A stretch of 64,000 bases of DNA, from positions 724,978-788,977 of the forward strand of contig NZ_CP015193.1 in assembly GCF_002214605.1 (NCBI RefSeq). The letters run 5' to 3'. Source of the DNA: Thermococcus chitonophagus. Lineage in GTDB: Archaea > Methanobacteriota_B > Thermococci > Thermococcales > Thermococcaceae. The notes beneath the pieces are model-generated. The model was not told where the DNA came from. It saw only the letters and a program-made list of their open reading frames with translations, and did not search any database. The translations under genes were made by a program, and so were the position numbers. Positions 1 to 64,000 of the stretch are shown piece by piece; within the stretch, counting starts at the first letter, position 1; every line of letters begins with the position of its first letter.

Positions 1-1
1 G

Positions 2-553
2 AGAAGAGAGGGAAGGAGATTGTTCTACGGCACATTTCCTAGTGAAGTAAGGCCGGAATTCGTCACTAGGGAAACCGTTGAGTTGCTAGTAGAGTATACC
101 GATACAAGAAGACTTGCTATTGGGGCCCAGAGTGGGGATGATGCCATGCTTAAGGCAATGCACAGATTACATAAGGTTGAGCATGTGGTTAATGCAGTTG
201 AGCTGGCTTTGGAGTACGGCTTGGAACCTGTAGTTGACTTCATAGTGGGTCTTCCTGGCGAGAGTGAGGAGAGCCAGAGGAAGAGCATAGAGTTAATGGA
301 GTGGATAATGAAGAAGGGAGGTAAAGTTAGGGCACACTACTTCATGCCTCTCCCAGGAACTCCCTGGGCCCGTTGCAGACCCTCTCCACTAAGTGAGGAG
401 ATGAAAAAATTCTTGGGCAGGATGGCGGCTGAGGGCAAGATTGAGGGCTCCTGGGGAGTTCAAATCCAAATATCTAGAAGACTACAGAAGCTTATTGACG
501 AGTTCTATGAGGAACCTTTCACTTATCATGGGATTATTAGGGAGGTTTGCTGA
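2..553 (+). CDS. B12-binding/radical SAM protein, C-terminal part (cut by window edge)
   Basis: The reading frame is open from the first bases of the window, so this is the 3' part of a longer gene. What remains (about 183 residues) looks like the second half of a radical SAM TIM barrel: a strand ending in IGAQSGDD, the helix-rich segment with GLPGESEES, and the FMPLPGTPW segment typical of B12-binding-domain/radical SAM proteins of the MJ_1487 type. The CxxxCxxC iron-sulfur motif and the cobalamin-binding domain would lie upstream, outside the window. The substrate is unknown. A TTG at 20 could be read as a start, but the frame continues upstream with Arg/Glu-rich residues, so I treat the gene as truncated by the window. 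Confidence 0.75.
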   Translation, partial: RREGRRLFYGTFPSEVRPEFVTRETVELLVEYTDTRRLAIGAQSGDDAMLKAMHRLHKVEHVVNAVELALEYGLEPVVDFIVGLPGESEESQRKSIELMEWIMKKGGKVRAHYFMPLPGTPWARCRPSPLSEEMKKFLGRMAAEGKIEGSWGVQIQISRRLQKLIDEFYEEPFTYHGIIREVC

Positions 554-600
554 TCGCTAAACTTATAACTTTTAAGTAAGCCTTACTACTTGACGGGGCT

Positions 601-1035
601 ATGTACCCCGAGAACTATGAGAAGTTTGAAAAGATCATAGAACGATTGCGAGAGTTTACTGGCCTGATCATCGTCGAAGGTCGGCGAGATGAAGAATCCC
701 TAAGGAAATTGGGGGTCCGGACGGAGATACTCAGGCTCTCCCGCTCACCCCTCGCGGATGTCGCGTTAATAGCATCGGAATATGAGGAGGTAATGATACT
801 CACAGATTTAGATGAAACGGGTGAGCGGCTGGCTAAGAAGCTTTACGGGCTGCTTGAGGGCTTAACTAAAGTCGACATTGAAACTAGGAGGGAACTAAAG
901 TTCATCGCAATGAAGGACATTAAAGGCATTGAAGATCTGTACTCTCTCTGGGAGGGCCTGAGTCTCCGTTTCTGGCCCCTGAGGAGGGGGTTTAATGAAA
1001 AGAAAGCGAACGATACTCCAACACATCCTATCTGA
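601..1035 (+). CDS. Toprim domain protein (UPF0292-like)
   Basis: This is a stand-alone Toprim protein of 144 residues. The two Toprim signatures are visible: IIVEGRRDEESL near residues 22-33, with the conserved acidic EG, and LTDLDETG near residues 62-69, equivalent to the DxD metal site. It matches the small archaeal UPF0292 family, whose biochemical role is not established; a nuclease or primase-like phosphoryl transfer is only an inference. It lies 38 bp upstream of dnaG, another Toprim protein, on the same strand, so the two are probably co-transcribed. The C-terminal tail from about residue 125 is poor in conserved features. Confidence 0.75.
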   Translation: MYPENYEKFEKIIERLREFTGLIIVEGRRDEESLRKLGVRTEILRLSRSPLADVALIASEYEEVMILTDLDETGERLAKKLYGLLEGLTKVDIETRRELKFIAMKDIKGIEDLYSLWEGLSLRFWPLRRGFNEKKANDTPTHPI

Positions 1036-1072
1036 AAAGCAGAGATTTGAAAAAATAAAAGAGGGTGGTATT

Positions 1073-2353
1073 ATGGCAGGAAAGGACGATTTTGGAACGA
1101 CAAAATACATTATTCACGCTGAATTTGAAGCTAATGGTGTTGTTGAAAGGCCTGACGTTGTTGGAGCTATATTTGGTCAAACTGAAGGCCTTCTTGGAGA
1201 TGATCTTGACTTAAGAGAGCTCCAGAAGACTGGAAGAATAGGAAGGATAAAAGTTGAAGTTCACACAAAAGCAGGAAAAACCTACGGCACAATCTTAGTC
1301 CCTTCAAGTCTCGATAGGGTTGAAACTGCCATAATTGCGGCTGCCCTTGAGACAATTGACAGAGTTGGACCATGCGAAGCCAAGATCAGGGTGATAAAGA
1401 TAGAGGATGTCAGGGCGACAAAGAGGAAGTACATAATTGAAAGGGCTAAGGAAATCCTTGAGACCTTGATGGAGGAGGAGATACCTGAGACCCAGGAGCT
1501 AGTCGAGGAAGTCAGGAAGGCAGTGAGGGAAATGGAGCTGATTGAATACGGCCCAGAAAAGCTTCCTGCTGGACCTCATGTGCCGTTCTCAGATTCAATA
1601 ATTGTCGTTGAGGGGAGAGCAGATGTTCTCAACCTCTTGAGGCATGGAATAAAGAACGCTATAGCCGTTGAAGGAACTTCCATTCCAGAGACGATAATAA
1701 GGCTCAGCAAAGAGAGGATAGTTACAGCATTTACTGACGGTGATAGGGGTGGAGAATTAATACTCAAGGAGCTTTTGCAGGTTGCTGACATAGACTACGT
1801 TGCAAGGGCTCCTGAAGGCAAGGAGGTTGAGGAGCTCACTAAGAAAGAGATAATAAAGGCATTAAGGAGTAAAGTTCCAGCGGAGCAAGTTATCAATGAG
1901 CTCTTCAATAAGGGCAAGAGCTTCTATGAGATCGTGAAGGAGCGAGAGAAGGAGGGGGAAGTCAAGGAGGATAAGGAGGAAAAGCGAGAAGAAGAAAAGC
2001 CACAATCTAAACCACATATTAGGCCTAACGAAAAGATAGTGAAGCCTCTCAAGGTTGTCCAGCCCAGTTATGAGGAATTCAAGGATTTCATTGAGCGGGT
2101 CAAGAATTCTCCTGATCCAATAGCACTATTGCTTGATGAAAACAGGAACGTGATTACTGAGGTTCATACGAGAGATCTCTTAAATGCAATTGATGAAAAC
2201 GATTCAGTGTATGCTGTTGTATTCAACGGGATAATAACCCAAAGGCTAATTGATGTAGTTAGCGAGAAAGGAGTTAAGTACCTAATAGGTGCCAAGAAAG
2301 CAAATGTTGTCAGAAGGCCAATTAACTTGAAGATAATAACCTTTGCTGAGTAG
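1073..2353 (+). CDS. dnaG: Archaeal DnaG primase
   Basis: This is a 426-residue archaeal DnaG-type protein. Family members have DNA primase activity in some archaea and also associate with the RNA exosome. A central Toprim domain shows VVEGRAD near residues 177-183 and TDGDRGG near 221-227, flanked by an alpha/beta N-terminal region and a charged Glu/Lys linker (about 285-325) before the C-terminal domain. I place the start at the ATG at 1073 because GAGGGTGG lies just upstream and the protein then begins MAGKDDFGTTKY, the usual archaeal start. A longer frame from 995 overlaps the upstream Toprim gene and is unlikely. A TATA-like AT-rich stretch at about 2391-2400 marks the next transcription unit. 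Confidence 0.95.
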   Translation: MAGKDDFGTTKYIIHAEFEANGVVERPDVVGAIFGQTEGLLGDDLDLRELQKTGRIGRIKVEVHTKAGKTYGTILVPSSLDRVETAIIAAALETIDRVGPCEAKIRVIKIEDVRATKRKYIIERAKEILETLMEEEIPETQELVEEVRKAVREMELIEYGPEKLPAGPHVPFSDSIIVVEGRADVLNLLRHGIKNAIAVEGTSIPETIIRLSKERIVTAFTDGDRGGELILKELLQVADIDYVARAPEGKEVEELTKKEIIKALRSKVPAEQVINELFNKGKSFYEIVKEREKEGEVKEDKEEKREEEKPQSKPHIRPNEKIVKPLKVVQPSYEEFKDFIERVKNSPDPIALLLDENRNVITEVHTRDLLNAIDENDSVYAVVFNGIITQRLIDVVSEKGVKYLIGAKKANVVRRPINLKIITFAE

Positions 2354-2431
2354 TTTCTACTCCTCTTCTTTTCAAAATTTTCAACCGCAATTATTTAATA
2401 ACCGAGTGGATAAATTTTCTTGGGAGTGACC

Positions 2432-3517
2432 ATGAAGGCAGTGTTGCTCGCGGGTGGAAAAGGGACAAGGCTACTTCCTTTGACAATATACAGGCCGAAG
2501 CCAATGATGCCATTTTTTAATAAGCCCCTGATGGAATATATGCTTAGAAGCCTTGTTGATATCGGAGTTGACGAGGTGGTAATTCTTGTTGGTTACTTGA
2601 AAGAGAAAATTTTCGAATATTTTGGTAACGGAGAAGATTTTGGAGTTGAGATCAAGTACTCGAATGGGGAAAACATAAAGCTTGGGACGGCTGGTGCGCT
2701 TAAGAAGGCTGAAAAGTTCTTGGACGACACCTTTATAGTTGCTTCAAGTGACGTTCTGACGAACTTAAACTTTAAAGAACTAGTCGAGTTTCACAAGAGG
2801 AAGGGCGGAATAGCAACAATGGCCCTCACAAAAGTTGAAGATCCTAGCCACTATGGTGTTGCTGTTTTAGATGAGGACAGCAAAATACTTTACTTCAAAG
2901 AAAAACCCAGGCCTGAAGAAGCTCCAAGTAATTTAGTTAACGCGGGCATTTATGTTTTTGAGCCCGACATTTTTGATCTAATCCCAAAAGGTAAGAATTA
3001 TGATTTTTCACTAAACCTGTTCCCCAAAATGCTCGAGGAAGGAATCCCCATCTATGGATTCCCCTTTGATGAGTACTGGAACGATGTTGGTAGGCCCTCA
3101 ACTTACCTTCAGGCTACAGAGGATGTCTTTGCAGGTAAGCTTAAGTTGCCTCAAATAAATGTAGGCTCGTTAAAGGGAAATATCGAGAAGGGAGGTAGTC
3201 TGTTCACAGGTAGCAGGTGCATACTAAGGAAGCCCAATATAGTGGGATTTGCAGTCCTCGGTGACAATGTTGAAATAGGGAGGGATGTAAAAATAGAACG
3301 TTCTGTTATATTTTCGAATGTGGTAATAGAGGAGGGGGCAGAAATTAGGGAAGCAATAATAGGGGAAAACGTGTACATTGGCAAGGGTGTCGTGATAGAG
3401 GCTGGAAGTGTCATTGGGGATAACTCTATTATAGAAGAATTTAGCAAAATTGGTGCAAATGTTAAGATTTGGGCCGACTCAAGAGTTGGTAAGGAAAGCA
3501 TAATACTACCCGATTGA
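2432..3517 (+). CDS. Nucleotidyltransferase (NDP-sugar pyrophosphorylase) with left-handed beta-helix
   Basis: This enzyme is predicted to make a nucleotide-sugar from a sugar-1-phosphate and NTP. Residues 1-235 form a nucleotidyltransferase domain with the signature LAGGKGTRLLPLT near the N-terminus, RPKPMMPFFNKP, and a SSD metal-binding segment near 107. Residues from about 250 to the end contain hexapeptide-like repeats rich in V/I-x-x-G (for example GENVYIGKGVVIEAGSVIGD), a left-handed beta-helix. The length (361) fits the mannose-1-phosphate guanylyltransferase/glucose-1-phosphate thymidylyltransferase group; the exact sugar and base cannot be read from the sequence. The ATG at 2432 is preceded by GGGAGTGA. 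A phosphohexomutase-like gene follows after 13 bp, which fits a sugar-nucleotide role. Confidence 0.88.
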   Translation: MKAVLLAGGKGTRLLPLTIYRPKPMMPFFNKPLMEYMLRSLVDIGVDEVVILVGYLKEKIFEYFGNGEDFGVEIKYSNGENIKLGTAGALKKAEKFLDDTFIVASSDVLTNLNFKELVEFHKRKGGIATMALTKVEDPSHYGVAVLDEDSKILYFKEKPRPEEAPSNLVNAGIYVFEPDIFDLIPKGKNYDFSLNLFPKMLEEGIPIYGFPFDEYWNDVGRPSTYLQATEDVFAGKLKLPQINVGSLKGNIEKGGSLFTGSRCILRKPNIVGFAVLGDNVEIGRDVKIERSVIFSNVVIEEGAEIREAIIGENVYIGKGVVIEAGSVIGDNSIIEEFSKIGANVKIWADSRVGKESIILPD

Positions 3518-3530
3518 GGGGGTGTGAAGA

Positions 3531-4235
3531 ATGGAGTTATATAGGTCTGAAAAGTTCAACCCAGAAGAACTCGCGCTCCTTGGCAGAGCTATTGGAACTG
3601 CTGCCCAGGGTACAATCGTAGTTGGAAGGGATGGGAGAGCCATCTCGAGATATGGAAAGAGAGCCTTAGTAGTTGGAATAGTAAGCACGGGCTCAACAAT
3701 AATGGATGTGAGGTTAATTCCTTTGATTGCCCTCAGGGACTTTGCAAAGAAAAAAGGATATCCCTTTGCGTATGTCTATTATTATGGGGGAGTAAGGGTT
3801 GAAATAAGCGATATTGAAGTTGATGAAGTAAATGCGATTCTAAATAATAGGGCCTTTGTTGAGGCTCCTCCAAATGACATAGGGGCAACAGTTTACTATC
3901 CAAATGCACTAGATGATATGCTTCATGAAATATTCAAGCACTATGACTTTAAAGTCGGGGGGAAAGCCCTGGTTGACTGTATGAATACTCCAGCTGTTCT
4001 TCTGTTTCCACGACTAAGCGATAAATTTGGCTTTGAAGTAGAGCTAATGAATGACATGATGACAAGCTATCTCCCCCCTAAACCCAAGGAAGTCTTCCTG
4101 CAGAAGCTCACCAAGGGAAGTTATGACTTCGGACTGAGATTTAGACCAGACGGCGTCGTTGAAGTTTACAAGGATGATGAAGTCAAAGAATTCAATAGTC
4201 TCTGGAAGTTCTTAGAGTATTTAAAGAAGCTTTAG
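3531..4235 (+). CDS. Truncated phosphohexomutase-like protein lacking the catalytic serine loop
   Basis: This 234-residue protein resembles the N-terminal half of alpha-D-phosphohexomutases (phosphomannomutase/phosphoglucomutase). It keeps an IVVGRDGR segment near residues 23-30, the [13 protein letters not shown] segment near 45-57, and a later [10 protein letters not shown] strand. Full family members are about 450 residues with four domains. The position where the phosphoserine loop TASHNP is expected instead reads [11 protein letters not shown] (about 85-95), so the nucleophilic serine is absent. It follows the nucleotidyltransferase gene by 13 bp. I infer either a non-catalytic partner that binds sugar phosphate or a repurposed fold. 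Codon use and base composition look like those of the neighbours, so it is not an obvious pseudogene. Confidence 0.72.
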
Positions 4236-4264
4236 CCTTTATTCTCTTTCATTTGGTGATCCCT

Positions 4265-4876
4265 ATGTCGGGGTTGTTCATAGTATTCGAAGGTATAGAT
4301 GGCTCTGGCAAAAGCACTCAAGCGAGATTGCTTGCAGAGTGGTTTAGGGAACGGGGTTATAATGTCCTTCTTACAAAAGAGCCTACCGATACAAGTCTTG
4401 GAAAATTTATTCGAGAAGTTGTCGTTCGCGGTAGCCTTATAGATGGCTCAAAGTTAAGCTACGAAGCTGAGGCCCTTCTTTTTGCTGCTGACAGAGCTGA
4501 GCATGTGAGGAAAGTCATCAAGCCAGCGTTAGATGAGGGAAAGGTGGTTATCTGCGATAGGTACTTCTATTCTTCCCTTGCATATCAATGGGCTCGGGGT
4601 CTTGACCTGGAATGGCTCATGAAGATTAACGAGTTCGCAATTAGGCCTAACCTTGCTATTCTGCTGGATCTCCCAACTAGGGAAAGTTTGAAGAGAATTA
4701 GGGCTAGAGCGAATATTTCAGAATTCGATAAGTTGTTGGATCTTCAGAAAAAAGTCAGGCAGAACTACCTTAAGCTAGCCGAGATGTTTCCGGAAATGAA
4801 GATAATCAATGCAATGAATAGCATTGAAGACGTGCATAGAGACATTGTGGCCTTGGTTGAACATGAGCTTTTATAA
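4265..4876 (+). CDS. tmk: Thymidylate kinase
   Basis: This enzyme phosphorylates dTMP to dTDP in the cytoplasm. The protein (203 residues, normal for the family) has a P-loop GIDGSGKST at residues 10-18, a DRYFYSS motif near 98-104 that binds the substrate and base, and a short lid region with Arg residues (RIRARAN). The start is the ATG at 4265 with GGTGAT six bases upstream; an in-frame TTG at 4253 is less likely. It stands between the sugar-nucleotide pair and srp54 and may be co-transcribed with either. Confidence 0.95.
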
Positions 4877-4914
4877 AGGCGAAGCTCCCTTAAGAATTTT
4901 GCCGGTGAGGAAAG

Positions 4915-6246
4915 ATGGTTCTTGACACGTTAGGCAGGGCACTCAGCAATGCCCTCAAGAAGATAGCGAGAGCGGGTAGCGTTGATGAAGCGTTGATAAA
5001 GGAAGTAGTGAGGGACATCCAGAGGGCTTTAATTCAGGCTGACGTTAACGTTAGGCTTGTACTAAAGCTAACCAAGGAGATACAGAGGAGAGCTTTAGAA
5101 GAGAAGCCTCCGGCAGGAATATCGAGGAAGGAGCACATAATAAAGATAGTATACGAAGAGCTAACGAAATTACTGGGGACCGAGGCTAAGCCTATAGAGA
5201 TTAGAGAAAAGCCTACAGTTTTGTTGATGGTTGGAATTCAAGGTAGCGGTAAAACGACTACTGTTGCAAAGCTTGCAAGGTACTTCCAGAAGAGAGGATA
5301 CAAAGTTGGAGTAGTCTGTTCAGACACGTGGAGGCCTGGAGCCTACCACCAGCTTAGGCAATTGCTCGATCCTTATCACATAGAGGTATTCGGAGATCCA
5401 AATGAGAAGGACGCAATAAAACTCGCCAAGGAGGGAGTCGAGCATTTCAAGCGTAAAGGCGTCGATTTGATAATAGTTGACACGGCTGGAAGGCATAAGG
5501 AGGAGAAATACCTCATAGATGAGATGAGGCAGATAAGCGATGTAATAAATCCCCACGAGGTTATCCTTGTCATTGATGGAACAATTGGTCAGCAGGCGTA
5601 CAATCAAGCCTTGGCATTTAAGGAGGCAACTCCTATCGGCTCAATTGTAGTTACCAAGCTTGATGGCTCAGCGAAGGGCGGAGGAGCTCTCTCGGCGGTA
5701 GCCGCGACTGGAGCTCCTATAAAATTCATAGGAGTAGGAGAGAAGATAGATGACCTGGAGCCCTTCGATCCAGCAAGATTTGTTTCTAGGCTCTTAGGTC
5801 TTGGAGATATTCAGGGGCTCTTGGAGAAGTTCAAGGAGCTTGAAAAGGAAGTTGAATTTACTGAGGAAGATGTTGAAAGATTCCTTAAGGGTAAGTTCAC
5901 TCTCAAAGATATGTACGCTCAGCTTGAGGCAATGCAGAAGATGGGGCCTTTAAAGCAGATTCTCAGGATGATTCCTGGGCTTGGCTACTCTCTTCCCGAT
6001 GATGTAATCTCGGTCGGGGAGGAGAGGCTAAGAAAGTTCAAGGTGATCATGGACTCCATGACAGAGGAGGAATTAATGAATCCTGATATAATCAATTATT
6101 CAAGGATAAAAAGAATTGCAAGGGGTTCTGGCACTTCAATAAGCGATGTTAAGGAGTTATTAAATCAGTACCGGCAGATGAAGAAGTTCTTCAAGAGCAT
6201 GAATAAGAGGCAACTCGCAAGGCTGGCAAGGAGGTTTGGTATGTGA
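4915..6246 (+). CDS. srp54: Signal recognition particle GTPase SRP54
   Basis: This is the protein core of the archaeal signal recognition particle. It binds 7S RNA and signal peptides and docks with FtsY, encoded at 32819-33787 in this window. The N domain occupies roughly residues 1-90. The G domain carries the P-loop [10 protein letters not shown] near 105-114, DTAGRH near 189 and TKLDG near 247. The Met-rich M domain is from about 300 to 443. The length (443) is normal. GAGG precedes the ATG at 4915 and the final ATG-TGA overlaps the next gene's start, so translational coupling is likely. Confidence 0.97.
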
Positions 6247-6476
6247 TGGAGGTCTTTATACTCTTAGTCGTTCACCCAGGTCAGGAGGATGAGGTTTACA
6301 GAATGTTAAAGGAGAGGCCAGAAGTCAAGGAAGTGTACAAAGTCTATGGGGATTATGATATAGTTGCCAGAATCTCTGTGAATGGGATAAAGGATCTTGA
6401 TAAGTTCCATGATAATGTCCTCAGGAAGATTCCTGGAATTGAAATCAGTGAGACGTTAATTGCGAGCTCCTATTAG
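6246..6476 (+). CDS. Stand-alone Lrp/AsnC effector-binding (RAM) domain protein
   Basis: This 76-residue protein is a lone ligand-binding domain of the Lrp/AsnC family (regulation of amino acid metabolism, RAM) with no DNA-binding helix-turn-helix. The beta-alpha-beta-beta-alpha-beta pattern is clear, including the YGDYDIVARISV strand-turn that lines the effector pocket. Such proteins typically assemble as dimers or octamers and bind amino acids; the ligand is unknown here. The ATG at 6246 overlaps the TGA of srp54 (TGATG); a GTG at 6243 is the alternative. A complete Lrp-type regulator follows at 6964, so the two may form mixed assemblies, which is inference. Confidence 0.85.
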   Translation: MEVFILLVVHPGQEDEVYRMLKERPEVKEVYKVYGDYDIVARISVNGIKDLDKFHDNVLRKIPGIEISETLIASSY

Positions 6477-6488
6477 CCGGTGGGGGGT

Positions 6489-7031
6489 ATGGAGAAGGAG
6501 CTCATAGCAATAGTGAATATGAAAACTGGGGAGATAGACGTTGTAAAGGATAATTTCAAGTTCAAGTGTATAGAGGACTGCGCAAGGTGCTGTATTGAAA
6601 ATGACATTCCTCTCAGGGAGGAAGACGTGGAGAGGATTAAGGCCCTAGGATACGAGGAGGAGTACTTCGTGGATTACACAAAGATGTTCTACAGAGGCCC
6701 CAAATTTTTGGGATATGCAATCAAAAAGAGACCTTTCGATGATGCATGCGTCTTCCTCGATCCTGAGACAAAGAAGTGCAGGATATACGAGTATAGGCCT
6801 CTCGCCTGCAAGCTTTACCCATTCATTCTAATAAAACATGGAGATACGCTTGAGATTTACATAAAGAAGGACAGTAACTGTCCTGGAATAGATCACCCAG
6901 ATGGAGATCCGATTGAGATAATAATTGAGAGATACTTTGGAGAGGTGTTAAAAGGTGGTGAATATGGAGTTAGACGAATTAGATCGGAAAATTCTAGCTA
7001 TCCTCTTAAGAGACTCGAGAACATCATATAG
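6489..7031 (+). CDS. YkgJ-family cysteine-cluster protein
   Basis: The family (YkgJ/zinc- or iron-chelating cluster) has conserved cysteines likely to bind a metal or iron-sulfur centre, with no firmly known reaction. Here the cluster is CIEDCARCC (about residues 27-35), CRIYEYRPLACKLYP (about 97-111) and NCPG near 131. The ATG at 6489 is chosen because GGTGGGGGGT directly precedes it; a GTG at 6480 is possible. The last 68 bases overlap the start of the downstream Lrp gene in another frame, and the residues encoded there (after about 158) look unconserved, so the C-terminus may be a recent read-through extension. Confidence 0.8.
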   Translation: MEKELIAIVNMKTGEIDVVKDNFKFKCIEDCARCCIENDIPLREEDVERIKALGYEEEYFVDYTKMFYRGPKFLGYAIKKRPFDDACVFLDPETKKCRIYEYRPLACKLYPFILIKHGDTLEIYIKKDSNCPGIDHPDGDPIEIIIERYFGEVLKGGEYGVRRIRSENSSYPLKRLENII

Positions 7032-7410
7032 AGAGATCGCTAAGGAGTTAAATGTTGCTGTCGGGACAATATATAACAGAATAAAGAAACTTGAAGATTC
7101 TGGCGTTATTCAAGGCTTTACCGTTAAGATAAATTATGAAGCCATAGGGTATGAGTTAACGACTATCATTGGAATAAAAGCTCAAGGGAAGAAGATCAGG
7201 GAGATCGAGAGGATAATTTCAAAGGATAAGCATGTGACATGTGTTTATGATGTTACTGGCGAGTACGACATCATAGTCGTTGCAAAGTTTAGAAACAGAG
7301 AGGACATGAACAGGTTCGTTAAGAGCGTTTTGAGTATAGATGGAGTAGAAAAAACAAACACACATGTTGCGCTAGAGATAGTAAAAGAGGATTTTAGATT
7401 GGAACCTTAG
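6964..7410 (+). CDS. Lrp/AsnC family transcriptional regulator
   Basis: This 148-residue protein is a complete feast/famine regulator. An N-terminal winged helix-turn-helix (about 1-55: LDELDRKIL, SYREIAKELNVAVGTIYNRIKKL) is joined to a C-terminal RAM effector-binding domain (about 65-140) with the VTGEYDIIVVAKF strand. It probably acts as a dimer or octamer on promoters of amino-acid genes; targets and ligand are not deducible. The ATG at 6964 follows AAAGGTGGTG, which lies inside the upstream cysteine-cluster gene. Its stop codon overlaps the stop of the convergent phosphoribosyltransferase gene by three bases. Confidence 0.92.
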   Translation: MELDELDRKILAILLRDSRTSYREIAKELNVAVGTIYNRIKKLEDSGVIQGFTVKINYEAIGYELTTIIGIKAQGKKIREIERIISKDKHVTCVYDVTGEYDIIVVAKFRNREDMNRFVKSVLSIDGVEKTNTHVALEIVKEDFRLEP

Positions 7411-8120
7411 AGTCTGACTAAAGCATCTACCGGAATATTATACTCCTCCTTTAGTTTATCTACTATATCTCCAACACTTATTAAAAAGAACATACCCACT
7501 GGTGTTGCATCTGCCTGTTTGCAGAGCTCTATAAGAGCCTTTTGAGTTTCTCCACTCCTTATAACATCGTCTACTATTAGGACTCTTTCTCCTTTTTTCA
7601 AGGCCCAAGCTGGAAGGTAGAGTGTTGTTATACTGCCCGAAGCACTTGGGACATAGTTTATTTCATAGAACTTGTCTACCCCTACCTCCTTCTTCTTCTT
7701 TGCATAGACAACGTCAATACCAAGCTCGTTTGCTATCTGTACGGCGAGGGGGATTCCATCTGTTGCTGCCGTCAGAACTTTTCCAACACCAGTTTTCATG
7801 TATCTAAGGGCGACCTCTTCAGCTATTAGAGCGAGAAGATTTGTATCACTAAGCACGCTCATCGTATCAAAGAATCCAAAAGAATCATACTTAAGTCTCC
7901 TTCGAACTTCATCTTCAAGATTAAGGTATGGGCTAAGCTTTTCCGTTAGTTCCCTTGCTCTCTCAACGCTAGGCAGGACTTTCCCCCTTACGTATCTGTT
8001 TAGAACGGTTATTGGAAGTCCGGTAATCTTGGAAAGCTCCTCATATGTGTAAGACTTCTTAAGAACTCTGAGCATCCTGATGACCTTAATTTTTTCTTTC
8101 ATTGCTTCAAGTTGATTCAT
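7407..8120 (-). CDS. HTH-phosphoribosyltransferase regulator (GfcR/PyrE-like)
   Basis: This 237-residue protein joins an N-terminal helix-turn-helix (about 1-60, including TYEELSKITGLPITVLNRYVRG) to a type I phosphoribosyltransferase domain with the PRPP-binding loop VLIVDDVIRSGETQ near 177-190. It matches the archaeal orphan-PRTase regulators (GfcR type), known in haloarchaea as sugar-catabolism regulators; the role in Thermococcales is not certain. The start is the ATG at 8120, preceded by GGGGGAGATGT; a longer frame to 8147 lacks support. A TATA-like stretch (TTTATACAT, minus strand, about 8149-8161) lies upstream. Purine or pyrimidine salvage control is the alternative reading. Confidence 0.85.
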   Translation of the reverse strand: MNQLEAMKEKIKVIRMLRVLKKSYTYEELSKITGLPITVLNRYVRGKVLPSVERARELTEKLSPYLNLEDEVRRRLKYDSFGFFDTMSVLSDTNLLALIAEEVALRYMKTGVGKVLTAATDGIPLAVQIANELGIDVVYAKKKKEVGVDKFYEINYVPSASGSITTLYLPAWALKKGERVLIVDDVIRSGETQKALIELCKQADATPVGMFFLISVGDIVDKLKEEYNIPVDALVRL

Positions 8121-8186
8121 ACATCTCCCCCAATCGGCAATTGACAAAAGTATGTATAAATGACTTTCGCTTTTTCAACGCGAAAT

Positions 8187-8198
8187 CCTTAAAAACTA
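8187..8198 (+). promoter_or_regulatory. Promoter of tRNA-Val
   Basis: CCTTAAAAACTA is a TATA-like element 27-38 bp upstream of the mature 5' end of tRNA-Val (8225), the distance expected for an archaeal BRE/TATA promoter. No other gene start lies between. Confidence 0.5.
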
Positions 8199-8224
8199 AT
8201 CTTCAGTCAGGTTTGATCGGGAAA

Positions 8225-8302
8225 GGGCCCGTGGTCTAGACTGGTTATGACGCCGCCCTCACAAGGCGGAGGTCCGGGGTTCAAATCCCCGCGGGCCCAC
8301 CA
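8225..8302 (+). tRNA. tRNA-Val (anticodon CAC)
   Basis: The acceptor stem GGGCCCG pairs with CGGGCCC at 8292-8298. The anticodon stem CCGCC/GGCGG encloses the loop CTCACAA with anticodon CAC, which reads valine GTG codons. The T arm is CGGGG-TTCAAAT-CCCCG. The discriminator base is A and the CCA end is encoded (8300-8302). No intron is visible. Confidence 0.97.
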
Positions 8303-8457
8303 GAGTCATCTTCTCTTACTTAATTGTCTTATATCCAACTTATGCGGTCAGTTTTTCTAATAGTCTTGTCACAAGATCTCCTACCCTTAATATATTGTCA
8401 AACATTCTGGCTGAAAATTTTTAGAAAATTTAATATCCTAATTGAAAAAATTCCATA

Positions 8458-8871
8458 ATGATGTTCGCTGGAAGGGTTGATGTTATGAACGTTAGGGATG
8501 GCCTTGTAGTTAAGAGAACTGTGTATTCAGATTCAAAGATAGCTCCCGGAGTGTTTGAATTCATTACAGAACAAGCTGAAATAAACGTTCCAAGGCCAAA
8601 AGAAGTTGATGTAATAGGTATAGCCTATGGAAGTCCTGGGGTGTACGTTGGTACTGTAGAAGACATGGATACTGGTGAGAAAGCTTCGGCAATGGTAATA
8701 TTTGAAAGGGATCCTGAGCTAAAAATGGAAATTATAAACGTAAGCGCGAAAAAGCTTGAAAGAGCAAGCGTATATTTCGTTGCCCATGGAATTTACAAGG
8801 ATATCCTGTATTCCCCCGATCTAGAGCCAAATCACAAAGTTGCATTTTGGGGAGTTGCCCTAGCTAGGTAA
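8458..8871 (+). CDS. Conserved Thermococcales protein of unknown function
   Basis: This 137-residue soluble protein has no motif I recognise. The sequence is alpha/beta in character with several beta-strand-like runs (VDVIGIAYGSPGVYVGTV, EKASAMVIFE, ASVYFVAHGIY) and no cysteine cluster, signal peptide or membrane segment. Codon use is typical of the window, supporting a real gene. The start is ATGATG at 8458/8461 without a strong ribosome binding site, and an AT-rich promoter-like region lies just upstream (TTAATATCC), so a leaderless message is likely. It is flanked by tRNA-Val and a C/D sRNA. Confidence 0.7.
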   Translation: MMFAGRVDVMNVRDGLVVKRTVYSDSKIAPGVFEFITEQAEINVPRPKEVDVIGIAYGSPGVYVGTVEDMDTGEKASAMVIFERDPELKMEIINVSAKKLERASVYFVAHGIYKDILYSPDLEPNHKVAFWGVALAR

Positions 8872-8901
8872 CCCTTTTAACTATTTTTGCGCATTTTTTA
8901 T

Positions 8902-8956
8902 GGGATGATGACCGGTTTCGGGACTGAGATATGATGACACCAGCTATCGCTGACTT
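8902..8956 (+). ncRNA. Box C/D sRNA (2'-O-methylation guide), candidate 23S rRNA target
   Basis: All four boxes are present with archaeal spacing: box C ATGATGA (8905-8911), box D' CTGA (8924-8927), box C' ATGATGA (8931-8937) and box D CTGA (8950-8953). Both guide regions are exactly 12 nt (8912-8923 and 8938-8949). The D guide CACCAGCTATCG is complementary to CGATAGCTGGTG, which contains the GATAGCTGGT stretch that is nearly universal in domain II of large-subunit rRNA. The D' guide matches TCCCGAAACCGG, close to the conserved CCCGAAACC run slightly upstream in the same domain. A TATA-like CTTTTAACTA at about 8874-8883 fits a dedicated promoter. Its 3' end overlaps the end of the convergent gene at 8944. 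Confidence 0.88.
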
Positions 8957-9288
8957 CTCTTACTTTCATTTTCAATTACCTGGATTACATAGTCTATGAA
9001 TTTCCTAACTTCCTCGAGTTCTTCTTCTGGGATATCCTTTATCTTTCTGTTTTTGCTTTTATAAGTTAACAGTTTTAATAGTGCCAACCTTGCTATTGCC
9101 GTCTTCGTGCTTATCTCTCCATTCTTCCAGTCCCTCCATATTGCGTTCGCTATCCCATAGAACTCAGGAATGCTGTCAAGCCCAGGATCTCCAACATCTA
9201 TAACTTCCTTCCCTAGGTACTTGTACCTTTTCTCCTTCTCCTCCTTTGTGAACTCCTTAATTTTCCCTTTAATGTACTCGTGCACCAT
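8944..9288 (-). CDS. Small charged protein, unknown function
   Basis: This 114-residue protein is highly charged and mostly helical (KEFTKEEKEKRYKYLGKEV at the N-terminus, EEELEEVRKFIDYVIQVIENE at the C-terminus). A middle segment has IPEFYGIANAIWRDWKNGEISTKTAIARLALLK broken into helices. No family is recognised. The ATG at 9288 is preceded on the minus strand by GGAGGTGA at good spacing, which supports translation. The 3' end overlaps the 3' end of the C/D sRNA on the other strand. Confidence 0.68.
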   Translation of the reverse strand: MVHEYIKGKIKEFTKEEKEKRYKYLGKEVIDVGDPGLDSIPEFYGIANAIWRDWKNGEISTKTAIARLALLKLLTYKSKNRKIKDIPEEELEEVRKFIDYVIQVIENESKRSQR

Positions 9289-9400
9289 TTTTCCTCACCT
9301 CCGTACTAATCTCTGTCCGAGATTTTATTAACTTTTCGTTTCTAAAATTTTGGAAAGGCTTTATAACTCCTCTCTAATCCAACTCAGTTGGGGGTTCATA

Positions 9401-11119
9401 ATGGAAGTTGAAAGGATAGCTTGGAAGTACGCTCTCATCAATGCAATAGAGCATGACGGTAAAGCTAATTCAAAAGCCGTCATTGGTAAAATCCTGGGGG
9501 AGAACCCAGAGCTCAGGCCAAAGGCAAGGGAGATAGTTCCAATTGTGAACAAAGTAGTGGAGGAGGTAAACAGGTTAAGCCTTGAGGAGCAGAAGGCCAA
9601 GCTTAAAGAATTGTATCCTGAGTACTTTGAGGCTAAAAAAGAGAAAAAGGAAGAGAAAAAGGGGCTTCCTCCACTGCCAAAGGCTGAAAAAGGTAAGGTG
9701 GTTACTAGATTCGCCCCTAATCCAGATGGTGCTTTCCATTTGGGCAACGCTAGGGCTGCTATTTTGAGCCACGAATACGCCCGCATGTACGATGGCAAGT
9801 TCATTCTGAGGTTTGACGACACTGATCCAAAGGTGAAACGGCCCGAACCAATATTCTATGACATGATAATTGAGGACTTAAAGTGGCTCGGAATTGAGCC
9901 AGACGAAATAGTATACGCAAGCGACAGGCTTGAGATCTACTACAAGTACGCTGAAGAGCTGATAAGGATGGGCAAGGCATACGTGTGCACCTGCTCACCG
10001 GAGAAGTTTAGGGAGCTGAGGGATAAGGGAATAGCATGCCCCCACAGGGATGAGCCAGTAGAGGTTCAGCTTGAGAGGTGGAGAAAGATGCTCAACGGAG
10101 AGTACAGAGAAGGAGAGGCCGTAGTCAGGATAAAAACTGACTTAAATCATCCAAATCCTGCAGTAAGGGACTGGCCCGCCTTGAGAATCATAGATAATCC
10201 GAACCACCCGAGAGCAGGGAATAAGTACAGGGTCTGGCCCCTCTACAACTTCGCCTCGGCTATAGATGACCACGAGCTTGGAGTTACTCACATATTTAGG
10301 GGGCAGGAGCACGCTGAGAATGAGACAAGGCAGAGATACATCTATGAGTATCTTGGATGGGAGTATCCAGTTACAGTTCACCACGGGAGACTTAGCATTG
10401 AGGGTGTAATACTGAGCAAGTCCAAGACTAGGAAAGGAATAGAGGAAGGAAAATACCTTGGCTGGGACGATCCGAGGCTCGGAACAATCAGGGCCCTAAG
10501 GAGGAGGGGTATAAGACCTGAGGCAATAAAGGAGTTAATCATAGAGGTAGGCCTCAAGAGGAGCGACACGACTGTGAGCTGGGACAACTTGGCTGCGATA
10601 AACAGGAAGCTTGTCGATCCTATAGCCAACAGGTACTTCTTCGTTGCCGATCCGATCCCGATGTACGTTGAGGATACTGAGGAATTTGAGGCCAAGATCC
10701 CCCTCCACCCGGATCACCCAGAGAGGGGCTATAGGGTTCTCAAGTTCACCCCAGGAAAGCCCGTTTACGTCTCTAGGGACGATCTCGATCTCTTAAAACC
10801 CGGAAACTTTGTGAGGCTCAAGGATCTCTTCAACGTTGAAATACTTGAAGTCTCGGAGAATTCAATAAAGGCAAGGTTCCACAGCTACGATTACGAGGTA
10901 GCTAGAAAGAATAAGTGGAGGATGATCCACTGGGTTACCGAAGGTAAGCCCTGCGAAGTCATAGTTCCTGAGGGAGACGAGCTGATAATCAGAAAGGGCC
11001 TGCTGGAGAGGGATGCTAACGTTAAGGTTGACGAAGTAGTTCAGTTCGAGAGGTTTGGCTTTGTTAGAATTGACAAGATAGAAGGGGACAAGGTCGTAGC
11101 GATCTTCGCTCATAAATGA
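9401..11119 (+). CDS. gltX: Glutamyl-tRNA synthetase (archaeal type)
   Basis: This enzyme charges tRNA-Glu with glutamate, and in archaea is usually discriminating because Gln-tRNA is made by GatDE. The 572-residue protein has an archaeal N-terminal helical extension (about 1-95, ending in a KKEKKEEKK linker), a class I catalytic domain with the HIGH-type motif as FHLGNA near residues 110-116, and the KMSKS-type motif as LSKSK near 338. The C-terminal region from about 440 is the beta-barrel anticodon domain seen in archaeal/eukaryotic GluRS. The ATG at 9401 follows GGGGGTTCATA and a TATA-like CTTTATAAC at about 9358; the longer frame from 9350 is not supported. Confidence 0.96.
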   Translation: MEVERIAWKYALINAIEHDGKANSKAVIGKILGENPELRPKAREIVPIVNKVVEEVNRLSLEEQKAKLKELYPEYFEAKKEKKEEKKGLPPLPKAEKGKVVTRFAPNPDGAFHLGNARAAILSHEYARMYDGKFILRFDDTDPKVKRPEPIFYDMIIEDLKWLGIEPDEIVYASDRLEIYYKYAEELIRMGKAYVCTCSPEKFRELRDKGIACPHRDEPVEVQLERWRKMLNGEYREGEAVVRIKTDLNHPNPAVRDWPALRIIDNPNHPRAGNKYRVWPLYNFASAIDDHELGVTHIFRGQEHAENETRQRYIYEYLGWEYPVTVHHGRLSIEGVILSKSKTRKGIEEGKYLGWDDPRLGTIRALRRRGIRPEAIKELIIEVGLKRSDTTVSWDNLAAINRKLVDPIANRYFFVADPIPMYVEDTEEFEAKIPLHPDHPERGYRVLKFTPGKPVYVSRDDLDLLKPGNFVRLKDLFNVEILEVSENSIKARFHSYDYEVARKNKWRMIHWVTEGKPCEVIVPEGDELIIRKGLLERDANVKVDEVVQFERFGFVRIDKIEGDKVVAIFAHK

Positions 11120-11154
11120 AAAAATCTTTTTACCTCCTCTCCCTACTTTCTTAC

Positions 11155-11589
11155 ATGTTGAGCGTTGAGAATTCTCTTAAGGCGATAGAGACAGTCAAAA
11201 ATGCCCTCCAGCTCTTTACCCCAGGACCAGTAATAGTTCATAGAACCCCCGAGGGCATTCACGTTGACGTTCCCATTCTCTACATGGACTTCGCCGTCGA
11301 TAGGGTTCACTTCGATCCTTCAACTATGCAGCCCTCCCCCAAGGGAAATCCTGTTCACTCCCAAGTCCAAGTAGCTGAGGATGAAATTAGAGAAAGGATG
11401 CAAGAGATCCTCAGGGAGGCATGGGTCATTGAAGCGTGCGAGTACAGAAAGCCCGAGCGTTGCTGGGTTGTTCCGGTTGCCTGGAAAAGCTTTATAATCA
11501 TGCACGTAAGGGTCTCGGCGGATGGCGAGAAAATTGTCCCCGATTACCCACTTACGGATGAAATTAGGAGGCATATCATACGTTATTAG
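11155..11589 (+). CDS. Conserved protein of unknown function
   Basis: The product (144 residues from the ATG at 11155) has no motif I can name. It is a soluble alpha/beta protein with conserved-looking strands (GPVIVHRTPEGIHVDVPILYMDFAVDRVHFDP), a Cys pair (EACEYRKPERCW) and a C-terminal charged helix. The start is uncertain: an ATG at 11116 overlaps the gltX stop (ATGA), but the 13 residues it would add are encoded by promoter-like pyrimidine-rich DNA, so I prefer 11155. The 3' end overlaps the permease frame by up to 68 bases. Confidence 0.6.
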   Translation: MLSVENSLKAIETVKNALQLFTPGPVIVHRTPEGIHVDVPILYMDFAVDRVHFDPSTMQPSPKGNPVHSQVQVAEDEIRERMQEILREAWVIEACEYRKPERCWVVPVAWKSFIIMHVRVSADGEKIVPDYPLTDEIRRHIIRY

Positions 11590-12640
11590 ACGAGAATGGT
11601 TTCTTTCAACTCTCATTGTGATGTACCTAGTTCTCACTATAGTTGACAGGAGTTACCCCAGGAAGAGCCTTTACCTCATTGACTGGGAGAGCCTCGCCCT
11701 TATAACGGCCCTCATAATAACTTCTAAGGGTCTGGAGCTTTCTGGGATCTTCACTAGGCTTGCTATTAAGCTGATAACCCTATCTAGGGGATCTGAAAGA
11801 AAGTTAGTTATGATCCTCTTGCCGATTATAGCATTTTCTTCGGCGTTGATCATGAACGACACTGCGATTCTAATATTCACACCCTTAGTTGTTGTCACCG
11901 GCAGGATAGCGGGAATAAACGTTCCGAGGGCAGTTGCCCTTTCCGCCATAGCTGCAAACGTTGGTTCCTCTTTGACCCCAATAGGAAACCCGCAGAATGT
12001 GATAATATGGAAGCACTATTCGCTTTCATTTCTTGGGTTTATTAAGGGAATGCTCCCTTATGTCCTTTTATGGCTCGTGATTTTGTTCCTATTCTCCCTA
12101 ATGGTCAAGGATAAGAGGATTAAAGTTAAAGTTCCCCCTGTAGAGGTTGATGCGAAGCTTTTCCTGCTCTCCTCTTTTCTCCTCGTTTTTAACGTGGTTA
12201 TGGGGAGAGTTGATTTGGCGAAATATTCTCTGCTTCTTACCGTTTTAGCTTATTTGATTGTTAAGAGGGACGTTCTCCTATCCTTTGATGTGGCCCTCGT
12301 CCCCACCTTCGCACTTATCTTCGCTAACTTCTCTGAATTGTCCTCAATGGTAAACATAGGCAAGCTAACTTCAGCAGGTGTATTCCTCTACTCCCTCATC
12401 CTGAGTCAGATTATAAGCAACGTCCCTGCGACCGTGGTTATGTTGCCCTGGACGAAGGATTGGCTTTGCCTTTCCTTGGGCGTTAACCTTGGTGGGACTG
12501 GAAGTATGGTTGGTTCTCTAGCAAACCTCATAGCGATAAGGCTTTCGGGAATAAGCGTGAAAGAGTTTCACAAGTATTCTCTTGCCTACCTCCTTATTGC
12601 GCTCTTATTGACGCTTTTTCTTCTTGAGATAAGGATATAA
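11522..12640 (+). CDS. Ion-transporter superfamily (ArsB/NhaD/CitM-like) permease
   Basis: This 372-residue integral membrane protein has about ten hydrophobic segments. The pattern matches the IT superfamily of anion/Na+ permeases: a first repeat with IMNDTAILIFTPLVV and SSLTPIGNPQN (about 112-158), and a second repeat with SNVPATVVMLPW and GGTGSMVGSLANLIA (about 299-340). These paired N-[DV]-x-[TA] and G-N-x-x-N-type re-entrant loops form the substrate site in the family. The substrate (arsenite, sodium, dicarboxylate) cannot be told. The start is uncertain: ATG at 11522 or 11558, neither with a clear ribosome binding site. Confidence 0.82.
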   Translation: MARKLSPITHLRMKLGGISYVIRREWFLSTLIVMYLVLTIVDRSYPRKSLYLIDWESLALITALIITSKGLELSGIFTRLAIKLITLSRGSERKLVMILLPIIAFSSALIMNDTAILIFTPLVVVTGRIAGINVPRAVALSAIAANVGSSLTPIGNPQNVIIWKHYSLSFLGFIKGMLPYVLLWLVILFLFSLMVKDKRIKVKVPPVEVDAKLFLLSSFLLVFNVVMGRVDLAKYSLLLTVLAYLIVKRDVLLSFDVALVPTFALIFANFSELSSMVNIGKLTSAGVFLYSLILSQIISNVPATVVMLPWTKDWLCLSLGVNLGGTGSMVGSLANLIAIRLSGISVKEFHKYSLAYLLIALLLTLFLLEIRI

Positions 12641-12787
12641 AGCTACCAAAGTACCTCTCAAAGGATAAAACAGAAAAGCTTGAAGGTAGGCTCGAAAAGT
12701 CCCAGGAAGACTAAGGAGATCTACATTTGAAAATTAGGTTGCCAGCTAAAAACTTGTCTATGGAAAGAACTTGCAAAATTCGGAAAA
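12641..12787. other. Non-coding stretch downstream of the permease
   Basis: No intact frame is visible on either strand over these 147 bp. A broken plus-strand frame resembles part of a RelE-type toxin (a KLEG element, then GDL followed by an IRL stretch, with an internal stop), but the match is too short to call. Confidence 0.3.
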
Positions 12788-13015
12788 CTAGCCATCCTCT
12801 TCTAAAAGCCTCTTCAACTCCTCAACCGAGAGAGGCTTTACTTTACCAGTCATGATTTCTTCAAGGGCCTTTTCAGCCTCAATCATATCCTCCTCAATAA
12901 CATCATCCGCATAAGGAGGCCTATCGGCCTCTAACCTCATAAGCTCAATCTTCAATTCTTCGAGCTCCTTCTCAATCCTCTCAACCCTCTTCAAAAGCGG
13001 TAAAACCTCAGTCAT
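12788..13015 (-). CDS. RelB-like antitoxin (coiled-coil), no intact partner
   Basis: This 75-residue acidic protein has an N-terminal heptad-rich helix (VLPLLKRVERIEKELEELKIELMRLEA, described here in pieces as about residues 4-30) followed by an acidic tail (DDVIEEDMIEAEKALEEI). The pattern resembles archaeal RelB antitoxins, which wrap a RelE ribonuclease with a long helix. The ATG at 13015 is chosen because GGGAAGGT precedes it. A strong TATA-like TTTTATATAAAGG (minus strand, about 13046-13060) lies upstream. In type II pairs the toxin follows the antitoxin, but downstream (below 12788) no intact toxin frame exists, so it may be an orphan. Confidence 0.55.
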   Translation of the reverse strand: MTEVLPLLKRVERIEKELEELKIELMRLEADRPPYADDVIEEDMIEAEKALEEIMTGKVKPLSVEELKRLLEEDG

Positions 13016-13476
13016 ATACCTTCCCAAGAAAATATCTCACATAGCCCTTTATATAAAAATCTCCCTTATAGGAACCAGAAGTGCTCGCTGGGGTCAGACG
13101 TATGTTGTAAAGGATCATGTGTAAAAAGTCCCTTTGACTAACAATGTGAGTGAACTTTGTCTTGTGTAGACAATTCCTGCAAAAGTGTCATTCTTCCGCC
13201 CTGTATCGTTGTGATACAGGATTAAGAATTGTTGGATTATCCAAAGACTTTAGAGATTATCTGGTGGACGAGCTTGGAGTTAGTGGATACCTAGATTGGG
13301 CGTATTTTTCTCTCATCTTCCGAGATTCCTGACTTTTTTAACTATCAGATTTTGGTTCTCAAGCTAGGGAGTATTTGACATCTTTCGGAAGCAGAAATTC
13401 TAGGGGGAAGGATGATTCCTAGTTTTTAAGCCAAAAACTTAATACCTTGGGAGGTTAACATTAAAGGGGTGGGAGT
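13016..13476. other. Gene-poor intergenic region with a small inverted repeat
   Basis: I see no convincing gene. A 60-codon frame at 13150-13332 has weakly protein-like codons near its end (KDFRDYLVDELGVSGYLDW) but no start signal and may be a relic. CTGTATC-gttgt-GATACAG at about 13200-13219 is a perfect 7-bp inverted repeat. Near the right end, AAAACTTAATACC (about 13434-13446) is a TATA-like element suited to the hicBA pair. Confidence 0.4.
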
Positions 13477-13713
13477 ATGGAGGCCCCGATAGTGATCATG
13501 TGGAAGGAGAAGGGTGAGAAGGGTGAGTGGTTTGTTGCCCAGGAGCCAATCACGGGCGTCGCGTCACAGGGAAGGACAGCGGATGAGGCTTATGCTAACC
13601 TCTTGGAGGCGCTGGAGCTTTACCTGGAAGATTATCCAGAGCTGAGAGAGAAGGTCTTCCAGAAGCGGCACCTGGAGGTTAAAGTTGATGAAGCTTCCAT
13701 TGTTATCGGGTAG
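13477..13713 (+). CDS. hicB: HicB-type antitoxin
   Basis: The 78-residue protein has the HicB partial RNase H-like fold signature: a beta strand with GEWFVAQEPITGVASQGRTADEAYANLLEALELYLED (seen at about residues 15-50), where the G-x-x-x-x-G-x-T-x-x-E-A pattern is typical. In the family it binds and silences HicA. It has no obvious C-terminal DNA-binding domain. GGGGTGGGAG precedes the ATG. It overlaps hicA by 26 bases, which is usual for co-translated pairs; here the antitoxin gene comes first. Confidence 0.85.
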   Translation: MEAPIVIMWKEKGEKGEWFVAQEPITGVASQGRTADEAYANLLEALELYLEDYPELREKVFQKRHLEVKVDEASIVIG

Positions 13714-13921
13714 GGAGATAGTCAGAATTCTTGTCAAGAAGTTTGGGTTTAAGGTCGTTAAGCAGAGGGGAAGTCACATAAAGCTGAGAAGAGAAAACGG
13801 TGAAAAGAGGACTGCTATTGTTCCCGACCACGAGGAGGTTGCCATTGGGACGCTAAAAAGCATCCTGAGACAGGCAGGAATTAGTGAGGAGGAATTCTTG
13901 AATAAATACAAAGACCCATGA
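13688..13921 (+). CDS. hicA: HicA-type toxin (mRNA interferase)
   Basis: This 77-residue protein belongs to the HicA/YcfA family, ribosome-independent mRNA interferases with a double-stranded-RNA-binding-like fold. The signature LSGREIVRILVKKFGFKVVKQRGSHIKLRRENG contains the catalytic histidine (GSH, about residue 31), followed by the VPDHEEVAIGTLKSILRQAGIS helix typical of the family. Both conserved parts are intact, so the toxin is probably active. The start is the ATG at 13688 inside the end of hicB. The next 450 bp contain only a decayed PIN-domain gene. Confidence 0.88.
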   Translation: MKLPLLSGREIVRILVKKFGFKVVKQRGSHIKLRRENGEKRTAIVPDHEEVAIGTLKSILRQAGISEEEFLNKYKDP

Positions 13922-14013
13922 CCTTTTTAATAGAGTTAATTTTCTAATGGGCCCTATAGAGAGGTGCTTGGCCAGTCCCTTTATAGCAGTTGGTCTTCTC
14001 AGTTTTAAATTAG

Positions 14014-14398
14014 GAGTTAATACCACATTTTCATGAATTATTACGTGGAAGCCATGAGCTTAGAAAGCTCGTAGAAACAGGTAAAGTCTTAATTATCGAA
14101 CCCCAGGATGTAGAATCTGTTAAGTTGCTGATGGATCCGTTAGGCAGAGGAGAGGCCGAGACAATAGAAATTGCGAGGGAATTAAGACTAACATGCGGTC
14201 ATCTATGATAAAATTGCTAGGAGGAAAGCTAGGGAACTTGGTATCTCCATTGTTGGGACAATAAAGATCTTCAAACTTCTTCTCGAGAGAAATGTTATAA
14301 CTAAAGAAGAGGCAATATCTGGAATTGAAAAAACTTAAGAAGAACGGTTTCAGGGTATTGGACAAAATAATTTCCATAGTCTTCTTAGATAAAGAGTG
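14014..14398 (+). pseudogene. Decayed DUF3368/PIN-domain (VapC-like) toxin gene with two frameshifts
   Basis: Three consecutive frames together spell a DUF3368-type PIN protein. Frame 1 (from 14014) reads ELIPHFHELLRGSHELRKLVETGKVLIIEP... and GRGEAETIEIARELRL before a stop at about 14205. Frame 2 (from about 14198) continues VIYDKIARRKARELGISIVGTIKIFKLLLERN up to a stop at about 14337. Frame 3 continues LKKLKKNGFRVLDKII to 14398. The order and the ExE...DD-like PIN core fit the family, but no single frame is intact and the N-terminus is missing or scrambled. It runs into the end of the convergent fumarase beta gene. Confidence 0.7.
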
Positions 14399-14879
14399 AC
14401 CTCCCTCTAGCGTCTATCCCAACTATGAGGGGCATCTCTTCAACTTCAAGCTCCCATACGGCATCAGCCATCCCCAGATCTTCCCAGTAAGCCCTCCTTA
14501 TCCTTTTAACGAACTCCGAAGCTAAGCTCCCCGCTCCTCCTGGGAAGGCGAAGTAAACTGCCCTCCCTTTGAAGGGCTCTGGGTTCATTCCCCCCTTCCC
14601 TATCACGGCCCTTATACCCTTTGAGAATATGAAGTCGAGGTAGGGGTTCATCCTAGCGCTCGTCGTTGGCCCGGCGGACACTACTCTCATATCTTTAACA
14701 AGGGGCCCGCAGTGGTATATCACAGCTCCCTCTGGATTAAAGGGAAATCCCTGGGTTAGGAACCTTTTGTGGGCTAGATCCCTGGCTGTATACACAACTC
14801 CAGAGAGTATAACCCTGTCTCCCGCCTTTAATTTAAGCACATCATCCGCAGAGAGGGGAGTTTCGAGCTTCACTGCCAT
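14385..14879 (-). CDS. Fumarate hydratase class I, beta subunit
   Basis: This 164-residue protein is the C-terminal (beta) half of class I iron-sulfur fumarases, which in archaea are encoded as two subunits. It shows DRVILSGVVYTARDLAHKR, the AVIYHCGPLV strand, SAGPTTSARMNPY (substrate-binding Arg/Ser region) and VIGKGGM. It should pair with the alpha subunit upstream to interconvert fumarate and malate. The ATG at 14879 follows GGAGGTGAG at ideal spacing and overlaps the last bases of the alpha gene. A longer frame to 14930 lies inside the alpha gene and is not real. Confidence 0.93.
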   Translation of the reverse strand: MAVKLETPLSADDVLKLKAGDRVILSGVVYTARDLAHKRFLTQGFPFNPEGAVIYHCGPLVKDMRVVSAGPTTSARMNPYLDFIFSKGIRAVIGKGGMNPEPFKGRAVYFAFPGGAGSLASEFVKRIRRAYWEDLGMADAVWELEVEEMPLIVGIDARGRSLFI

Positions 14880-15691
14880 ATTCTCACCTCCTCCCCAAAC
14901 TCGATAAAGGCCCTCCTGTGGGCCCAGCACTGGATGGCGAGGGCCACTATATAGCTCGCTGGATGTCTGCTTTCAACCTCAACCTTAACGTCTAGCGCGG
15001 TGGTTTTTCCTCCCATTCCCATGGGCCCTATTCCCAGGGAGTTGATTTCTTTCAGTAGTTCCTCCTCAAACCTTGCGATTTCCTTGTTTGGATGCCTCTC
15101 GCCAATTTTCCTGAATAAGGCCTTCTTGGCCAGCCTCATGGCTTTTTCAGCCGGGCTCGCTATTCCAATCCCTACTATTATCGGCGGGCAGGGCTTTCCC
15201 CCGCAGGCCTTTACGTGCTCTATCACTTTCCTTTTCACTCCCTCGAGGCTTTCTCCTGGAGTCAGGGTGAAGAGAGCTGAACAGTTCTCGCTCCCCCCTC
15301 CCTTCATTAAAATGCCGATCCTCGTTTTGTTTCCGGGCTCAAAATGTATCTCCGGAACGTTCCCCAGGACCTCTCCGCTTAAAACTGAGAGGGCGTTTGG
15401 CCTTAGTGGAACTTCTTTGGTTGCCTTGCTTACGGCCCTGACTATCGCTTCCTGAATGTCGTGAATGTTATCATTGGGCCCAACATCAACGAAGAATATC
15501 GGCGTTCCAGTATCTTGGCATACAGGCACTCCCTTCTTTTTGGCAACATCTACCGCCTTTAGAATGAGCTCGAGGTTGTACCTTGCTATCTCGCTTTCCT
15601 CCCTTTTATAGGCATCCTTGAGGGCCTCAACTACATCATGGGGAATATTTGTGACAGCTAATTTTATCGCCTCAACTATCTCCTGCTCCAT
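14870..15691 (-). CDS. Fumarate hydratase class I, alpha subunit
   Basis: This 273-residue subunit carries the [4Fe-4S] cluster ligands of class I fumarase: CQDTGTP (about residue 57), SENCSALF (about 143) and CGGKPCPP (about 171-176). The GSENC and GMGGKTTALDV segments are characteristic. With the beta subunit it forms an oxygen-sensitive hydratase. The start is placed at the ATG at 15691 because GGTGGC lies six bases upstream; the ATG at 15706 adds five residues. Thermococcales lack a full citric acid cycle, so the pair probably serves an incomplete branch or anaplerotic fumarate/malate conversion, which is inference. Confidence 0.93.
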   Translation of the reverse strand: MEQEIVEAIKLAVTNIPHDVVEALKDAYKREESEIARYNLELILKAVDVAKKKGVPVCQDTGTPIFFVDVGPNDNIHDIQEAIVRAVSKATKEVPLRPNALSVLSGEVLGNVPEIHFEPGNKTRIGILMKGGGSENCSALFTLTPGESLEGVKRKVIEHVKACGGKPCPPIIVGIGIASPAEKAMRLAKKALFRKIGERHPNKEIARFEEELLKEINSLGIGPMGMGGKTTALDVKVEVESRHPASYIVALAIQCWAHRRAFIEFGEEVRIWQ

Positions 15692-15787
15692 TTCAGCCAC
15701 CAACATCTTGCCTATGTTCAGCGAGTTTATCAGCGTTGCTCAGATTTCAAATTTATGAGAAAATTTTCAACAAACAGTTTTTAAGCT

Positions 15788-15818
15788 TTTAAAGAAAACG
15801 TGGTATCTTGGTGGTATC
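15788..15818 (+). promoter_or_regulatory. Promoter and RBS of the CGP-CTERM propeller gene
   Basis: AGCTTTTAAAG at about 15783-15796 is TATA-like, and GGTGGTATC immediately precedes the ATG at 15819. The spacing fits a short 5' leader. Confidence 0.4.
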
Positions 15819-17420
15819 ATGAGGGTCGTGTTTATTTTAATTCTAGTTGTCATATTGTTAAATCAGGTAAGTGGATGGGAGCTCAGCTATACACTACCTG
15901 GAGACGAGCTCAGAGAAAGTTTCCGTGCTACTGGAGTTTATTACGTGGATGAGGGCTTAGTAGTTATAGGAGTTCACAGTAAGGGTCTTAAGGAAAGGTA
16001 TTTTGTAGTGATGCGCATAAACCCCATAGATGGCGCTGTACTTTGGGCTAGAAAATATACATTTGAGGTAAATGGGAAGCCTTTACCTCCAGAATCTCTT
16101 CCTGCTGGTCGATCCATAGTCTTGCAGTCTGGAGATGGCATGTACATAATTACCCCAGTCACCTTCAATTATACGGTCTCCACTTTGATCATCAGGACAA
16201 ACATAAAGGGGGATATAAGGTGGGCTAAGTTAATAGTAGCTGATCAGATACTGAAGAACAGGAGCTATAAGCGGCAGGTTACACCGATAGATGCTATTGT
16301 ATCGGAGGATAACTCACTTTACATCCTCGCCAGGAGCAGGGCATGGAGGGAAATTCATCTTCCTAATGGCGTTGTAATGAAGTTTTCTCCAGATGGAGAT
16401 CTTGAGTGGGCAACTGTTGTATCCTTGAAAGGCACGGGGTTTGATCCAAGAGCTGTTGTCTTTAATTCTTCCCTCTACATTATGGGTACAAGTGCAATAA
16501 CGGCTCTTGGGGGAGCGAGAATTGTTGTTCTAAAATTGGACAGTAACAACGGTTCCGTCTTGGAAGGACTAAGCATCAGGAGTGGTGACGTCCTCTATGG
16601 AGATGACATGACGATCTCTGATGCCTTGCTCTACATACTTGCACACAAGAAGACTGAGACAATATACCCGGTGATAATAGCCAGCGATGGAGAAGGCATC
16701 CTTTGGTCTAAGAAGATTAATGGGAGGGGTGTTGTCCCGAAGTTCTTACTTACTGATGGAGAAAGGCTATACATGGCTGGTATTATTTCCGGGATATGGG
16801 GAGGGCCAAGAAATCTTTCAGACCATGCATTCGTAGTTGGCATGTCTCGAGAAGGAGAGGTTATATGGGCAAGGGCATATCCTTCGCCTGCTTTAAATGG
16901 TCCTATCTTGGGTGGATTTGCAATTGGAGGCGGAAGACTTTATGGATTCATGGTGCCTTTTGGATCAATAACTGGGTTTGGATTTTCACCTAGCGTTGAA
17001 GGTGAAGATAATTGTGGAAAGGAAATTTCCTTTGATGTGTCCCCAATTGATGTAGAGTCTGGTAAAGTTAATACAAAGAACATTTTGGCCTTTAATCCCA
17101 ACATAAGGATTTATGACGTCAACGGAAGCACTGAGAGCATCTCAATAAAGTTTGCAGATATATGCTCAAGGAAAGCGGAAGTAACGGTAACGAAGTCGAC
17201 GACGTCTATTAAAAAGCAGGAATCAGAGTCAACGACAACAACCCACATTACAACTAAAACACCCTCAAGGACAACTGTAACCGTTACTGGCACATTATCT
17301 AAAACTACGAAACCTCCCACCAAGGAGTCTCCAGCTCGTAGTACTTCAAAAAGCACGTGTGGACCTGTAGTGCTTGTTGTTTTGGTAGCTTTGCCGACCC
17401 TTTTAAGAAAGAGATTGTGA
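15819..17420 (+). CDS. Secreted beta-propeller-like protein with CGP-CTERM anchor
   Basis: The 533-residue protein starts with a signal peptide (about 1-19). Residues 20-440 contain repeated blades of the form GxVLWAR / GDLEWA / GEVIWARAY / GILWSKK alternating with GxLYIxG / SLYILA / RLYMAG, a PQQ- or Kelch-like beta-propeller. A Thr/Ser-rich stalk covers about 450-510. The C-terminus is Cys-Gly-Pro (about residues 514-516), a hydrophobic segment and a basic end RKR, which is the CGP-CTERM sorting signal known from Thermococcaceae. It is therefore predicted to be processed and anchored at the cell surface. The ligand or substrate is unknown. Only a few cysteines are present (near 398, 449 and the CGP). 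Confidence 0.85.
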   Translation: MRVVFILILVVILLNQVSGWELSYTLPGDELRESFRATGVYYVDEGLVVIGVHSKGLKERYFVVMRINPIDGAVLWARKYTFEVNGKPLPPESLPAGRSIVLQSGDGMYIITPVTFNYTVSTLIIRTNIKGDIRWAKLIVADQILKNRSYKRQVTPIDAIVSEDNSLYILARSRAWREIHLPNGVVMKFSPDGDLEWATVVSLKGTGFDPRAVVFNSSLYIMGTSAITALGGARIVVLKLDSNNGSVLEGLSIRSGDVLYGDDMTISDALLYILAHKKTETIYPVIIASDGEGILWSKKINGRGVVPKFLLTDGERLYMAGIISGIWGGPRNLSDHAFVVGMSREGEVIWARAYPSPALNGPILGGFAIGGGRLYGFMVPFGSITGFGFSPSVEGEDNCGKEISFDVSPIDVESGKVNTKNILAFNPNIRIYDVNGSTESISIKFADICSRKAEVTVTKSTTSIKKQESESTTTTHITTKTPSRTTVTVTGTLSKTTKPPTKESPARSTSKSTCGPVVLVVLVALPTLLRKRL

Positions 17421-17453
17421 AATTTTTTAATGCTTCTTAATTTATTTTTGGCC

Positions 17454-18119
17454 ATGAAGGTCTTAATTACCGGTTCATCATCAGGAATAGGTTTAGAACT
17501 CTCAAAGATCTTCCTCTCAAAAGGCTATAGGGTTTACGGAGTTAGCAGGCGGGAGGTAAACCTTGGAGACAATTATACTCACATTAAAGCGGATCTCTCA
17601 ATCAGAAAGGGTATAGAGATAGTTAAGAAGTTCTTGGGAAACGAAAAGCTCGATATCTTGGTGAATAACGCTGGCTTTGGAATTCTAAAGCCAATCCTGG
17701 AGCACTCGTGGGAGGAGATGGAGGAGATCTTTAGGCTTAACGTGATTTCTCCAATAATCCTGACGAGGGAGTTATTGTCGAAGCTCAAGTTGGATGCAAA
17801 GGTTGTGTTCGTTATCAGCGGCGCCGCCTTCGTAAAAATAATTGATATGCCCGTTTACGGAGCCTCAAAATCCGCCCTCCACTACCTAACGGTTATCCTT
17901 GAGGATGAGCTTAAGCCAAGGAGGGTTATCCGGGTATACCCAAAGCAGGTGAAAACTCCCTTCTGGAATGGTAAAGCTCCAGCTGGAAGCCTTGATCCCA
18001 GGGAAGTTGCTGAGAAGATAGTCAGTGCCATAGAGAAAGGGAAGAGAGAAGTGTTCATCCCCTGGTATATAGGCCTCTCAAAGCCTTTCGGGATGAAATA
18101 TCGCTTCAGGTTCCGATAG
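17454..18119 (+). CDS. Short-chain dehydrogenase/reductase
   Basis: This 221-residue SDR enzyme has the Rossmann motif TGSSSGIG at residues 6-13, NNAG near 71, the catalytic serine in VISGAA near 122 and the catalytic YxxxK in YGASK at about 135-139. The arginine pair SRRE at the end of beta-2 suggests NADP(H) preference. The start is the ATG at 17454, since the shorter protein begins MKVLITGSSS directly at beta-1; the longer frame from 17430 is promoter-like (TTAATTTATTTTT). The substrate is unknown. Confidence 0.88.
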   Translation: MKVLITGSSSGIGLELSKIFLSKGYRVYGVSRREVNLGDNYTHIKADLSIRKGIEIVKKFLGNEKLDILVNNAGFGILKPILEHSWEEMEEIFRLNVISPIILTRELLSKLKLDAKVVFVISGAAFVKIIDMPVYGASKSALHYLTVILEDELKPRRVIRVYPKQVKTPFWNGKAPAGSLDPREVAEKIVSAIEKGKREVFIPWYIGLSKPFGMKYRFRFR

Positions 18120-18182
18120 GTTTATAAGTTCTTTTTGCACCAATACCTCGAGGTCCGATGCATCGGGGTCGGAGGTGAATAC

Positions 18183-18515
18183 GTGAAGGCAGTTGAAAAG
18201 CTGAGGAAGGAACTCAGGGCTGGCCTGTACTCCTATCTAGTGCTTCTCATCTTAGAGAGGGAAGGTGAGCTACATGGGTACGGGATAAGAAAGAAGCTTG
18301 AGGAGCTCACAAATGGAAGGCTTGTTCCCAGTGAAGGAACCCTCTACGACCTGTTGAAGAGCTTGAAGAAGCACAAGCTGATAGAAGATAGATTAGTCTT
18401 GATTGGTAAGAGGCCCAGGAGGTACTATAGAATCACATCCCAGGGAAGGGATGTTTTGGAGGAGCTTAGGGAGGAGGTTAGGGAGATAATCGGGATTTTG
18501 GAGGTGGTAACTTGA
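18183..18515 (+). CDS. PadR-family transcriptional regulator
   Basis: The 110-residue protein is a PadR winged-helix regulator: LRAGLYSYLVLLILEREGELHGYGIRKKLEE (recognised in pieces, residues about 11-41), the PSEGTLYDLLKSLKKHKLIE recognition helix and wing, and a short C-terminal helix for dimerisation (family subgroup s2). I choose the GTG at 18183 because GGAGGTGAATAC precedes it at the right distance; a TTG at 18135 lies in promoter-like DNA. The end overlaps the next gene's TTG start by four bases, so the membrane protein downstream is probably its regulated partner. Confidence 0.88.
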   Translation: MKAVEKLRKELRAGLYSYLVLLILEREGELHGYGIRKKLEELTNGRLVPSEGTLYDLLKSLKKHKLIEDRLVLIGKRPRRYYRITSQGRDVLEELREEVREIIGILEVVT

Positions 18516-19075
18516 TCTGGCTCGGCTTGATGATGCTCATAATTGGTATCCTGACTTTAGCAGTAAGGAACACTCAAAATCCCTTTATTGGGGTCAGGTT
18601 CTCGTATACTTATCTTTCCAAGGAAGCCTGGAGAAGGGCAAATACGATGGCCGGCACTTTGAGCGTAATCCTGGGAGCTATAGTTTTGATTCAGGCCTAC
18701 CTAGGGACCAGCAAAGGTATTGTGCTCTCGACGCTTGCCGTAGGCATGTTCCTACTTGCAGTCTCAACGTACTCGGTGGCAAAGAAGGCCTATGAGATAG
18801 AAACCATGAAGGAGGAACCCCGGGGAGAGGTAGAAGAAATTACCCCAGGGTTCCCCAGAGTAATCTACCTCCAGTGGCTCATGTTTCCCTTGAGCGTCAT
18901 GTTAAAGCTTCCCTCGGAGAATATCTTACTGGTCGCAATGATTCCCTTGATGTCCACAATTATTGCTAAGGATCCCCTTCTCCTGAGACTGCCCGAGAAG
19001 TCAGGAAATATTAGAATTGCACTCTATGTTGTTACCCTGCTCCAAGTAGCCCTCATAGTCTACGGAAAGCTTTAA
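18512..19075 (+). CDS. SdpI/YhfL-family membrane protein
   Basis: This 187-residue membrane protein has about six hydrophobic segments. The motif NPFIGVRFSYTYLSKEAWRRANTMAG at about 23-48 (given here as a position) is the loop typical of SdpI/YhfL proteins, where IGxRxxxTxxSxxxWxxxN is conserved; in Bacillus SdpI gives immunity to a toxin and takes part in signalling. The start is TTG at 18512, overlapping the TGA of the PadR gene, with GGAGGTGG ten bases upstream. A PadR-SdpI pair suggests an autorepressor/immunity type of module, which is inference. Confidence 0.75.
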   Translation: MIWLGLMMLIIGILTLAVRNTQNPFIGVRFSYTYLSKEAWRRANTMAGTLSVILGAIVLIQAYLGTSKGIVLSTLAVGMFLLAVSTYSVAKKAYEIETMKEEPRGEVEEITPGFPRVIYLQWLMFPLSVMLKLPSENILLVAMIPLMSTIIAKDPLLLRLPEKSGNIRIALYVVTLLQVALIVYGKL

Positions 19076-19107
19076 TCCTCTTCTCCCCTTATTTCGTTGG
19101 TGATATC

Positions 19108-19446
19108 ATGGAGACGATAGAGGGGGTTATTGTTGTAACTACGGAGACTATTCCTGGGTATAGGATAGTTGAGGTTAAGGGCATAGCAAGGGGAGGAATC
19201 GTTAGGGCTACACACCTTGGAAGGGATATCCTTGCTGCCTTCAGGAATATAAAGGGTGGAGAGGTTAAGGAGTACACGCAGATGATGGCTGAGGCTAGGG
19301 AGGAAGCCTTAAGGAGGATGGCCCTTCACGCTAAGCAACTCGGCGCAAATGCCGTCGTCAATGTGAGGTTCGCAACTTCAAATGTATCCTCCGGAATGGC
19401 CGAGGTTTACGCTTACGGTACCGCTGTAGTTGTCGAGAGGGAGTGA
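19108..19446 (+). CDS. UPF0145 (YbjQ/DUF74) family protein
   Basis: The 112-residue protein matches the UPF0145 heavy-metal-associated-like family, which forms pentamers of unknown function. Family features are the initial VVTTETIPGYRIVEVKGIARGG (positions 9-30) and the pattern ALRRMALHAKQLGANAVVNVRF near 72-93. Its stop overlaps the start region of the downstream membrane protease-like gene, indicating an operon. GGTGATATC precedes the ATG. Confidence 0.88.
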   Translation: METIEGVIVVTTETIPGYRIVEVKGIARGGIVRATHLGRDILAAFRNIKGGEVKEYTQMMAEAREEALRRMALHAKQLGANAVVNVRFATSNVSSGMAEVYAYGTAVVVERE

Positions 19447-19448
19447 TA

Positions 19449-20144
19449 ATGAACCCGGCACTCTTTCCTCTGCTAGGGGGTTTCTTGGCTTGGTTTACTC
19501 TATACCTCTTAGGACTTAGAAAGTTCAAGGGAGCGGAGTTCATACTTGGGGTGTTTGTCTTCTTCTTTGCAATGCTTCTTCAGGGATTGATACAGCAGGG
19601 TGCCTTCTTACTCGCGGGCATTAGATCAAACAGGGACATAATCGAGAGGGGGTTAATTCTCGTGGCTAGTCTTTGGGTTGGTCTTTCAGCTGGCTTCATA
19701 CAGGAGGGAGTTAAGTTTGCCTTGGTTAGGGATAAAAGCAAGAGGCAGGGAGCATTCGTTGGTCTTGGCTTCGGGATAACTGAAGTACTGGCTGTGGTTG
19801 TTAGCTTTGCGATTATCAGCTTTAAGGGACTGACCCTAGACGTTCCCTTTATCATGGGCATGCTGACCTTGGCTGAGAGGTACTTGGCTGTTCTCTTCCA
19901 TGTTGCCACAACGATTCTTTTAGCCGGAGCATCGTTAAGAACGTTCTTGACCCTAGCGGGAATTCACGCAGTGGTGGATAGTCTAGCGGCGTACTATCAG
20001 CTCGCCAGACTTGTTGATCCAGCAAAGTCCGTAAAAGTCTTGATCCTAAGTGAGGCCGTCCTGGGGCTTGTTGTTCTGGTGCTCCTAGTATATGCCCTGC
20101 CCCAAGCCCTCAAGGAAGAAGAAAAAGAAGAAGTGATTTGGTAG
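19449..20144 (+). CDS. YhfC-family intramembrane protease-like membrane protein
   Basis: This 231-residue polytopic protein has about seven hydrophobic segments. Conserved polar residues sit inside them in the order FIQEGVKF, FGITEVLAV, LFHVATTILL and AGIHAVVDS. This E-x-x-K, E, H, H-x-x-x-D pattern matches the YhfC/PrsW-like glutamic intramembrane protease group. Proteolytic activity is inferred from the family. The ATG at 19449 is preceded by GAGGGAGTGATA; a GTG at 19443 is the alternative. It forms a two-gene unit with the UPF0145 protein. Confidence 0.72.
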   Translation: MNPALFPLLGGFLAWFTLYLLGLRKFKGAEFILGVFVFFFAMLLQGLIQQGAFLLAGIRSNRDIIERGLILVASLWVGLSAGFIQEGVKFALVRDKSKRQGAFVGLGFGITEVLAVVVSFAIISFKGLTLDVPFIMGMLTLAERYLAVLFHVATTILLAGASLRTFLTLAGIHAVVDSLAAYYQLARLVDPAKSVKVLILSEAVLGLVVLVLLVYALPQALKEEEKEEVIW

Positions 20145-21545
20145 TTATCGTCTAATAAAGATTTCAAGCTTGCCTCCATAGAACTCCTCCACTTTTACAT
20201 ATTTCCTGCTGGTAAGGATGTTCAGGTAGACGCTTGGATTTTCATGAATTATCACGTCGTAGTACCCCCTCGCTATCTTCTCCTCTATGCTTTTCCGCCT
20301 GAGTATCATTTCGACCTCGGCTTTAGGATAGTAGAACCCCGCCATGGTGTAGAGGGAGGGGGAAACCAATAACTTTTCAGCCGGATACTTCTCGCTCGCA
20401 TACTTCAGCACGTGAGATTCCTGAACCCCGATGGAGTTCCATCTTTCTTTGAGGTCAAAGCCCTTCTGAGCAACGGGAATTATGAGGAGGATTGCTAGAG
20501 CCAGGGTTACAAGCCATGGTTTAATGTTCTTTATTCCAGCGCGGGCAATGACAACTTCACTGATCCTTCCAATGAGCTCAATGCCTTCTGCGGCGAGTAC
20601 CCCAATGACGGGAGAGAGAAACGTTATGAACCTCGTTTCCTTATGAGTCACAATCATTATCATAATGAAACCTATGAACAACCAGCTGATTAGGAGGTAG
20701 CCTCTTTCGTCCTGCTTCTGCTTTAGAAGTCCAAGAACGGCGAGGGCTGGGAGCACAACTCCTACATCGTTGAACAGCAACGTCAGAAAGTCTGAAACTG
20801 AAACTGGCTTGTCTAAGGTAACAACCCTGTTTGCTATCTTGAACGGTCTGAAGTAGCCCCCGTAATGGAGGTGTCCCAAGTACAGCCAAGGTAGCAGAAC
20901 TAGGAAGAAGAGCATGAAACCTATACAGTATTCCTTCTTTTTTACCCACCCCCAGTAATCGGTGAGCCACAGGTAGGCCAAGAACACCGGAATTATTGAG
21001 AGTCCTGTATACCTTGTCAGTACGGCAAGTCCTGCCGAGATGAACGCCAAATAAATCCTGTGAGGCTCACCTCTTTTCCGTCCCGTGTATAGGAAGTAAA
21101 TGGCGAGCGTGTAGAAGAATGTGAACTCACTGTGAACTAATTCCCTACCCCCCATCGTGAGCGCGAGGCCGTTGAACATGAAGAATAGTGATGCCACAGT
21201 CCCTTTGATGAAGTTTCCAAACAATTCAAGGGAGAGGAGATACACAAGAGAAGCTGTTAGGGCAAAGAAGAATGCTGAAACTACCCTCGCAACCTTAAGT
21301 TGAGTTAGGGGATCATGGATGAAGTGGTAGAAGAGGGAGAGGGTGTAGGGATACAGGGGAGGTCTGTACATCATGTAAATTCCTTGATACGTAAAGCTCG
21401 TTGGATTCTTGGCCAAGTTTCTTGCTATATTTATATATAAAGCCCCATCATAGGTGAGCGTGTCCCAGGGGGGGAGTAGAACGATTTGCATGATGAATGC
21501 AAATGCAAAAATTATGATTGGAATTATCTTCATGTTAAACTTCAT
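20145..21545 (-). CDS. GT39/ArnT-like membrane glycosyltransferase
   Basis: The 466-residue protein has about eleven to twelve membrane segments with the large first extracellular loop of GT-C glycosyltransferases. The acidic catalytic residues are probably the WDTLTYDGALY pair near residues 24-34, where a D/E-rich motif sits in the first loop. YRPPLYPYTL and a soluble C-terminal part (about 370-466) also fit. It likely transfers a sugar from a polyprenyl-phosphate donor to protein or lipid outside the membrane. The start is the ATG at 21545, which has GGAGGGTTAAAA upstream; the frame to 21578 is weaker. Confidence 0.82.
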   Translation of the reverse strand: MKFNMKIIPIIIFAFAFIMQIVLLPPWDTLTYDGALYINIARNLAKNPTSFTYQGIYMMYRPPLYPYTLSLFYHFIHDPLTQLKVARVVSAFFFALTASLVYLLSLELFGNFIKGTVASLFFMFNGLALTMGGRELVHSEFTFFYTLAIYFLYTGRKRGEPHRIYLAFISAGLAVLTRYTGLSIIPVFLAYLWLTDYWGWVKKKEYCIGFMLFFLVLLPWLYLGHLHYGGYFRPFKIANRVVTLDKPVSVSDFLTLLFNDVGVVLPALAVLGLLKQKQDERGYLLISWLFIGFIMIMIVTHKETRFITFLSPVIGVLAAEGIELIGRISEVVIARAGIKNIKPWLVTLALAILLIIPVAQKGFDLKERWNSIGVQESHVLKYASEKYPAEKLLVSPSLYTMAGFYYPKAEVEMILRRKSIEEKIARGYYDVIIHENPSVYLNILTSRKYVKVEEFYGGKLEIFIRR

Positions 21546-21624
21546 TTTTAACCCTCCATAGTGTTCCTCTTTACTCATCGGAAGGCATTGCTTTGGGCTT
21601 TTATGTGTTTTGCCATTCGTTAGT

Positions 21625-21667
21625 CTTATAAACGATTATCACTGTAATTATTCTCATGAGAATAATT
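21625..21667 (+). promoter_or_regulatory. TATA element and perfect 22-bp palindrome over the start codon
   Basis: CTTATAAAC at about 21625-21633 is a TATA-like box. AATTATTCTCA at 21646-21656 is followed directly by its exact reverse complement TGAGAATAATT at 21657-21667. The palindrome is centred on the ATG of the ATPase gene (21656-21658) and covers the expected transcription start, so a dimeric repressor bound here would block transcription and the start codon. The message is probably leaderless. Confidence 0.6.
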
Positions 21668-22909
21668 CCCAGAAGAATAGAAATTTCGAAGCTGAAAACG
21701 CCAGGGTGGAAGATGCTCTATGGAAGAAGGAAAACTGGAAAGACTTTTTTAGTTGAGCATTTCCTTCAATATGATGAGTTTTTCTTCGTTGGTAGGGATG
21801 GGGCTGTATACGATAGAAACAGAAATGGAAAAATGAGTTACAGAGAGTTCTTTGCTATTTTTCCAAGATTGCTTAATGGTGTAGTTGTAGTTGATGAATT
21901 TCACAGATTGCCAGAGGAGTTCTTAGATTTACTTCACATGAACTCGGGGAAGGGAGAACTTATCCTTATAACCTCCACACTCTGGCTTGCCAAAAAGATC
22001 CTATTAGGGAAGGGAAGTCCCCTCCTTGGGATAGTAAGGCCAATAAAGATAAGTCTAATTGACGAGAGGGACATCCTAATAGGCCTTTCCAAGAACCTCT
22101 CCGAGAAGGAACTTATCGAAGCGGCAACTTACCTGCGTGAGCCCCTTTTAATCTCATACTACACTCCGCCAGTGAGGAAATTTCTCTCTGAATTCCTCCA
22201 TGATTCGTCTCTTATGATAAAGGAGCTTATTGGAGAGATATTCACAGAAGAAGAAAGGAGACTGACTTCAGTGTATGAGGGAATATTAAAAGGTGTATCA
22301 GATGGAAAAACGACAAGTACCGAGCTTTCGTCTTATCTCTTTTCACTCGGCCTAATAGAGAAGGATAATCCTGGGACCTTGCAGAAGTACCTTGGGACAC
22401 TAACTGAAATGGGCATCTTAAAGAAAGTCGAGGTGGTAGGTAAAAGGAGAAAGAAGTTCCACTACTACCATGTTTCGCCCCTTTTTGATCTCCACTACTA
22501 CTTAGAGTCCAAGTATGCCTATACAGAGCTGGATATTCCTGAAGAATATATAAGAAAAGTCGTTGAGGAAAAATTGCCCCTTCACGTTGAGGACTTCATA
22601 GCGGAGCTGTTTTCAAAGCTCTATGGCATGAAAAGACTCTATATAGAACTTCCCAATCTTCAGCTTGACGTTGCCCTAGGATCTTTTAGGAGAATTGAAA
22701 TTGTTGGTGAAGTTAAGTGGAAAGAGTTTGTCGGGAAGGATGAGATTAAGAAAATAGAGGAGAAGCTGAACCGAATTAATGCTAGGAGGTTTTTAGTAGT
22801 CCCAGGTTTAGACTCACTAGAGAAAGAGCCGGAGGGAGTTGAGGTTTTAACCCCTAAGGATATACTCATGACGGTGATCGAAGATGAAGGTTCTCGTTAC
22901 GGGCTTTGA
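21656..22909 (+). CDS. Archaeal P-loop ATPase with C-terminal nuclease-like domain
   Basis: This 417-residue protein is of the archaeal ATPase/DUF234 type. It has a Walker A GRRKTGKT at residues 23-30 and a Walker B VVVVDEFHRLP at 76-86. A middle winged-helix region (about 210-270, TSTELSSYLFSLGLI) and a C-terminal DUF234-like region (about 300-400) with VGEVKWKEF follow. The E-x-K of GEVKW resembles a PD-(D/E)xK nuclease core, as proposed for DUF234. Its function is unknown. It overlaps pcp by 26 bases. The start codon lies inside a perfect 22-bp palindrome, suggesting tight control. Confidence 0.8.
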   Translation: MRIIPRRIEISKLKTPGWKMLYGRRKTGKTFLVEHFLQYDEFFFVGRDGAVYDRNRNGKMSYREFFAIFPRLLNGVVVVDEFHRLPEEFLDLLHMNSGKGELILITSTLWLAKKILLGKGSPLLGIVRPIKISLIDERDILIGLSKNLSEKELIEAATYLREPLLISYYTPPVRKFLSEFLHDSSLMIKELIGEIFTEEERRLTSVYEGILKGVSDGKTTSTELSSYLFSLGLIEKDNPGTLQKYLGTLTEMGILKKVEVVGKRRKKFHYYHVSPLFDLHYYLESKYAYTELDIPEEYIRKVVEEKLPLHVEDFIAELFSKLYGMKRLYIELPNLQLDVALGSFRRIEIVGEVKWKEFVGKDEIKKIEEKLNRINARRFLVVPGLDSLEKEPEGVEVLTPKDILMTVIEDEGSRYGL

Positions 22910-23480
22910 GCCCTTTGGGAATGAAAAGGTTAACCCTTCGTGGGAGGCGGTAAAACTGCTTCCCGATGAGATAGAGGGAGTTACCGTGGTAAAGAGGCTC
23001 CTCCCCGTTACATTCAATGGAGTTCGCAGGATTCTGCCAGAGCTGATACTGAAGGAGAAGCCCAATGTTGTAATCTCCACGGGACTTGCCGGTGGAAGAC
23101 CAACGATAACAGTTGAGAGGGTTGCAATTAACATTATGGACTCGACGATGCCGGACAATGAAGGATACAAGCCGGAAGATGAACCGATATTTGAGGATGC
23201 TCCCACAGCTTACTTTTCGACTCTGCCGATAAAGAAGATAGTTCGGGCGTTAAGGGAGAACGGAATCCCCGCTTTAGTCTCCAACACCGCCGGAACCTAC
23301 GTGTGCAATACGGCAATGTTCACGGCTTTGCACACGATAGCAAAGCACGGGCTTAATGCCAAAGCCGGTTTCATTCACGTTCCCTACAGCCACAAGCAGG
23401 CTCTAGATAAGCCAAGACCTTCAATGGCCCTCGAGACAATAGCGAAGGCTATTGAGATAGCCATAAAGGTTAGCCTTTGA
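22884..23480 (+). CDS. pcp: Pyrrolidone-carboxylate (pyroglutamyl) peptidase
   Basis: This cysteine peptidase removes N-terminal pyroglutamate. The 198-residue protein has the family start MKVLVTGFEPFG, the PDNEGYKP loop and a Glu-Cys-His triad that I place at E78 (TVERVAIN), C141 (TYVCNTAMF) and H165 (GFIHVPY). The length is slightly below the usual 200-220 for Thermococcales enzymes. Only one further cysteine-poor C-terminus is visible, so the inter-subunit disulfide reported for some Pyrococcus enzymes is not evident. The gene starts inside the end of the ATPase gene. Confidence 0.95.
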   Translation: MKVLVTGFEPFGNEKVNPSWEAVKLLPDEIEGVTVVKRLLPVTFNGVRRILPELILKEKPNVVISTGLAGGRPTITVERVAINIMDSTMPDNEGYKPEDEPIFEDAPTAYFSTLPIKKIVRALRENGIPALVSNTAGTYVCNTAMFTALHTIAKHGLNAKAGFIHVPYSHKQALDKPRPSMALETIAKAIEIAIKVSL

Positions 23481-23490
23481 TTTGAATGAA

Positions 23491-23688
23491 TTATCCGCCT
23501 GCTCTCGCGAGCTTCAACCTCTCCAAAAATTTTCTCACTTCCTCGTCGCTCCCTTTTATTAGAATGACGTTCAGCGGTATCTTGCCTTCCCTTCTTCCTA
23601 CCAGAATAATCTCAACATCTACTCTCACTTTTTCCTTTATCTCCTCAAGCTCCTCTATGGAAAGAACAGTTTCAATAATCCTCTTCAT
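23491..23688 (-). CDS. Small protein of unknown function downstream of ttuA
   Basis: This 65-residue protein is alpha/beta (MKRIIETVLSIEELEEIKE helix, VDVEIILVGRREG strand, SDEEVRKFLERLKLARAG helix) with no motif I recognise. It starts inside the 3' end of ttuA (ATG at 23688, or GTG at 23697), so it is probably translated from the same message. A role in tRNA thiolation is possible from position only. Confidence 0.6.
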   Translation of the reverse strand: MKRIIETVLSIEELEEIKEKVRVDVEIILVGRREGKIPLNVILIKGSDEEVRKFLERLKLARAGG

Positions 23689-24652
23689 TTTTATCACTCA
23701 GGCTGAATTTGAGCTTAGCCTTCTCGTTAACCTGCAGTCTGAACTGGCAGGCCTTACATATTTCTCCGCTTGTCGGCTGTCCACAGAACTTACAGCGATT
23801 CAGCTTTACCTCCTTTGCGTAAGTCTTTGCTAAGAGGGGGAATATCTTGTCGTAGCTCCTCAACAGCTGGTACTTGGTTCCTGGGTGTTTTTCTTCCATC
23901 TCATTAAGCCAGTCCCTTATTTCCGCTCTGAAGGCTTCAACTGCATATGGGCACTCGCTGAGATCAACCTCAATGTTGTTTAAAACTGCATAGAGCACTA
24001 TCTCCTTCTCTGGAACTTCCCTCAGGGGCTTTATCCTGGGGACTAAACCTTCGTGGATTACCTCGTAGTACGGTCCAGTCCTCCCGAGTCTCGCGACATC
24101 TCCTCTCATTAAATTCATTAGGAAAACCTGAACTTCATCGTCAAGGTTCAATCCTAGGGCGAGTTTGTCCACTTTAAGTTCTTCTGCGGCCTTGTTTAAG
24201 AGCCATCTCCTCCAGACGCCACAGTATGAGCAGGCACCAAGCCTCTCTCCTCTCGCTCCCATTATTTCCACTGTTTCATCAAGGGTGAACCCTATGTAGT
24301 CCTTGAACCTGTATATGTGGTGCTCAACACCCAAAAGCTCAGCATTCCTTTTCGCAACTTCAACGCTCTTGTCCCTGTATCCCTTTATTCCTTCATCTAT
24401 CGTTATTGCGACTATCTCAAAGGGGAACTTTTTTCTAAGCTTGGCCAGCAGGTGGAGGAGAACAACGCTGTCTTTGCCCCCGCTCACTGCAACTCCAATC
24501 CTCTCTCCCCTCCTGATCATCCTGTACTTCCTTATCGTCCTCTTTACTTTACCCTCGACTAGCTCGTTGAAGTGCTTGTGGCAGTAATATCTCCCCTCGT
24601 ACCTCGCGAAGTACACTGCCTCTCTGCCGCACTTTGAGCATTTCATGGCCAT
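23672..24652 (-). CDS. ttuA: tRNA-5-methyluridine(54) 2-sulfurtransferase (TtuA family)
   Basis: This enzyme thiolates U54 in the T-loop of tRNA, a heat-stabilising modification. The 326-residue protein has an N-terminal zinc finger (C5, C8, C24, H27), the PP-loop SGGKDS at 57-62, the iron-sulfur cysteines in ACSYCG (about 141 and 144) and ECPYA (about 233), and a C-terminal zinc finger CKFCG...CKAC. This layout is exactly that of the characterised Pyrococcus TtuA. ATG is at 24652 with an alternative at 24646; there is no ribosome binding site and a TATA box lies about 25 bp upstream, so the message is leaderless. Confidence 0.93.
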   Translation of the reverse strand: MAMKCSKCGREAVYFARYEGRYYCHKHFNELVEGKVKRTIRKYRMIRRGERIGVAVSGGKDSVVLLHLLAKLRKKFPFEIVAITIDEGIKGYRDKSVEVAKRNAELLGVEHHIYRFKDYIGFTLDETVEIMGARGERLGACSYCGVWRRWLLNKAAEELKVDKLALGLNLDDEVQVFLMNLMRGDVARLGRTGPYYEVIHEGLVPRIKPLREVPEKEIVLYAVLNNIEVDLSECPYAVEAFRAEIRDWLNEMEEKHPGTKYQLLRSYDKIFPLLAKTYAKEVKLNRCKFCGQPTSGEICKACQFRLQVNEKAKLKFSLSDKNEEDY

Positions 24653-24671
24653 GAAGGAGGAGAGAAGGGTT

Positions 24672-24687
24672 GGCTTTTAAACTTAAG
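24672..24687 (-). promoter_or_regulatory. Promoter of ttuA (minus strand)
   Basis: Read on the minus strand, CTTAAGTTTAAAAGCC ends about 20 bp before the ATG at 24652. TTTAAAAG is TATA-like, at the right place for a leaderless archaeal message. It overlaps the 3' end of the C/D sRNA gene. Confidence 0.5.
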
Positions 24688-24740
24688 GTCAGCCCATGCG
24701 AGTGTCATCACAGCTCGGCCGAAATCTCCGTCATCATCCC
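24687..24740 (-). ncRNA. Box C/D sRNA (minus strand)
   Basis: On the minus strand the order is box C ATGATGA (24737-24731), a 12-nt guide CGGAGATTTCGG, box D' CCGA (24718-24715, degenerate), a 3-nt spacer, box C' GTGATGA (24711-24705), a 12-nt guide CACTCGCATGGG and box D CTGA (24692-24689). Both guides have the exact archaeal length. A TATA-like CTTTATTAG on the minus strand at about 24764-24772 is 27-35 bp upstream of box C. Predicted targets would contain CCGAAATCTCCG and CCCATGCGAGTG; I cannot place them. Confidence 0.82.
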
Positions 24741-24936
24741 TTGCTTCCTGAGTCTTGCAGTTTGCTAATAAAGGTTTTGATTAAACATGTCCTTCAAATC
24801 AAACATAAGTCCTTCTTTCCCAGGATCTCTAGCTCTTCTAGCTCCCTTTCCTATCAACGAATTGTTGAAACGTAATTAGTCTAATCGTATTGCAACTTAT
24901 AAACATTTATGAACCACTTATGAGTATTTGGTAGAG
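24741..24936. promoter_or_regulatory. Divergent control region of the channel operon
   Basis: ACTTATAAAC at about 24895-24904 is TATA-like, 33-42 bp before the ATG at 24937. Two inverted repeats lie just upstream: TCAAC-gaatt-GTTGA at 24854-24868 and ATTAG-t-CTAAT at 24875-24885. They may be sites for a regulator. No gene is seen here. Confidence 0.4.
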
Positions 24937-25716
24937 ATGATCCCGATAATCACCTTCCTCCTGGTTGTACTCGTATCGGCGATAATAGTTAGGATAGGGG
25001 CTGTAGCATTGGAAATGACTGGATTATCAAGGGATGTGGCCGCCTTTCAGGCTCAGTCCGCTTTCTCAGGTGTTGGATTCACGACGAGTGAAAGTGAATA
25101 CGTTGTTTCTCACCCCGTTAGAAGGAGGATAATAAGGATACTCATGCTCTTGGGAAGTGCTGGGATTACATCAGCTATAGCCACGCTCGTCCTCAGCTTT
25201 ACTGGGATCACTAGAGAGCAGGCAGGTTATAGGATAATAGTCTTGATCCTGGGCCTCTTTGCCTTGTACTTGTTTTTCCGCTCCAAGTATATTGAGAGGT
25301 TAATGAGGAGAGCAATAAGGAGAATTCTTAAGAAGTTTGCGCCTTCGCTTAGGGTTCTCGATTATTCCCAGCTCCTGGGTATAACTAGGGGTTACTCTAT
25401 AGCTCAGATAAAGGTTAAAAAGACAAGCTGGCTTGCGAATAGATCGCTAAAGGAACTTCAGCTTGACAAGGAGGGGGTACTCGTCTTAGGGATATATAGG
25501 AAGGTGGATGGAAGGGAGGTCTATCTAGGTGCTCCCCATGGTGATACAATAATCCTCCCAGGGGATATTGTGGTTCTCTACGGCCCAGAGGAAGTCCTTG
25601 CCTCCCTATCTAAGAGGATGAGAGGGACTAAGGGAGAGAAAGAGCACGAAGAGGCAGTTAAGATGGCAGAAGTCAGGAGGATGCAGGAGGAGAAGGAGGC
25701 TGGGGTAAGTGTGTGA
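24937..25716 (+). CDS. Membrane protein with TrkA-C (RCK-C) domain and SKT-like pore segment
   Basis: This 259-residue protein has three hydrophobic segments (about 2-25, 66-90 and 98-117) and a cytoplasmic TrkA-C/RCK-C domain (about 145-225) with LGIYRKVDGREVYLGAPHGDTIILPGD split over strands. Between the first two membrane segments lies QSAFSGVGFTTSESE (about 40-54), which resembles the P-loop and single-glycine filter of Trk/Ktr/HKT K+ transporters (SAFxxxGF). This suggests one M1-P-M2 unit fused to a regulator, but the reading is inference. The ATG at 24937 is preferred over the TTG at 24928. Its end overlaps the next gene by eight bases. Confidence 0.65.
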   Translation: MIPIITFLLVVLVSAIIVRIGAVALEMTGLSRDVAAFQAQSAFSGVGFTTSESEYVVSHPVRRRIIRILMLLGSAGITSAIATLVLSFTGITREQAGYRIIVLILGLFALYLFFRSKYIERLMRRAIRRILKKFAPSLRVLDYSQLLGITRGYSIAQIKVKKTSWLANRSLKELQLDKEGVLVLGIYRKVDGREVYLGAPHGDTIILPGDIVVLYGPEEVLASLSKRMRGTKGEKEHEEAVKMAEVRRMQEEKEAGVSV

Positions 25717-27151
25717 GTACGTTTATTCCAGCGGCAAGAAGTGCAGGAGGAAGCCCCTTAAGGGTTCGAAGTACTGCTCACTGCACATTCCTTTTGAGGA
25801 GGGTGAACTGCTCTACGGCGAGAAGATTAAAGAGATAAAGAGAAGGGCATTTGAGAGGTCACTTGAGAGGGGAGTTAGGCACTTCGAGGGCGTTCAGCTG
25901 TACGACATTGTTATCATAGAGAAGGAGCTCAAAGAAGCTCTCATATTCAGAAACTCTAAGATAAAAAGACTCGTAATAGGAAAGTCAAAACTAAAGAACC
26001 TCACGCTTATAAACTCTGAAGTTGATTCCCTTATCATCGTGGAGTCCACTATAGATCTCCTCTATGTTACCGGAGTTAACAGTTATGGAATTAGTGTATG
26101 CTCTGTAGACTTTAAGTCGTCCATATTGATTAGAAATTCTTCAGTCAAGTACGTCATGATAAACTCAACGGAGTTCAGACCGGAGGAGGTTACTGCTGAG
26201 GAAGAGTTCGGTGAAGCTGGGAGGATGGCGGGAAGAATAGAGATTTCGAACCTTGAAGGCGTTAGAAGGATAGCAATAAACTCGAAATATCCTCTAATAG
26301 AGAGGCTAAGTAAAGAGCTTGGAGTTGAATTTAACGTAGTTAAGAGACCTGTGAGGGCTCATACCCTCTACCTTGGAGGAATTAAATTCGACGAGAGTCC
26401 CAGGTTCAAAAGGCAAGTTAGGATATACGTTAACCGCTTTTCTGGGCAGTTGCTCGTGGAGAATGTTTCGGTTCCTGGGCACGTTGAGATTGTGAACAGC
26501 AAAGTTAGATACCCAGAGTTTGTTCATGTCACAATATACAATAATATCGTACTTAGGAATTCCAAGCTCTATAGTGATGAGAACTGGAATTTAGCTTACC
26601 TTCCAAACTTACTGGCCGAGCTTGAGGTTTACGGGTTTATTGTTATAGAGAACTGCCACTTCAACAATCCCTACCTTGCTGAAGTATTCTATAGGATAGC
26701 CAGAACGACATGGGAGAAAAGTGGAGATAAAGAGAAGGCTGATGAATACTACTACTTAGAAATGCTTGCTAGGAGAAAGAGAGTTCTTCAGTACTATAGA
26801 AAGGGTCCCAAGACATTAAGGAGAACCTTCAGGCTCCTTGAGGTTCTCTTTGAGTTCTTCTTTGCAGATCTAACGTGCAAGTATGGAACCGACTGGAAGA
26901 GACCAGTCTTTCTCTGGCTTGCCTTAGTTATATTTGGTTTTCCAGTGCTTTATGCACTAACGAGCTCAGTAACTCCAGTAAATTCAGGGTTTGACTATAT
27001 ATACTTCAGCATAGTCACGGCAACAACTCTTGGTTATGGAGATCTCCACCCAGTAGGGTTAGGTAAGGTTATAGCATCTGTAGAGGCCATATTTGGAATG
27101 TTCATGTGGGCAGTCTTCCTTACCGTCTTCGCGAGAAAGTACATGAGGTGA
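25709..27151 (+). CDS. Zinc-knuckle/beta-helix protein fused to a two-TM K+ channel
   Basis: This 480-residue protein has an unusual layout. Residues 2-26 hold a C-x9-C-x10-C-x2-H knuckle (C2, C12, C23, H26). About 60-310 is rich in short alternating strands (LIFRNSKIKRLVIGKSKLKNLTLINSEV in pieces), like a pentapeptide or right-handed beta-helix. The C-terminal 95 residues are a 2-TM K+ channel: a helix FLWLALVIFGFPVLYAL, the pore helix and filter TTLGYGD (about 438-444) and a second helix. The N-terminal part would be cytoplasmic and could gate the pore. The start is GTG at 25709 overlapping the upstream gene, with GGAGG upstream. Confidence 0.75.
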   Translation: MCEYVYSSGKKCRRKPLKGSKYCSLHIPFEEGELLYGEKIKEIKRRAFERSLERGVRHFEGVQLYDIVIIEKELKEALIFRNSKIKRLVIGKSKLKNLTLINSEVDSLIIVESTIDLLYVTGVNSYGISVCSVDFKSSILIRNSSVKYVMINSTEFRPEEVTAEEEFGEAGRMAGRIEISNLEGVRRIAINSKYPLIERLSKELGVEFNVVKRPVRAHTLYLGGIKFDESPRFKRQVRIYVNRFSGQLLVENVSVPGHVEIVNSKVRYPEFVHVTIYNNIVLRNSKLYSDENWNLAYLPNLLAELEVYGFIVIENCHFNNPYLAEVFYRIARTTWEKSGDKEKADEYYYLEMLARRKRVLQYYRKGPKTLRRTFRLLEVLFEFFFADLTCKYGTDWKRPVFLWLALVIFGFPVLYALTSSVTPVNSGFDYIYFSIVTATTLGYGDLHPVGLGKVIASVEAIFGMFMWAVFLTVFARKYMR

Positions 27152-27155
27152 GAGG

Positions 27156-28283
27156 ATGATAGGCTTCATAGTTAATCCAATAGCGGGAATGGGTGGGAGA
27201 GTTGCCCTTAAAGGTACTGACGGTGTTCTTGAGGAGGCAATAAAGAGGGGGGCTAAACCAGTAACCCCCGATCTTGCTAGGCTTTTTCTCAAGGAACTTA
27301 GGCACTACGACATGAACGTTGAATTTTTAACGGGCCCAGGACCTTTGGGGGAGGATTATCTGAAGGAGTTCGAGTTTAAGCATGAGGTAATTGCTCATAG
27401 AGATGTTGGCTTTAGGGAGATTCATGGGGTTAAGGTTCCAGACACTACATCGGAGGACACCAAGAGGCTTGCTAAGGAGATGATTGATAAAGTTGACCTG
27501 ATAGTGTTTGCAGGTGGTGATGGAACGGCAAGGGACATAGCTGAGGTCGTGGATCTCAAGGTTCCAATACTGGGCATTCCTAGTGGTGTGAAGATGTTCT
27601 CTGGTGTCTTTGCAACTTCCCCTGAGGATGCGGCAAGGGTTCTTGTTGAGTTTCTTAGAGGTAAAGCTCGTATTGAGAGAAGACCAGTCATGGATCTTGA
27701 TGAAGACGCGTACAGAAGGGATGAAATTAGGGCAAGGAAATTTTACGAGGTTCTAACTCCAGTCGTTGAGACCTTGGTTCAGGGTAGCAAGGAAGCCGTT
27801 AGAGCTGATGAGGAAGAGGATCTGAATGCTCTGGCGGAAGCCGTCGCTGAGGAGATACTTGAGAATGATGGAATTTACTTCCTGGGGGCTGGTTCAACGA
27901 TAAAGAAGATTAAGGACAAGCTCGGGATAGATGGAACACTTCTCGGCGTTGATGTCATCAGGGTTAGGAATGGAGAAGCTGAGTTGCTGGTGAAAGATGC
28001 CACTGAAGGAGATCTCCTCTCCTTCATAAAAGAAAAGCCCAAGGTAGTTGTAACGGTTATAGGCGGCCTCAACTTCCTCTTTGGTAGGGGTAACCAGCAG
28101 TTCTCCCCCAAGGTACTCAGGGCGATAGATAAGGATGACCTGATAGTTGTTGCTACTCCCTCGAAGATAAGTTCCGGTATCATAAGAGTTTATACGGGAG
28201 ACAAGGAGGTTGACGAAAAATTCAGAGGATACCTCAAGGTTAAAATCTCTCCATGGATGGAGAAGCTTGTTAAAGTAATTTAG
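27156..28283 (+). CDS. ATP-NAD kinase-like (COG3199) protein
   Basis: This 375-residue protein has the diacylglycerol-kinase/NAD-kinase fold motif GGDGTARD near residues 119-126 and starts IGFIVNPIAGMGGRVALKGTDG, the signature of the COG3199/AcoX-related ATP-NAD kinase group. A second lobe (about 230-345) carries FLGAGSTIKKIKDKLG and VVVTVIGGLNFLFGRGNQQF. Function in the group is not established; phosphorylation of NAD or a related nucleotide is inferred. GAGG precedes the ATG at 27156, four bases after the channel gene, so the three genes probably form one operon. Confidence 0.85.
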   Translation: MIGFIVNPIAGMGGRVALKGTDGVLEEAIKRGAKPVTPDLARLFLKELRHYDMNVEFLTGPGPLGEDYLKEFEFKHEVIAHRDVGFREIHGVKVPDTTSEDTKRLAKEMIDKVDLIVFAGGDGTARDIAEVVDLKVPILGIPSGVKMFSGVFATSPEDAARVLVEFLRGKARIERRPVMDLDEDAYRRDEIRARKFYEVLTPVVETLVQGSKEAVRADEEEDLNALAEAVAEEILENDGIYFLGAGSTIKKIKDKLGIDGTLLGVDVIRVRNGEAELLVKDATEGDLLSFIKEKPKVVVTVIGGLNFLFGRGNQQFSPKVLRAIDKDDLIVVATPSKISSGIIRVYTGDKEVDEKFRGYLKVKISPWMEKLVKVI

Positions 28284-28396
28284 GGATTTTGGAAACATCT
28301 ATTTTTGTAATGGGATGCTGGGAAACACTTAGAAACGCTTACGAAACACGGTATTCCTTATTTTTGTTGGGCTCCTATGGTTTATTGGTGATGGAC

Positions 28397-29521
28397 ATGA
28401 AGAAGGTGTTGGGTGTATTAATACCAATATTATTAATATTAAGCGGGGTGGGAATGAGCCAGGTGAGTGCTGAGACCCAGAGCCTCGTTATACTAGTGAG
28501 CGACAATGAGGCTGATTTAACCTTGGCTCAGAACGTGGCCAAGTTGCTGAACGCCACTGTCGTTGTGACTAAGTGGGGCATCTTCAACGAGTCAGTGATA
28601 TCCCAAATAGTTGACCTTAGCCCGGACATGGTTCTCATAATAGGTGGTCCACTTGCGGTAGTTTCAGTGTACGAAGATGAGCTTGAGAACCTCGGGATCA
28701 ACGTTACAAGAATCGGCGGGCAGGATAGGGTTGAGACAAACCAAGCCCTAATTGAGTTCCTGATGGAGAACTACCCCGAGTTACTCAGCAACGTCACGGC
28801 TGCTATAGCCTATGGCTGGGACTATGCGGCAATGCTACAGCTTAGAAACCAGAGTTGCGTAATTCCAATCCTTGTGAAGAATGCCACTGTAAATGAGACT
28901 ATAGTAAAGCACTTCAAGAAAGTGGAGCTTGTTCAGAGCAGGTTCAGCGAGAGGATAATGGAAAGGGTTAGGGAAAAGCTTGGTGGAGAAGTAAAGGAAG
29001 TTGTAGCAAACATTACGGCTGAAGAGGCTGAGAAGGCCATAGAGGTAGCCCAGGAGAAGGTTCAGTTAGCCGAGAGCGTTCTAGCTAACATTACAAACCC
29101 AAGTGCAGAGAGGCTAGTGGAGTTAGCTAAGGAGAAGCTTGACCTAGCGAAAAAGGCCTATGATGAAGGTAAATATGGGGAGGCATTTGGTCTGGCAGTG
29201 GCTTCGAGGAGGCTTGCCGAGGTCGTGATCAGCTATTCGACTAAGGAATTCGAGAGAAGCATGAAGATGAACCACACGATGCAACTTGAGCTTAGGATAA
29301 GGGTGCTTGAGAGGGTAATGCTCAGGCTCGAAGCTGGTGGGGCCAATGTATCAACAGAGAAAGGCCTGCTCGAGCAGGCAAAGGTAGCACTTAAAAACGG
29401 AGAAGTTGAGAAGGCCAAAATGCTCATCGAAGAAATCGAAAAGGAATTGAGGATAAAGGTCAAGGAGAAAAGAATATCCAAGGAGAAAGAGAAAGTTGCA
29501 AAGAAAGTGGGAGGGAGGTGA
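28397..29521 (+). CDS. Secreted protein with cell-wall-binding-repeat-2-like domain and helical tail (copy 1)
   Basis: The 374-residue protein has a signal peptide (about 1-25). Residues 28-200 form a Rossmann-like half with ILVSDNEADLTLAQNVAKLLNA, LIIGGPLAVV and IGGQDRVETN, features of cell-wall-binding repeat 2 proteins. The C-terminal half (about 200-374) is a long Glu/Lys-rich helical region with two similar units (EEAEKAIEVAQEKVQLAES and ERLVELAKEKLDLAKKAYDEGKYGEA). There is no clear membrane anchor. The ATG at 28397 follows GGTGATGGAC. A paralogue follows after three bases. Confidence 0.75.
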   Translation: MKKVLGVLIPILLILSGVGMSQVSAETQSLVILVSDNEADLTLAQNVAKLLNATVVVTKWGIFNESVISQIVDLSPDMVLIIGGPLAVVSVYEDELENLGINVTRIGGQDRVETNQALIEFLMENYPELLSNVTAAIAYGWDYAAMLQLRNQSCVIPILVKNATVNETIVKHFKKVELVQSRFSERIMERVREKLGGEVKEVVANITAEEAEKAIEVAQEKVQLAESVLANITNPSAERLVELAKEKLDLAKKAYDEGKYGEAFGLAVASRRLAEVVISYSTKEFERSMKMNHTMQLELRIRVLERVMLRLEAGGANVSTEKGLLEQAKVALKNGEVEKAKMLIEEIEKELRIKVKEKRISKEKEKVAKKVGGR

Positions 29522-29524
29522 AGA

Positions 29525-30619
29525 ATGAGACATTTCCTCACCCTCTCTTTAATTCTTGTAGTCGTTTTCTCTGTGTTACCTGCTACTCATGCTCAGATTC
29601 AGGATATTGCAATCTTAGTGAGCGATAACGAGGCTGATTTGACTATTGCCGAGAGAGTAAGTGAACTCCTTCACGCAAGGCTAATAGTGACGCCTTGGGG
29701 AGTTTATGATCCGAACGTTAGTGTTGAGGTCATAGACTATAATCCCACTCTTGTGATAATAATTGGTGGCCCAATTGCCGTAGTTGAGAGATACGAACAG
29801 GATCTCCAATCCTTTGGGATATCCTATACTAGGCTGTATGGCCAGACTAGAGTCGAAACGGCTATAAAAGTCATAGAATTTATACAAAAAGATTATCCGG
29901 ACCTGCTTAAGAATTCTAAGTTTTTTGCTGTTTATGGATGGGATCTTGCCAGCATTACAAAACTTAGGGAAATAATGGAGAGCGACAAAGAAGTAATTCC
30001 GATTTTTGTTGGACCAAATTCAACGAGTGTTCCAGTAAACGTTACAGCCGTGATCGTAAGTGATGAATCAGAGAACATCCTGAAGAAAATCCATCTCAGA
30101 AATGCAAAGGTAATTAGAGTCCGCATGAGCGAGCTCACTGTCTTACAAATCTTGGAGAGGGCAAACACAACGTTACTAAGAGCGAAAAGTCTCGCTGAAA
30201 CTAGTGAAGATCAGAGAATGCTACATTCAGCTGAAGATCTTTTGCTGAGTGCGGAGCATGCATATAAGTCTGGAGATTATGAAAAGGCCTATAGGTTGGC
30301 TACTAGGGCAATGACGATTGCTCAAGTGGTAATAGCTGGAGAGGGCACCAAAAAAGAACTTCCTGTTACAATGAGAATTGAGATGCAGCTAAAGCTAATG
30401 TCACTGCTAATGGATAAGCTTGAGGCTAGGGGTGAAGATGTCTCTCAGGCGAGGTACTATCTGGAGCTTGCGAAAAGGGCTTTAGAGACTGGTAGGGTTG
30501 GAGATGCTATGATATATCTTGAAAAGGCTAGGGATGCTGTAAAGGCTAAGATACGGGGCAGAAAGCCAGAAAGCATTCCGGTTAGCAGGCCTGAGAAGGG
30601 TAGAGGAGGTAAGCCCTGA
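29525..30619 (+). CDS. Secreted paralogue of the preceding protein (copy 2)
   Basis: This 364-residue protein has a signal peptide (about 1-23, ending near THAQ), then ILVSDNEADLTIAERVSELLHA, LVIIIGGPIAVVE and LYGQTRVETA, all matching copy 1. The helical tail again contains DYEKAYRLATRAMTIAQVV and similar alpha-helical hairpin units. The two genes are adjacent (three bases apart) and about equally long, so they arose by tandem duplication. An extracellular, possibly filament-like or envelope role is inferred. GGAGGTGAAGA precedes the ATG at 29525. Confidence 0.75.
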   Translation: MRHFLTLSLILVVVFSVLPATHAQIQDIAILVSDNEADLTIAERVSELLHARLIVTPWGVYDPNVSVEVIDYNPTLVIIIGGPIAVVERYEQDLQSFGISYTRLYGQTRVETAIKVIEFIQKDYPDLLKNSKFFAVYGWDLASITKLREIMESDKEVIPIFVGPNSTSVPVNVTAVIVSDESENILKKIHLRNAKVIRVRMSELTVLQILERANTTLLRAKSLAETSEDQRMLHSAEDLLLSAEHAYKSGDYEKAYRLATRAMTIAQVVIAGEGTKKELPVTMRIEMQLKLMSLLMDKLEARGEDVSQARYYLELAKRALETGRVGDAMIYLEKARDAVKAKIRGRKPESIPVSRPEKGRGGKP

Positions 30620-30625
30620 GATTCT

Positions 30626-31789
30626 TTACCTTGCATGGATCTCTACAATATCCCCATCCTCTAAAACATGATCCGGGCCCACTCTCTGGCCCGGAAACTT
30701 TACACTTTTTCCCCAGACCCTTGCATACCTGAAGTTCTTTACAAGGTCTTTATGAATTCTCTCAGCAACATCAAGAACCGTTGACCCCTTTTTCAGCGCT
30801 ATGGGCGGATAAGCGGGCTCTTCCCCTGGGCTCTTCGTGAACACCCTTATTATATCTGCGACATCATACAGTGCTTCCTTAACAGCCTCTAGGTTTATCC
30901 TCTTCTTGGCCGAGACGGGAACTATCTTGAACTTCTCCCCATAGGCTCTCACGAGCTTTTCATAGTTCTCTTTACTTCCTGGGGCATCTCCCTTGTTGGC
31001 TATAATTATAGCCTTCCTCCAAACTAAGCTGTCATCAAGGGCATCGGCGAATTCCTCAAGAGTCACGGGTTCTTTAACCGTAATCTCCGCTGAGTGTATC
31101 TTCTCTTCTCTCAGCATCTTCATGACTTCATTGATGTCACCCTTAATGTTTTCCGCCCCGTTGATCACTATTCCTCCACTTGGCGTTTTTCTAATTTCTA
31201 CTCTTGGTCTTCTCTTGTTAACCTTGATTCCGGCTCTCTCGAATTCTCTGAGCAAGATTTCCATCTGCTTAATTGGATCTTCGCTTAAATCTACGACTAT
31301 AGCTATAGCATCTGCGTTTCTTATTACGGCTAAGAGTTGTGGTCCCATTCCCTTCCCTAATGCCGCTCCCTCCAATAGCCCAGGAACTTCTACAAGCTGT
31401 ATCTGTACGTCCTTATAGTTCATCATTGCTGGAATTGGCTCCGTGGTTGTAAAGGGATAATCTGCACTCTCAACATCTACTCCCGTTAATGCCCTCAGTA
31501 GTTCAGACTTTCCAACGTTGGGCAGGCCGACAAGGACTATCTGAGCGGCTCCCTCCTTCTTTACAGCTAGAGAATAACCCCCGCCCTTTCTTTGCTGTCT
31601 CTGCTTCTCCAGTTCCTTCCTAAGCTCTGCCAACTTTCTCTTTATCTGCAGTCTAAGCTTTTCAGTTCCCTTGTGTTTCGGAACTAAAGCGTACATCTTC
31701 TCAAGTGCCCTGATCTTTTCTGGAATAGTCTTGGCATTCCTATACTCCTCTTCGGCCGCTAGATACTCTGCCGTAACGTTCGTTGGCAT
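30626..31789 (-). CDS. DRG-family GTPase with TGS domain
   Basis: This 387-residue protein belongs to the Obg/DRG GTPases conserved in archaea and eukaryotes. It has a coiled N-terminal part (about 1-75), G1 GLPNVGKS at 88-95, the G3-type VEVPGLLEG near 134-141, NKGD near 260 and a C-terminal TGS domain (about 315-387) with DVAERIHKDLVKNF and VGPDHVLEDGDIVEI. DRG proteins are thought to act in ribosome-related control. The gene faces the secreted pair and ends six bases after it. Confidence 0.93.
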   Translation of the reverse strand: MPTNVTAEYLAAEEEYRNAKTIPEKIRALEKMYALVPKHKGTEKLRLQIKRKLAELRKELEKQRQQRKGGGYSLAVKKEGAAQIVLVGLPNVGKSELLRALTGVDVESADYPFTTTEPIPAMMNYKDVQIQLVEVPGLLEGAALGKGMGPQLLAVIRNADAIAIVVDLSEDPIKQMEILLREFERAGIKVNKRRPRVEIRKTPSGGIVINGAENIKGDINEVMKMLREEKIHSAEITVKEPVTLEEFADALDDSLVWRKAIIIANKGDAPGSKENYEKLVRAYGEKFKIVPVSAKKRINLEAVKEALYDVADIIRVFTKSPGEEPAYPPIALKKGSTVLDVAERIHKDLVKNFRYARVWGKSVKFPGQRVGPDHVLEDGDIVEIHAR

Positions 31790-31884
31790 CTCTGCTCCCG
31801 AACTCTCTTTCCCGATCGGTTTTATAAAATTGAGGTCGAAAAGTTTAAAGTAAGCTTTGGTTATTATATCCTGAGGTGAGAACC

Positions 31885-32562
31885 ATGGTGAAGGTGAAGT
31901 TCCTGGGGCATGCTGCGTTTTACATTGAGGGAAGCAAGAAGATACTCATCGATCCATTCCTGAACGGCAACCCACAGGCCGCAGCAAAGCCCGAGGACTT
32001 TAGGGATGTTGACCTGATCTTAGTTACGCACGCCCACGGAGACCACCTTGGAGATGCAGGAGAGATAGCAAAGCTCAGCGGAGCGAAAGTAGTGGCAATG
32101 TACGACATAGCGAACTACATCAGCGAGAAGTACAGGGGAGTTGAGACCGTTGGAATGAACTATGGACCAACGGAGGTGGATGGCGTTAAGATAGTTCAGG
32201 TTCCAGCGTGGCACTCAAGCAGCGATGGAAAGTACAGCATAGGAAACGCCTGCGGCTACATAGTTGAGATCGATGGAGTAAAGATCTACCACGCTGGAGA
32301 CACCTTCGTTTTCAAGGACATGGAGCTCTTCGCCGAGCTCTACGGGCCAATTGACGTTGCCTTACTTCCAATAGGCGGACACTTCACGATGGGTCCAAAG
32401 GAGGCCGCTAAGGCTGTAGAGTTGCTCAAGCCCAAGTATGTAGTCCCAATGCACTACAACACCTGGCCACCAATCGCCGCTGACCCGGAGGAGTTCAAGA
32501 AGTTGGTAGGAGAAAAGGCAAAGGTTGTTATACTCAAGCCTGGAGAGGAGTTAGAGCTTTAA
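31885..32562 (+). CDS. UPF0173 metal-dependent hydrolase
   Basis: This 225-residue protein is a metallo-beta-lactamase-fold hydrolase of the UPF0173 type. The metal motif THAHGDH is at about residues 48-54, a further histidine is in PAWHSS near 109-112, and HAGDT and PMHYNTWP complete the site. The substrate is unknown. The ATG at 31885 follows GAGGTGAGAACC; an in-frame GTG at 31876 is unlikely. The 3' end overlaps the convergent DUF167 gene by 12 bases. Confidence 0.92.
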   Translation: MVKVKFLGHAAFYIEGSKKILIDPFLNGNPQAAAKPEDFRDVDLILVTHAHGDHLGDAGEIAKLSGAKVVAMYDIANYISEKYRGVETVGMNYGPTEVDGVKIVQVPAWHSSSDGKYSIGNACGYIVEIDGVKIYHAGDTFVFKDMELFAELYGPIDVALLPIGGHFTMGPKEAAKAVELLKPKYVVPMHYNTWPPIAADPEEFKKLVGEKAKVVILKPGEELEL

Positions 32563-32826
32563 TCTCCTCTTAACTTCTTCTATTCCCAGCTTTACGAGTA
32601 GGTCTTTTTCTCTTGATGTTTCTCCCCTTACTATCTCGACTTCCGCACCAAAGAATTTTGAGAGGAACTTAACCAGCTCCTTGTTGGCCTTCCCTCCCAC
32701 AGGGGGAGCTTTGACGCTCACCTTCAGCCTATTCCTCCACTCATCAATGCCCTCTATCTTGTTTTCCTTTGCATTTGGCCTAACTATGACCTGAAGAATC
32801 GTCCCTTCCCTGGCCTCTCTAAGCAT
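32551..32826 (-). CDS. DUF167 (UPF0235) family protein
   Basis: This 91-residue protein has the DUF167 pattern [40 protein letters not shown] and [16 protein letters not shown] (each shown as a piece). Function is unknown for the family. The ATG at 32826 is preceded by GGTGAGGTCA and overlaps the last eight bases of ftsY, so the two are translated from one message. Confidence 0.92.
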
Positions 32827-33787
32827 TGACCTCACCGAATATCCTCTCAAGGAACCAGTTCTTGTCGAACGGCATTAAGTCGTCATATCCCTGGCCAACG
32901 CCGACGAAGATTATCGGCGCATCTATGACGTGGCTTATGCTCAACGCTGCCCCTCCCCTTGCATCCGCATCCAGCTTCGTGAGCACTACGGCATCTATCT
33001 TTACAGCCTCGTTGAACTGTCTCGCCTGCTCGACTATAGCGTTTCCGGCCAGTGCATCTCCAACGAAAACAACTAGGTTTGGCTTTGTGACTCTGGCTAT
33101 CTTCTTCATTTCATCCATGAGGTTCCTGTTGGTCTCGCTCCTTCCAGCGGTGTCGATTAAAACTACGTCAATTCCTCTGGCCTTGGCATGTTGAATTGCA
33201 TCATAGGCCACCGCGGCGGGATCCGCACCGTAGGAGTGCTTTATCACCTTAACTCCAATCCTCTTGGCGTGCTCCTCCAGCTGTTCTATTGCTCCAGCCC
33301 TGAAGGTGTCGCTCGCAGCTATAACCACGCTGAAGCCGTTCTTCTTGAGCCAGTGCGCTATCTTCGCTATTGTGGTCGTTTTTCCTGAGCCATTGAATCC
33401 GACGAACATTATTACGTACGGCTTCTCGGCCTTCTTTATCTCTTCTATTAGATCTATCCTTCTAGATGTTTCGAGGATCTCGGAGACTGCCTCTTTCACT
33501 GCTTCCTCAATAATCTTTTCCTTATCCGTTCCTATCCTAACTTTTCTGCCAACTAACTTTTCTTTTATCTTCTCTCTAAGGGCGTCAACCACTTCTAAGG
33601 CTACATCTGCCTCTAAAAGCTCGAGCTCTAGCTCATCCAATGCTTCATCTATATCTTTCTCCTTTATTTCGACCATCAGTAGCTTATCTAGTAACCCCTT
33701 TTTCTCGGCTTCCTTCTCCTCCTTTTCGACGTTTTCTTCGACTTTCTTCACGAATGATCTTAATTTCTCCTTGAGTTTTCCGAACAT
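32819..33787 (-). CDS. ftsY: Signal recognition particle receptor FtsY
   Basis: This is the SRP receptor GTPase that docks SRP54 at the membrane. The 322-residue protein has an acidic/lysine-rich A region ([17 protein letters not shown]), an N domain and a G domain with [11 protein letters not shown] (about 125-135), [10 protein letters not shown] (about 205) and [10 protein letters not shown] (about 266). The start is the ATG at 33787 with AAGGGGAAGAAC upstream; the long upstream frame to 33937 is not conserved. It makes a functional pair with srp54 elsewhere in the window. Confidence 0.95.
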
Positions 33788-34008
33788 GTTCTTCCCCTTC
33801 TGAGAGTTTCCCACATGTATATAAGGATTTAAGTTCAAGAAAATGCGTTCAAATGTCGCTGGAACATCTAAGTAATCTTGACTAATTTTGGCCAAATAGT
33901 TCGAACCTCTTGGCAGAATAAAACAAAAAATTGCCAAAATTCCATGAATTCTGGCTTATTGGAAACCTGGTAACTTTATTTTCTAAACATTCGGTTCACT
34001 CACGAAAG

Positions 34009-34035
34009 ATTTAAATGGTTTACAAATGTAAAACC
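34009..34035 (+). promoter_or_regulatory. TATA box and perfect palindrome upstream of the kor operon
   Basis: GATTTAAATGG contains a TATA-like ATTTAAAT at 34009-34016. The perfect 14-bp palindrome TTTACAAATGTAAA is at 34019-34032, extended by imperfect GGTTT.../...AAACC flanks. It lies between the TATA box and the likely transcription start, the usual place for an archaeal repressor site. GGTGGTCGAT is the ribosome binding site before the ATG at 34061. Confidence 0.55.
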
Positions 34036-34060
34036 TGTTAGGGGATTGCAGGTGGTCGAT

Positions 34061-34330
34061 ATGGCGAACGTCGAAGGTTCGACCCAGGTTACTAAGGAGG
34101 AGTATCTTGTCATAGGGAAGGCAAAGAACGTTGAGATAAGTGTCGACACTTTTCTCTGCAAGGGCTGCGGAATATGCGTTGAGATGTGTCCCAGAAAGGT
34201 TTTCGAGTGGAGCAAGGAGCTCAGCGAGAAGGGAGTACATTATCCAATTCCAGTCCATGCCGAGAAGTGCGTAAGGTGTAAGCTTTGTGAGTTATTATGC
34301 CCAGACTTTGCGATAGCGGTAAGGTGGTAG
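34061..34330 (+). CDS. korD: 2-oxoacid:ferredoxin oxidoreductase, delta subunit (ferredoxin-like)
   Basis: This 89-residue protein is the 2x[4Fe-4S] ferredoxin-type subunit of a 2-oxoacid:ferredoxin oxidoreductase. Two clusters are clear: CKGCGICVEMCP (about 33-44) and CVRCKLCELLCP (about 70-81), each with CxxCxxCxxxC spacing. It passes electrons from the TPP-containing beta subunit to ferredoxin. The ATG at 34061 is chosen over a TTG at 34046. It is the only delta subunit for two oxidoreductase sets in the operon. Confidence 0.92.
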   Translation: MANVEGSTQVTKEEYLVIGKAKNVEISVDTFLCKGCGICVEMCPRKVFEWSKELSEKGVHYPIPVHAEKCVRCKLCELLCPDFAIAVRW

Positions 34331-34332
34331 AG

Positions 34333-35523
34333 ATGATAATTAGGGGCGACGAGCCCGAGCAAAAGAAATTGTTGAGGAAGCTCTACAAGCCTGGCAACTA
34401 CTTCATGATGGGAGATGAGGCCGTAGCTTACGGTGCAATCTTTGCCGGCTGCAGGTTCTACGCTGGCTATCCAATAACCCCCTCGAGCGAGATAGCCGAA
34501 ACGATGGCTAGAGAGCTCCCCAAGGTTGGGGGCTACTACCTCCAGATGGAGGATGAAATAGCGAGCATTGCCGCGATGATTGGTGCTTCTTGGACGGGCT
34601 TTAAGGTCATGACAGCTACTTCAGGCCCGGGATTCAGCTTGATGCAGGAAAACCTGGGCTACGCCGTGATGACTGAAACTCCCCTCATTTTGGTTGATGT
34701 TCAGAGGAGTGGGCCATCTACGGGTCAAGCAACGAAGGGTGCCCAGGGAGACTTCTTCCAGGCAAGATGGGGCACCCACGGAGATCATCCAATCGTTGCC
34801 GTCTCACCAATAAGCGTTGAAGATGCATTCTGGGAGACGATAAGGGCATTCAACATTGCCGAGAGGCTTAGGACTCCAGTAGTAGTTCTATTTGACGGAA
34901 TATTGGGTCATACAAGAGAGCAGATAAGGATTCCTGATCCAGATGAGGTGGAAATAGCTTACAGGAAGTTGCCTCAGAACGAGGAGGAGGCAAAGCTTCC
35001 CTTTGGAGATCCCCACGGCGATGGAGTACCGCCGATGCCCCTCTTCGGCCACGGCTACTTCACCCACGTTACAGGCTCTACCCACAAGGAGAACGGCCTC
35101 AGGGACGTCTACACTCCGGAGGTTCACGACAGGCTCGTGAGGAGGATTCACAGGAAGATAGAGAAGAACAGAGAAGTTTACGAGAAGTATGAGGAGTACT
35201 ACACCGATGATGCAGAGATATTGGTGGTGAGCTGGGGAGTTTCAGCTAGACCCTCTCTAGGAGCAGTTTTGAAGGCCAGGGAAGAGGGTATAAAGGTTGG
35301 CCTGTTCGTGCCTAAGACAGTCCATCCATTCCCTGGGGAGAAGATGAGGGAGCTTGGGAAGAGAGTGAGGGCAATCCTCGTCCCTGAGATGAACCTTGGC
35401 CAGATGATCCTTGAGGTTCAGAGGTTCGTTAACGATGACGTAATCCTAAGGGGAGTTAACAAGATCGGAGGGGTCCCACTAACTGTTGAGGAAATTTTGA
35501 GGGAGATAAGGGGTGTTGCTTGA
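34333..35523 (+). CDS. korA: 2-oxoacid:ferredoxin oxidoreductase, alpha subunit (set 1)
   Basis: This 396-residue alpha subunit resembles the 2-oxoglutarate:ferredoxin oxidoreductase KorA. It has the pyrimidine-binding region YAGYPITPSSEIAETMA near residues 46-62, QMEDEIASIAAMIGASWTG and TATSGPGFSLMQENLGYA, and a C-terminal transketolase-like region ending in VPEMNLGQMILEVQRF. The ATG at 34333 follows GGTGGTAGAG. The arrangement of delta, alpha, beta, gamma, then a second alpha, beta, gamma corresponds to the known P. furiosus KGOR-plus-paralogue cluster. Oxoglutarate specificity is inferred from that. Confidence 0.9.
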   Translation: MIIRGDEPEQKKLLRKLYKPGNYFMMGDEAVAYGAIFAGCRFYAGYPITPSSEIAETMARELPKVGGYYLQMEDEIASIAAMIGASWTGFKVMTATSGPGFSLMQENLGYAVMTETPLILVDVQRSGPSTGQATKGAQGDFFQARWGTHGDHPIVAVSPISVEDAFWETIRAFNIAERLRTPVVVLFDGILGHTREQIRIPDPDEVEIAYRKLPQNEEEAKLPFGDPHGDGVPPMPLFGHGYFTHVTGSTHKENGLRDVYTPEVHDRLVRRIHRKIEKNREVYEKYEEYYTDDAEILVVSWGVSARPSLGAVLKAREEGIKVGLFVPKTVHPFPGEKMRELGKRVRAILVPEMNLGQMILEVQRFVNDDVILRGVNKIGGVPLTVEEILREIRGVA

Positions 35524-36371
35524 TGGTTAAGATTTATTCTAAGTACCCAATGGTCAAGTATTTAAGGCAGGAAGCCCTACCAACTGCCCTATGTCCTGGG
35601 TGTGGTGGAGGTACAGTTCTAAACGCCTTTGCAAATGCCATTGATCAGCTCAAGATAGATCCCAAGGATTTAGTAGTAGTGAGCGGTATAGGCTGTTCGG
35701 CTTGGATAGCTTCGCCCTACTTCCTAGCTGATACCCTCCACACAACTCATGGGAGGGCAATAGCCTTCGCTACTGGCGTCAAGGTTGGATTGCCGGATAA
35801 GTACGTGGTAGTGATAAGCGGTGACGGTGATCTGGCGAGCATAGGTGGAAACCACTTAATCCACGCAGCGAGGAGGAACATTGATATAACCGTAATCTTG
35901 GTCAACAACTTCATCTACGGAATGACCGGCGGTCAAGTGGCCCCTACAACGCCTTTTGGGGCTATAACAACCACAACACCATACAGGAACGTTGAGCATC
36001 CGCTGAAGATAGCTGAAACTGTCGCCGCTGCAGGAGCAAGCTACGTTGCTAGGTGGACTACCGCTCACGTCTACCAGCTCATAGAGAGCATAAAGAAGGC
36101 CCTAACGACTAAGGGCTTCTCTCTGGTTGAGGTAATCTCTCAGTGTCCAGTTCAGTTCGGAAGGAGGAACAGGATGAAGGAGCCTGCTGAGATGCTTCGC
36201 TGGTTCTTGAAGAATTCAGTTCCGATAAGCAAGGCAAAGAAGATGAGCGAGGAGGAGCTTGAGGGCAAGTTTGTAATCGGCGAATTCGTCCACAGAAAGA
36301 GGCCTGAGTTTACGGAGGAGCTCAACAAGCTGATCGATGAAGTTCAGGCTAAGTACGTGAGAGGTGATTGA
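35523..36371 (+). CDS. korB: 2-oxoacid:ferredoxin oxidoreductase, beta subunit (set 1)
   Basis: This 282-residue subunit binds thiamine diphosphate. The TPP motif GDGDLASIGGNHLIHAARRN begins near residue 98, and the IDITVILVNNFIYGMTGGQ segment follows. Two cysteine-bearing motifs are CPGCGGG near the N-terminus (about 21-27) and SGIGCS near 56. The ATG at 35523 overlaps the TGA of the alpha gene (TGATG). It belongs with korA and korC of set 1. Confidence 0.92.
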   Translation: MVKIYSKYPMVKYLRQEALPTALCPGCGGGTVLNAFANAIDQLKIDPKDLVVVSGIGCSAWIASPYFLADTLHTTHGRAIAFATGVKVGLPDKYVVVISGDGDLASIGGNHLIHAARRNIDITVILVNNFIYGMTGGQVAPTTPFGAITTTTPYRNVEHPLKIAETVAAAGASYVARWTTAHVYQLIESIKKALTTKGFSLVEVISQCPVQFGRRNRMKEPAEMLRWFLKNSVPISKAKKMSEEELEGKFVIGEFVHRKRPEFTEELNKLIDEVQAKYVRGD

Positions 36372-36372
36372 A

Positions 36373-36885
36373 ATGCAGATTAGATTCGCGGGAATTGGGG
36401 GCCAAGGTGTCGTGCTTGCAGGCGTAATCTTAGGAGAGGCAGCCGCTATTGAAGGGTTGAAGGTTCTCCAAACCCAGGATTATAGTTCGGCATCAAGGGG
36501 AGGTCACTCCATAGCGGACGTGATAATATCTGAGGGCGAGATTTACGACTTAATGGTTACGAATGCTGATGTTCTCGTTGCTCTTCACCAGCTCGGCTAT
36601 GAAACCGCAAAGTCAAAGCTGAAGCCAGATGGGCTGCTTATTATTGATACTGACCTAGTTAGACCAGACAGGGACTACATCGGGGCCCCATTCACGAGAA
36701 TAGCTGAGGAAACTACTGGATTGGCCTTGACGGTAAATATGGTTGCCCTGGGCTATCTAATTGCCAAGACTGAAGTTGTAAAACCGGAGAGCGTTGAAAA
36801 GGCCATTAAGAGGAGGGTTCCTAGAGGAACGGAGGATATAAACATTAGGGCCTTTAGGAAGGGCCTGGAGGTTGGTTCTAAATGA
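36373..36885 (+). CDS. korC: 2-oxoacid:ferredoxin oxidoreductase, gamma subunit (set 1)
   Basis: This 170-residue gamma subunit has the family start RFAGIGGQGVVLAGVILGEAA, YSSASRGGHSIADVIISE and a Rossmann-like ending with ALTVNMVALGYLI. The ATG at 36373 follows GAGGTGATTGAA, one base after the beta stop; a GTG at 36364 is less likely. Its stop overlaps the next alpha gene's start by four bases. Confidence 0.92.
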   Translation: MQIRFAGIGGQGVVLAGVILGEAAAIEGLKVLQTQDYSSASRGGHSIADVIISEGEIYDLMVTNADVLVALHQLGYETAKSKLKPDGLLIIDTDLVRPDRDYIGAPFTRIAEETTGLALTVNMVALGYLIAKTEVVKPESVEKAIKRRVPRGTEDINIRAFRKGLEVGSK

Positions 36886-38039
36886 AGTATCCATTTCCAG
36901 TGGGTAGGGCTGACTTTATCCAAGGAGATGAGGCTATAGCTAGAGCAGCGATTCTTGCCGGTTGCAGATTCTATGCAGGCTATCCAATAACACCGGCAAG
37001 CGAGATATTCGAAGCAATGGCTCTTTACATGCCCCTCATTGATGGTGTGGTAATTCAGATGGAAGATGAGATAGCGAGTATAGCTGCGGTAATAGGAGCT
37101 TCCTGGGCTGGAGCGAAGGCCATGACTGCTACTTCAGGCCCAGGATTCAGTTTAATGCAGGAGAACATAGGTTACGCTGTAATGACGGAAACCCCGATAG
37201 TGGTTGTCGATGTCCAGAGAGGTGGACCATCAACGGGCCAACCAACTCTGCCAGCCCAGGGAGATATAATGCAGTCCATCTGGGGAACTCACGGTGATCA
37301 CTCCCTCATAGTCCTAAGCCCCTCCACCGTTCAAGAGGCATTTGATTTCACAATTAGAGCCTTTAATTTGGCAGAGAAGTACAGGACGCCGGTTATTCTA
37401 CTCACGGATGCCGAAGTCGGCCACATGAGGGAGAGAGTCTACATCCCAAACCCCGAGGAGATAGAAATCGTGAACAGGAAGTTGCCTCAGAACGAGGAAG
37501 AAGCTAAGCTCCCCTTTGGAGATCCCCACGGCGACCTAGTTCCCCCAATGCCGATATTCGGAAAAGGCTTCAAGACGTACGTTACCGGCCTAACTCATGA
37601 CGAAAGGGGCAGGCCAAGGACAGTAGAAAGAGAAGTTCACGAGAGATTAATTAAGAGAATTGTCGAGAAGATCGAGAGGAACAAGAAGGATATCTTCGAC
37701 TACCAAGCCTATGAGCTTGAAGACGCTGAAATTGCAATTGTTTCCACCGGTATAGTTGCTAGATCAGCTTTAAGGGCTGTTAGAATGCTCAGGGAGAACG
37801 GAATCAAGGCGGGACTACTAAAGATAAACACGATATGGCCCTTCGACTTCGAGTTGATAGAGAGCGTTGCTGAAAAAGTTAATGCAATCTACGTCCCGGA
37901 GATGAACCTCGGCCAGCTCTACCACCTAGTCAAGGAAGGAGCTAATGGAAAGGCCCCTGTCAAGCTGATAAGCAAGATAGGTGGAGAGGTTCACACTCCA
38001 ATGGAGATCATCGAGTTCATAAGGAGGGATTTGAAGTGA
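36882..38039 (+). CDS. 2-oxoacid:ferredoxin oxidoreductase, alpha subunit (set 2)
   Basis: This 385-residue alpha subunit is a clear paralogue of korA at 34333 (YAGYPITPASEIFEAMA, QMEDEIASIAAVIGASWAG, TATSGPGFSLMQENIGYA). It differs at substrate-facing loops, for example PTLPAQGDIMQSIWGTHGDHS, so a different 2-oxoacid is likely; the P. furiosus counterpart was also left without a known substrate. It is translationally coupled to korC and to the following beta gene (GTGA overlap). Confidence 0.88.
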   Translation: MKYPFPVGRADFIQGDEAIARAAILAGCRFYAGYPITPASEIFEAMALYMPLIDGVVIQMEDEIASIAAVIGASWAGAKAMTATSGPGFSLMQENIGYAVMTETPIVVVDVQRGGPSTGQPTLPAQGDIMQSIWGTHGDHSLIVLSPSTVQEAFDFTIRAFNLAEKYRTPVILLTDAEVGHMRERVYIPNPEEIEIVNRKLPQNEEEAKLPFGDPHGDLVPPMPIFGKGFKTYVTGLTHDERGRPRTVEREVHERLIKRIVEKIERNKKDIFDYQAYELEDAEIAIVSTGIVARSALRAVRMLRENGIKAGLLKINTIWPFDFELIESVAEKVNAIYVPEMNLGQLYHLVKEGANGKAPVKLISKIGGEVHTPMEIIEFIRRDLK

Positions 38040-38881
38040 GGCTCGTTTCTGCTTACGAGATAAGGGATAAGTATCTGAGGAAGGACATGCTTCCCACTAT
38101 CTTCTGTCCGGGATGTGGAATAGGTAGCGTTCTCCAGTTCACGCTCAGGGCCATTGACGAGCTCGGCCTTGACCCCGATAAGATAGTATGGGTGAGTGGG
38201 ATAGGTTGTAGCTCTAGAGTTCCAGGCTTTGTTAACTTTGATGGCCTCCACACAACCCACGGAAGAGCCTTAGCCTTTGCAACTGGAATAAAGCTCGCTA
38301 ATCCTGAGCTGAAGATAATAGCCTTCATGGGAGATGGTGATGCCGCGGCAATAGGTGGAAACCACTTTATCCACGCGATAAGGAGAAATCTTGACGTTAC
38401 AGTTATTCTGATCAACAACTTCACGTACGGAATGACCGGTGGTCAGGTTGCACCAACAACCCCCAAGGGTTTGAGGGGAACCACCGCACCGTACGGCCAG
38501 TTTGAGAACCCCTTCGATATAGCCCAGCTTGCTGTTGCTGCCGGGGCCAACTACGTTGCGAGGTGGACTGTATTCAACTACATCCAGGGGATAAACAGCA
38601 TAAAGAAGGCCCTAAGCAAGGAGGGCTTCACCCTCGTAGAGTTCCTTAGTCCGTGCCCGATAAGTTTTGGAAGGAGGAACAGGATGAAGACGGCCCCAGA
38701 GCTCATAAGATGGTACCAGCAGATAACGGTTCCCTTAGCGAAGGCCAAGAAGATGCCTCCGGAGGAGCTTGAGGGGAAGATAGTCATAGGGGAATTCGTT
38801 GACAGGGACAGGCCTGGCCTCGTTAGGGAGTACATGGAGTACATAAAGAGGGCCAAGAAGATCATGGGGTGGGAAGAATGA
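38036..38881 (+). CDS. 2-oxoacid:ferredoxin oxidoreductase, beta subunit (set 2)
   Basis: The 281-residue TPP-binding subunit has CPGCGIG near 23, SGIGCSSR near 58, and GDGDAAAIGGNHFIHAIRRN with NNFTYGMTGGQVAPTTPKG following. It starts with GTG at 38036 overlapping the preceding stop. It pairs with the set 2 alpha and gamma subunits. No second delta subunit gene is present, so this set probably uses the delta subunit encoded at the operon's start or another ferredoxin. Confidence 0.9.
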   Translation: MRLVSAYEIRDKYLRKDMLPTIFCPGCGIGSVLQFTLRAIDELGLDPDKIVWVSGIGCSSRVPGFVNFDGLHTTHGRALAFATGIKLANPELKIIAFMGDGDAAAIGGNHFIHAIRRNLDVTVILINNFTYGMTGGQVAPTTPKGLRGTTAPYGQFENPFDIAQLAVAAGANYVARWTVFNYIQGINSIKKALSKEGFTLVEFLSPCPISFGRRNRMKTAPELIRWYQQITVPLAKAKKMPPEELEGKIVIGEFVDRDRPGLVREYMEYIKRAKKIMGWEE

Positions 38882-39423
38882 GGAAGGAAATCCTAATTGG
38901 TGGCTTTGGAGGGCAGGGTGTCATCTTGGCCAGCGTAATCCTAGGGAGGGCCGCCGCGGTCTACGAAGGTCTGCATGCAGTTCAAACTCAAGTTTACGGA
39001 CCTGAGTCAAGGGGTGGGGCTAGTAGAGCTGAGGTCGTGATAAGTGATGAACCCATAGATTATCCCAAGGCGATAAAGCCGGATTACGCGATCCTTTTGA
39101 GCCAGCAGGCTTACGATAAGTACCTTCCTTTGGTTAGGGAAGGTGGGCTGGTGATTATTGAGGAGGACTTAATCCCCCACAGGAACGAAGAGCTTGAGAA
39201 AGGGAAGGAGATTCATGCTTATCCTCTAACGAAGATAGCCGAGGAAACCACTGGCCTAAGCTTGACGATGAACATATTAACTCTTGGCCTGTTCGTTGGC
39301 CTTACGGGTATAGTTAAAAGGGAAAGCATAGAGAAGGCGGTTCTAGATGCCGTTCCCAAGGGAACGGAGCAGATAAACCTTAAGGCCCTCCATAAGGGCT
39401 TTGAACTTGCCGAAAAGTCCTGA
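38878..39423 (+). CDS. 2-oxoacid:ferredoxin oxidoreductase, gamma subunit (set 2)
   Basis: This 181-residue gamma subunit has the pattern LIGGFGGQGVILASVILGRAA, YGPESRGGASRAEVVIS and LTMNILTLGLFVG. The ATG at 38878 follows GGGTGGGAAGA and overlaps the beta stop. The sequence after the stop is short and T-rich (GGTATTTTTATCC), a possible transcription end before the next promoter at 39451. Confidence 0.9.
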   Translation: MRKEILIGGFGGQGVILASVILGRAAAVYEGLHAVQTQVYGPESRGGASRAEVVISDEPIDYPKAIKPDYAILLSQQAYDKYLPLVREGGLVIIEEDLIPHRNEELEKGKEIHAYPLTKIAEETTGLSLTMNILTLGLFVGLTGIVKRESIEKAVLDAVPKGTEQINLKALHKGFELAEKS

Positions 39424-39450
39424 TACTTCTCTGGTATTTTTATCCAAAAC

Positions 39451-39490
39451 CTTTTAAAACTATTCTCAAACAGATTGGACGAATAGTCCA
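39451..39490 (+). promoter_or_regulatory. Promoter with inverted repeat before the binding lipoprotein
   Basis: CTTTTAAAAC (39451-39460) is TATA-like. TGGAC-gaata-GTCCA (39476-39490) is a perfect 5-bp inverted repeat at the expected transcription start, then GGAGGGT precedes the ATG at 39505. It may be an operator or a 5' hairpin. Confidence 0.4.
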
Positions 39491-39504
39491 GTGGAGGGTC
39501 TAGA

Positions 39505-40554
39505 ATGAAAAGGATGTCAATCGTACTGTTCTTGGCTTTAATAGTGTTCATGAGCGGATGTATAGGGACGCAGACCACAACGGTAACAACGACAACGACT
39601 GCTCCACCCAAGACAGTAACCGTCACTGAAACCCAGGGTAAAACAACTACAACTACTGTTACCATCACCCAGACTGTAACCACTACAATGGCCCCGACTC
39701 ACTACCCCCTGACGATCATTGATTCCGCGGGGAGGAAGGTTACAATAAAGAAGGAGCCTCAGAGGATAGTTTCCCTGGCACCGTCAATTACCGAGACCCT
39801 ATACTTCATAGGTGCTCTCGACAAGGTCGTTGGAGTTACGAAGTTTGATGACTTTCCACCGGGAGTTCAGAAGGGAAGAACGATAATTGGAGGTTTCTCT
39901 GATCCTAACCTTGAAGTTATAGCGTCCCTGAAGCCAGACCTTATAATCGGAACTAGTATGCATCTAAAATACTTGGACAAGCTTCAGCAGATAGCTCCAG
40001 TTATCATAGTTGATCCTAAGAATATAACCCAGATCTATGACTGGATAATAAAGCTTGGCAAAGTAGTTAACAGGGAAAAGGAGGCCGAGGGTGTCGTTAA
40101 TTACATGCGGGCAATAGTGGAGAGCGTTCAGGCGAAAGTGGCTAATTCTACCAAGCCAAAGGTCTTCTTCTTGCTCAGCTATTGGAACGGTTACTGGACT
40201 GGCGGGAAGGGGACATTCATAGACAGCCTAATAGAGCTTGCCGGAGGAGAGAACATCTTCCACGACATTGAAGGCTGGAAAGCCGTTAGTGCCGAGGATA
40301 TAGTTGCCAGAAATCCTGATGTTATAATCATCTCCTACCACGCCGGTGTCAAGCCCGGTGACCTCTGCAACACCCCTCTGGCGAAGACAAACGCCTTCAA
40401 GAACGGCAGGGTCTACGTGATAAGTGATGACAATTTAATTTCCAGGCCTGGCCCCAGGATAGTCCTCGGCCTCGAGGAGATAGCCTATTTCATCCACCCT
40501 GAGGCCTTCAACTACGCCTACCAGCCAAAGGCCTGTGCGGTCTCTTCTTCCTGA
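39505..40554 (+). CDS. BtuF/FecB-type substrate-binding lipoprotein
   Basis: This 349-residue protein is a periplasmic-type (surface) binding protein of the cobalamin/iron-siderophore class. It has a lipoprotein signal with the cleavage site at C19 (FMSGC), a Thr-rich linker (about 22-65), then two Rossmann lobes: RIVSLAPSITETLYFIGALDKVVGVTKF and DLIIGTS, with a connecting helix, and WKAVSAEDIVARNPDVIIISYH in the second lobe. The ligand (corrinoid, heme or Fe-siderophore) is not evident. No ABC ATPase or permease is adjacent. Confidence 0.88.
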   Translation: MKRMSIVLFLALIVFMSGCIGTQTTTVTTTTTAPPKTVTVTETQGKTTTTTVTITQTVTTTMAPTHYPLTIIDSAGRKVTIKKEPQRIVSLAPSITETLYFIGALDKVVGVTKFDDFPPGVQKGRTIIGGFSDPNLEVIASLKPDLIIGTSMHLKYLDKLQQIAPVIIVDPKNITQIYDWIIKLGKVVNREKEAEGVVNYMRAIVESVQAKVANSTKPKVFFLLSYWNGYWTGGKGTFIDSLIELAGGENIFHDIEGWKAVSAEDIVARNPDVIIISYHAGVKPGDLCNTPLAKTNAFKNGRVYVISDDNLISRPGPRIVLGLEEIAYFIHPEAFNYAYQPKACAVSSS

Positions 40555-40555
40555 T

Positions 40556-41017
40556 CTACATTTTTAGTAGCCCCAAAGTCGGGAGTGCCGTTATCGCTAT
40601 GCTTATTGTGCCCCCAAGTATCAGGGCTGGTATCGTGATCTTCTTCTCCATCCCCAGGATGTATGCCGCAAGCGCTCCAGTCCAGACCCCGGTTCCTGGG
40701 AGAGGTATGGCGACGAATATCGTGAGGCCTATAAGGCCCCACCTCTCAACGTAGGGCCTTGCCTTGTTCCTAACCCTCTCTATGTAATACATGTAGAGCT
40801 TAGCTATCCTGCTCAGAAACGTATTCTCTAATGCGATCATTACCCTGTCTATACCTGGCAACAGGGCGGGCAAAGCAAACGATAACAACAGAACTCCAGC
40901 AATCGAGGCTAAAATTGTTTCTGAAACTGGATACCCTCTTCCTAAGCCGTAGATTACAGCGTATCTACCTTCAAACGTTGGTATGAGCGAGAGCGCTAAC
41001 ACCTCAAGAAAACTCAC
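40556..41017 (-). CDS. Small multidrug export protein-like (COG2426) membrane protein
   Basis: The 153-residue protein has about four hydrophobic segments with LSLIPTFEGRYAVIYGLGRG at the N-terminus and IFVAIPLPGTGVWTGALAAYILGM later, the paired E-x-R/P-x-P-G-T-G pattern of the COG2426 small multidrug export family. Export activity is family-based. The start is the ATG at 41017; its end is two bases from the convergent lipoprotein. Confidence 0.85.
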   Translation of the reverse strand: MSFLEVLALSLIPTFEGRYAVIYGLGRGYPVSETILASIAGVLLLSFALPALLPGIDRVMIALENTFLSRIAKLYMYYIERVRNKARPYVERWGLIGLTIFVAIPLPGTGVWTGALAAYILGMEKKITIPALILGGTISIAITALPTLGLLKM

Positions 41018-41027
41018 CTAACTCACC

Positions 41028-41597
41028 TCACAGTAGCCCCTTATCGTATAGGGCGTGGTACGCTTTAAGCAGAGCCTGCTGGACCCTCTTTGGACCAAAG
41101 TGTTTCACGGCCTCTCTAAGTCCCCTCTCCATTATCCTCTCGAGGATTATCTTTACATCCTGAGTTAACCCGAGGTCGTTTTGAGTTGCGAGCTCGACTA
41201 TTTCATAGGGATCCCTATAGTTTAGACCTTTAAGCCACTTAAGGGGGATGCCTTCCTTGAGGGGTCTTACATTTTCAAACTCTATTATCGTAACTTCATC
41301 TTCCCCGTAGAGCTCTCCATATATCTTTGAGAGCTCCTTTACTAGTTCCTTAACGTCGGAGAAGCCGTCAAGTCTAGCATCTTCGTTTGTCAGGTCTTTA
41401 ACTTTCTTCCTTCTAACTTCCTTTATCCTCGCCCTAGCTATGGCTGTATCGCTTGGGGTTATAACTATGTAGACTTCACTCCCGGGCTTGGCTTCATACT
41501 TCCCATATCTAACAGTTGTTACCTTTTTCCCGGAGATTATCTTGGCCTTGTACTTGTTGTCAAGTAATATGAACTTCCTTATTTGAATCGTTCTCAC
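41028..41597 (-). CDS. ASCH-domain protein
   Basis: This 189-residue protein has an N-terminal ASCH (PUA-like) domain: [27 protein letters not shown] with the GKKxxTxR motif, then a [28 protein letters not shown] strand region. A C-terminal helical extension (about 110-189) is unknown. ASCH proteins are thought to bind RNA or nucleotides. It starts with GTG at 41597, with GGAGGTG eight bases upstream, and overlaps the upstream HAD gene by 38 bases, so it is probably co-translated. Confidence 0.85.
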
Positions 41598-42273
41598 GCT
41601 CTAGCACCTCCAGAAGCTGTGTGAGCTTCGTGATTTCGTAGTCTGCATACTCTCTGTACTCCAATTCTTTATCGTAATGTTTTCCATACCTGAACCACAC
41701 CGTCTTCATCCCTACGTTTTTTGCCCCGTATATGTCCGAGTAAAGCCTGTCCCCGACCATCATGGCCTCTTCAGGTTTAACTTTAAATGCCTTGAGAGCT
41801 TTCCTGAAGATTTTGGGGTGTGGTTTCTTGACACCTTCAAAGTCCGATATTATGACGTGCTCAAAGAAGTCGTCCATCTCAAGCCTTAATATCTTCTCCC
41901 ACTGCTTTATCGGGTTGCCGTCCGTAATTATTCCCAGCCTGTAGCCGAGCTCCCTCAGCTTTATCAGAACCTTCCTTGCCCCAGGAACCTCCCTCAGGTA
42001 TGCGAACTTCGTGTTGTGGTAAGCAATAACGCCGGCCGCAACTATCTTGGGATCGTACTCCAGGTCAAGCCTCCTGAGGAGGTAGTCGAAGTGGTGGGGG
42101 AAGTTGCTCCCGTACTCCTTTATCAGCTCCATAAGCTCCGAATAAGCCGTGTCAAAATCAACGGGAAGGCCGTGTCTAATCATATTCTCTATTGCATTTC
42201 TCCTCGCCATCTCGGCCAGCCTGCTTGTATCGGCGAGGGTATCATCGAGGTCGAAAAAGATCACCCTTATCAT
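41560..42273 (-). CDS. HAD-superfamily hydrolase
   Basis: This 237-residue phosphatase-like protein has HAD motif [12 protein letters not shown] near residues 6-16, motif II ITDGNP near 108, motif III lysine in VKKPHPKIF near 144, and motif [11 protein letters not shown] near 166. It has a helical C1 cap. It matches the archaeal TIGR02253-type HAD phosphatases; the substrate is unknown. The ATG at 42273 follows GGGTAGGC; a frame to 42297 adds eight unlikely residues. Confidence 0.9.
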
Positions 42274-42345
42274 GCCTACCCATAAGAAAGTCTCCAAATA
42301 GGAATAAAAACATTATTATGGAGAAGGAAAGGGATAGAAGAAGGT

Positions 42346-43629
42346 TCACTCCTTCATAGGTAATCCATAGTCGAATGAGTAGTAGACCCTCTGGAACTCA
42401 AGCCTGAAGTAGTAGACGTCTCTTCTGACCTTCTTTGGATCCTCCTTGTCGAGGAGCACCCTCTTCATGAAGTGGGCTATCTCCTTCATGTCATCCTCCA
42501 TCATTCCAACCCTAGTCATCTCCTGAACTCCGATTCTCAATCCGCTAGGCTCGTTGACCTTCTCAAGTGGATCCCATGGCAGGAGGTTCTTGTTGAGTAT
42601 TATTCCAGCTTCCTCGAGGAGAGGAGCAGCCCATCCTCCTCCGGCTGGGTGCAGATCACTGACATCAACTATGACCTGGTGGCTCTTCGTGTATCCCTGG
42701 TCTTCGCCAATGACCTTGAAGCCTTCCTCAGCCAAAGCCTCGGCCAAGGCCTTAGCGTTCTTCACGATCTGCTTTGCGTAGGCCTCACCGTACTCCAGCA
42801 TCTCCGCAGCTGTGATCACCTTACCGGCCATGTGATGGAGATGGTGGTTGCTCAGCACTCCTGGGAAGATCGCCCACTGGAGCTTAGCTATTGTATCGTT
42901 GTCGGCAAATCTCTTGTACAGTAGAACTCCACCCTGGGGTCCTGGGAAGGTCTTGTGGGTTGAAGCTGTCATTATGTCGGCTCCCTCTCTAAGCGGGTCT
43001 TGGAACTCTCCTCCGGCGATTAGACCGAGGACGTGGGCTGCATCGTAAACGACGAATGCTCCAACTTCCTTGGCAACTGGGGCGAGCTCCTTGACTGGGT
43101 GCGGGAACGGGAACAGTGACCCTCCAAACATCACTATCTTGGGCTCGAGCTCCCTGATCATCTTTTCAGCTTTATCAACGTCAATGTTGAAGGATTCGTT
43201 GTCGAAAGGCCAGGTGTGCACTTCGAGGCCCCTCATTCCCGCAGCTCCAAAGGGCATGTGACTTATGTGTCCTCCATGGCTCGTATGGAGGACGATAACC
43301 TTATCACCGGGCTGGCCAAGGCCGAAGAATACAGCTTGGTTAGCGTTGGTTCCAGAAATTGGCCTTAAGTCAGCGAACTCACTCTTAAATAGCTTTGTAA
43401 AGAGCTCAACTCCAATGAGCTCGACCTCATCAACGTACTTACAGCCCTGATAGTACCTCTGCTTGGGCCACCCCTCTGCATACTTGTGCATGAAGCCAGA
43501 AGCGACGGCCCTATTAACGCTTGGTGAGGTTACGTTCTCACTAGCGATGAGGTTTATAGTATGGCTCCTCCACTTTTCGTGCTCTTCAATAAAGTTCAGA
43601 ACCTTGTCCCTATACTCCCTGTAGCTCAT
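42346..43629 (-). CDS. glyA: Serine hydroxymethyltransferase
   Basis: This PLP enzyme converts serine and tetrahydropterin to glycine and methylene-tetrahydropterin. The 427-residue protein has LIASENVTSPSV near residue 26, the aspartate of VVYDAAHVLGLI, and the PLP lysine in ASTHKTFPGPQGG (about 226). The substrate pocket and C-terminal domain are complete. The ATG at 43629 follows GGTGGTTTCT. TTTAAATTATATA on the minus strand at about 43650 is the likely TATA box. Confidence 0.96.
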   Translation of the reverse strand: MSYREYRDKVLNFIEEHEKWRSHTINLIASENVTSPSVNRAVASGFMHKYAEGWPKQRYYQGCKYVDEVELIGVELFTKLFKSEFADLRPISGTNANQAVFFGLGQPGDKVIVLHTSHGGHISHMPFGAAGMRGLEVHTWPFDNESFNIDVDKAEKMIRELEPKIVMFGGSLFPFPHPVKELAPVAKEVGAFVVYDAAHVLGLIAGGEFQDPLREGADIMTASTHKTFPGPQGGVLLYKRFADNDTIAKLQWAIFPGVLSNHHLHHMAGKVITAAEMLEYGEAYAKQIVKNAKALAEALAEEGFKVIGEDQGYTKSHQVIVDVSDLHPAGGGWAAPLLEEAGIILNKNLLPWDPLEKVNEPSGLRIGVQEMTRVGMMEDDMKEIAHFMKRVLLDKEDPKKVRRDVYYFRLEFQRVYYSFDYGLPMKE

Positions 43630-43659
43630 AGAAACCACCAGCTATATTTCATACGTATA

Positions 43660-44295
43660 TAATTTAAACCTTTGCTTAGCGGATAGGGCATTCCTTTGAA
43701 AATGGAGTTAAGGTAACCTGACTACCTATGCTCCAAGCTGACATTTTGATAGTGTTACTATTTTTCTTTTTTGTGTTATTTTTTGTTATGTTGGATTTTT
43801 CATTTGTGTGTTCTTGTTTTATTGTGATTGTTTTGTCATATTGGAGGTCTGCTCGGGTCTAGATTTTCCAATTAAGGATTTAAGAGAGAGAATGCCTAAT
43901 TTAATCAGAAATTATTGGTTTTTGTTTTAAAAGTATCTCATTAGTGGTAATCTGCTGGATGTTTTAGCTAACTGAGTGGTTATAACTTTTCCTAGCCTTA
44001 TTCTTGATTTAAAGTCCTAGAAACCTTAAATTGGATGATCTAGGAGTTCTAATTAACTCGCATTTTTGGATTAATTCAGTGCCTCGAACTTTTTTCTGGC
44101 TTATTCAATTTCGATTGTTTGAAAGTTAATTTTACGGGTTTGTAGGAGTGAGTTAATGATGAACTCCCCGTTAATTCCTCTGTTATTTTCAGGGTAGGTT
44201 TATAAAGGAATGGCAGTGCTACGGGTTTCCCAGGAAGGTAAATTATTTAAGCCCTCAGAAGAGAGTACTAACCGAACAAAGCCAAAAACCCCAAA
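43660..44295 (+). other. CRISPR leader region, AT-rich and non-coding
   Basis: No gene is visible over about 640 bp. The left half is T/G-rich on the plus strand (43765-43850). Two TATA-like elements lie close to the array: TTTATAAAGG at about 44199-44208 and AATTATTTAAGCC at about 44241-44253, the latter suitable for array transcription starting near 44275. The array's last repeat is degenerate at the far end, which places the leader here. Confidence 0.75.
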
Positions 44296-45342
44296 GTTTC
44301 CGTAGAACTAAATAGTGTGGAAAGACGCTAATATGTACGGTGGCTTCTCCGGGCACATGTAGCTCCCGGTTTCCGTAGAACTAAATAGTGTGGAAAGTCG
44401 TCTCTTGGCAAGCTTGTAGTCAAGAACTACGCCGTTTCCGTAGAACTAAATAGTGTGGAAAGAGAATAACACCATCCTTGTCAATTTCTTCTGCGACAAC
44501 AGTTTCCGTAGAACTAAATAGTGTGGAAAGTTGCTGGAAGCCTGTCAATGTGGAGTTCTGGTCCCCTCGTGCCCCAGTTTCCGTAGAACTAAATAGTGTG
44601 GAAAGCACCTCACCCATCCCGACAGCCCGCACCACCCTTCCCGCGTTTCCGTAGAACTAAATAGTGTGGAAAGCACTCACAATCGAAAAGCCCAACGAAA
44701 TCGTGATAAGTTTCCGTAGAGTTTCCGTAGAACTAAATAGTGTGGAAAGATGTCTAGCCCGGGGTTTTCGCCCACCCGGGCCGAACCGTTTCCGTAGAAC
44801 TAAATAGTGTGGAAAGCTTTTCTTTGGGGGTGCAGCCATGAGGAGGGTGTAGTTTCCGTAGAACTAAATAGTGTGGAAAGTTCCACCCCCACTTCTCAGC
44901 CCCGGGGCCTGAGCCGGGCTACCCCAGGTTTCCGTAGAACTAAATAGTGTGGAAAGGTGTAGTCCACTGATGCGTAGCTTACTTTTTGCTTTGGTATTAT
45001 GAAGTGTTTCCGTAGAACTAAATAGTGTGGAAAGGAGAGGGAATGAGTTTCAACAAAATCATTAGTACATGTTTCCGTAGAACTAAATAGTGTGGAAAGC
45101 CGAACTCCCTGATCTGCTGCCTCCTCTTGAAGTAAATGTCCCTAGGTTTCCGTAGAACTAAATAGTGTGGAAAGGGACAGGGCAAAGATGCTTGAAGACT
45201 TGAAGAAGTTAGTTTCCGTAGAACTAAATAGTGTGGAAAGAGGTAGGGCCAGTGGAAGAGCCGAAGGTGGACTGGGATGGAGCCGAGGGTGATACTGACG
45301 TTGAAGAAGGATGAGTTTCCGTAGAACTAAATGGGGGGAAAG
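44296..45342 (+). CRISPR. CRISPR array: 15 repeats, 14 spacers
   Basis: A 29-bp repeat beginning GTTTCCGTAGAACTAAATAG and ending TGTGGAAAG occurs at 44296, 44369, 44434, 44502, 44577, 44645, 44721, 44788, 44852, 44928, 45006, 45071, 45146, 45212 and 45315. The first fourteen are identical; the last (28 bp) is degenerate in its 3' third. Spacers are 35-49 bp, except the last, which is 74 bp. Spacer 6 (44674-44720) ends with an 11-bp copy of the repeat start. The degenerate end shows transcription runs left to right. No cas gene lies in the window, so the Cas proteins must be encoded elsewhere. Confidence 0.98.
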
Positions 45343-45458
45343 GATTTAAAATAAAAATCAAAATAGGACGGGGTTGCCCCCGAGTGGCCTCCCCGTCTGA
45401 AACTCATGAGGGCGGGGACTTGCCGTGAGGGGGCTTGGCGAACGCCGCACCCCCGTCC
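45343..45458 (+). ncRNA. GC-rich structured RNA candidate (45366-45458) with upstream TATA
   Basis: Directly after the array an AT-rich GGATTTAAAATAAAAATC (about 45342-45359, TATA-like) is followed by a 93-nt GC-rich block. The ends pair perfectly: GGACGGGG (45366-45373) with CCCCGTCC (45451-45458). Inside, GCCCCC (45376-45381) pairs with GGGGGC (45429-45434); GAGT/GTGA can form tandem G-A plus G-U pairs; GGC/GCC continues; and TCCCCGTC (45390-45397) pairs with GGCGGGGA (45411-45418). A short GGC-GAAC-GCC hairpin (45437-45446) completes a three-way junction. No conserved protein frame covers it. I cannot assign it to a known RNA family. Confidence 0.6.
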
Positions 45459-45604
45459 TGATCCTGCTATAAGGGTTAAGAAGAGAACATGGTCACGAAG
45501 ACAATAGCCTCTAAATACCTCTGTTATTTTGCATTTTCTTGTGTTTTCCTTGTACATAAGCAAACCTTAACCTTAATATCTCGCCCTCGTATTAAGCTGT
45601 GGAT

Positions 45605-45661
45605 GGACATGATGAAGATGAACCCGCTGATCTGGTGATGAGGGCGCTCATAGCTGATACA
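45605..45661 (+). ncRNA. Box C/D sRNA
   Basis: Boxes are C ATGATGA (45609-45615), D' CTGA (45627-45630), C' GTGATGA (45635-45641) and D CTGA (45654-45657). Guides are AGATGAACCCG (11 nt) and GGGCGCTCATAG (12 nt). CTTAATAT at about 45572-45579 may be its TATA box. Predicted targets contain CGGGTTCATCT and CTATGAGCGCCC; they are unplaced. Confidence 0.82.
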
Positions 45662-45672
45662 CAGAACTGTCC

Positions 45673-45702
45673 CCTAATGAAAATCCTTTTAACTGAATTA
45701 GG
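45673..45702 (+). promoter_or_regulatory. Promoter of the metal ABC transporter with flanking half-sites
   Basis: CCTTTTAACTG at about 45685-45695 is TATA-like. It is flanked by CCTAAT (45673-45678) and its reverse complement ATTAGG (45697-45702). Such half-sites resemble those of DtxR-type metal regulators, though in everted order. GGCGAGGCCAC precedes the ATG at 45727. Confidence 0.4.
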
Positions 45703-45726
45703 CGAACCAAATTCTGGCGAGGCCAC

Positions 45727-46509
45727 ATGGAGTACGTCATAGAAGCTGAAAATCTCACGATAACCTATAATGGTTATGAAGCCGTCAAAGACTTGACGTT
45801 TAAATTGAAAAAAGGCGAGACTATGCTCTTGCTCGGCCCCAACGGTGCAGGTAAAACAACCTTACTCAAGGTTCTCGCGGGATTTCACACGGAGTACAGG
45901 GGGAAGATCCTGGTTTTTGGAAAGCCTCCCGTTGAAGTAAAGGACAGAGTCGCTTACGTGCCCCAAACTTTCTCCCTCAACACCAGAGTTCCCTTAAGCG
46001 TTCTAGACGTTGTGGCCATGGGGGCCCTCTATAAGAGGGGTGTAGTTCACTTCAATGTCCCCAGGGAGGTCATAGACAGGGCCTTGGAAGTCCTAGACTT
46101 TCTAGGTCTTAAGCACCTTGCAGAGAGGCCTTTTAGAGAGCTTAGCGGTGGTCAGAAGCAGAGAGTCTTGATAGCCCGGGCTCTAATGTCCAATCCGGAA
46201 CTGTTGCTCTTAGATGAGCCCCTCTCTGCGCTAGACCCCAAGGCAAGAATCGATGCAACCTCTGCTCTCTCGAAGATAAAGGCTGAGATAGGGCTTACGA
46301 TGGTTATAACGACCCATGATGTTAATCCCCTGATTGAGATAGGGGACAAAGTCATGCTTATAGACAGAAGGCTGGTGGCCTTCGGAACGCCCGAGGAAGT
46401 TCTTAGGGACGAGATAATAGGAAGCGTTTACGGGCCAGCCTCCAGAACAGTGAAAGTTGGTGAGAGGCTGTACTGCATAATAGGGGATGTGCACCTGAGG
46501 GTGAGGTAA
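45727..46509 (+). CDS. ABC transporter ATPase, zinc/manganese (ZnuC-like) type
   Basis: This 260-residue ATPase has Walker A GPNGAGKTT near residues 38-46, the signature LSGGQKQR near 140, Walker B LLLLDEPLSALD near 159 and the H-loop TTHD near 197. Similarity and its partner permease point to the metal-chelate family (Zn2+/Mn2+). It energises import by the membrane protein encoded next. A substrate-binding protein gene is not adjacent. A TATA-like CTTTTAACTG and a possible metal-regulator site lie upstream. Confidence 0.88.
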   Translation: MEYVIEAENLTITYNGYEAVKDLTFKLKKGETMLLLGPNGAGKTTLLKVLAGFHTEYRGKILVFGKPPVEVKDRVAYVPQTFSLNTRVPLSVLDVVAMGALYKRGVVHFNVPREVIDRALEVLDFLGLKHLAERPFRELSGGQKQRVLIARALMSNPELLLLDEPLSALDPKARIDATSALSKIKAEIGLTMVITTHDVNPLIEIGDKVMLIDRRLVAFGTPEEVLRDEIIGSVYGPASRTVKVGERLYCIIGDVHLRVR

Positions 46510-46510
46510 A

Positions 46511-47341
46511 ATGATAGAGGAGTACTTATTCAGAGCGATACTAGCGAGCTTAATGGTTGGAACTCTGCTCGGCTTGTTAAGCCCCTTAATAAACGTCAAG
46601 GGGATAGCCTTCCTTACCCACGCAACGTTTCATGCCCTCCTTTTTGGGGCGGTCCTGGGGATGATCCTGGGGTTAGTGGTGGGCAACCTCTCCCTGATAT
46701 TCTGGATATCCTTAATAGTTGCTATAGTCGTGGTTATAGTCATAGCGGAAATGGAGATTAGGGGCTACTCCTCAGATACTGCAGTCGGCGCTACCGCGGG
46801 AATAGTCGCGGGCCTGACTGTTCTGGGCTTCGGGATACTCTACAAGGTCATGGCTTCTAGGCCTTACTTCGGCCTTTCCGAGAGCATCGTGACTTACCTC
46901 ACCGGTGAGATATTCCTTATAACCCTGAACGACCTCTGGATGCTCGTTCTTGGCGGAATAATAGCCTTTGCGATAATGCTGGCCTTCTACAGGGACTTCA
47001 TTTACCTCAGCTTTGATCCTGAGGGCCTCGAGAGTCATGGGGGGAATGCGAGGTTTTACCTTATGGTCCTATACTTCTTGGTCGGTGCAATCGGCGGTTT
47101 GATAGTCAAGACAGTTGGACTGATAACCCTTCAAGTCCTCGCGGTTCTCCCTGGGGCCATAGCCCTGACGCTTTCAAAGGATCTCCGCGGGTTGATTGGT
47201 CTTAGCTTGGGCATAACGCTCTTAACCCAGGTTTCCTCAGTGATCCTTGGCTACCTCCTAGACGTTCCGCCGAGCGGTTTGGCAACCGTATTCCTGGGGG
47301 CACTTTACGGGGCGTTAATGGTCAGGAGGAGGCTGACATGA
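46511..47341 (+). CDS. ABC transporter permease, zinc/manganese (ZnuB-like) type
   Basis: This 276-residue membrane protein has about eight to nine hydrophobic segments and the ABC-3 family pattern: GTLLGLLSPLINVKGIAFLTHATFHALLFGAVLG, DTAVGATAGIVAGL, and a late VLPGAIALTLSKDLRG region near 210-226. It is translated one base after the ATPase gene and its stop overlaps the start of rnhB. The substrate (Zn or Mn) is inferred from the family. Confidence 0.88.
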   Translation: MIEEYLFRAILASLMVGTLLGLLSPLINVKGIAFLTHATFHALLFGAVLGMILGLVVGNLSLIFWISLIVAIVVVIVIAEMEIRGYSSDTAVGATAGIVAGLTVLGFGILYKVMASRPYFGLSESIVTYLTGEIFLITLNDLWMLVLGGIIAFAIMLAFYRDFIYLSFDPEGLESHGGNARFYLMVLYFLVGAIGGLIVKTVGLITLQVLAVLPGAIALTLSKDLRGLIGLSLGITLLTQVSSVILGYLLDVPPSGLATVFLGALYGALMVRRRLT

Positions 47342-48006
47342 TTGTGGCGGGAATAGACGAAGCGGGTAGAGGACCGGCGATTGGGCCGCTCGTCATAGCG
47401 GTGGCCGTGGCTGAAGAGGGCAAGCTTGTGAAGCTTAGGGGCATTGGCGTTAAAGATTCAAAGCAGCTGACTCCGGAAAAGAGAAGGGAGCTGTTTGATG
47501 AGATAACTTCAATTCTCGACGATTACTTCATTCTGAAGGTGTGGCCCCAGGAAATAGACTCCAGGAAGGGAACCATGAACGAGCTCGAAGTTGAGAAGTT
47601 CGCTCAGGCTTTGAACTCCCTCACGATAAAGCCTCAAATCATCTATGCCGATGCGGCAGACGTTAAGGCTGAGAGATTTGCTAAGGCGATAAAGGCCAGG
47701 CTCTCCTATGAAGCTGAGGTTATAGCTGAACACAAGGCCGATGCTAAGTACCCAATAGTTTCTGCAGCCTCAATACTTGCGAAGGTCACGAGGGATGAGG
47801 AGATAGAAAGGCTAAAGGAGGAGTACGGCGACTTCGGCTCTGGCTACCCGAGCGATCCCAGGACGAAGAAGTGGCTTGAAGAGTGGTTTAAGGCTCACAA
47901 AAGCTTCCCGCCAATAGTCAGGAGAACGTGGGACACGGTAAAGAGGATTGAGGAGAAGTATAAAGGGGAGCAGCTAACGCTTGACAAGTTTTTTAAGAAG
48001 CCTTAG
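47338..48006 (+). CDS. rnhB: Ribonuclease HII with PIP box
   Basis: This enzyme cleaves the RNA strand of RNA-DNA hybrids. The 222-residue protein has the catalytic acids D7 and E8 (GIDEAGRG), D105 (YADAADV) and D135 (HKADAKYP). The C-terminus ends QLTLDKFFKKP, where QxxLxxFF (about 213-220) is a PCNA-interacting PIP box. The ATG at 47338 overlaps the preceding TGA (ATGA). The 3' end overlaps the convergent glycosyltransferase gene by 33 bases. Confidence 0.96.
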   Translation: MIVAGIDEAGRGPAIGPLVIAVAVAEEGKLVKLRGIGVKDSKQLTPEKRRELFDEITSILDDYFILKVWPQEIDSRKGTMNELEVEKFAQALNSLTIKPQIIYADAADVKAERFAKAIKARLSYEAEVIAEHKADAKYPIVSAASILAKVTRDEEIERLKEEYGDFGSGYPSDPRTKKWLEEWFKAHKSFPPIVRRTWDTVKRIEEKYKGEQLTLDKFFKKP

Positions 48007-49515
48007 GACTTCAAGCCAACCTTCGAAGTACTCCTTTATCCACTTCCAGTACATCCTCAGGGACTTCTCGAAGTACTCCCACTTGACTATGTCGTAGCCT
48101 ATAACGCCTAGTGCTACCGCCGCTGGAGGGACTAGTGGGGTTGCGTAGAATATGAACTGAGTTTTGCCTCCGAGAACGTACTGCAAGGTAAAGAATCCTA
48201 CTACAGACCAGAACATCCAGAATATCTCGTGTAATCCTTTTCTTCTCACTGCAACGTATGGCACCGCGAATATGAAGACTATCATTGCGAGCATAAGTAT
48301 GGGATCTGTAACTGCGTAGACGTCTGGATTGTAGTGGAATGGGAAGGGCTTTAGTGAGATGAACCACGTCCAAACTGGTGCTTCTGCTGGATGTTGCCCT
48401 TTGAAGCTTAGATGCCAAGCGAAGCTTGCCAGGAACTCTTGGAACCATGGGAGAAAGCCTATTGCCTTTATTATTGGAATCTCTGGAATCATGAAACCCA
48501 CTATTGGCAGCACGACTCCGGAAAGTATAAACTCCTTCCAGTCCCTCTCTCTTAGTATCTTAATCCACAGTATTGGAAACACGAAGGCCCCGCTAAGCTT
48601 GGTTGCTGCCGCCAATCCCAAGGCAAATCCGGAAAGTCTGATTCTGTTGAGGGCTATCGTGAGCATGAAGAGCGCCACAAAGAAGGCAACGTGTATGTCG
48701 AGCATCGCAACGATTCCGGTTGCGAATAACAGTGGATCCAAAGCTGAGAAGGTGGCGGCTATTGCCGATGCTAGGTAGCTCCTTGTCAGCCTGTAAGTTA
48801 CGAACACCACTATAACGACTATGAGAGCGTGCTCTATTATTCCGGGAATTCTCCAGTAGAAGGGCTTATCGTTTATTAGCATCCCCAGGGCTATAAGATC
48901 CTTCCCCAGGAAGGGGTGCTCAGTGTTCAGGTACTTGTGGATGTTTTCTTTATCTGGATATTTATAGCCGGGAACGACCCTTATCCCCTTGATTTTCTCC
49001 GCTTCCTTTATGAAATCATTTAGGTACTCCTTTGGAATTTCGTAGTAAACCCCTGGGAATTCCGAATAGGGAGTATAGCTCGTGAAGAAGTTCCTGTATG
49101 CTATCTCCCAGACTTTAAGCTTCAAACTCTCCCATTCAGTCTCGTTCATTGTATAGTTGAATGGTATTACCTTGATTCTAACTCCGAGCTTCCTCGCAAA
49201 ATCGGGGAGTTGGGGGTATTCTCTGTAGAACCCTTCAAACTTGAGGCCGTGAAAGTAGACTATGACTTTCCCCGCATATAGGGGTTCATTATAGATCACG
49301 TTAACCCCTGCGGTGTCGTTTTCAATGTACTTGACCTTGATTCCTAGAAGGGACAGCATGTTTCTAGTCGCCGAGACGTACCAGACTTCATCCCCCATGT
49401 AGTCGTTTACTTTGGCCCATTCAATCATGTAGTACGTTGAGCCTCCAATTAAGATTATCAAGTAAGAAAAAAACACTATCTCCCTCCATCTTCTCTTCAG
49501 TATAGAGTAATCCAA
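47974..49515 (-). CDS. GT39-like membrane glycosyltransferase
   Basis: The 513-residue protein has an N-terminal membrane helix, a large extracytoplasmic loop with MGDEVWYVSATRNM (acidic catalytic DE near residues 41-42), then about nine to ten further membrane segments. The pattern matches the dolichyl-phosphate-mannose protein mannosyltransferase/GT39 family, and may serve surface glycosylation. It starts with TTG at 49515 after GGGGGGAGGAAG and overlaps the last bases of moeA. A longer cytoplasmic tail is Lys-rich. Confidence 0.85.
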   Translation of the reverse strand: MDYSILKRRWREIVFFSYLIILIGGSTYYMIEWAKVNDYMGDEVWYVSATRNMLSLLGIKVKYIENDTAGVNVIYNEPLYAGKVIVYFHGLKFEGFYREYPQLPDFARKLGVRIKVIPFNYTMNETEWESLKLKVWEIAYRNFFTSYTPYSEFPGVYYEIPKEYLNDFIKEAEKIKGIRVVPGYKYPDKENIHKYLNTEHPFLGKDLIALGMLINDKPFYWRIPGIIEHALIVVIVVFVTYRLTRSYLASAIAATFSALDPLLFATGIVAMLDIHVAFFVALFMLTIALNRIRLSGFALGLAAATKLSGAFVFPILWIKILRERDWKEFILSGVVLPIVGFMIPEIPIIKAIGFLPWFQEFLASFAWHLSFKGQHPAEAPVWTWFISLKPFPFHYNPDVYAVTDPILMLAMIVFIFAVPYVAVRRKGLHEIFWMFWSVVGFFTLQYVLGGKTQFIFYATPLVPPAAVALGVIGYDIVKWEYFEKSLRMYWKWIKEYFEGWLEVLRLLKKLVKR

Positions 49516-50681
49516 ACTTCCTCCCCCCGTCTGTAGCCTTCGCTGTCTTCTGGAACCTCAAGATAAGCGTTACTCTCGACAAGGGAGCTAATTATTCCGC
49601 TCCCCCTCTTCTTTATCACCCTAGCCTTTCCATTACTGTAGTGAACCTTTACGAACTCATGCCTTCCCAACTGGCTTGGAACGTCATCTTCAAGTACTGC
49701 TTTGATCTTTACCTCGTAGTCCCTCGCCCCAACCATTTTAGCTAAGGCGTGCTTTACGAACAAGTGAAACTGAGTGAAGACGGCAACTGGGTAGCCGCTC
49801 ATTATGAAGACCTTCTCCCCATAACCGATGGGCCTCCCGGGCTTTATCGTTGTCCCGTGGAACTTCAGATCCACGAACTTGTGGGCGTAGTCTTTATCCC
49901 CAAAGGCAGATCCTCCTGTGACTAAAACTAGGTCACACTCTTTTTTGGCCCTCTCAATAGTTTCTTTAATTTCCTCTTCATTATCGGGCACGACTCCGTA
50001 AAACACGGGCTCTCCGAAGTACCTCTCTACAAGACTAATGAGCATTATTGAGTTCGTTTCAACTATCTTACCTCCCTCAAAGGCTTCTTCACTCGGTTCG
50101 TCAACAAGCTCGCTTCCCGTGATTATTATCCCTACTTTGGGCTTCCTCTTTACTTTGACCTTCTTAATTCCAAGGGCCTTTAGCATTGCGAGGTCCTGGG
50201 GCCTTAGTATTTGACCCTTCTTTATTACAACCTCTCCTTTCTTGACGTCCTCTCCGGCAAATGCTATGTTCTGCCCTGGGGCCACGGGTCTCAGTATGTA
50301 TATCTTGTTCCCCTCCCTCTTCACCATCTCCTGCATTATAACGGCATTTGCCCCCTTGGGAATCTTGGCCCCGGTAAGGACTTTGATGGCCTTCCCTGGG
50401 GTAACCTCCTTCTTTGGTGCCTCTCCTGCGGGAATTTCCTCAACAACCTCGAGCTCGACCGGACTGTACTCCCTAGCTTGAAATGTGTCTTCGGCCCTAA
50501 CTGCATATCCATCAACGGCCGACCTGTCGAATGGAGGCACCGTAAACCTTGAAACTATGTCTTCAGCGAGCACCCTACCGATGGCTTTTTCAAGCGGTAC
50601 AACTTCACCCTCTACCTCATCAATGTCTTCCAGAAGAGCCTTAAGGGCCTCCTTGTATGGAGTCAGCTTCTTGAACTCCAA
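49497..50681 (-). CDS. moeA: Molybdopterin/tungstopterin molybdenumtransferase MoeA
   Basis: This enzyme inserts the metal into molybdopterin; in Pyrococcus the cofactor is mostly tungsten-based. The 394-residue protein has FDRSAVDGYAVRAEDTF near 50-66, TGSELVDEP near 192 and GGSAFGDKDYAHKF near 255, plus a beta-barrel C-terminal domain. I place the start at TTG 50681, since GGTGGTGCCG lies upstream and the protein then starts at the conserved EFKKLTPYKEAL. The long frame to 50840 overlaps pfkC and is not real. Confidence 0.93.
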   Translation of the reverse strand: MEFKKLTPYKEALKALLEDIDEVEGEVVPLEKAIGRVLAEDIVSRFTVPPFDRSAVDGYAVRAEDTFQAREYSPVELEVVEEIPAGEAPKKEVTPGKAIKVLTGAKIPKGANAVIMQEMVKREGNKIYILRPVAPGQNIAFAGEDVKKGEVVIKKGQILRPQDLAMLKALGIKKVKVKRKPKVGIIITGSELVDEPSEEAFEGGKIVETNSIMLISLVERYFGEPVFYGVVPDNEEEIKETIERAKKECDLVLVTGGSAFGDKDYAHKFVDLKFHGTTIKPGRPIGYGEKVFIMSGYPVAVFTQFHLFVKHALAKMVGARDYEVKIKAVLEDDVPSQLGRHEFVKVHYSNGKARVIKKRGSGIISSLVESNAYLEVPEDSEGYRRGEEVWITLY

Positions 50682-50724
50682 CGGCACCACCTGATCTTGA
50701 AAAAAGTGTTGAAAAGTTAAAAAG

Positions 50725-52089
50725 TTACTTGGAGTGCTTCTTGAGGAGGGCAATATAGCTGAGAAAAGTTCCCGTTGAAATTGTGTCTCCAAGCCCAACC
50801 GTTGATACCGGGTTTGGAACCAGCCTTGTAGGCACGACAACGACTTTGTACTCCCTCATCCTGAGCTTCCTCTTTGCTTCCTCGAACCTCAGCTTAACGT
50901 AGTCGCTCCTCTCATTGAAAGGAACCTTAAGCCCAACTTCATAGTCCTCTGGCTTGGTTATGTCGCCGAGAGATGCCCTCGCTGCAGCTAGCGTTGTTCC
51001 GAACTCTAGGCTTTTTGCGAGCTCTTCTTCGCTCAACGGATTGTCCCTGTGGGTTATGTACATGAGGTAGTATATCGTGTGAACCTGAAGTATCTCGAAG
51101 TTGAGCTCATCGAGAATTATCATCCCACCCAGTATTGCATCCTCAATCCTGTTGTAGGTGAATATCCTGTCCGCGAGATCCCTATAGCCGAGAACGCTGA
51201 GTATGTAGGCAATCTCGGCCTCATCCATTCCAACGCTGTCAACGAGCGGGAATATGTTTGTCACTACTTTCTTTCTGAGCTTCCTGTCTTGGATCGAGGC
51301 AAACTCCACGTGAACCTTTATGTCGGCTTCCTTAAGGAGTATTATATCCTCTTTGGCCTTCCTTAAATAGTAGTTTGCATCCTTTCCATCCGAATACTGG
51401 AGCCTTAGTCCCTGATATCCTGAAAGGATAGCCCCATCAACCTGTCTGCCTATCTCTGGGAGGAAGGGCCTGAGCTCATCCCTAGTTTCAATTCTGCTTA
51501 TGCTCTCGAACCTTGAGGACACTATGAACCTCCCCGAGTGGGGAACCTCTATAACTTCCTCCCCAAGCTTGAACTTCATCCCCTTCCTGAACTCGAATAT
51601 CCTGTTGACCTTGAGCGGATCCCCTTCCCTGTACGCCTCTTGGATTGGCTTCAGCTTAAGCTCTCCATCCTCCACTACTGGATACAGAATTCCCTCCCTG
51701 AAAAGCTCGGCAAGCCTCTTTGGTAGAAACGGGGTGTACGCAATTACCTTCTTAACTCTGAGCCCTGCCATGAGGTTGGCTATTATTCCAGCCTGTCCTC
51801 CTATCCTCTCCATGTCGTACTTGAACGTCTCATCGAACCATCTGTGCATCTCCTCGTTTACGAGTGGAACTGCCATTGGCTTTCCGGTTTTAAGGGCGTG
51901 GATTAGCCTTGCGACGAAGTCAATTGGTTCTTCTATTCTCCTAGGATACTCTTCAATTTTTCTTCTGATTTCATCAGCTCCAAAGGAGTCAATAAGTCCT
52001 TGAACTACCTCTGGCTTGAGGTTTACTATTGCATCAACGTTAGCGTTGTAAGCTGTATACGCGCTAAGCCCTCTTACCTCATCGAGCAT
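50725..52089 (-). CDS. pfkC: ADP-dependent phosphofructokinase
   Basis: This is the ADP-utilising 6-phosphofructokinase of the Thermococcales modified Embden-Meyerhof pathway. The 454-residue protein has the start YTAYNANVDAIVNL, RIGGQAGIIANLM and the catalytic aspartate in STVGLGDTISTG (about 435). The length and sequence closely match the known Pyrococcus PfkC. The start is the ATG at 52089 with GGTGATATATT upstream. The promoter contains the Thermococcales glycolytic motif, so TrmBL1-type repression or activation by sugar is expected. Confidence 0.97.
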   Translation of the reverse strand: MLDEVRGLSAYTAYNANVDAIVNLKPEVVQGLIDSFGADEIRRKIEEYPRRIEEPIDFVARLIHALKTGKPMAVPLVNEEMHRWFDETFKYDMERIGGQAGIIANLMAGLRVKKVIAYTPFLPKRLAELFREGILYPVVEDGELKLKPIQEAYREGDPLKVNRIFEFRKGMKFKLGEEVIEVPHSGRFIVSSRFESISRIETRDELRPFLPEIGRQVDGAILSGYQGLRLQYSDGKDANYYLRKAKEDIILLKEADIKVHVEFASIQDRKLRKKVVTNIFPLVDSVGMDEAEIAYILSVLGYRDLADRIFTYNRIEDAILGGMIILDELNFEILQVHTIYYLMYITHRDNPLSEEELAKSLEFGTTLAAARASLGDITKPEDYEVGLKVPFNERSDYVKLRFEEAKRKLRMREYKVVVVPTRLVPNPVSTVGLGDTISTGTFLSYIALLKKHSK

Positions 52090-52093
52090 AATA

Positions 52094-52118
52094 TATCACC
52101 TGCAGTGTTATTTAACCA
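52094..52118 (-). promoter_or_regulatory. Thermococcales glycolytic motif and TATA box of pfkC
   Basis: Read on the minus strand, GGTTAAATAACA (TATA-like TTAAATAA, 52115-52108) runs into TAACAC-tgcag-GTGATA (52110-52094). This matches the TATCAC-N5-GTGATA motif bound by TrmBL1/Tgr with one mismatch. The motif lies downstream of TATA, the position used for repression of glycolytic genes. Confidence 0.75.
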
Positions 52119-52202
52119 CAAGACAATCGTGCAATCCTTTAAAAAACTTTTTCAACCTATTTATAAAGTAAGGTGCCGAGAAGTGTTCAGTCGGTGAGGC
52201 TC

Positions 52203-53207
52203 ATGGCGAGGGATGAAGTTAGGAGAATTCTTCCCGCTGATATTAAGAGGGAAGTGCTCATCAAGGATGAGAAAGCTGAAACCAACCCAAAGTGGGGCTT
52301 TCCTCCGGACAAGAGGCCCATAGAGCTACACATGCAGTTCGGAGTTATAAACCTCGATAAACCACCCGGCCCAACGAGCCACGAGGTTGTTGCTTGGATA
52401 AAGAAGCTGTTCAACTTGGAGAAGGCTGGCCACGGTGGAACTTTGGATCCTAAGGTAAGTGGAGTTTTGCCCGTAGCTTTAGAAAAAGCAACCAGGGTTG
52501 TTCAGGCCTTACTTCCCGCTGGAAAAGAGTATGTAGCTTTGATGCATCTCCACGGTGACGTCCCTGAAGACAAAATAGTCAAGGTGATGAAGGAGTTCGA
52601 GGGTGAGATAATCCAGAGGCCCCCACTCAGGAGCGCTGTCAAGAGGAGGCTGAGAACTAGGAAGGTTTACTACATAGAGATACTTGAAATTGAGGGGAGG
52701 GACGTGCTGTTTAGGGTTGGAGTGGAGGCTGGAACTTACATAAGATCGCTTATTCACCACATTGGATTGGCTTTAGGAGTTGGAGCCCACATGGCCGAGC
52801 TCAGGAGGACTAGGAGCGGGCCATTCAAAGAGGACGAAACCCTAGTGACGCTCCACGATTTAGTTGACTACTACCACTTCTGGAAGGAGGACGGCATTGA
52901 AGAATACTTCAGGAAGGCCATACAGCCCATGGAGAAGGCCGTTGAGCATCTGCCCAAGGTGTGGATAAAGGATTCAGCCGTTGCCGCCGTTACCCACGGT
53001 GCCGATCTAGCGGTTCCCGGAATAGCCAAGCTTAACGCTGGGATAAAGAGGGGGGATCTGGTCGCGATAATGACGCTCAAGGATGAATTAGTAGCCTTAG
53101 GCAAGGCTGTGATGACAAGTCAGGAGATGCTTCAGAAGAGCAAGGGGATAGCCGTGGATGTAGAAAAGGTGTTCATGCCCAGGGACTGGTATCCAAAGAT
53201 GTGGTGA
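52203..53207 (+). CDS. cbf5: tRNA/rRNA pseudouridine synthase Cbf5 (H/ACA RNP)
   Basis: This is the catalytic subunit of H/ACA sRNPs and also a TruB-like tRNA U55 synthase. The 334-residue protein has the catalytic D82 in HGGTLDPKVSGVLPV, the GTYIRSLIHHIG segment, and a C-terminal PUA domain (about 255-330). The ATG at 52203 follows GGTGAGGCTC. A TATA-like ATTTATAAAG at about 52160-52169 lies upstream. The start context agrees with known Pyrococcus Cbf5. Confidence 0.97.
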   Translation: MARDEVRRILPADIKREVLIKDEKAETNPKWGFPPDKRPIELHMQFGVINLDKPPGPTSHEVVAWIKKLFNLEKAGHGGTLDPKVSGVLPVALEKATRVVQALLPAGKEYVALMHLHGDVPEDKIVKVMKEFEGEIIQRPPLRSAVKRRLRTRKVYYIEILEIEGRDVLFRVGVEAGTYIRSLIHHIGLALGVGAHMAELRRTRSGPFKEDETLVTLHDLVDYYHFWKEDGIEEYFRKAIQPMEKAVEHLPKVWIKDSAVAAVTHGADLAVPGIAKLNAGIKRGDLVAIMTLKDELVALGKAVMTSQEMLQKSKGIAVDVEKVFMPRDWYPKMW

Positions 53208-53256
53208 ATACTTAATTTTATCTTTAATTATGCCATTTATCCTTGTGGTGGGCTAA

Positions 53257-53508
53257 ATGGAGACCCGAAAGTGTCCTCTCTGTGGTGGTACCATGGTCAA
53301 AAGCAGGAGTAAGACTGGAGGATACGCCCGCTACTTCTGGCAACCGCCATGGAAGAGCAAAACTACCGGGCTTTTAAGGCCTGTTTTGGAGGCTACTCCT
53401 TGGCTTTGCCTTGATTGCGGGGCTGTGATAGCCTATATTGAGGATGAAAAACTCCAAATCTTAAGGGAAGAGTTCGAAGAAGAAAAGCTCAAAGGTGTTC
53501 GGACTTGA
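53257..53508 (+). CDS. Small zinc-ribbon protein
   Basis: This 83-residue protein has two CxxC knuckles: CPLCGG at about 6-11 and CLDCG at about 52-56, consistent with one zinc ribbon. Between them is an aromatic, basic insert (GGYARYFWQPPWKSK). Function is unknown; a nucleic-acid-binding role is possible. GGTGGGCTAA precedes the ATG at 53257. The 3' end overlaps the DUF3783 gene. Confidence 0.75.
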   Translation: METRKCPLCGGTMVKSRSKTGGYARYFWQPPWKSKTTGLLRPVLEATPWLCLDCGAVIAYIEDEKLQILREEFEEEKLKGVRT

Positions 53509-53873
53509 AGGTTTACGTGATAGGTTTCACTCCCCAAGAAGTTGAAGAGCTAAAGAAAATCCTGGGGATGGAAGTCTTATGCATCCCGGAGTACTGCAGG
53601 GACTGGGTTCTTGCTTCAATAGTATCCCAGGAAAAGCTTGAGGGAAGGAGCGATTGGCACTTCAGAAAGTTCATAATAATCCACGGGGCCACAAATGAAG
53701 AGATCAAGAAGATCCTGGGGGCTGTAAAGAGGAAGTTTAAGAATGTTATATTCGCAACAACCACGCCAACCTCGCTAACTTGGAGGCTTGAGGATCTACT
53801 CAACGAGCTAATAAGGGAGGATGAATACTTCAAAAACTTAAGAATGAGAAGAGGTCCCTATCTAGAGCTCTGA
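53505..53873 (+). CDS. DUF3783 family protein
   Basis: This 122-residue protein matches DUF3783 in its alpha/beta pattern: MKVYVIGFTPQEVEELKKIL, then FIIIHGATNEEIKKILGAVKR near 57-78 and TPTSLTWRLEDLLNELIREDEYF at the end (each shown as a piece). It starts with TTG at 53505, overlapping the preceding stop. Function is unknown; the two small genes form an operon. Confidence 0.75.
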   Translation: MKVYVIGFTPQEVEELKKILGMEVLCIPEYCRDWVLASIVSQEKLEGRSDWHFRKFIIIHGATNEEIKKILGAVKRKFKNVIFATTTPTSLTWRLEDLLNELIREDEYFKNLRMRRGPYLEL

Positions 53874-54361
53874 CAGCTTTCCTTTGCTTCTACCTCAAAC
53901 TCTCTCTTTAGTATCCCCCTCCAGAAATCCACATCTTTACTCGCAACCTCCCTAGTGTCGTAGATTACCTCGAGCCTGTACTTTTCTCCTTTCGTGACGT
54001 TCCACCAACATAAGTCAATTCTGTATTCAGTGCTCACGCTCTCCCCGGGCTTTAAGTCAACGACGCTTTCTTTCCCTAAGGGTAGAGAGGTTGGAACCGG
54101 CCCCATAAACTTTAACTCTTCGCTGCCCTTGAACAGCCTGTACTTCACCGTTATGAAGTAGATCGGCCTCGCAACTCTAATTGTGTTGTTATCAACATTT
54201 ACTATCTCTATCTTGGCCAAATACTGGTTGTTCTTGTCGTAGTGCAACTTAACTTTAAGATCAACTTTTCCAAACTTTGAAGGCGTAGTCGTTTGCTCCT
54301 GCCCTATGCACCCAACCATTAGTACGACCAACGCTATTAGGAAAAGTGAACCAATCTTCAT
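53858..54361 (-). CDS. Predicted lipoprotein, unknown function
   Basis: This 167-residue protein has a lipoprotein signal with cleavage before C18 (MVGC), then a beta-rich domain of about 130 residues (VDLKVKLHYDKNNQYLAKIEIVNVDNNTIRV, VKYRLFKGSEELKFMG). The fold may be immunoglobulin-like. Two other cysteines (about 119 and 164) could form a disulfide. Its function is not known. The 3' end overlaps the convergent DUF3783 gene by 16 bases. Confidence 0.75.
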   Translation of the reverse strand: MKIGSLFLIALVVLMVGCIGQEQTTTPSKFGKVDLKVKLHYDKNNQYLAKIEIVNVDNNTIRVARPIYFITVKYRLFKGSEELKFMGPVPTSLPLGKESVVDLKPGESVSTEYRIDLCWWNVTKGEKYRLEVIYDTREVASKDVDFWRGILKREFEVEAKESCQSSR

Positions 54362-54411
54362 GAGTGAAAATGTTCACAAATCCTTAAATAACTTTTGGTA
54401 GATGCTAGATC

Positions 54412-54999
54412 ATGCCCCACTACTATTCGCGGGAGCCTCAAACTCCTTTAAAAACCAAAACAATTGAAGTCTGCATTAGAGGTTACTGCTTCAAATTTAT
54501 AACGGCCAGCAGTGTCTTTTCCTTTGGCAAGCTAGATAAAGGGACAGAGCTTTTAATAGAGAGTATGATCCTCAACCCAGGATGGCGAGTTCTCGATTTA
54601 GGTTGCGGCTACGGTGCGATAGGGATAGTGGCATCGAGATTTGTTGAGCACGTCGTCATGACTGACGTAAACAGGAGGGCAGTAATGATAGCAAAGAAGA
54701 ACATAAAGCTGAACAACGTTAGGAACGCTGAAGTTAGGTACGGCAACCTGTACGAGCCCGTCAAGGGAGAGAAGTTCAATTCAATAATCACTAATCCCCC
54801 GGTTCATGCGGGAAAGGATGTTCTTGAAAGAATAATAAGGGAAGCACCGTTGCACCTTGAAGATGGTGGCCTTTTGCAGATGGTTATAAAGACGAAGCAA
54901 GGGGCGAAGTGGGTAAAGGAGGTCATGGAGGACACTTTTGCCGAAGTTATTGAGCTGGCTAAGGGTAGTGGCTACAGGGTTTACGCTGGGAAGAAATAG
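54412..54999 (+). CDS. Class I SAM-dependent methyltransferase (RsmC-like)
   Basis: This 195-residue methyltransferase has SAM motif I VLDLGCGYGAIGI at about 60-72, the acidic MTDVN near 83-87, and the catalytic NPPVHAGKD near 128-136. The NPP motif fits N2-guanine methylation as in RsmC-like enzymes, and the length equals the small archaeal MJ0882-like group. The target base is not certain. It is followed by a tRNA-Ser gene. Confidence 0.87.
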   Translation: MPHYYSREPQTPLKTKTIEVCIRGYCFKFITASSVFSFGKLDKGTELLIESMILNPGWRVLDLGCGYGAIGIVASRFVEHVVMTDVNRRAVMIAKKNIKLNNVRNAEVRYGNLYEPVKGEKFNSIITNPPVHAGKDVLERIIREAPLHLEDGGLLQMVIKTKQGAKWVKEVMEDTFAEVIELAKGSGYRVYAGKK

Positions 55000-55036
55000 T
55001 TATAAACGCATCACATTGAATGGTATCGAGGGTAAA

Positions 55037-55046
55037 GTTTATTAAA
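55037..55046 (+). promoter_or_regulatory. Promoter of tRNA-Ser and the ribosomal operon
   Basis: AAAGTTTATTAAAGGC at about 55034-55049 contains a TATA-like TTTATTAAAG about 35-45 bp upstream of the tRNA-Ser 5' end at 55081. The intervening leader is short, and the ribosomal genes may be co-transcribed from here. Confidence 0.5.
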
Positions 55047-55080
55047 GGCTTAATGCAGGACACCTTCACCGAGTGGGAGT

Positions 55081-55167
55081 GCCGGGATAGCCCAGCCTGG
55101 TAGGGCGCGGGCCTTGAGAGCCCGTGGGCGTTTGCCCGCCGGGGTTCAAATCCCCGTCCCGGCGCCA
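55081..55167 (+). tRNA. tRNA-Ser (anticodon TGA)
   Basis: The acceptor GCCGGGA pairs with TCCCGGC (55157-55163). The anticodon arm CGGGC-CTTGAGA-GCCCG has anticodon TGA (serine TCA codons). A long variable arm (TGGGCGTTTGCCCG) marks a class II tRNA. Discriminator G and an encoded CCA end are present. Confidence 0.97.
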
Positions 55168-55198
55168 GAATTATCCTTATAATTTAAGGGGTGGTAAA

Positions 55199-55645
55199 AT
55201 GGCTGATTTCAGGCACATAGTTCGTGTTGCGGGAGTTGATTTGGATGGACACAAGCAATTAAGGTGGGCGCTCACCGGAATCAAGGGAGTTGGCATTAAC
55301 TTCGCTACAATGGTCTGTAGAGTTGCAGGGCTTGATCCATTCATGAAGGCAGGCTACCTTACAGACGAGCAGGTCAAGAAAATAGAGGAGATCCTTGCAG
55401 ATCCAATTGCTCATGGAATCCCAAGATGGGCAGTTAACAGACCGAAGGACTACGACACTGGTAAAGATCTACACCTCATTACGGCCAAGCTTGACATGGC
55501 CATAAGAGAGGACATCATGAGGCTTAGGAGGATAAGGGCTTACAGGGGTATCAGACACGAGCTCGGTCTACCAGTTAGGGGTCAGAGAACTAGGTCCAAC
55601 TTCAGGAGAGGTCAGACAGTTGGTGTGAGCAGGAAGAAGAAGTGA
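55199..55645 (+). CDS. rps13: Ribosomal protein S13
   Basis: This 148-residue small-subunit protein sits in the head near the A-site finger. It begins [19 protein letters not shown] and ends [19 protein letters not shown], with the helix-hairpin segment [12 protein letters not shown]. The ATG at 55199 follows GGGGTGGTAAA; the frame from 55124 runs through the tRNA. It is the first protein gene of the alpha-operon. Confidence 0.97.
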
Positions 55646-55659
55646 TGGGGTGGTGAGAA

Positions 55660-56202
55660 ATGGGAGATCCTAAGAGGCAGAGGAAGAAGTATGAAACTCC
55701 ACCTCACCCATGGATTAAGGAGAGGCTCGATAGGGAAAGAGTATTGATGGATAAGTACGAGCTGAAGAACAAGAAGGAGCTATGGAAGCACGAGACCCAG
55801 CTTAAGAACTTCAGAAGAAGGGCGAGGAGGCTACTCGCTGCAAGGGGTAAGCAGGCCGAGATCGAGAGACAACAGCTACTCGCCAGACTCAGGAGGCTTG
55901 GTCTCCTTCCAGAGGATGCAGTCCTTGATGATGTTCTCTCACTGACCATTGAGGACATCCTTGAGAGGAGGCTACAGACGATAGTCTACAAGAAGGGACT
56001 AGCTAGGACAATGAGGCAGGCTAGGCAGCTCATAGTTCACGGTCACATCGAGGTCAACGGTCAGATAATAAGGTCACCAAGCTATCTCGTCCTTAAAGAA
56101 GAGGAGGACACGATTACCTATGCCAAGACGTCACCCTTCGCGAATCCACAGCACCCCGAGAGGATGATGATTGAGAAGGCTAAGCAGGGTGGTGAGGCAT
56201 GA
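55660..56202 (+). CDS. rps4: Ribosomal protein S4
   Basis: This 180-residue protein is an early 16S rRNA-binding primary assembly protein. It has an S4 RNA-binding domain: [42 protein letters not shown] (about 102-143, shown by position). The start [18 protein letters not shown] is typical of archaeal S4. GGGGTGGTGAGAA precedes the ATG at 55660. Its stop overlaps rps11 (ATGA). Confidence 0.97.
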
Positions 56203-56612
56203 GCGAGGAGCAGGTTAACATTAAAAAGAAGGAGAAGTGGGGAATTGCTCACATCTACTCAAGCTACAACAACACGATCATCCATATCACCGACATCACC
56301 GGAGCTGAAACGATAAGCAGGTGGAGCGGTGGTATGGTAGTTAAGGCTGACAGAGATGAGCCTTCACCCTATGCAGCCATGATCGCCGCTAAGAGGGCTG
56401 CTGAAGAAGCCCTCGAGAAGGGAATTATTGGAGTCCACATAAGGGTGAGAGCCCCAGGAGGAAGCAAGAGTAAGACTCCTGGACCAGGAGCCCAAGCGGC
56501 AATTAGAGCTCTTGCTAGGGCAGGCCTCAAGATAGGTAGGGTTGAGGACGTAACGCCAATACCCCACGATGGTACTAGGCCTAAGGGTGGTAGGAGAGGT
56601 AGGCGTGTCTGA
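56199..56612 (+). CDS. rps11: Ribosomal protein S11
   Basis: This 137-residue protein of the 30S platform has [20 protein letters not shown] and the [20 protein letters not shown] segment, with the conserved basic tail [16 protein letters not shown]. The ATG at 56199 overlaps the rps4 stop. A short T-rich spacer follows before rpoD. Confidence 0.97.
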
Positions 56613-56645
56613 TCTCTCTATTTTATTTTCGCTGGAGGAGTGAAA

Positions 56646-57425
56646 ATGGCTGAGATTGAGATTCTCGAAAAGAGGGATGACTCAATTAAGTTCATTCTAA
56701 AGGGTGTTCACGTTGCCTTTGCAAACGCCCTAAGGAGGACTATTCTTGCTGAAGTCCCAACGTTTGCCGTAGATGAAGTTGAATTTTATGAGAACGACTC
56801 AGCACTCTTCGATGAGATCATAGCCCACAGGCTTGCTATGATTCCGCTCACAACTCCCGTTGACAGGTTTGAACTTGATGCCCTTGAGCTTGATGATTAC
56901 ACTGTAACCCTCTCCCTTGAAGCTGAGGGCCCGGCAATAGTCTATTCTGGCGACTTGAAGAGTGATGATCCTGATGTTAAGCCCGTAACTCCTGATATTC
57001 CAATAGTTAAGCTGGCCAAGGGTCAGAGGCTCGTGTTCAATGCATACGCGAAGCTTGGAAGGGGAAAGGATCACGCAAAGTGGCAGCCGGGCTTTGTCTA
57101 CTACAAGTACTACACTAAGATCCACATAAGCAAGGAGATTGAGGGCTGGGAAAAGCTGAAGAAGCTTGCTAAGAAGAGGGGACTGCCCATAGAGGAAACG
57201 GATTCTGAGGTTATAGTAACGACAATAAAGCCGTTCTACATTCCAAAGGAATTTGAGGAATACGAAGGAGATAAGATTTGGGAAGAGATAGTGCCCGACA
57301 CTTACGTTTTCACGGTTGAAACTAATGGAGAGCTTCCCGTTGAGGAGATAGTTAGCATTGCGCTCAAGATACTCATGAGGAAGGCCGATAGGTTTATAAA
57401 TGAACTTCAAAGATTAGCTGGATGA
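56646..57425 (+). CDS. rpoD: DNA-directed RNA polymerase subunit D (Rpo3)
   Basis: This 259-residue subunit dimerises with RpoL to start RNA polymerase assembly, like bacterial alpha/eukaryotic Rpb3. It has [46 protein letters not shown] near residues 20-65 (shown by position) and the C-terminal [20 protein letters not shown]. No cysteine occurs in the chain, so the 3Fe-4S cluster found in some archaeal D subunits is absent. The ATG at 56646 follows GGAGGAGTGAAA. Confidence 0.97.
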
Positions 57426-57430
57426 TCTGA

Positions 57431-57518
57431 GCGGGGGTTGCCGAGCCTGGTCAAAGGCGCGGGATTTAGGGTCCCGTCCCGTAGGGGTTCCGGGGTTCAA
57501 ATCCCCGCCCCCGCACCA
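57431..57518 (+). tRNA. tRNA-Leu (anticodon TAG)
   Basis: The acceptor GCGGGGG pairs with CCCCCGC (57508-57514). The anticodon arm CGGGA-TTTAGGG-TCCCG gives anticodon TAG (leucine CTA codons). The long variable arm makes it class II. Discriminator A and an encoded CCA are present. It lies six bases after rpoD inside the operon. Confidence 0.97.
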
Positions 57519-57587
57519 CACTTTCACGCTCACCCCGCCCTTGTCGGTTTCCCTGCGGCGAGATAATAGCTTAAGGAGGATGGCTTT

Positions 57588-57950
57588 ATGAAGAGGACTG
57601 GTCCAACTGATCCAAACCTTAGAAGGCTCATTCGCTTCCTTAGGAAGAAGTCAAATGAGCAGGGTGTAAAGATCTGGAAGGACATAGCTTGGAGGCTCGA
57701 AAGGCCCAGAAGGCAGAGAGCGGAGGTTAACGTCAGCAAGATAAACAGGTACGCAAAGGATGGTGAAATGATAGTGGTTCCTGGGAGCGTCCTTGGTGCT
57801 GGAAGGCTTGAGAAAAAGGTTATAGTTGCGGCATGGAAGTTCAGTGAAACAGCGAAGAAGAAGATCGTGGAGGCAGGAGGGGAGGCAATAACAATTGAGG
57901 AGCTCGTCGAGAGGAACCCGAAGGGAAGTGGAGTAAGGATAATGGAGTGA
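57588..57950 (+). CDS. rpl18e: Ribosomal protein L18e
   Basis: This 120-residue archaeal/eukaryotic large-subunit protein has the pattern [22 protein letters not shown], then [25 protein letters not shown] and [26 protein letters not shown] (pieces). The ATG at 57588 follows AAGGAGGATGGC. It begins the second ribosomal unit after tRNA-Leu. Confidence 0.97.
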
Positions 57951-57956
57951 TGGGCC

Positions 57957-58385
57957 ATGAGGATTATTAACGCTGATGGTTTAATCCTTGGAAGGCTCGC
58001 TTCAAAGGTTGCAAAGATGCTCCTTGAGGGCGAGGAGGTTGTAATAGTCAACGCTGAGAAGGCGGTAATAACGGGCAACAGGGATGTTATATTCAAGAAG
58101 TACAAGCAGAGGACAGGACTTAGAACTCTCACGAACCCCAGAAGAGGTCCCTTTTACCCAAAGAGGAGTGATGAAATAGTTAGGAGGACCATTAGGGGAA
58201 TGCTTCCATGGAAGACTGACAGGGGGAGGAAGGCCTTCAAGAGGCTTAAGGTCTACGTCGGCGTTCCAAAGGAGTTCCAGGGGAAGCAGCTTGAGACAAT
58301 AATGGAGGCTCACGTTTCAAGACTCTCAAGGCCGAAGTATGTTACAGTTGGAGAGGTAGCCAAGTTCTTAGGAGGAAAGTTCTGA
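57957..58385 (+). CDS. rpl13: Ribosomal protein L13
   Basis: This 142-residue large-subunit protein contains [22 protein letters not shown] and [13 protein letters not shown] at the N-terminus, plus [17 protein letters not shown] in the C-terminal part. The archaeal length (about 140) is normal. The ATG at 57957 follows GGAGTGATGGGCC. It lies seven bases after rpl18e. Confidence 0.97.
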
Positions 58386-58395
58386 GGTGGTGTGA

Positions 58396-58803
58396 ATGAG
58401 GATCATCCAGACTACTGGTAAGAGGAAGACTGCTATCGCGAGGGCAGTTATTAGGGAAGGTAAGGGCAGGGTTAGGATCAACGGGAAGCCAGTTGAAATT
58501 ATCGAGCCAGAGATTGCAAGGTTCACGATCCTTGAGCCCCTAATCCTTGCTGGGGAGGAGATATGGAACAGCGTTGATATCGACGTTAAGGTTCAGGGTG
58601 GAGGTTTCATGGGTCAGGCTGAGGCCGCTAGGATTGCAATAGCTAGGGCATTAGTAGAGTGGACTGGGGACATGAACCTCAAGGAGAAGTTCATGAAGTA
58701 CGACAGGACAATGCTCGTTGGAGATCCAAGAAGGACGGAACCTCACAAGCCCAACAGGTCAACCAAGGGTCCGAGAGCGAAGAGGCAGAAGAGCTATCGT
58801 TGA
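58396..58803 (+). CDS. rps9: Ribosomal protein S9
   Basis: The 135-residue protein reaches the P-site tRNA with its C-terminal tail. It has [29 protein letters not shown] (by position 6-34) and the basic end [11 protein letters not shown]. The ATG at 58396 follows GAGGTGGTGTGA. Confidence 0.97.
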
Positions 58804-58862
58804 TCTCCCTCCGTTAATTTTAAAAACTCTTTATTATCGAAAAGCGAGTGGGGTGTTAGTCC

Positions 58863-59060
58863 TTGATAATCCCCGTGAGATGCTTTACCTGTGGGAAGGT
58901 AATTGGAGATAAGTATTACGAGTTCAAGAAAAGGGTTGAGGCCGGGGAGGATCCCGAGAAGGTGCTTGATGACCTTGGTCTTGAGAGATACTGTTGCAGG
59001 AGAATGCTCCTCAGTCACGTCGAGTTAATCGATGAGATAATGCACTACAGAGTTTATTAA
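58863..59060 (+). CDS. rpoN: DNA-directed RNA polymerase subunit N (Rpo10)
   Basis: This 65-residue zinc-binding subunit, equivalent to Rpb10, has CFTCGK at residues 7-12 and [18 protein letters not shown] near 43-60, a conserved zinc-bundle pair. It stabilises the RpoD-RpoL platform. It starts with TTG at 58863, placing [12 protein letters not shown] at the N-terminus, with GGGGTGTTAGTCC upstream. TATA-like TTTTAAAAAC lies at about 58818. Confidence 0.96.
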
Positions 59061-59084
59061 AAACCAGCCTTTCTTTGTTTAGGC

Positions 59085-59161
59085 GGGGCCGTGGGGTAGC
59101 TTGGCTATCCTCCCGGCCTGGGGCGCCGGTGACCCGGGTTCAAATCCCGGCGGCCCCACCA
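59085..59161 (+). tRNA. tRNA-Pro (anticodon GGG)
   Basis: The acceptor GGGGCCG pairs with CGGCCCC (59151-59157). The anticodon arm CCGGC-CTGGGGC-GCCGG has anticodon GGG (proline CCC/CCT codons). The T arm is CCGGG-TTCAAAT-CCCGG. Discriminator A and an encoded CCA are present. Confidence 0.97.
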
Positions 59162-59181
59162 AAATTTTAGAGGTGATGTCC

Positions 59182-59355
59182 GTGTTCAAGTACACGAGGT
59201 TTGAAAAAGCTAGGATTATAGGTGCGAGGGCCCTCCAGATAGCAATGGGAGCGCCTGTCCTTATAGACGTCCCAGAGGGAATAACTCCTCTTGATGCCGC
59301 AATCATGGAGTTCGAAAAGGGCGTGATACCAATAACAGTAATTAGGCCGAGCTGA
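59182..59355 (+). CDS. rpoK: DNA-directed RNA polymerase subunit K (Rpo6)
   Basis: This 57-residue subunit is the Rpb6/omega equivalent that clamps the largest subunit. The sequence [32 protein letters not shown]... is nearly identical to known Pyrococcus RpoK. I use the GTG at 59182 because GAGGTGA lies six bases upstream, whereas the ATG at 59176 has no spacing to it. The frame from 59101 runs through tRNA-Pro. Confidence 0.96.
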
Positions 59356-59361
59356 TGCAGA

Positions 59362-60387
59362 ATGAGCGTCATACAGAATGTTATTGGTAGGGTTGTGGTT
59401 TTAAGAGGGGGAAAGTATTCGGTTGAAGTGGATGTTGTTACCGATGATGGTTTTGGCAGATTTGCTTCCCCTATTGAAGAGAGCCCTCTTCTCCATATTG
59501 CCGAGGCAAGGAGGGCCGTTAGTGAGGTTGATGAAATTATAGGGCCGGAGCTCATTGGCTTTGATGCCGTAGAGCAGGAGCTTATCGACAGCTACCTGTG
59601 GGAGATTGACGGGACTGATGACCTAAGCCACATAGGTGCCAACACGGCCTTAGCAGTTTCTGTTGCAATAGCAAAGGCCGCCGCGAGCTCTAGGGATCTT
59701 TCTTTGTATTCATACATTGGCGGCACATTCACGACCGAACTCCCAGTTCCAATGCTCACTTTCGCTAGAGATGAGAACTTTGAATACCACCTCATAGTTA
59801 GGGATCTTCTCGAGGTTACGGACATAATAGATGCAATCAGCAAGATATTGGAGAGTTCCTCAGGATTAAGCCTAGAAGACCTCTCTAGGGCTTCTGAAGA
59901 AGTAGGGATGGAGCTTGGTCTTGAAGTAGCCCTGGGAATTACAATGAAGAAAGAGATGGACATTGAATCTGTGCTGAGTTTAGTCGAGGACAACAACATT
60001 GCCTATATAAAACCCATAGGGAAGCCTGAGCTGTTCCTTGAGCTTATAGCTGGAACCCATGGCGTTTTTATAGATGGAGAGTACCTCTTCAGGACTAAGA
60101 ACATATTGGACAGGAGGTACTACAACGCATTATCAATAAAACCTATAAACCTTGGAACGCTCACCGACTTGTACAACTTCGTGAACGATGTGAAGGCTGA
60201 AAAAATAACCCCGATTTTGGCTGAGGCTAAGTATGAGCCCGCCGATGAAACTCTCCCTCATATAGCGCTGGGCCTCAGGTGCCCAGCTATGCTGATAGAC
60301 TGGAACTCGGTTGAGAAAATTAATGAATTGAATAGAATTGCCGAGGAGTTAGGTGAAAGGGGTAGGATAATAACGTTTGAAGAGTAG
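59362..60387 (+). CDS. Enolase-like protein with degenerate active site
   Basis: This 341-residue protein resembles enolase: an N-terminal capping part with [42 protein letters not shown] (about 67-108) matches the LDGTxnKsxLGANAilgvSlA region, and [13 protein letters not shown] near 254-266 matches enolase's LIKVNQIGTLTE. But the chain is about 90 residues shorter than enolase. The GQIKTG lysine loop and the SHRSGETED loop are replaced ([16 protein letters not shown]), and the metal-binding acids are not evident. Catalysis is unlikely. It sits between rpoK and rps2, where enolase genes usually occur in archaea. Confidence 0.8.
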
Positions 60388-60401
60388 GGGAGGTGTTTGG
60401 G

Positions 60402-61010
60402 ATGGCTGATGAGTATCTCGTTCCACTCGACCAGTATTTAGCGGCTGGAGTGCACATAGGGACGCAGCAGAAGACCAAAGACATGAAGAAGTTCATCTAC
60501 AGAGTCAGGCAGGATGGCCTTTACGTCCTCGACGTTAGGAAGACCGATGAGAGGCTTAAAGTGGCAGGAAAGTTCCTTGCTAAGTTTGAACCCCAGAGCA
60601 TTCTGGCTGTGAGCGTTAGGCTTTACGGTCAGAAGCCCGTGAAGAAGTTCGGTGAGGTTACAGGGGCAAGGGCAATGCCCGGAAGGTTCCTCCCAGGAAC
60701 GATGACCAACCCAGCAGTGAAGAACTTCTTTGAGCCAGATGTGATAATCATTACAGACCCAAGAGCTGATCACCAGGCAATGAAAGAGGCAGTTGAGATT
60801 GGCATTCCAATAGTTGCCCTCGTTGACACCGAGAACCTCTTAAGCTATGTTGATCTTGCAATACCCACGAACAACAAGGGTAGGAAGGCCCTAGCTTTGA
60901 TCTACTGGATACTCGCTAGGGAGATTCTGTACAACAGGGGAGAGATACAGAGCAGGGAAGACTTCAAGGTTCCGGTTGAGGAGTTCGAGATGAAGATAGT
61001 CAGAAGATGA
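60402..61010 (+). CDS. rps2: Ribosomal protein S2
   Basis: This 202-residue 30S protein starts [31 protein letters not shown] (by position 1-31) and has [14 protein letters not shown] and [12 protein letters not shown], typical of archaeal S2. The ATG at 60402 follows GGGGAGGTGTTTGGG; the frame from 60393 is not needed. The T-rich run TTTATTTTTTCTTCTT after the stop may be a terminator. Confidence 0.97.
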
Positions 61011-61030
61011 CTCCCTTTATTTTTTCTTCT
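61011..61030 (+). terminator. Possible terminator after rps2
   Basis: CCCTTTATTTTTTCTTCTTG is T-rich on the plus strand immediately after the rps2 stop. Archaeal transcription often ends in such T-tracts, though the next gene starts within a few bases, so it may be a weak site. Confidence 0.25.
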
Positions 61031-61035
61031 TGGTG

Positions 61036-62067
61036 TTGAAGTTGCTCGTCTGTACTAAATGTGGAAGGAAATTTGAGGAGAAGTTCCTTCTACAGTGTGA
61101 GTGTGGAGGGACATTACTGGTTAGGAGGAACTATGATTCATTCCTTCCAGACCCCAGGTTCTTTGATATTAGGAGGTACCTGAGCTATCTCCCAGTTGAT
61201 GCTAGCTTCTTGCCAAAAATACCTCCAATAATAACCCCAGTCGTTGAAATTGAGGGAATAGAGTTCAAGCTGGATTACCTCCACCCCACGGGTTCATTCA
61301 AAGACAGGGGGACCTTTGTCACAATAGCAAAGCTCAAAGAGGAAGGAATAAGCGAGGTTGTTTTAGACAGTTCTGGAAATGCCGCACTTAGCTTGGCATT
61401 TTACTCCATGATATCTGGAATTAAGGTTCACATATTCCTCTCCTATGATGCAAAGCCCGGGAAAATTTCAGCTTTGATGAATCTAAACGCGAAAGTTCAC
61501 TTCGTTGAAGGTGACAGGATGAAAGTTCATGACAGTGCACTCGAATTTTCTAAAGCCACAGGAATTCCCTACGTCACCCACTGGCTGAATCCATACTTCA
61601 TTGAAGGGACAAAGACCATAGCTTTTGAAATATACGAAGAAATTGGGGTTCCTGAAGAAATTTTCATACCAACTGGAAGCGGGACTGCTCTTCTAGGTGT
61701 TTGGAAGGGGTTTAAGGAGTTAATGGAGATTGGGGAGATAGAGAGACTTCCAAAACTCATTGCAGTTCAGGCGGAGGGCTTCGAAAGCCTCTGCCCGAGA
61801 TCACCCAGGATCAATAAGCTTGCCGACGGAATAGCAATTCCAAATCCTCCAAGGCTTGAAGACATGAAGAAAGCCCTCGAAGAAACTGGAGGTTATTGTA
61901 TAAGTGTTGGTGAAGATGATACTTTAGCAGCTCATCACTGGCTTAAAGCGAGAGGTCTTTTGGTTGAGGAAACCTCAGCTACGGCCCTTGCGGGATACTG
62001 GAAGGCAAGGGAGGAAGGCATTGCAACGGGAAATTCTTTAATCCTCCTAACCGGCGTTAAGAGGTAA
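61036..62067 (+). CDS. Threonine synthase-like PLP enzyme with zinc knuckle
   Basis: This approximately 343-residue fold-type II PLP enzyme has an N-terminal CxxC...CxC zinc ribbon (CTKCG, CECGG), the PLP lysine in HPTGSFKDRGT (about 88-92), DSSGNAALS (about 114-122), the phosphate-binding GSGTALLG and a late ETSATALAGY. It matches threonine synthase of archaea in length and motifs, though related PLP lyases cannot be excluded. The start is uncertain: TTG at 61030, 61036 or 61042, no ATG nearby. It is separated from rps2 by a T-rich spacer. Confidence 0.8.
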   Translation: MKLLVCTKCGRKFEEKFLLQCECGGTLLVRRNYDSFLPDPRFFDIRRYLSYLPVDASFLPKIPPIITPVVEIEGIEFKLDYLHPTGSFKDRGTFVTIAKLKEEGISEVVLDSSGNAALSLAFYSMISGIKVHIFLSYDAKPGKISALMNLNAKVHFVEGDRMKVHDSALEFSKATGIPYVTHWLNPYFIEGTKTIAFEIYEEIGVPEEIFIPTGSGTALLGVWKGFKELMEIGEIERLPKLIAVQAEGFESLCPRSPRINKLADGIAIPNPPRLEDMKKALEETGGYCISVGEDDTLAAHHWLKARGLLVEETSATALAGYWKAREEGIATGNSLILLTGVKR

Positions 62068-62107
62068 TTCTATAAACCTTCCCTCCTAGCATTCTCTGGT
62101 GGTGAGG

Positions 62108-62983
62108 ATGATAAGGTATCCAGCCGTGGCAGGCCAATTTTATCCTACAGGTGATGAGCTAATAGAGATGCTCGAGAGGTTCTTCAGCGACCTTAGCGAG
62201 GAGGGAAGCGAGAGAAGGATCACCGCGGGAGTTGCTCCTCACGCTGGCTACATATTCTCGGGCTATACTGCCTCGAGAACGTACAAGGCTATATACGAAG
62301 ATGGCCTTCCGGAGACCTTCGTGATCCTGGGGCCAAATCACACGGGCATGGGCTCTCCAATAGCGGTTTACCCTGAGGGCGAGTGGGAAACTCCCTTGGG
62401 GAGAGTTAAGGTTGACAGTGAGATTGCAAAAGCCATCGTTGAGCTTTCAAACATAGCAGATCTTGATGATCTAGCCCACCGCTACGAGCACTCGATTGAA
62501 GTTCAACTACCCTTCCTCCAGTATCTCGCTGAGCTGGCTGGGAAGGACTTCACAATAGTTCCAATAACCCTGGGAATTCAAGATGAAGATGTCGCCGAAA
62601 CTTTGGGTAAGGCTATTTATGAGGCATCGCAATCACTTGGAAGGGACGTTGTTGTTATAGCATCAACAGACTTCATGCACTACGGCTACTTCTACGGCTA
62701 TGTTCCCTTTACTGGGAGGGCCGAAGAGCTACCAAACATGGTTAAGGAGTGGGACATGAGGGTAATACGGAGGATTCTAGACTTTGATGTCAAGGGGATG
62801 TTCGAGGAGATTAGGGCCATGAACCACACCATGTGTGGCCCTGGGGGAGTTGGGGTTGGGATAGTGTACTCAAAGCTGATGGATGCAGTTGAAGCTGAGT
62901 TACTCCACTACACCACTAGCTTTGAGGTCAGCAGGAGCACTGATGCCATAGTTGGGTACGCGAGCATAGTTATGAGGAGGTAG
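62108..62983 (+). CDS. MEMO1-family protein
   Basis: This 291-residue protein belongs to the MEMO/UPF0103 family, related to extradiol dioxygenases but with no known archaeal reaction. Metal-like residues are in [10 protein letters not shown] (about 43-52, H45), GPNHTG (about 75-80, H78), STDFMHYG (about 183-190) and MCGPGGVG (about 239-246). The ATG at 62108 follows GGTGGTGAGG. It is followed six bases later by mevalonate kinase. Confidence 0.9.
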
Positions 62984-62988
62984 GGGAG

Positions 62989-63990
62989 TTGAGGGTTCTT
63001 GCCTCAGCTCCCGCTAAGATAATCTTATTCGGCGAGCACAGTGTCGTCTATGGGAAGCCCGCTATAGCCGCCGCTATAAATCTAAGGACGTACGTTGAGG
63101 CCGAGTTAAGGGATGATAAGAAAATAAGGATAGAGGCCCATGACATTAAGGTTCCTGGGCTTACGGTTTCCTTCTCGGAGAACGAGATATACTTCGAGAG
63201 CGATTACGGTAAAGCTGCCGAAGTCCTAAGCTACGTGAGGCAGGCCATAGAATTGGCAATGGAAGAAGCTGGGGTTAGGAGGGGAATTAACGTTTCGATA
63301 ACCTCTCAAATTCCTGTTGGCGCTGGCTTGGGTTCTTCAGCGGCCGTTGCCGTGGCAACCATAGGTGCAGTTTCGAAGCTTTTGGGCCTAGAACTCACGC
63401 GGGAGGAAGTGGCAAAGCTGGGCCACAAGGTTGAGCTCTTAGTTCAGGGGGCTTCCAGTGGAATTGATCCTACGGTTTCCGCGATAGGAGGTTTCCTGTA
63501 CTATGAGAAGGGCAACTTCGAGCATCTCCCCTTCATGGAGCTACCGATAGTTGTGGGATACACAGGTTCAAGCGGTTCAACTAAAGAGCTGGTGGCTATG
63601 GTCAGGAGGAGATACGAGAGCATGCCCGAGCTGATAGTCCCCATACTCAACGCGATGGGAAAGCTTGTGGAGAAGGCTAGGGAAGTAATAACATCGGAAC
63701 TCGACGAGGAGGAGAAGTTCGCCAAGCTTGGAGAGCTAATGAACATAAATCACGGCCTTCTGGATGCCTTAGGCGTTTCAACTAAAAAGCTCAGTGAGCT
63801 CGTTTACGCCGCAAGGACTGCCGGGGCACTCGGTGCCAAGATAACTGGAGCTGGAGGAGGAGGGTGTATGTACGCTCTGGCCCCAGGAAGGCAGAGGGAA
63901 GTTGCAACTGCAATCACGATAGCGGGAGGAACTCCGATGATAACAGAGATCAGCAGGGAAGGATTGAGGATAGAGGAGGTCATGAAATGA
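62989..63990 (+). CDS. mvk: Mevalonate kinase
   Basis: This enzyme phosphorylates mevalonate in archaeal isoprenoid (lipid) synthesis. The 333-residue GHMP kinase has [20 protein letters not shown] near residues 6-25, the ATP loop [13 protein letters not shown] near 109-121, and [11 protein letters not shown] near 293-303. It starts with TTG at 62989, with GGAGGTAGGGGAG upstream. Its TGA overlaps an ATG at 63990 of the next gene, suggesting a pathway operon. Confidence 0.95.
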
Positions 63991-64000
63991 TGGTCATAAA
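63990..64000 (+). CDS. Start of the next gene (cut by window edge)
   Basis: ATGGTCATAAA begins at 63990, overlapping the mvk TGA (TGATG), and runs off the window. The first residues would be MVIK. In related genomes an isopentenyl-phosphate kinase often follows mevalonate kinase, but nothing here can confirm that. Confidence 0.35.

Follow-up and report, generated by a model that had tools for sequence, protein, structure and literature searches.

Solved K+ channels with cytoplasmic regulation mostly place the regulatory part after TM2 or couple it through extra TM helices. HalA, the effector of the Hailong bacterial anti-phage defence, is a DNA-gated channel. Within an architecture that places a repeat domain N-terminal to a two-transmembrane (2TM) pore, it appears to be the sole member whose structure has been solved and whose signal is known. 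Other members carry generic annotations; pentapeptide/pore proteins of Halobacteria and cyanobacterial plasmids are named "pentapeptide repeat-containing protein" or "potassium channel family protein", as are their counterparts in Aeromonas and among Thermococcales paralogues, and our literature searches returned no paper on pentapeptide-repeat/2TM channels as a class. According to one publication, the decoy molecule that Hailong employs is single-stranded DNA (PMC12657218).

The window, meaning the whole 64,000-nucleotide stretch of Thermococcus chitonophagus DNA analysed here, contains a channel gene at 25709–27151 (+ strand, as for all window features below). The 480-aa open reading frame lies at the coordinates given by the initial annotation and begins with GTG. 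This start is supported by AAGGAGG about 9 bases upstream and by alignment with the MCEY starts of orthologues. Of 94 Thermococcaceae genomes searched, no fewer than 79 contain an orthologue (74 full-length single-frame matches and 5 split or partial ones; a contig-edge fragment in G082 was excluded from the tally), and the gene is therefore core rather than accessory. It encodes a real, well-conserved, uncharacterised channel and is apparently a Thermococcaceae housekeeping gene. In three genomes (G080, G069 and G088) the orthologue occupies two frames split at differing points, reflecting either sequencing errors or genuine inactivation.

The initial annotation had read the protein as a knuckle, a beta-helix and a K+ filter, and this domain reading is supported. 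The N-terminal CCCH knuckle (residues 1–27; 25709–25789) has the spacing C2-x9-C12-x10-C23-x2-H26, with all four residues invariant in 24 aligned full-length orthologues and the same spacing class in paralogues and in Aeromonas. These putative metal ligands retain the Cys3His set of zf-C3Hc3H (PF13891), whose Pfam profile matched weakly and below threshold (18.1 bits; cut-off 27). In the AlphaFold2 model, linker helices (residues 28–56; 25790–25876) lead into beta-helix part 1 (residues 57–155; 25877–26173; pLDDT ~95), an insert with a continuing beta region (residues 156–230; 26174–26398; low confidence at 162–171) and beta-helix part 2 (residues 231–320; 26399–26668). Strands are predicted at 58–152 and 176–314, with pLDDT mostly > 90 in models of both the full-length protein and the cytoplasmic half. 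All models are monomers; the full-length run used a 12-row alignment (mean pLDDT 86.6, pTM 0.77), and the cytoplasmic half alone reached pLDDT 89.4 and pTM 0.87. Residues 60–310, for which the initial annotation had named a known non-helix domain as the contrary outcome, were thus modelled as a beta-helix.

Family-averaged hydrophobicity across residues 57–155 showed a diverged, pentapeptide-like periodicity of 5 (p = 0.002) and 10 (p = 0.0024) relative to 5000 shuffles. In the same test, residues 176–318 gave no period-5/10 signal beyond the shuffles, so the second half of the beta-helix is taken from the model by itself. Pentapeptide profiles (PF00805/PF13599/PF13576) did not match the window protein at Pfam cut-offs, ruling out canonical Pfam pentapeptide membership; among 12 relatives, one or two gave E values of 0.012–0.016. 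Polar residues R186, N191, Y194 and D228 in the insert region, together with R238, E251, H258 and E270 in part 2, are invariant in the 24 orthologues, and their conservation suggests a candidate ligand site.

The beta-helix is followed by an alpha-helical hairpin (residues 321–364; 26669–26800; YRxARxxWExxGDxxxADxYYxEMxxRR in the alignment), with helices predicted at 321–338 and 341–364, which is common to canonical pentapeptide-repeat channels. An interfacial helix (370–389) and the pre-TM1 motif ADLTCKYGTDWKRP come next (residues 370–399; 26816–26905), the motif being invariant save at a few positions in the 24 orthologues. Hairpin, interfacial helix and motif are all additions to the initial annotation. 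The pore (26897–27148) comprises TM1 (397–418), a pore helix (428–440), the filter (437–445) and TM2 (451–478), with no C-terminal domain. Ion_trans_2 (PF07885) was the sole Pfam domain accepted (residues 403–478; 50.1 bits against a cut-off of 22.5, E = 2.6e-13), and this above-threshold profile, the K+ filter and two predicted TM helices around a pore helix mark a 2TM K+ channel in sequence and modelled fold. The filter, T437-ATTLGYG-D445 (TATTLGYGD), is invariant in the 24 aligned orthologues, where its absence from homologues would have spoken against the initial annotation. TM2 is also mostly invariant, and E459, G463 and the terminal RKYMR are among the residues that do not vary. E459 (27083–27085), four residues ahead of G463, is an unusual charge for an inner pore helix. 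Both termini should be cytoplasmic, since every known 2TM K+ channel has a filter loop that comes in from the outer side.

Structural comparison of the whole model with the PDB returned HalA in complex with oligodeoxyadenylate (9nyi) as the top match (E = 8.2e-4, probability 1.00), the sole chain of 350,542 below E 0.001. HetL, AlbG and Qnr pentapeptide proteins followed, and then KirBac pores. HalA has a repeat domain, helices and a C-terminal 2TM pore; TM-scores of 0.29/0.39 (rmsd 11.4) are low, and the likeness is therefore one of architecture, not detail. For the cytoplasmic half alone, HetL was the best PDB match (E = 0.004, none lower) and HalA was not among the best 50. The right-handed beta-helix of HetL, AlbG and Qnr is the best fold for this half, if a weak match (E 0.004 or worse); unlike the window channel, these proteins are soluble, carry canonical repeats and lack a pore. 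The HalA profile (NCBIfam NF051894) scored 15.7 bits on the window protein (E = 0.0064), far short of its equivalog cut-off of 250, and aligned the last 110 residues of HalA with the last 107 of the window protein, which puts the 2TM pore at the same C-terminal end. Among relatives it matched L094 (7.1e-11) and L105 (2.4e-10), both across repeats and pore, and the knuckle paralogue L074 (4.6e-8, covering HalA 166–335). Two profiles, one of the family and one a mixed hairpin-plus-pore profile, were searched against PDB sequences and gave ordinary K+ pores, HalA not being among the best 60, and a viral structure library yielded only pentapeptide proteins, tail-spike-like solenoids and viral mini-channels, with nothing below E 0.004. 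Set against HalA, the window channel is a core gene with no nucleotidyltransferase neighbour found, a diverged two-part beta-helix and, as a possible further difference, a Cys/His knuckle. The pore modules of Kir/KirBac, KcsA and Lmo2059 have the same 2TM pore and TxxTxGYGD filter; Kir and KirBac carry a C-terminal cytoplasmic domain, whereas the window channel has none and instead a large domain ahead of TM1.

Pentapeptide-repeat/2TM channels of Halobacteria, Aeromonas, cyanobacteria and the Thermococcales paralogues follow the same order as the window channel, namely repeat beta-helix, helical hairpin, YG..W/xR motif, 2TM pore and chain end, and many share a similar N-terminal knuckle. Pfam Pentapeptide models recognise the repeats of these channels above cut-off but not those of the window channel, whose helix is interrupted by the insert. 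The Thermococcales paralogues have hairpin and pore in common with the window channel (profile E down to 1e-43) but canonical pentapeptide repeats, preceded in most of them by a similar knuckle (MCK..HFGNCDP......YCIFH). Canonical repeats also lie ahead of the nearest pores outside the window family, from Archaeoglobaceae (L042) and Aciduliprofundum (L043); on the Archaeoglobaceae contig a knuckle is present, frame-split from the pore. An Aeromonas reading frame contains knuckle, repeats and pore within 320 residues. In a pore-module tree, Archaeoglobaceae, Aciduliprofundum and the L074 paralogue join the window family in one cluster (88/81), the deeper order being unsafe given long branches (KcsA, L089, Halobacteria and Aeromonas); the KcsA row is provisional. 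Because relatives carry the knuckle, canonical repeats, hairpin and pore, the window channel is best read as a diverged pentapeptide-repeat/2TM channel in which the gating domain precedes the pore and the chain carries no domain beyond TM2; we infer that its repeats have drifted past Pfam recognition. HalA and the pentapeptide-repeat channels with generic annotations are existing examples of this kind of channel, and the earlier suggestion of an unprecedented combination gives way before the Thermococcales paralogues, the Archaeoglobaceae contig and Aeromonas.

Two side observations concern paralogues. Thermococcus frames of 666 and 707 aa (L079:975–2972, − strand, and L090:976–3096, + strand, respectively) keep the hairpin, a YGTNWKRT motif and the TM2 E/G residues, with the E459 equivalent retained in ALEMGLG. 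They have lost the K+ filter, SALVTSDPYV replacing TATTLGYGD, and are possible non-selective or pseudo-channel subunits. L074:1366–4285 (− strand) contains a tandem pair of pentapeptide/knuckle channel genes, one of which is the paralogue nearest the window protein in architecture.

The gene-order survey proposed in the initial annotation gave a mixed outcome, with a stable downstream neighbour and an inconstant upstream one. A 375-aa NAD-kinase-like protein (27156–28283; Pfam NAD_kinase, 7.9e-23) is encoded directly after the channel in 76/79 genomes, usually 7–70 bases past it on the same strand. Past this gene the window and Thermococcus L037 no longer agree in gene content, which argues against plain large-block synteny as the source of the linkage. 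Channel and NAD-kinase-like gene are probably co-transcribed. A second, better-scoring NAD kinase is encoded elsewhere in the genome (C1:981398–981733), and the neighbour is therefore likely to be a paralogue acting on a substrate of its own. Operon linkage by itself names no ligand. Upstream, a membrane protein with a TrkA-C domain (24928–25716; Pfam TrkA_C, 4.3e-14) overlaps the channel frame, as originally annotated, the overlap measuring 8 bases. It adjoins the channel in 15/79 genomes from two genera, lies elsewhere in 10 and was not found in 54. Its frame encodes several TM helices and an FSGVGFTTSE segment that recalls Trk/Ktr pore loops, and occurs in 32/94 genomes. At G002:C1:251764–253688 and G003:C92:544–2447, TrkA-C abuts the NAD-kinase-like gene with no channel between, suggesting channel loss or relocation in that genus. 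No nucleotidyltransferase HalB was found beside the channel, where the flanking Pfam domains are TtuA-like PP-loop, TrkA_C and NAD_kinase and farther neighbours were judged by sequence only. Beyond the NAD-kinase-like gene, 28289–29521 and 29525–30619 are tandem, mutually similar secreted-type frames with LVSDNEADLT near the N-terminus that look like cell-wall-binding proteins.

The order of the domains, their conservation and predicted folds, the gene linkage and the likeness to HalA and the pentapeptide channels are observed as described. From these we consider the window protein probably a K+ channel gated by a ligand that its N-terminal beta-helix senses; tetramer formation, conduction, zinc, ligand and gating direction are all inferences. 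It would be a tetrameric 2TM potassium channel whose whole gating apparatus precedes the pore. In each subunit the knuckle would cap a diverged pentapeptide-type beta-helix, continuing into the hairpin, the interfacial helix and TM1, with the chain stopping just past TM2 at RKYMR. By analogy with HalA, four cytoplasmic rods would assemble beneath the pore. A ligand on this assembly, probably anionic (a nucleotide, an NAD(P)-type molecule or nucleic acid), would shift the hairpin and the pre-TM1 motif, and this movement would control whether TM2 is open or closed around the conserved G463. Gating of the pore by the cytoplasmic module, as the initial annotation envisaged, is supported in that it fits the nearest solved structure, HalA. 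A more specific version, which we hold only tentatively and would not favour at even odds, is a housekeeping archaeal channel whose knuckle and beta-helix sense a signal, nucleotide-type or NAD(P)-linked, that the co-encoded NAD-kinase-like enzyme either produces or uses up, HalA having been recruited from the broader class.

The beta-helix and knuckle might form a passive assembly scaffold, with the pore gated otherwise (by pH, temperature or membrane tension) or acting as a constitutive K+ leak. Among the 24 orthologues, the beta-helix segments (57–320) are 12–18% invariant compared with 59% for the pore and 31% for the hairpin, the pattern to be anticipated were function confined to pore and coupling. 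However, the knuckle is 37% invariant, the eight polar residues listed above do not vary and the solved structure of HalA, a structural relative, contains a ligand; we consider a passive scaffold unlikely. The invariant knuckle would also suit a channel reporting redox or metal status, in which the Cys3His site binds zinc, oxidation or metal loss gates the pore and the neighbouring gene provides a link to NAD(P). The NAD-kinase-like neighbour in 76/79 genomes is consistent with this, as is a CoA-disulfide reductase gene ahead of the channel in one Thermococcus contig; against it, the gene upstream is not the same in another genus, paralogues in other contexts also carry the knuckle, and knuckles of this type are often purely structural. 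We regard this explanation as quite improbable.

HalA as the top structural match, and HalA profile matches among relatives, raise the prospect of a Hailong-like antiviral effector whose opening kills or arrests the cell. Presence in 79/94 genomes with a stable NAD-kinase-like linkage is unlike mobile defence genes, no nucleotidyltransferase was found beside the channel and PADLOC returned no defence-channel match, giving only a spurious 0.01 match to PtuB; a defence effector is accordingly rejected as very improbable. Least credible of all is an obligate complex in which the channel and the TrkA-C protein are subunits. The initial annotation had proposed one complex from the gene overlap, and the 8-base length of that overlap and adjacency in 15 genomes of two genera speak for it, but the proposal is largely unsupported by the survey: 54 of 79 channel genomes are without a TrkA-C homologue, 10 have it elsewhere, and in two genomes of a third genus it abuts the NAD-kinase-like gene with the channel not between them. 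Adjacency in 15/79 led us to reject obligate association as a general arrangement.

The preferred reading, a ligand-gated channel with an N-terminal sensor, has a mechanical consequence. With the whole sensor N-terminal and the chain ending after TM2, opening must be driven via TM1 or the interfacial helix. As a conserved relative of a DNA-gated anti-virus channel, the window channel may be a ligand-sensing channel. Because this archaeal member is core, thermostable and tied to one metabolic gene, it offers a way to test whether beta-helices serve generally as modules for gating by ligands, and whether an ordinary ion-homeostasis channel gave rise to an immune one.

Follow-up and report, generated by a model that had tools for sequence, protein, structure and literature searches.

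What does a GC-rich, strongly folding block of DNA directly beyond a CRISPR array encode, and does its place beside the array matter? This question was raised by a locus in the window, a 64,000-nt stretch of the Thermococcus chitonophagus genome (contig NZ_CP015193.1, positions 724,978 to 788,977). The original prediction proposed a three-way-junction RNA at this locus and left its position next to the array as either incidental or functional.

Composition and fold of the block

The structured block comprised 93 nt on the plus strand (45366-45458); the start first proposed, 45343, takes in an AT-rich stretch. The block had a G+C content of 72%, compared with 46.6% for the window, and equally G+C-rich 93-nt windows numbered 10 of 63,907, all located at the block or at a tRNA (55069-55169). 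The prediction of a GC-rich block of this length after the last repeat of the array and a TATA-like stretch was therefore borne out, the latter holding the box TTTAAAAT at 45345-45352. Transcription would presumably start at about 45366-45376, judging by the spacing from a TATA box. An 8/8 TATA match was present within 140 nt upstream at 13 of the 21 loci (out of the 28 family loci described below) that this test took in, but AT-rich shuffles often matched too.

The MFE of the block was -55.8 kcal/mol; 200 dinucleotide shuffles averaged -41.6 (sd 3.4), and none of them folded as low (z -4.2). The minus strand reached -49.1 (z -2.5), a value equalled or passed by 2 of 200 shuffles. The block also folded more stably than 4,124 stretches of 93 nt sampled from both strands of the window at a step of 31 (lowest -46.7). 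Its ends, GGACGGGG and CCCCGTCC, formed an 8-bp pairing that enclosed a short hairpin (GGCGAACGCC) and a long arm whose two stems flank GAGT/GTGA; folding thus agreed with the predicted end pairing and the two internal hairpins, including the GAGT/GTGA arm (Table 1). At the Rfam 15 gathering score, no family covered the block or its relatives; CRISPR repeats were reported near or over the block, and none over the block reached threshold. A CRISPR-DR24 fragment over the block (E 8.8, in a search extended to E 10) was dismissed as chance.

Table 1. Features of the block and its immediate surroundings, in window coordinates
Feature	Position	Strand	Basis
TATA-like box TTTAAAAT	45345..45352	+	8/8 consensus match; 4% of shuffles of the upstream stretch equal it; weak support
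Degenerate last CRISPR repeat, adjacent, probably outside the RNA gene	45315..45342	+	25.4 bits, family threshold 36
Orphan structured ncRNA block, three-way-junction fold	45366..45458	+	Fold z -4.2; relatives and covariation; single copy in own genome
P1 5' strand (partner 45451-45458)	45366..45373	+	Two double changes versus L002
P1 3' strand	45451..45458	+	Same as P1 5' strand
P2 arm	45376..45434	+	24 arms: 161/168 basal-stem and 91/96 second-stem cells paired
P2 basal stem	45376-45381 / 45429-45434	+	24-arm pairing counts
P2 apical stem	45390-45398 / 45410-45418	+	
GAGU, internal loop 5' side	45382..45385	+	23/24 arms
GUGA, internal loop 3' side	45425..45428	+	23/24 arms
Candidate K-loop, GA 45399-45400 opposite UGA 45407-45409	45399..45409	+	UGA in 24/24 arms
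P3 short hairpin UGGCGAACGCCG	45436..45447	+	Stem identical in 7/7 sequences

Relatives in Thermococcaceae genomes

The structured-RNA reading gained support from relatives in Thermococcales. BLAST over 61 genomes returned L002 in G003 (91% match over 79 nt), L003 in G002 (75% match) and L004 in G001 (93% over 27 nt), and a pattern search of 94 Thermococcaceae genomes added L040 and L064 (both in G069), L054 (G097) and L056 (G102); scanning the genome contigs with one exact RNA pattern gave a single stretch, apparently the L054 contig. In a first alignment of seven sequences, 20 proposed pairs made up 135 cells, of which 90.4% paired, a proportion that dropped to 51-58% when partners were slid by 1-3 columns. 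Double changes occurred at six pairs, and as many arose in 1 of 500 shuffles; further pair types were no more numerous than in shuffles (292/500). P1 was the least uniform helix, with 73.9% of its cells paired and double changes at three pairs, and P3 was invariant, hence without covariation evidence. The compensatory changes for which the original prediction called were thus found, and they kept the helices of the relatives. A conserved protein frame over the block was not evident, and the arm-length differences between relatives were not multiples of three.

The strong matches of the model built on this alignment (R1) were its own seven source sequences. Its weak matches (E 0.010-0.019) led to L078, L096 and L110, and again to L004. 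The idea that L004 is a circularly permuted form of the window RNA was abandoned, as L054 and L056 identify L004 as the tail of one unit with a second arm unit behind it. In the genome that holds the window, a 31-nt piece at the end of an ATPase-like ORF (L105, ~1500-1531; G000:C1:1224679-1224709) resembled the apical part of the second arm of L004 (90%, E 2.8e-5).

L078, L096 and L110 shared the P2 arm and lay in or near integrated relatives of the plasmid pT26-2. The neighbour of L078 shared 90% identity with the t26-17p/18p region, a further neighbour was a t26-19p relative, and BLAST with the L078 region gave matches in 20 of 94 genomes. A second alignment (A5) brought together 24 arms, omitting L128 and L129 (near-copies of L126), L040, L064 and the first units of L054 and L056. 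It misaligned L125 by one column, and pairs were therefore counted from the GAGU and GUGA motifs as anchors. Counted in this way, 161 of 168 cells paired in the basal stem and 91 of 96 in the second stem, compared with 144.1 and 79.5 when whole arms were re-dealt; none of 2000 such controls scored as high for either stem, although these and the other shuffle controls ignore the relatedness of the copies, which inflates them. Positions in the stems varied among C-G, G-C, U-A and U-G. The stems held 23 G-U cells against 0 A-C, many of the G-U cells possibly being shared by descent, and the RNA was for this reason most likely read from the plus strand of the window.

The apical UGA was kept in all 24 arms, and the GA opposite it would complete a candidate K-loop, making the arm a candidate for L7Ae binding. 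Neither the UGA nor the candidate K-loop was present in L040 and L064, copies with a short arm, or in the first units of L054 and L056. By eye, P3 was short in the window copy, L002, L003, L040, L064, L054 and L056, long in L078 and L110, and missing in simple hairpins such as L121. Model R2, built on the larger set, gave 26 strong matches (E < 1e-10) in 22 of 94 genomes, namely its 24 source loci and near-copies in G022 and G088; ten of its 36 matches (E 0.0099-0.03) were treated as chance, L177 alone among them having been read. With the two short-arm copies of R1, the family came to 28 loci, spread over 22 of the 94 Thermococcaceae genomes, and neither model found an independent strong member. 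The window copy was the single family copy in its genome. Computation showed family membership and a conserved fold, and we assign the block to this family with high confidence.

The partner gene and the orphan copies

For the 28 loci, up to 6 kb of flanking DNA in either direction was examined, in 29 stretches (one being an extension), several of which end at contig ends. A t26-18p-like gene or a piece of one lay within 1 kb at 18 of the 28 loci, and in 18 of 18 cases it was convergent with the RNA. Where the gene alignment was complete and the arm had been located (13 loci), the alignment ended 7-75 nt from the arm core. The partner gene was missing at 9-10 of the 28 loci; at L207 a gene remnant was recognised by eye, and L200 was cut by a contig end. 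At least three other pT26-2 genes were found nearby at 7 of 28 loci, and L185, L186, L190, L194 and L196 lay among other genes, without neighbours of pT26-2 type. Computation thus showed that the association of gene and RNA recurs both inside and outside pT26-2-like elements. In many copies a 66-aa ORF (t26-17p) overlapped the start of the t26-18p-like gene, and at L185, L191 and L193 a broken partner gene accompanied an intact RNA.

Plasmid pT26-2 itself carries t26-18 and related hairpin modules at this place, but without this arm. The distant homologues L220, L221 and L223 ended against GC-rich, hairpin-forming DNA of other sequence, whereas L222 did not, and R2 did not recognise these hairpins (L220, E 0.95; L223, E 0.57). 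Inspection left the impression that each protein subfamily has its own RNA. GC-rich hairpin modules rich in AUGA/GAUGA recurred at the convergent place in L134 (3552-3762, which is pT26-2 between t26-18 and t26-19), L221, L223 and L116, and these modules were shuffled between loci. A family of 79-aa ORFs (MSLSGEIKRALKSIEEKYG...) stood in place of t26-18p, on the same side, at three RNA loci (L054, 1076-1462; L056, 1087-1332; L209/L210/L212) and matched no Pfam family at threshold.

Proteins of the t26-18p family were 161-193 aa long. AlphaFold models from 11 sequences (pLDDT 89.7, pTM 0.87) predicted an RNase H fold nearest to RNase HII. The best PDB match in Foldseek, and the only one at or below 0.001, was RNase HII of P. 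horikoshii (E 3.3e-4); in VIA-align, 135 residues aligned with RNase HII at a modest Z of 8.6 (rmsd 3.8), and the first 21 rows were RNases H of type 2 or 3. D9, E115 and D132 were invariant in the 11 sequences and D96 nearly so. Sequence methods gave no RNase H link, and nuclease activity is accordingly put forward here as a putative property of the modelled fold: hhalign of the partner against the window's own RNase HII returned a probability of 0.2% and no profile similarity, and a PDB sequence search with the partner returned no RNase H. PADLOC and Pfam held no family for t26-17p or t26-18p-like proteins, and NCBIfam gave E 0.08-0.12 for them, far below its cut-off. PHROG 31239, a family of unknown function, was matched by the L116 protein (E 1.7e-13) and by t26-18p (E 2.2e-5) and appears to be the sole curated family that the protein matches; in a library of viral structures its best match had E 1.4e-3. 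The 66-aa ORF folded poorly (pLDDT 65.8, pTM 0.35).

The window copy is an orphan RNA without a partner gene, as no pT26-2, 18p or small-ORF match with E < 0.02 was found in the window (the best tblastn match of 32 pT26-2 proteins had E 0.023) and no 18p match was found in its genome. Its nearest relative, L002, is also an orphan and occupies an unrelated site, about 113 nt after a tRNA gene. The two copies differed at 16 of 93 bases, with nine changes at paired positions. These altered 7 of 32 MFE pairs, two of them by double change, and broke none, whereas random placement of the changes broke 3.4 pairs on average (P 0.016); the orphan RNA would therefore seem to be structurally constrained. 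How orphans arise is suggested by L003, where 24 aa of an L040-type gene survive as a remnant.

Proposed function, rivals and known systems

We propose that the block holds a structured ncRNA gene in orphan form and that this gene in other Thermococcales belongs to a cassette, often made up of the 66-aa ORF (t26-17p), a t26-18p-family protein with an RNase H fold and the convergent RNA. The RNA would be a dedicated partner of the t26-18p-family protein; once folded, it may bind L7Ae at its apical loop, and it may restrain or direct the predicted nuclease, as an antitoxin or a cofactor. The lineage of the window would have lost the protein gene and kept the RNA, whether as an antidote to incoming cassettes or as a relic in slow decay, with the CRISPR array a mere neighbour. 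The compensatory changes, the convergent genes, the RNase HII-like predicted fold and the retention of pairs relative to L002 all count for a cognate RNA of this kind. Counted against it were the absence of the partner gene from the window's genome and from 9-10 of 28 loci, the opposite strands, the broken genes beside intact RNA, the modest Z, the failure of profile comparison to link the partner with RNase HII, a pT26-2 without the arm and the lack of independent strong members among the model matches. As a whole, a cognate antitoxin- or cofactor-like RNA of an RNase H-fold nuclease is a tentative explanation, somewhat short of an even chance, and the antitoxin or cofactor mechanism is held at that level or slightly lower. 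A bolder version, which we regard as doubtful, makes the cassette a new class of selfish two- or three-component system of hyperthermophilic archaea, in which a convergent, modular K-loop RNA would restrain or aim the nuclease and orphans would serve as host antidotes.

The convergent layout also allows the RNA to be a 3'-end element of convergent transcripts (a terminator or mRNA stabiliser) or an antisense RNA that tunes the nuclease mRNA, the window copy being a leftover. Arm cores 7-75 nt from the ends of the gene alignments mean that the transcripts could overlap, but the invariant bases of the internal and apical loops would not be needed for a terminator, and orphans without the gene keep their pairs; we consider this explanation unlikely, though it is the strongest of the rivals. 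The predicted RNase H fold of the partner, the dedicated structured RNA and the mobile context would likewise suit an RNA that guides or scaffolds an RNA-directed nuclease, as a distant functional parallel of TnpB/IscB with its omega RNA. The opposite strand, the small protein without a TnpB domain and the failure to identify a guide-like variable segment make that improbable. We give a similarly low probability to a plasmid replication RNA or a DNA-level hairpin (an origin, a transfer site or a recombination site) left by an integrated element. The RNA is present in pT26-2-like elements, and orphan L002 lies close to a tRNA gene, a usual site of integration; however, copies persist in chromosomes without plasmid genes, and the excess of G-U over A-C cells favours RNA over a DNA hairpin, even if many G-U cells are possibly shared by descent. 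Chance retention of a plasmid fragment as a non-functional relic would account for the lost partner gene and for a window with no other family gene at E < 0.02, but none of the seven changed pairs was broken relative to L002 and two had changed doubly, so that this too stands at a small probability, level with the guide scaffold and the replication RNA or DNA hairpin.

Lowest in our ranking, and very improbable, is an RNA with a link to CRISPR, for which the position next to the array would be significant. Between the degenerate last repeat and the block lie 23 nt, and family loci in G070 and G002 also lay within 1 kb of repeats: in G070 an array was 0.8 kb from the RNA, and in G002 the nearer of two repeats, one of them degenerate, was about 130 nt away. 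At the other 25 of the 28 loci no repeats were detected within 1 kb, by a scan that misses mini-arrays like that of G002; at L212 three CRISPR repeats lay 3.5 kb away. The layouts differed, as in the window and G070 the RNA lay by the distal end of the array but in G002 on the leader side, and no inverted repeat of at least 16 nt linked the array and the block. The block in the window is placed at the distal end by the degenerate last repeat, if such repeats mark the distal (trailer) end, as stated in PMC3124441. Since the window was chosen for its array, two independent cases are left. Arrays with the window's repeat type, the type that the count covers, numbered three in its own genome, and an estimated 0.5% or so of that genome lies within 1 kb of one; two CRISPR-adjacent loci outside the window may exceed expectation. 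With 25 of 28 loci free of detected repeats within 1 kb, the adjacency is probably incidental, perhaps reflecting an insertion-tolerant place, and the functional alternative left standing by the original prediction was not favoured.

Several features of the window and of related loci were recorded alongside. Within the array, an 11-nt partial repeat (GTTTCCGTAGA, 44710-44720) directly before the repeat at 44721 represents a partial duplication, and the last gap between repeats (45241-45314) measured 74 nt, compared with 35-49 nt for the other 13, as if a repeat had been lost. A 10-nt match between spacer 11 and the apical loop (E 0.003 for this one of 14 spacers tried) was taken as chance. A host RNase HII gene (47338-48006) lies about 1.9 kb downstream of the block, probably by coincidence; no RNase HII neighbour was listed for the other orphan, L002. 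A C/D-box guide RNA (sR28, 66.2 bits) occupied 8901-8955. At L003 (1141-1367, in G002), a CRISPR remnant of two repeats was joined to the final codons of a t26-18p-like gene.

Viral contigs held no match to the RNA pattern or the protein, and plasmid and phage records gave only chance matches for the L040 RNA region and none for the window region or the L118 protein. No such RNA or hairpin was mentioned in excerpts of the pT26-2 family paper (Badel et al. 2019, PMC6972569), a text-term search of Jaeger et al. 2014 (PMC4247193) gave no match, and the open-licence literature contained nothing fitting among the matches listed. Our analysis adds to the Thermococcales an RNA family with covariation support that is not in Rfam 15, and connects this family with a mobile cassette that encodes a small protein with a predicted RNase H fold, a link beyond the reach of the original prediction. 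If protein and RNA work together, they would form a nuclease-RNA pair of unusual convergent layout, approachable in genetically tractable Thermococcus, and the window orphan would allow a natural test of the idea that such RNAs are retained by hosts as antidotes.

Among known systems, the nuclease domain of TnpB/IscB is also RNase H-like, and its omega RNA resembles the block family as a structured RNA beside a gene of RNase H-like fold in mobile DNA. The family differs in its opposite strand (18/18 convergent), its 161-193-aa partner and the absence of a visible guide, and Pfam detected no TnpB/IscB domains in t26-17p or t26-18p-like proteins. Type III toxin-antitoxin systems (ToxIN) likewise join a nuclease-like protein to a structured RNA partner on plasmids and chromosomes, but their RNA is a tandem-repeat RNA upstream of the toxin on the same transcript, whereas the RNA described here is convergent. 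Archaeal box H/ACA guide RNAs share the GC-rich hairpin with a candidate K-loop; unlike them, the block family has a patchy, element-linked distribution, and the window copy has no ANA box directly 3' of its closing stem (UGAUCC follows). The partner protein resembles RNase HII in predicted fold, with no sequence or profile similarity detected. The P. abyssi ncRNAs sRk48/sRk52 and sRkB/sRkC (Phok et al. 2011, PMC3124441) were also compared. Identity with sRk48/sRk52 was rejected, as BLAST against the loci at the published coordinates gave only 12-21-nt chance matches. As that paper describes, the sRk RNAs are, like the block family with its candidate K-loop, GC-rich structured RNAs of Thermococcales at repetitive loci related to mobile-element genes, and have a K-loop or K-turn; unlike the block family, they are related to OrfB (TnpB-like) transposase genes and lie on the same strand as the gene.
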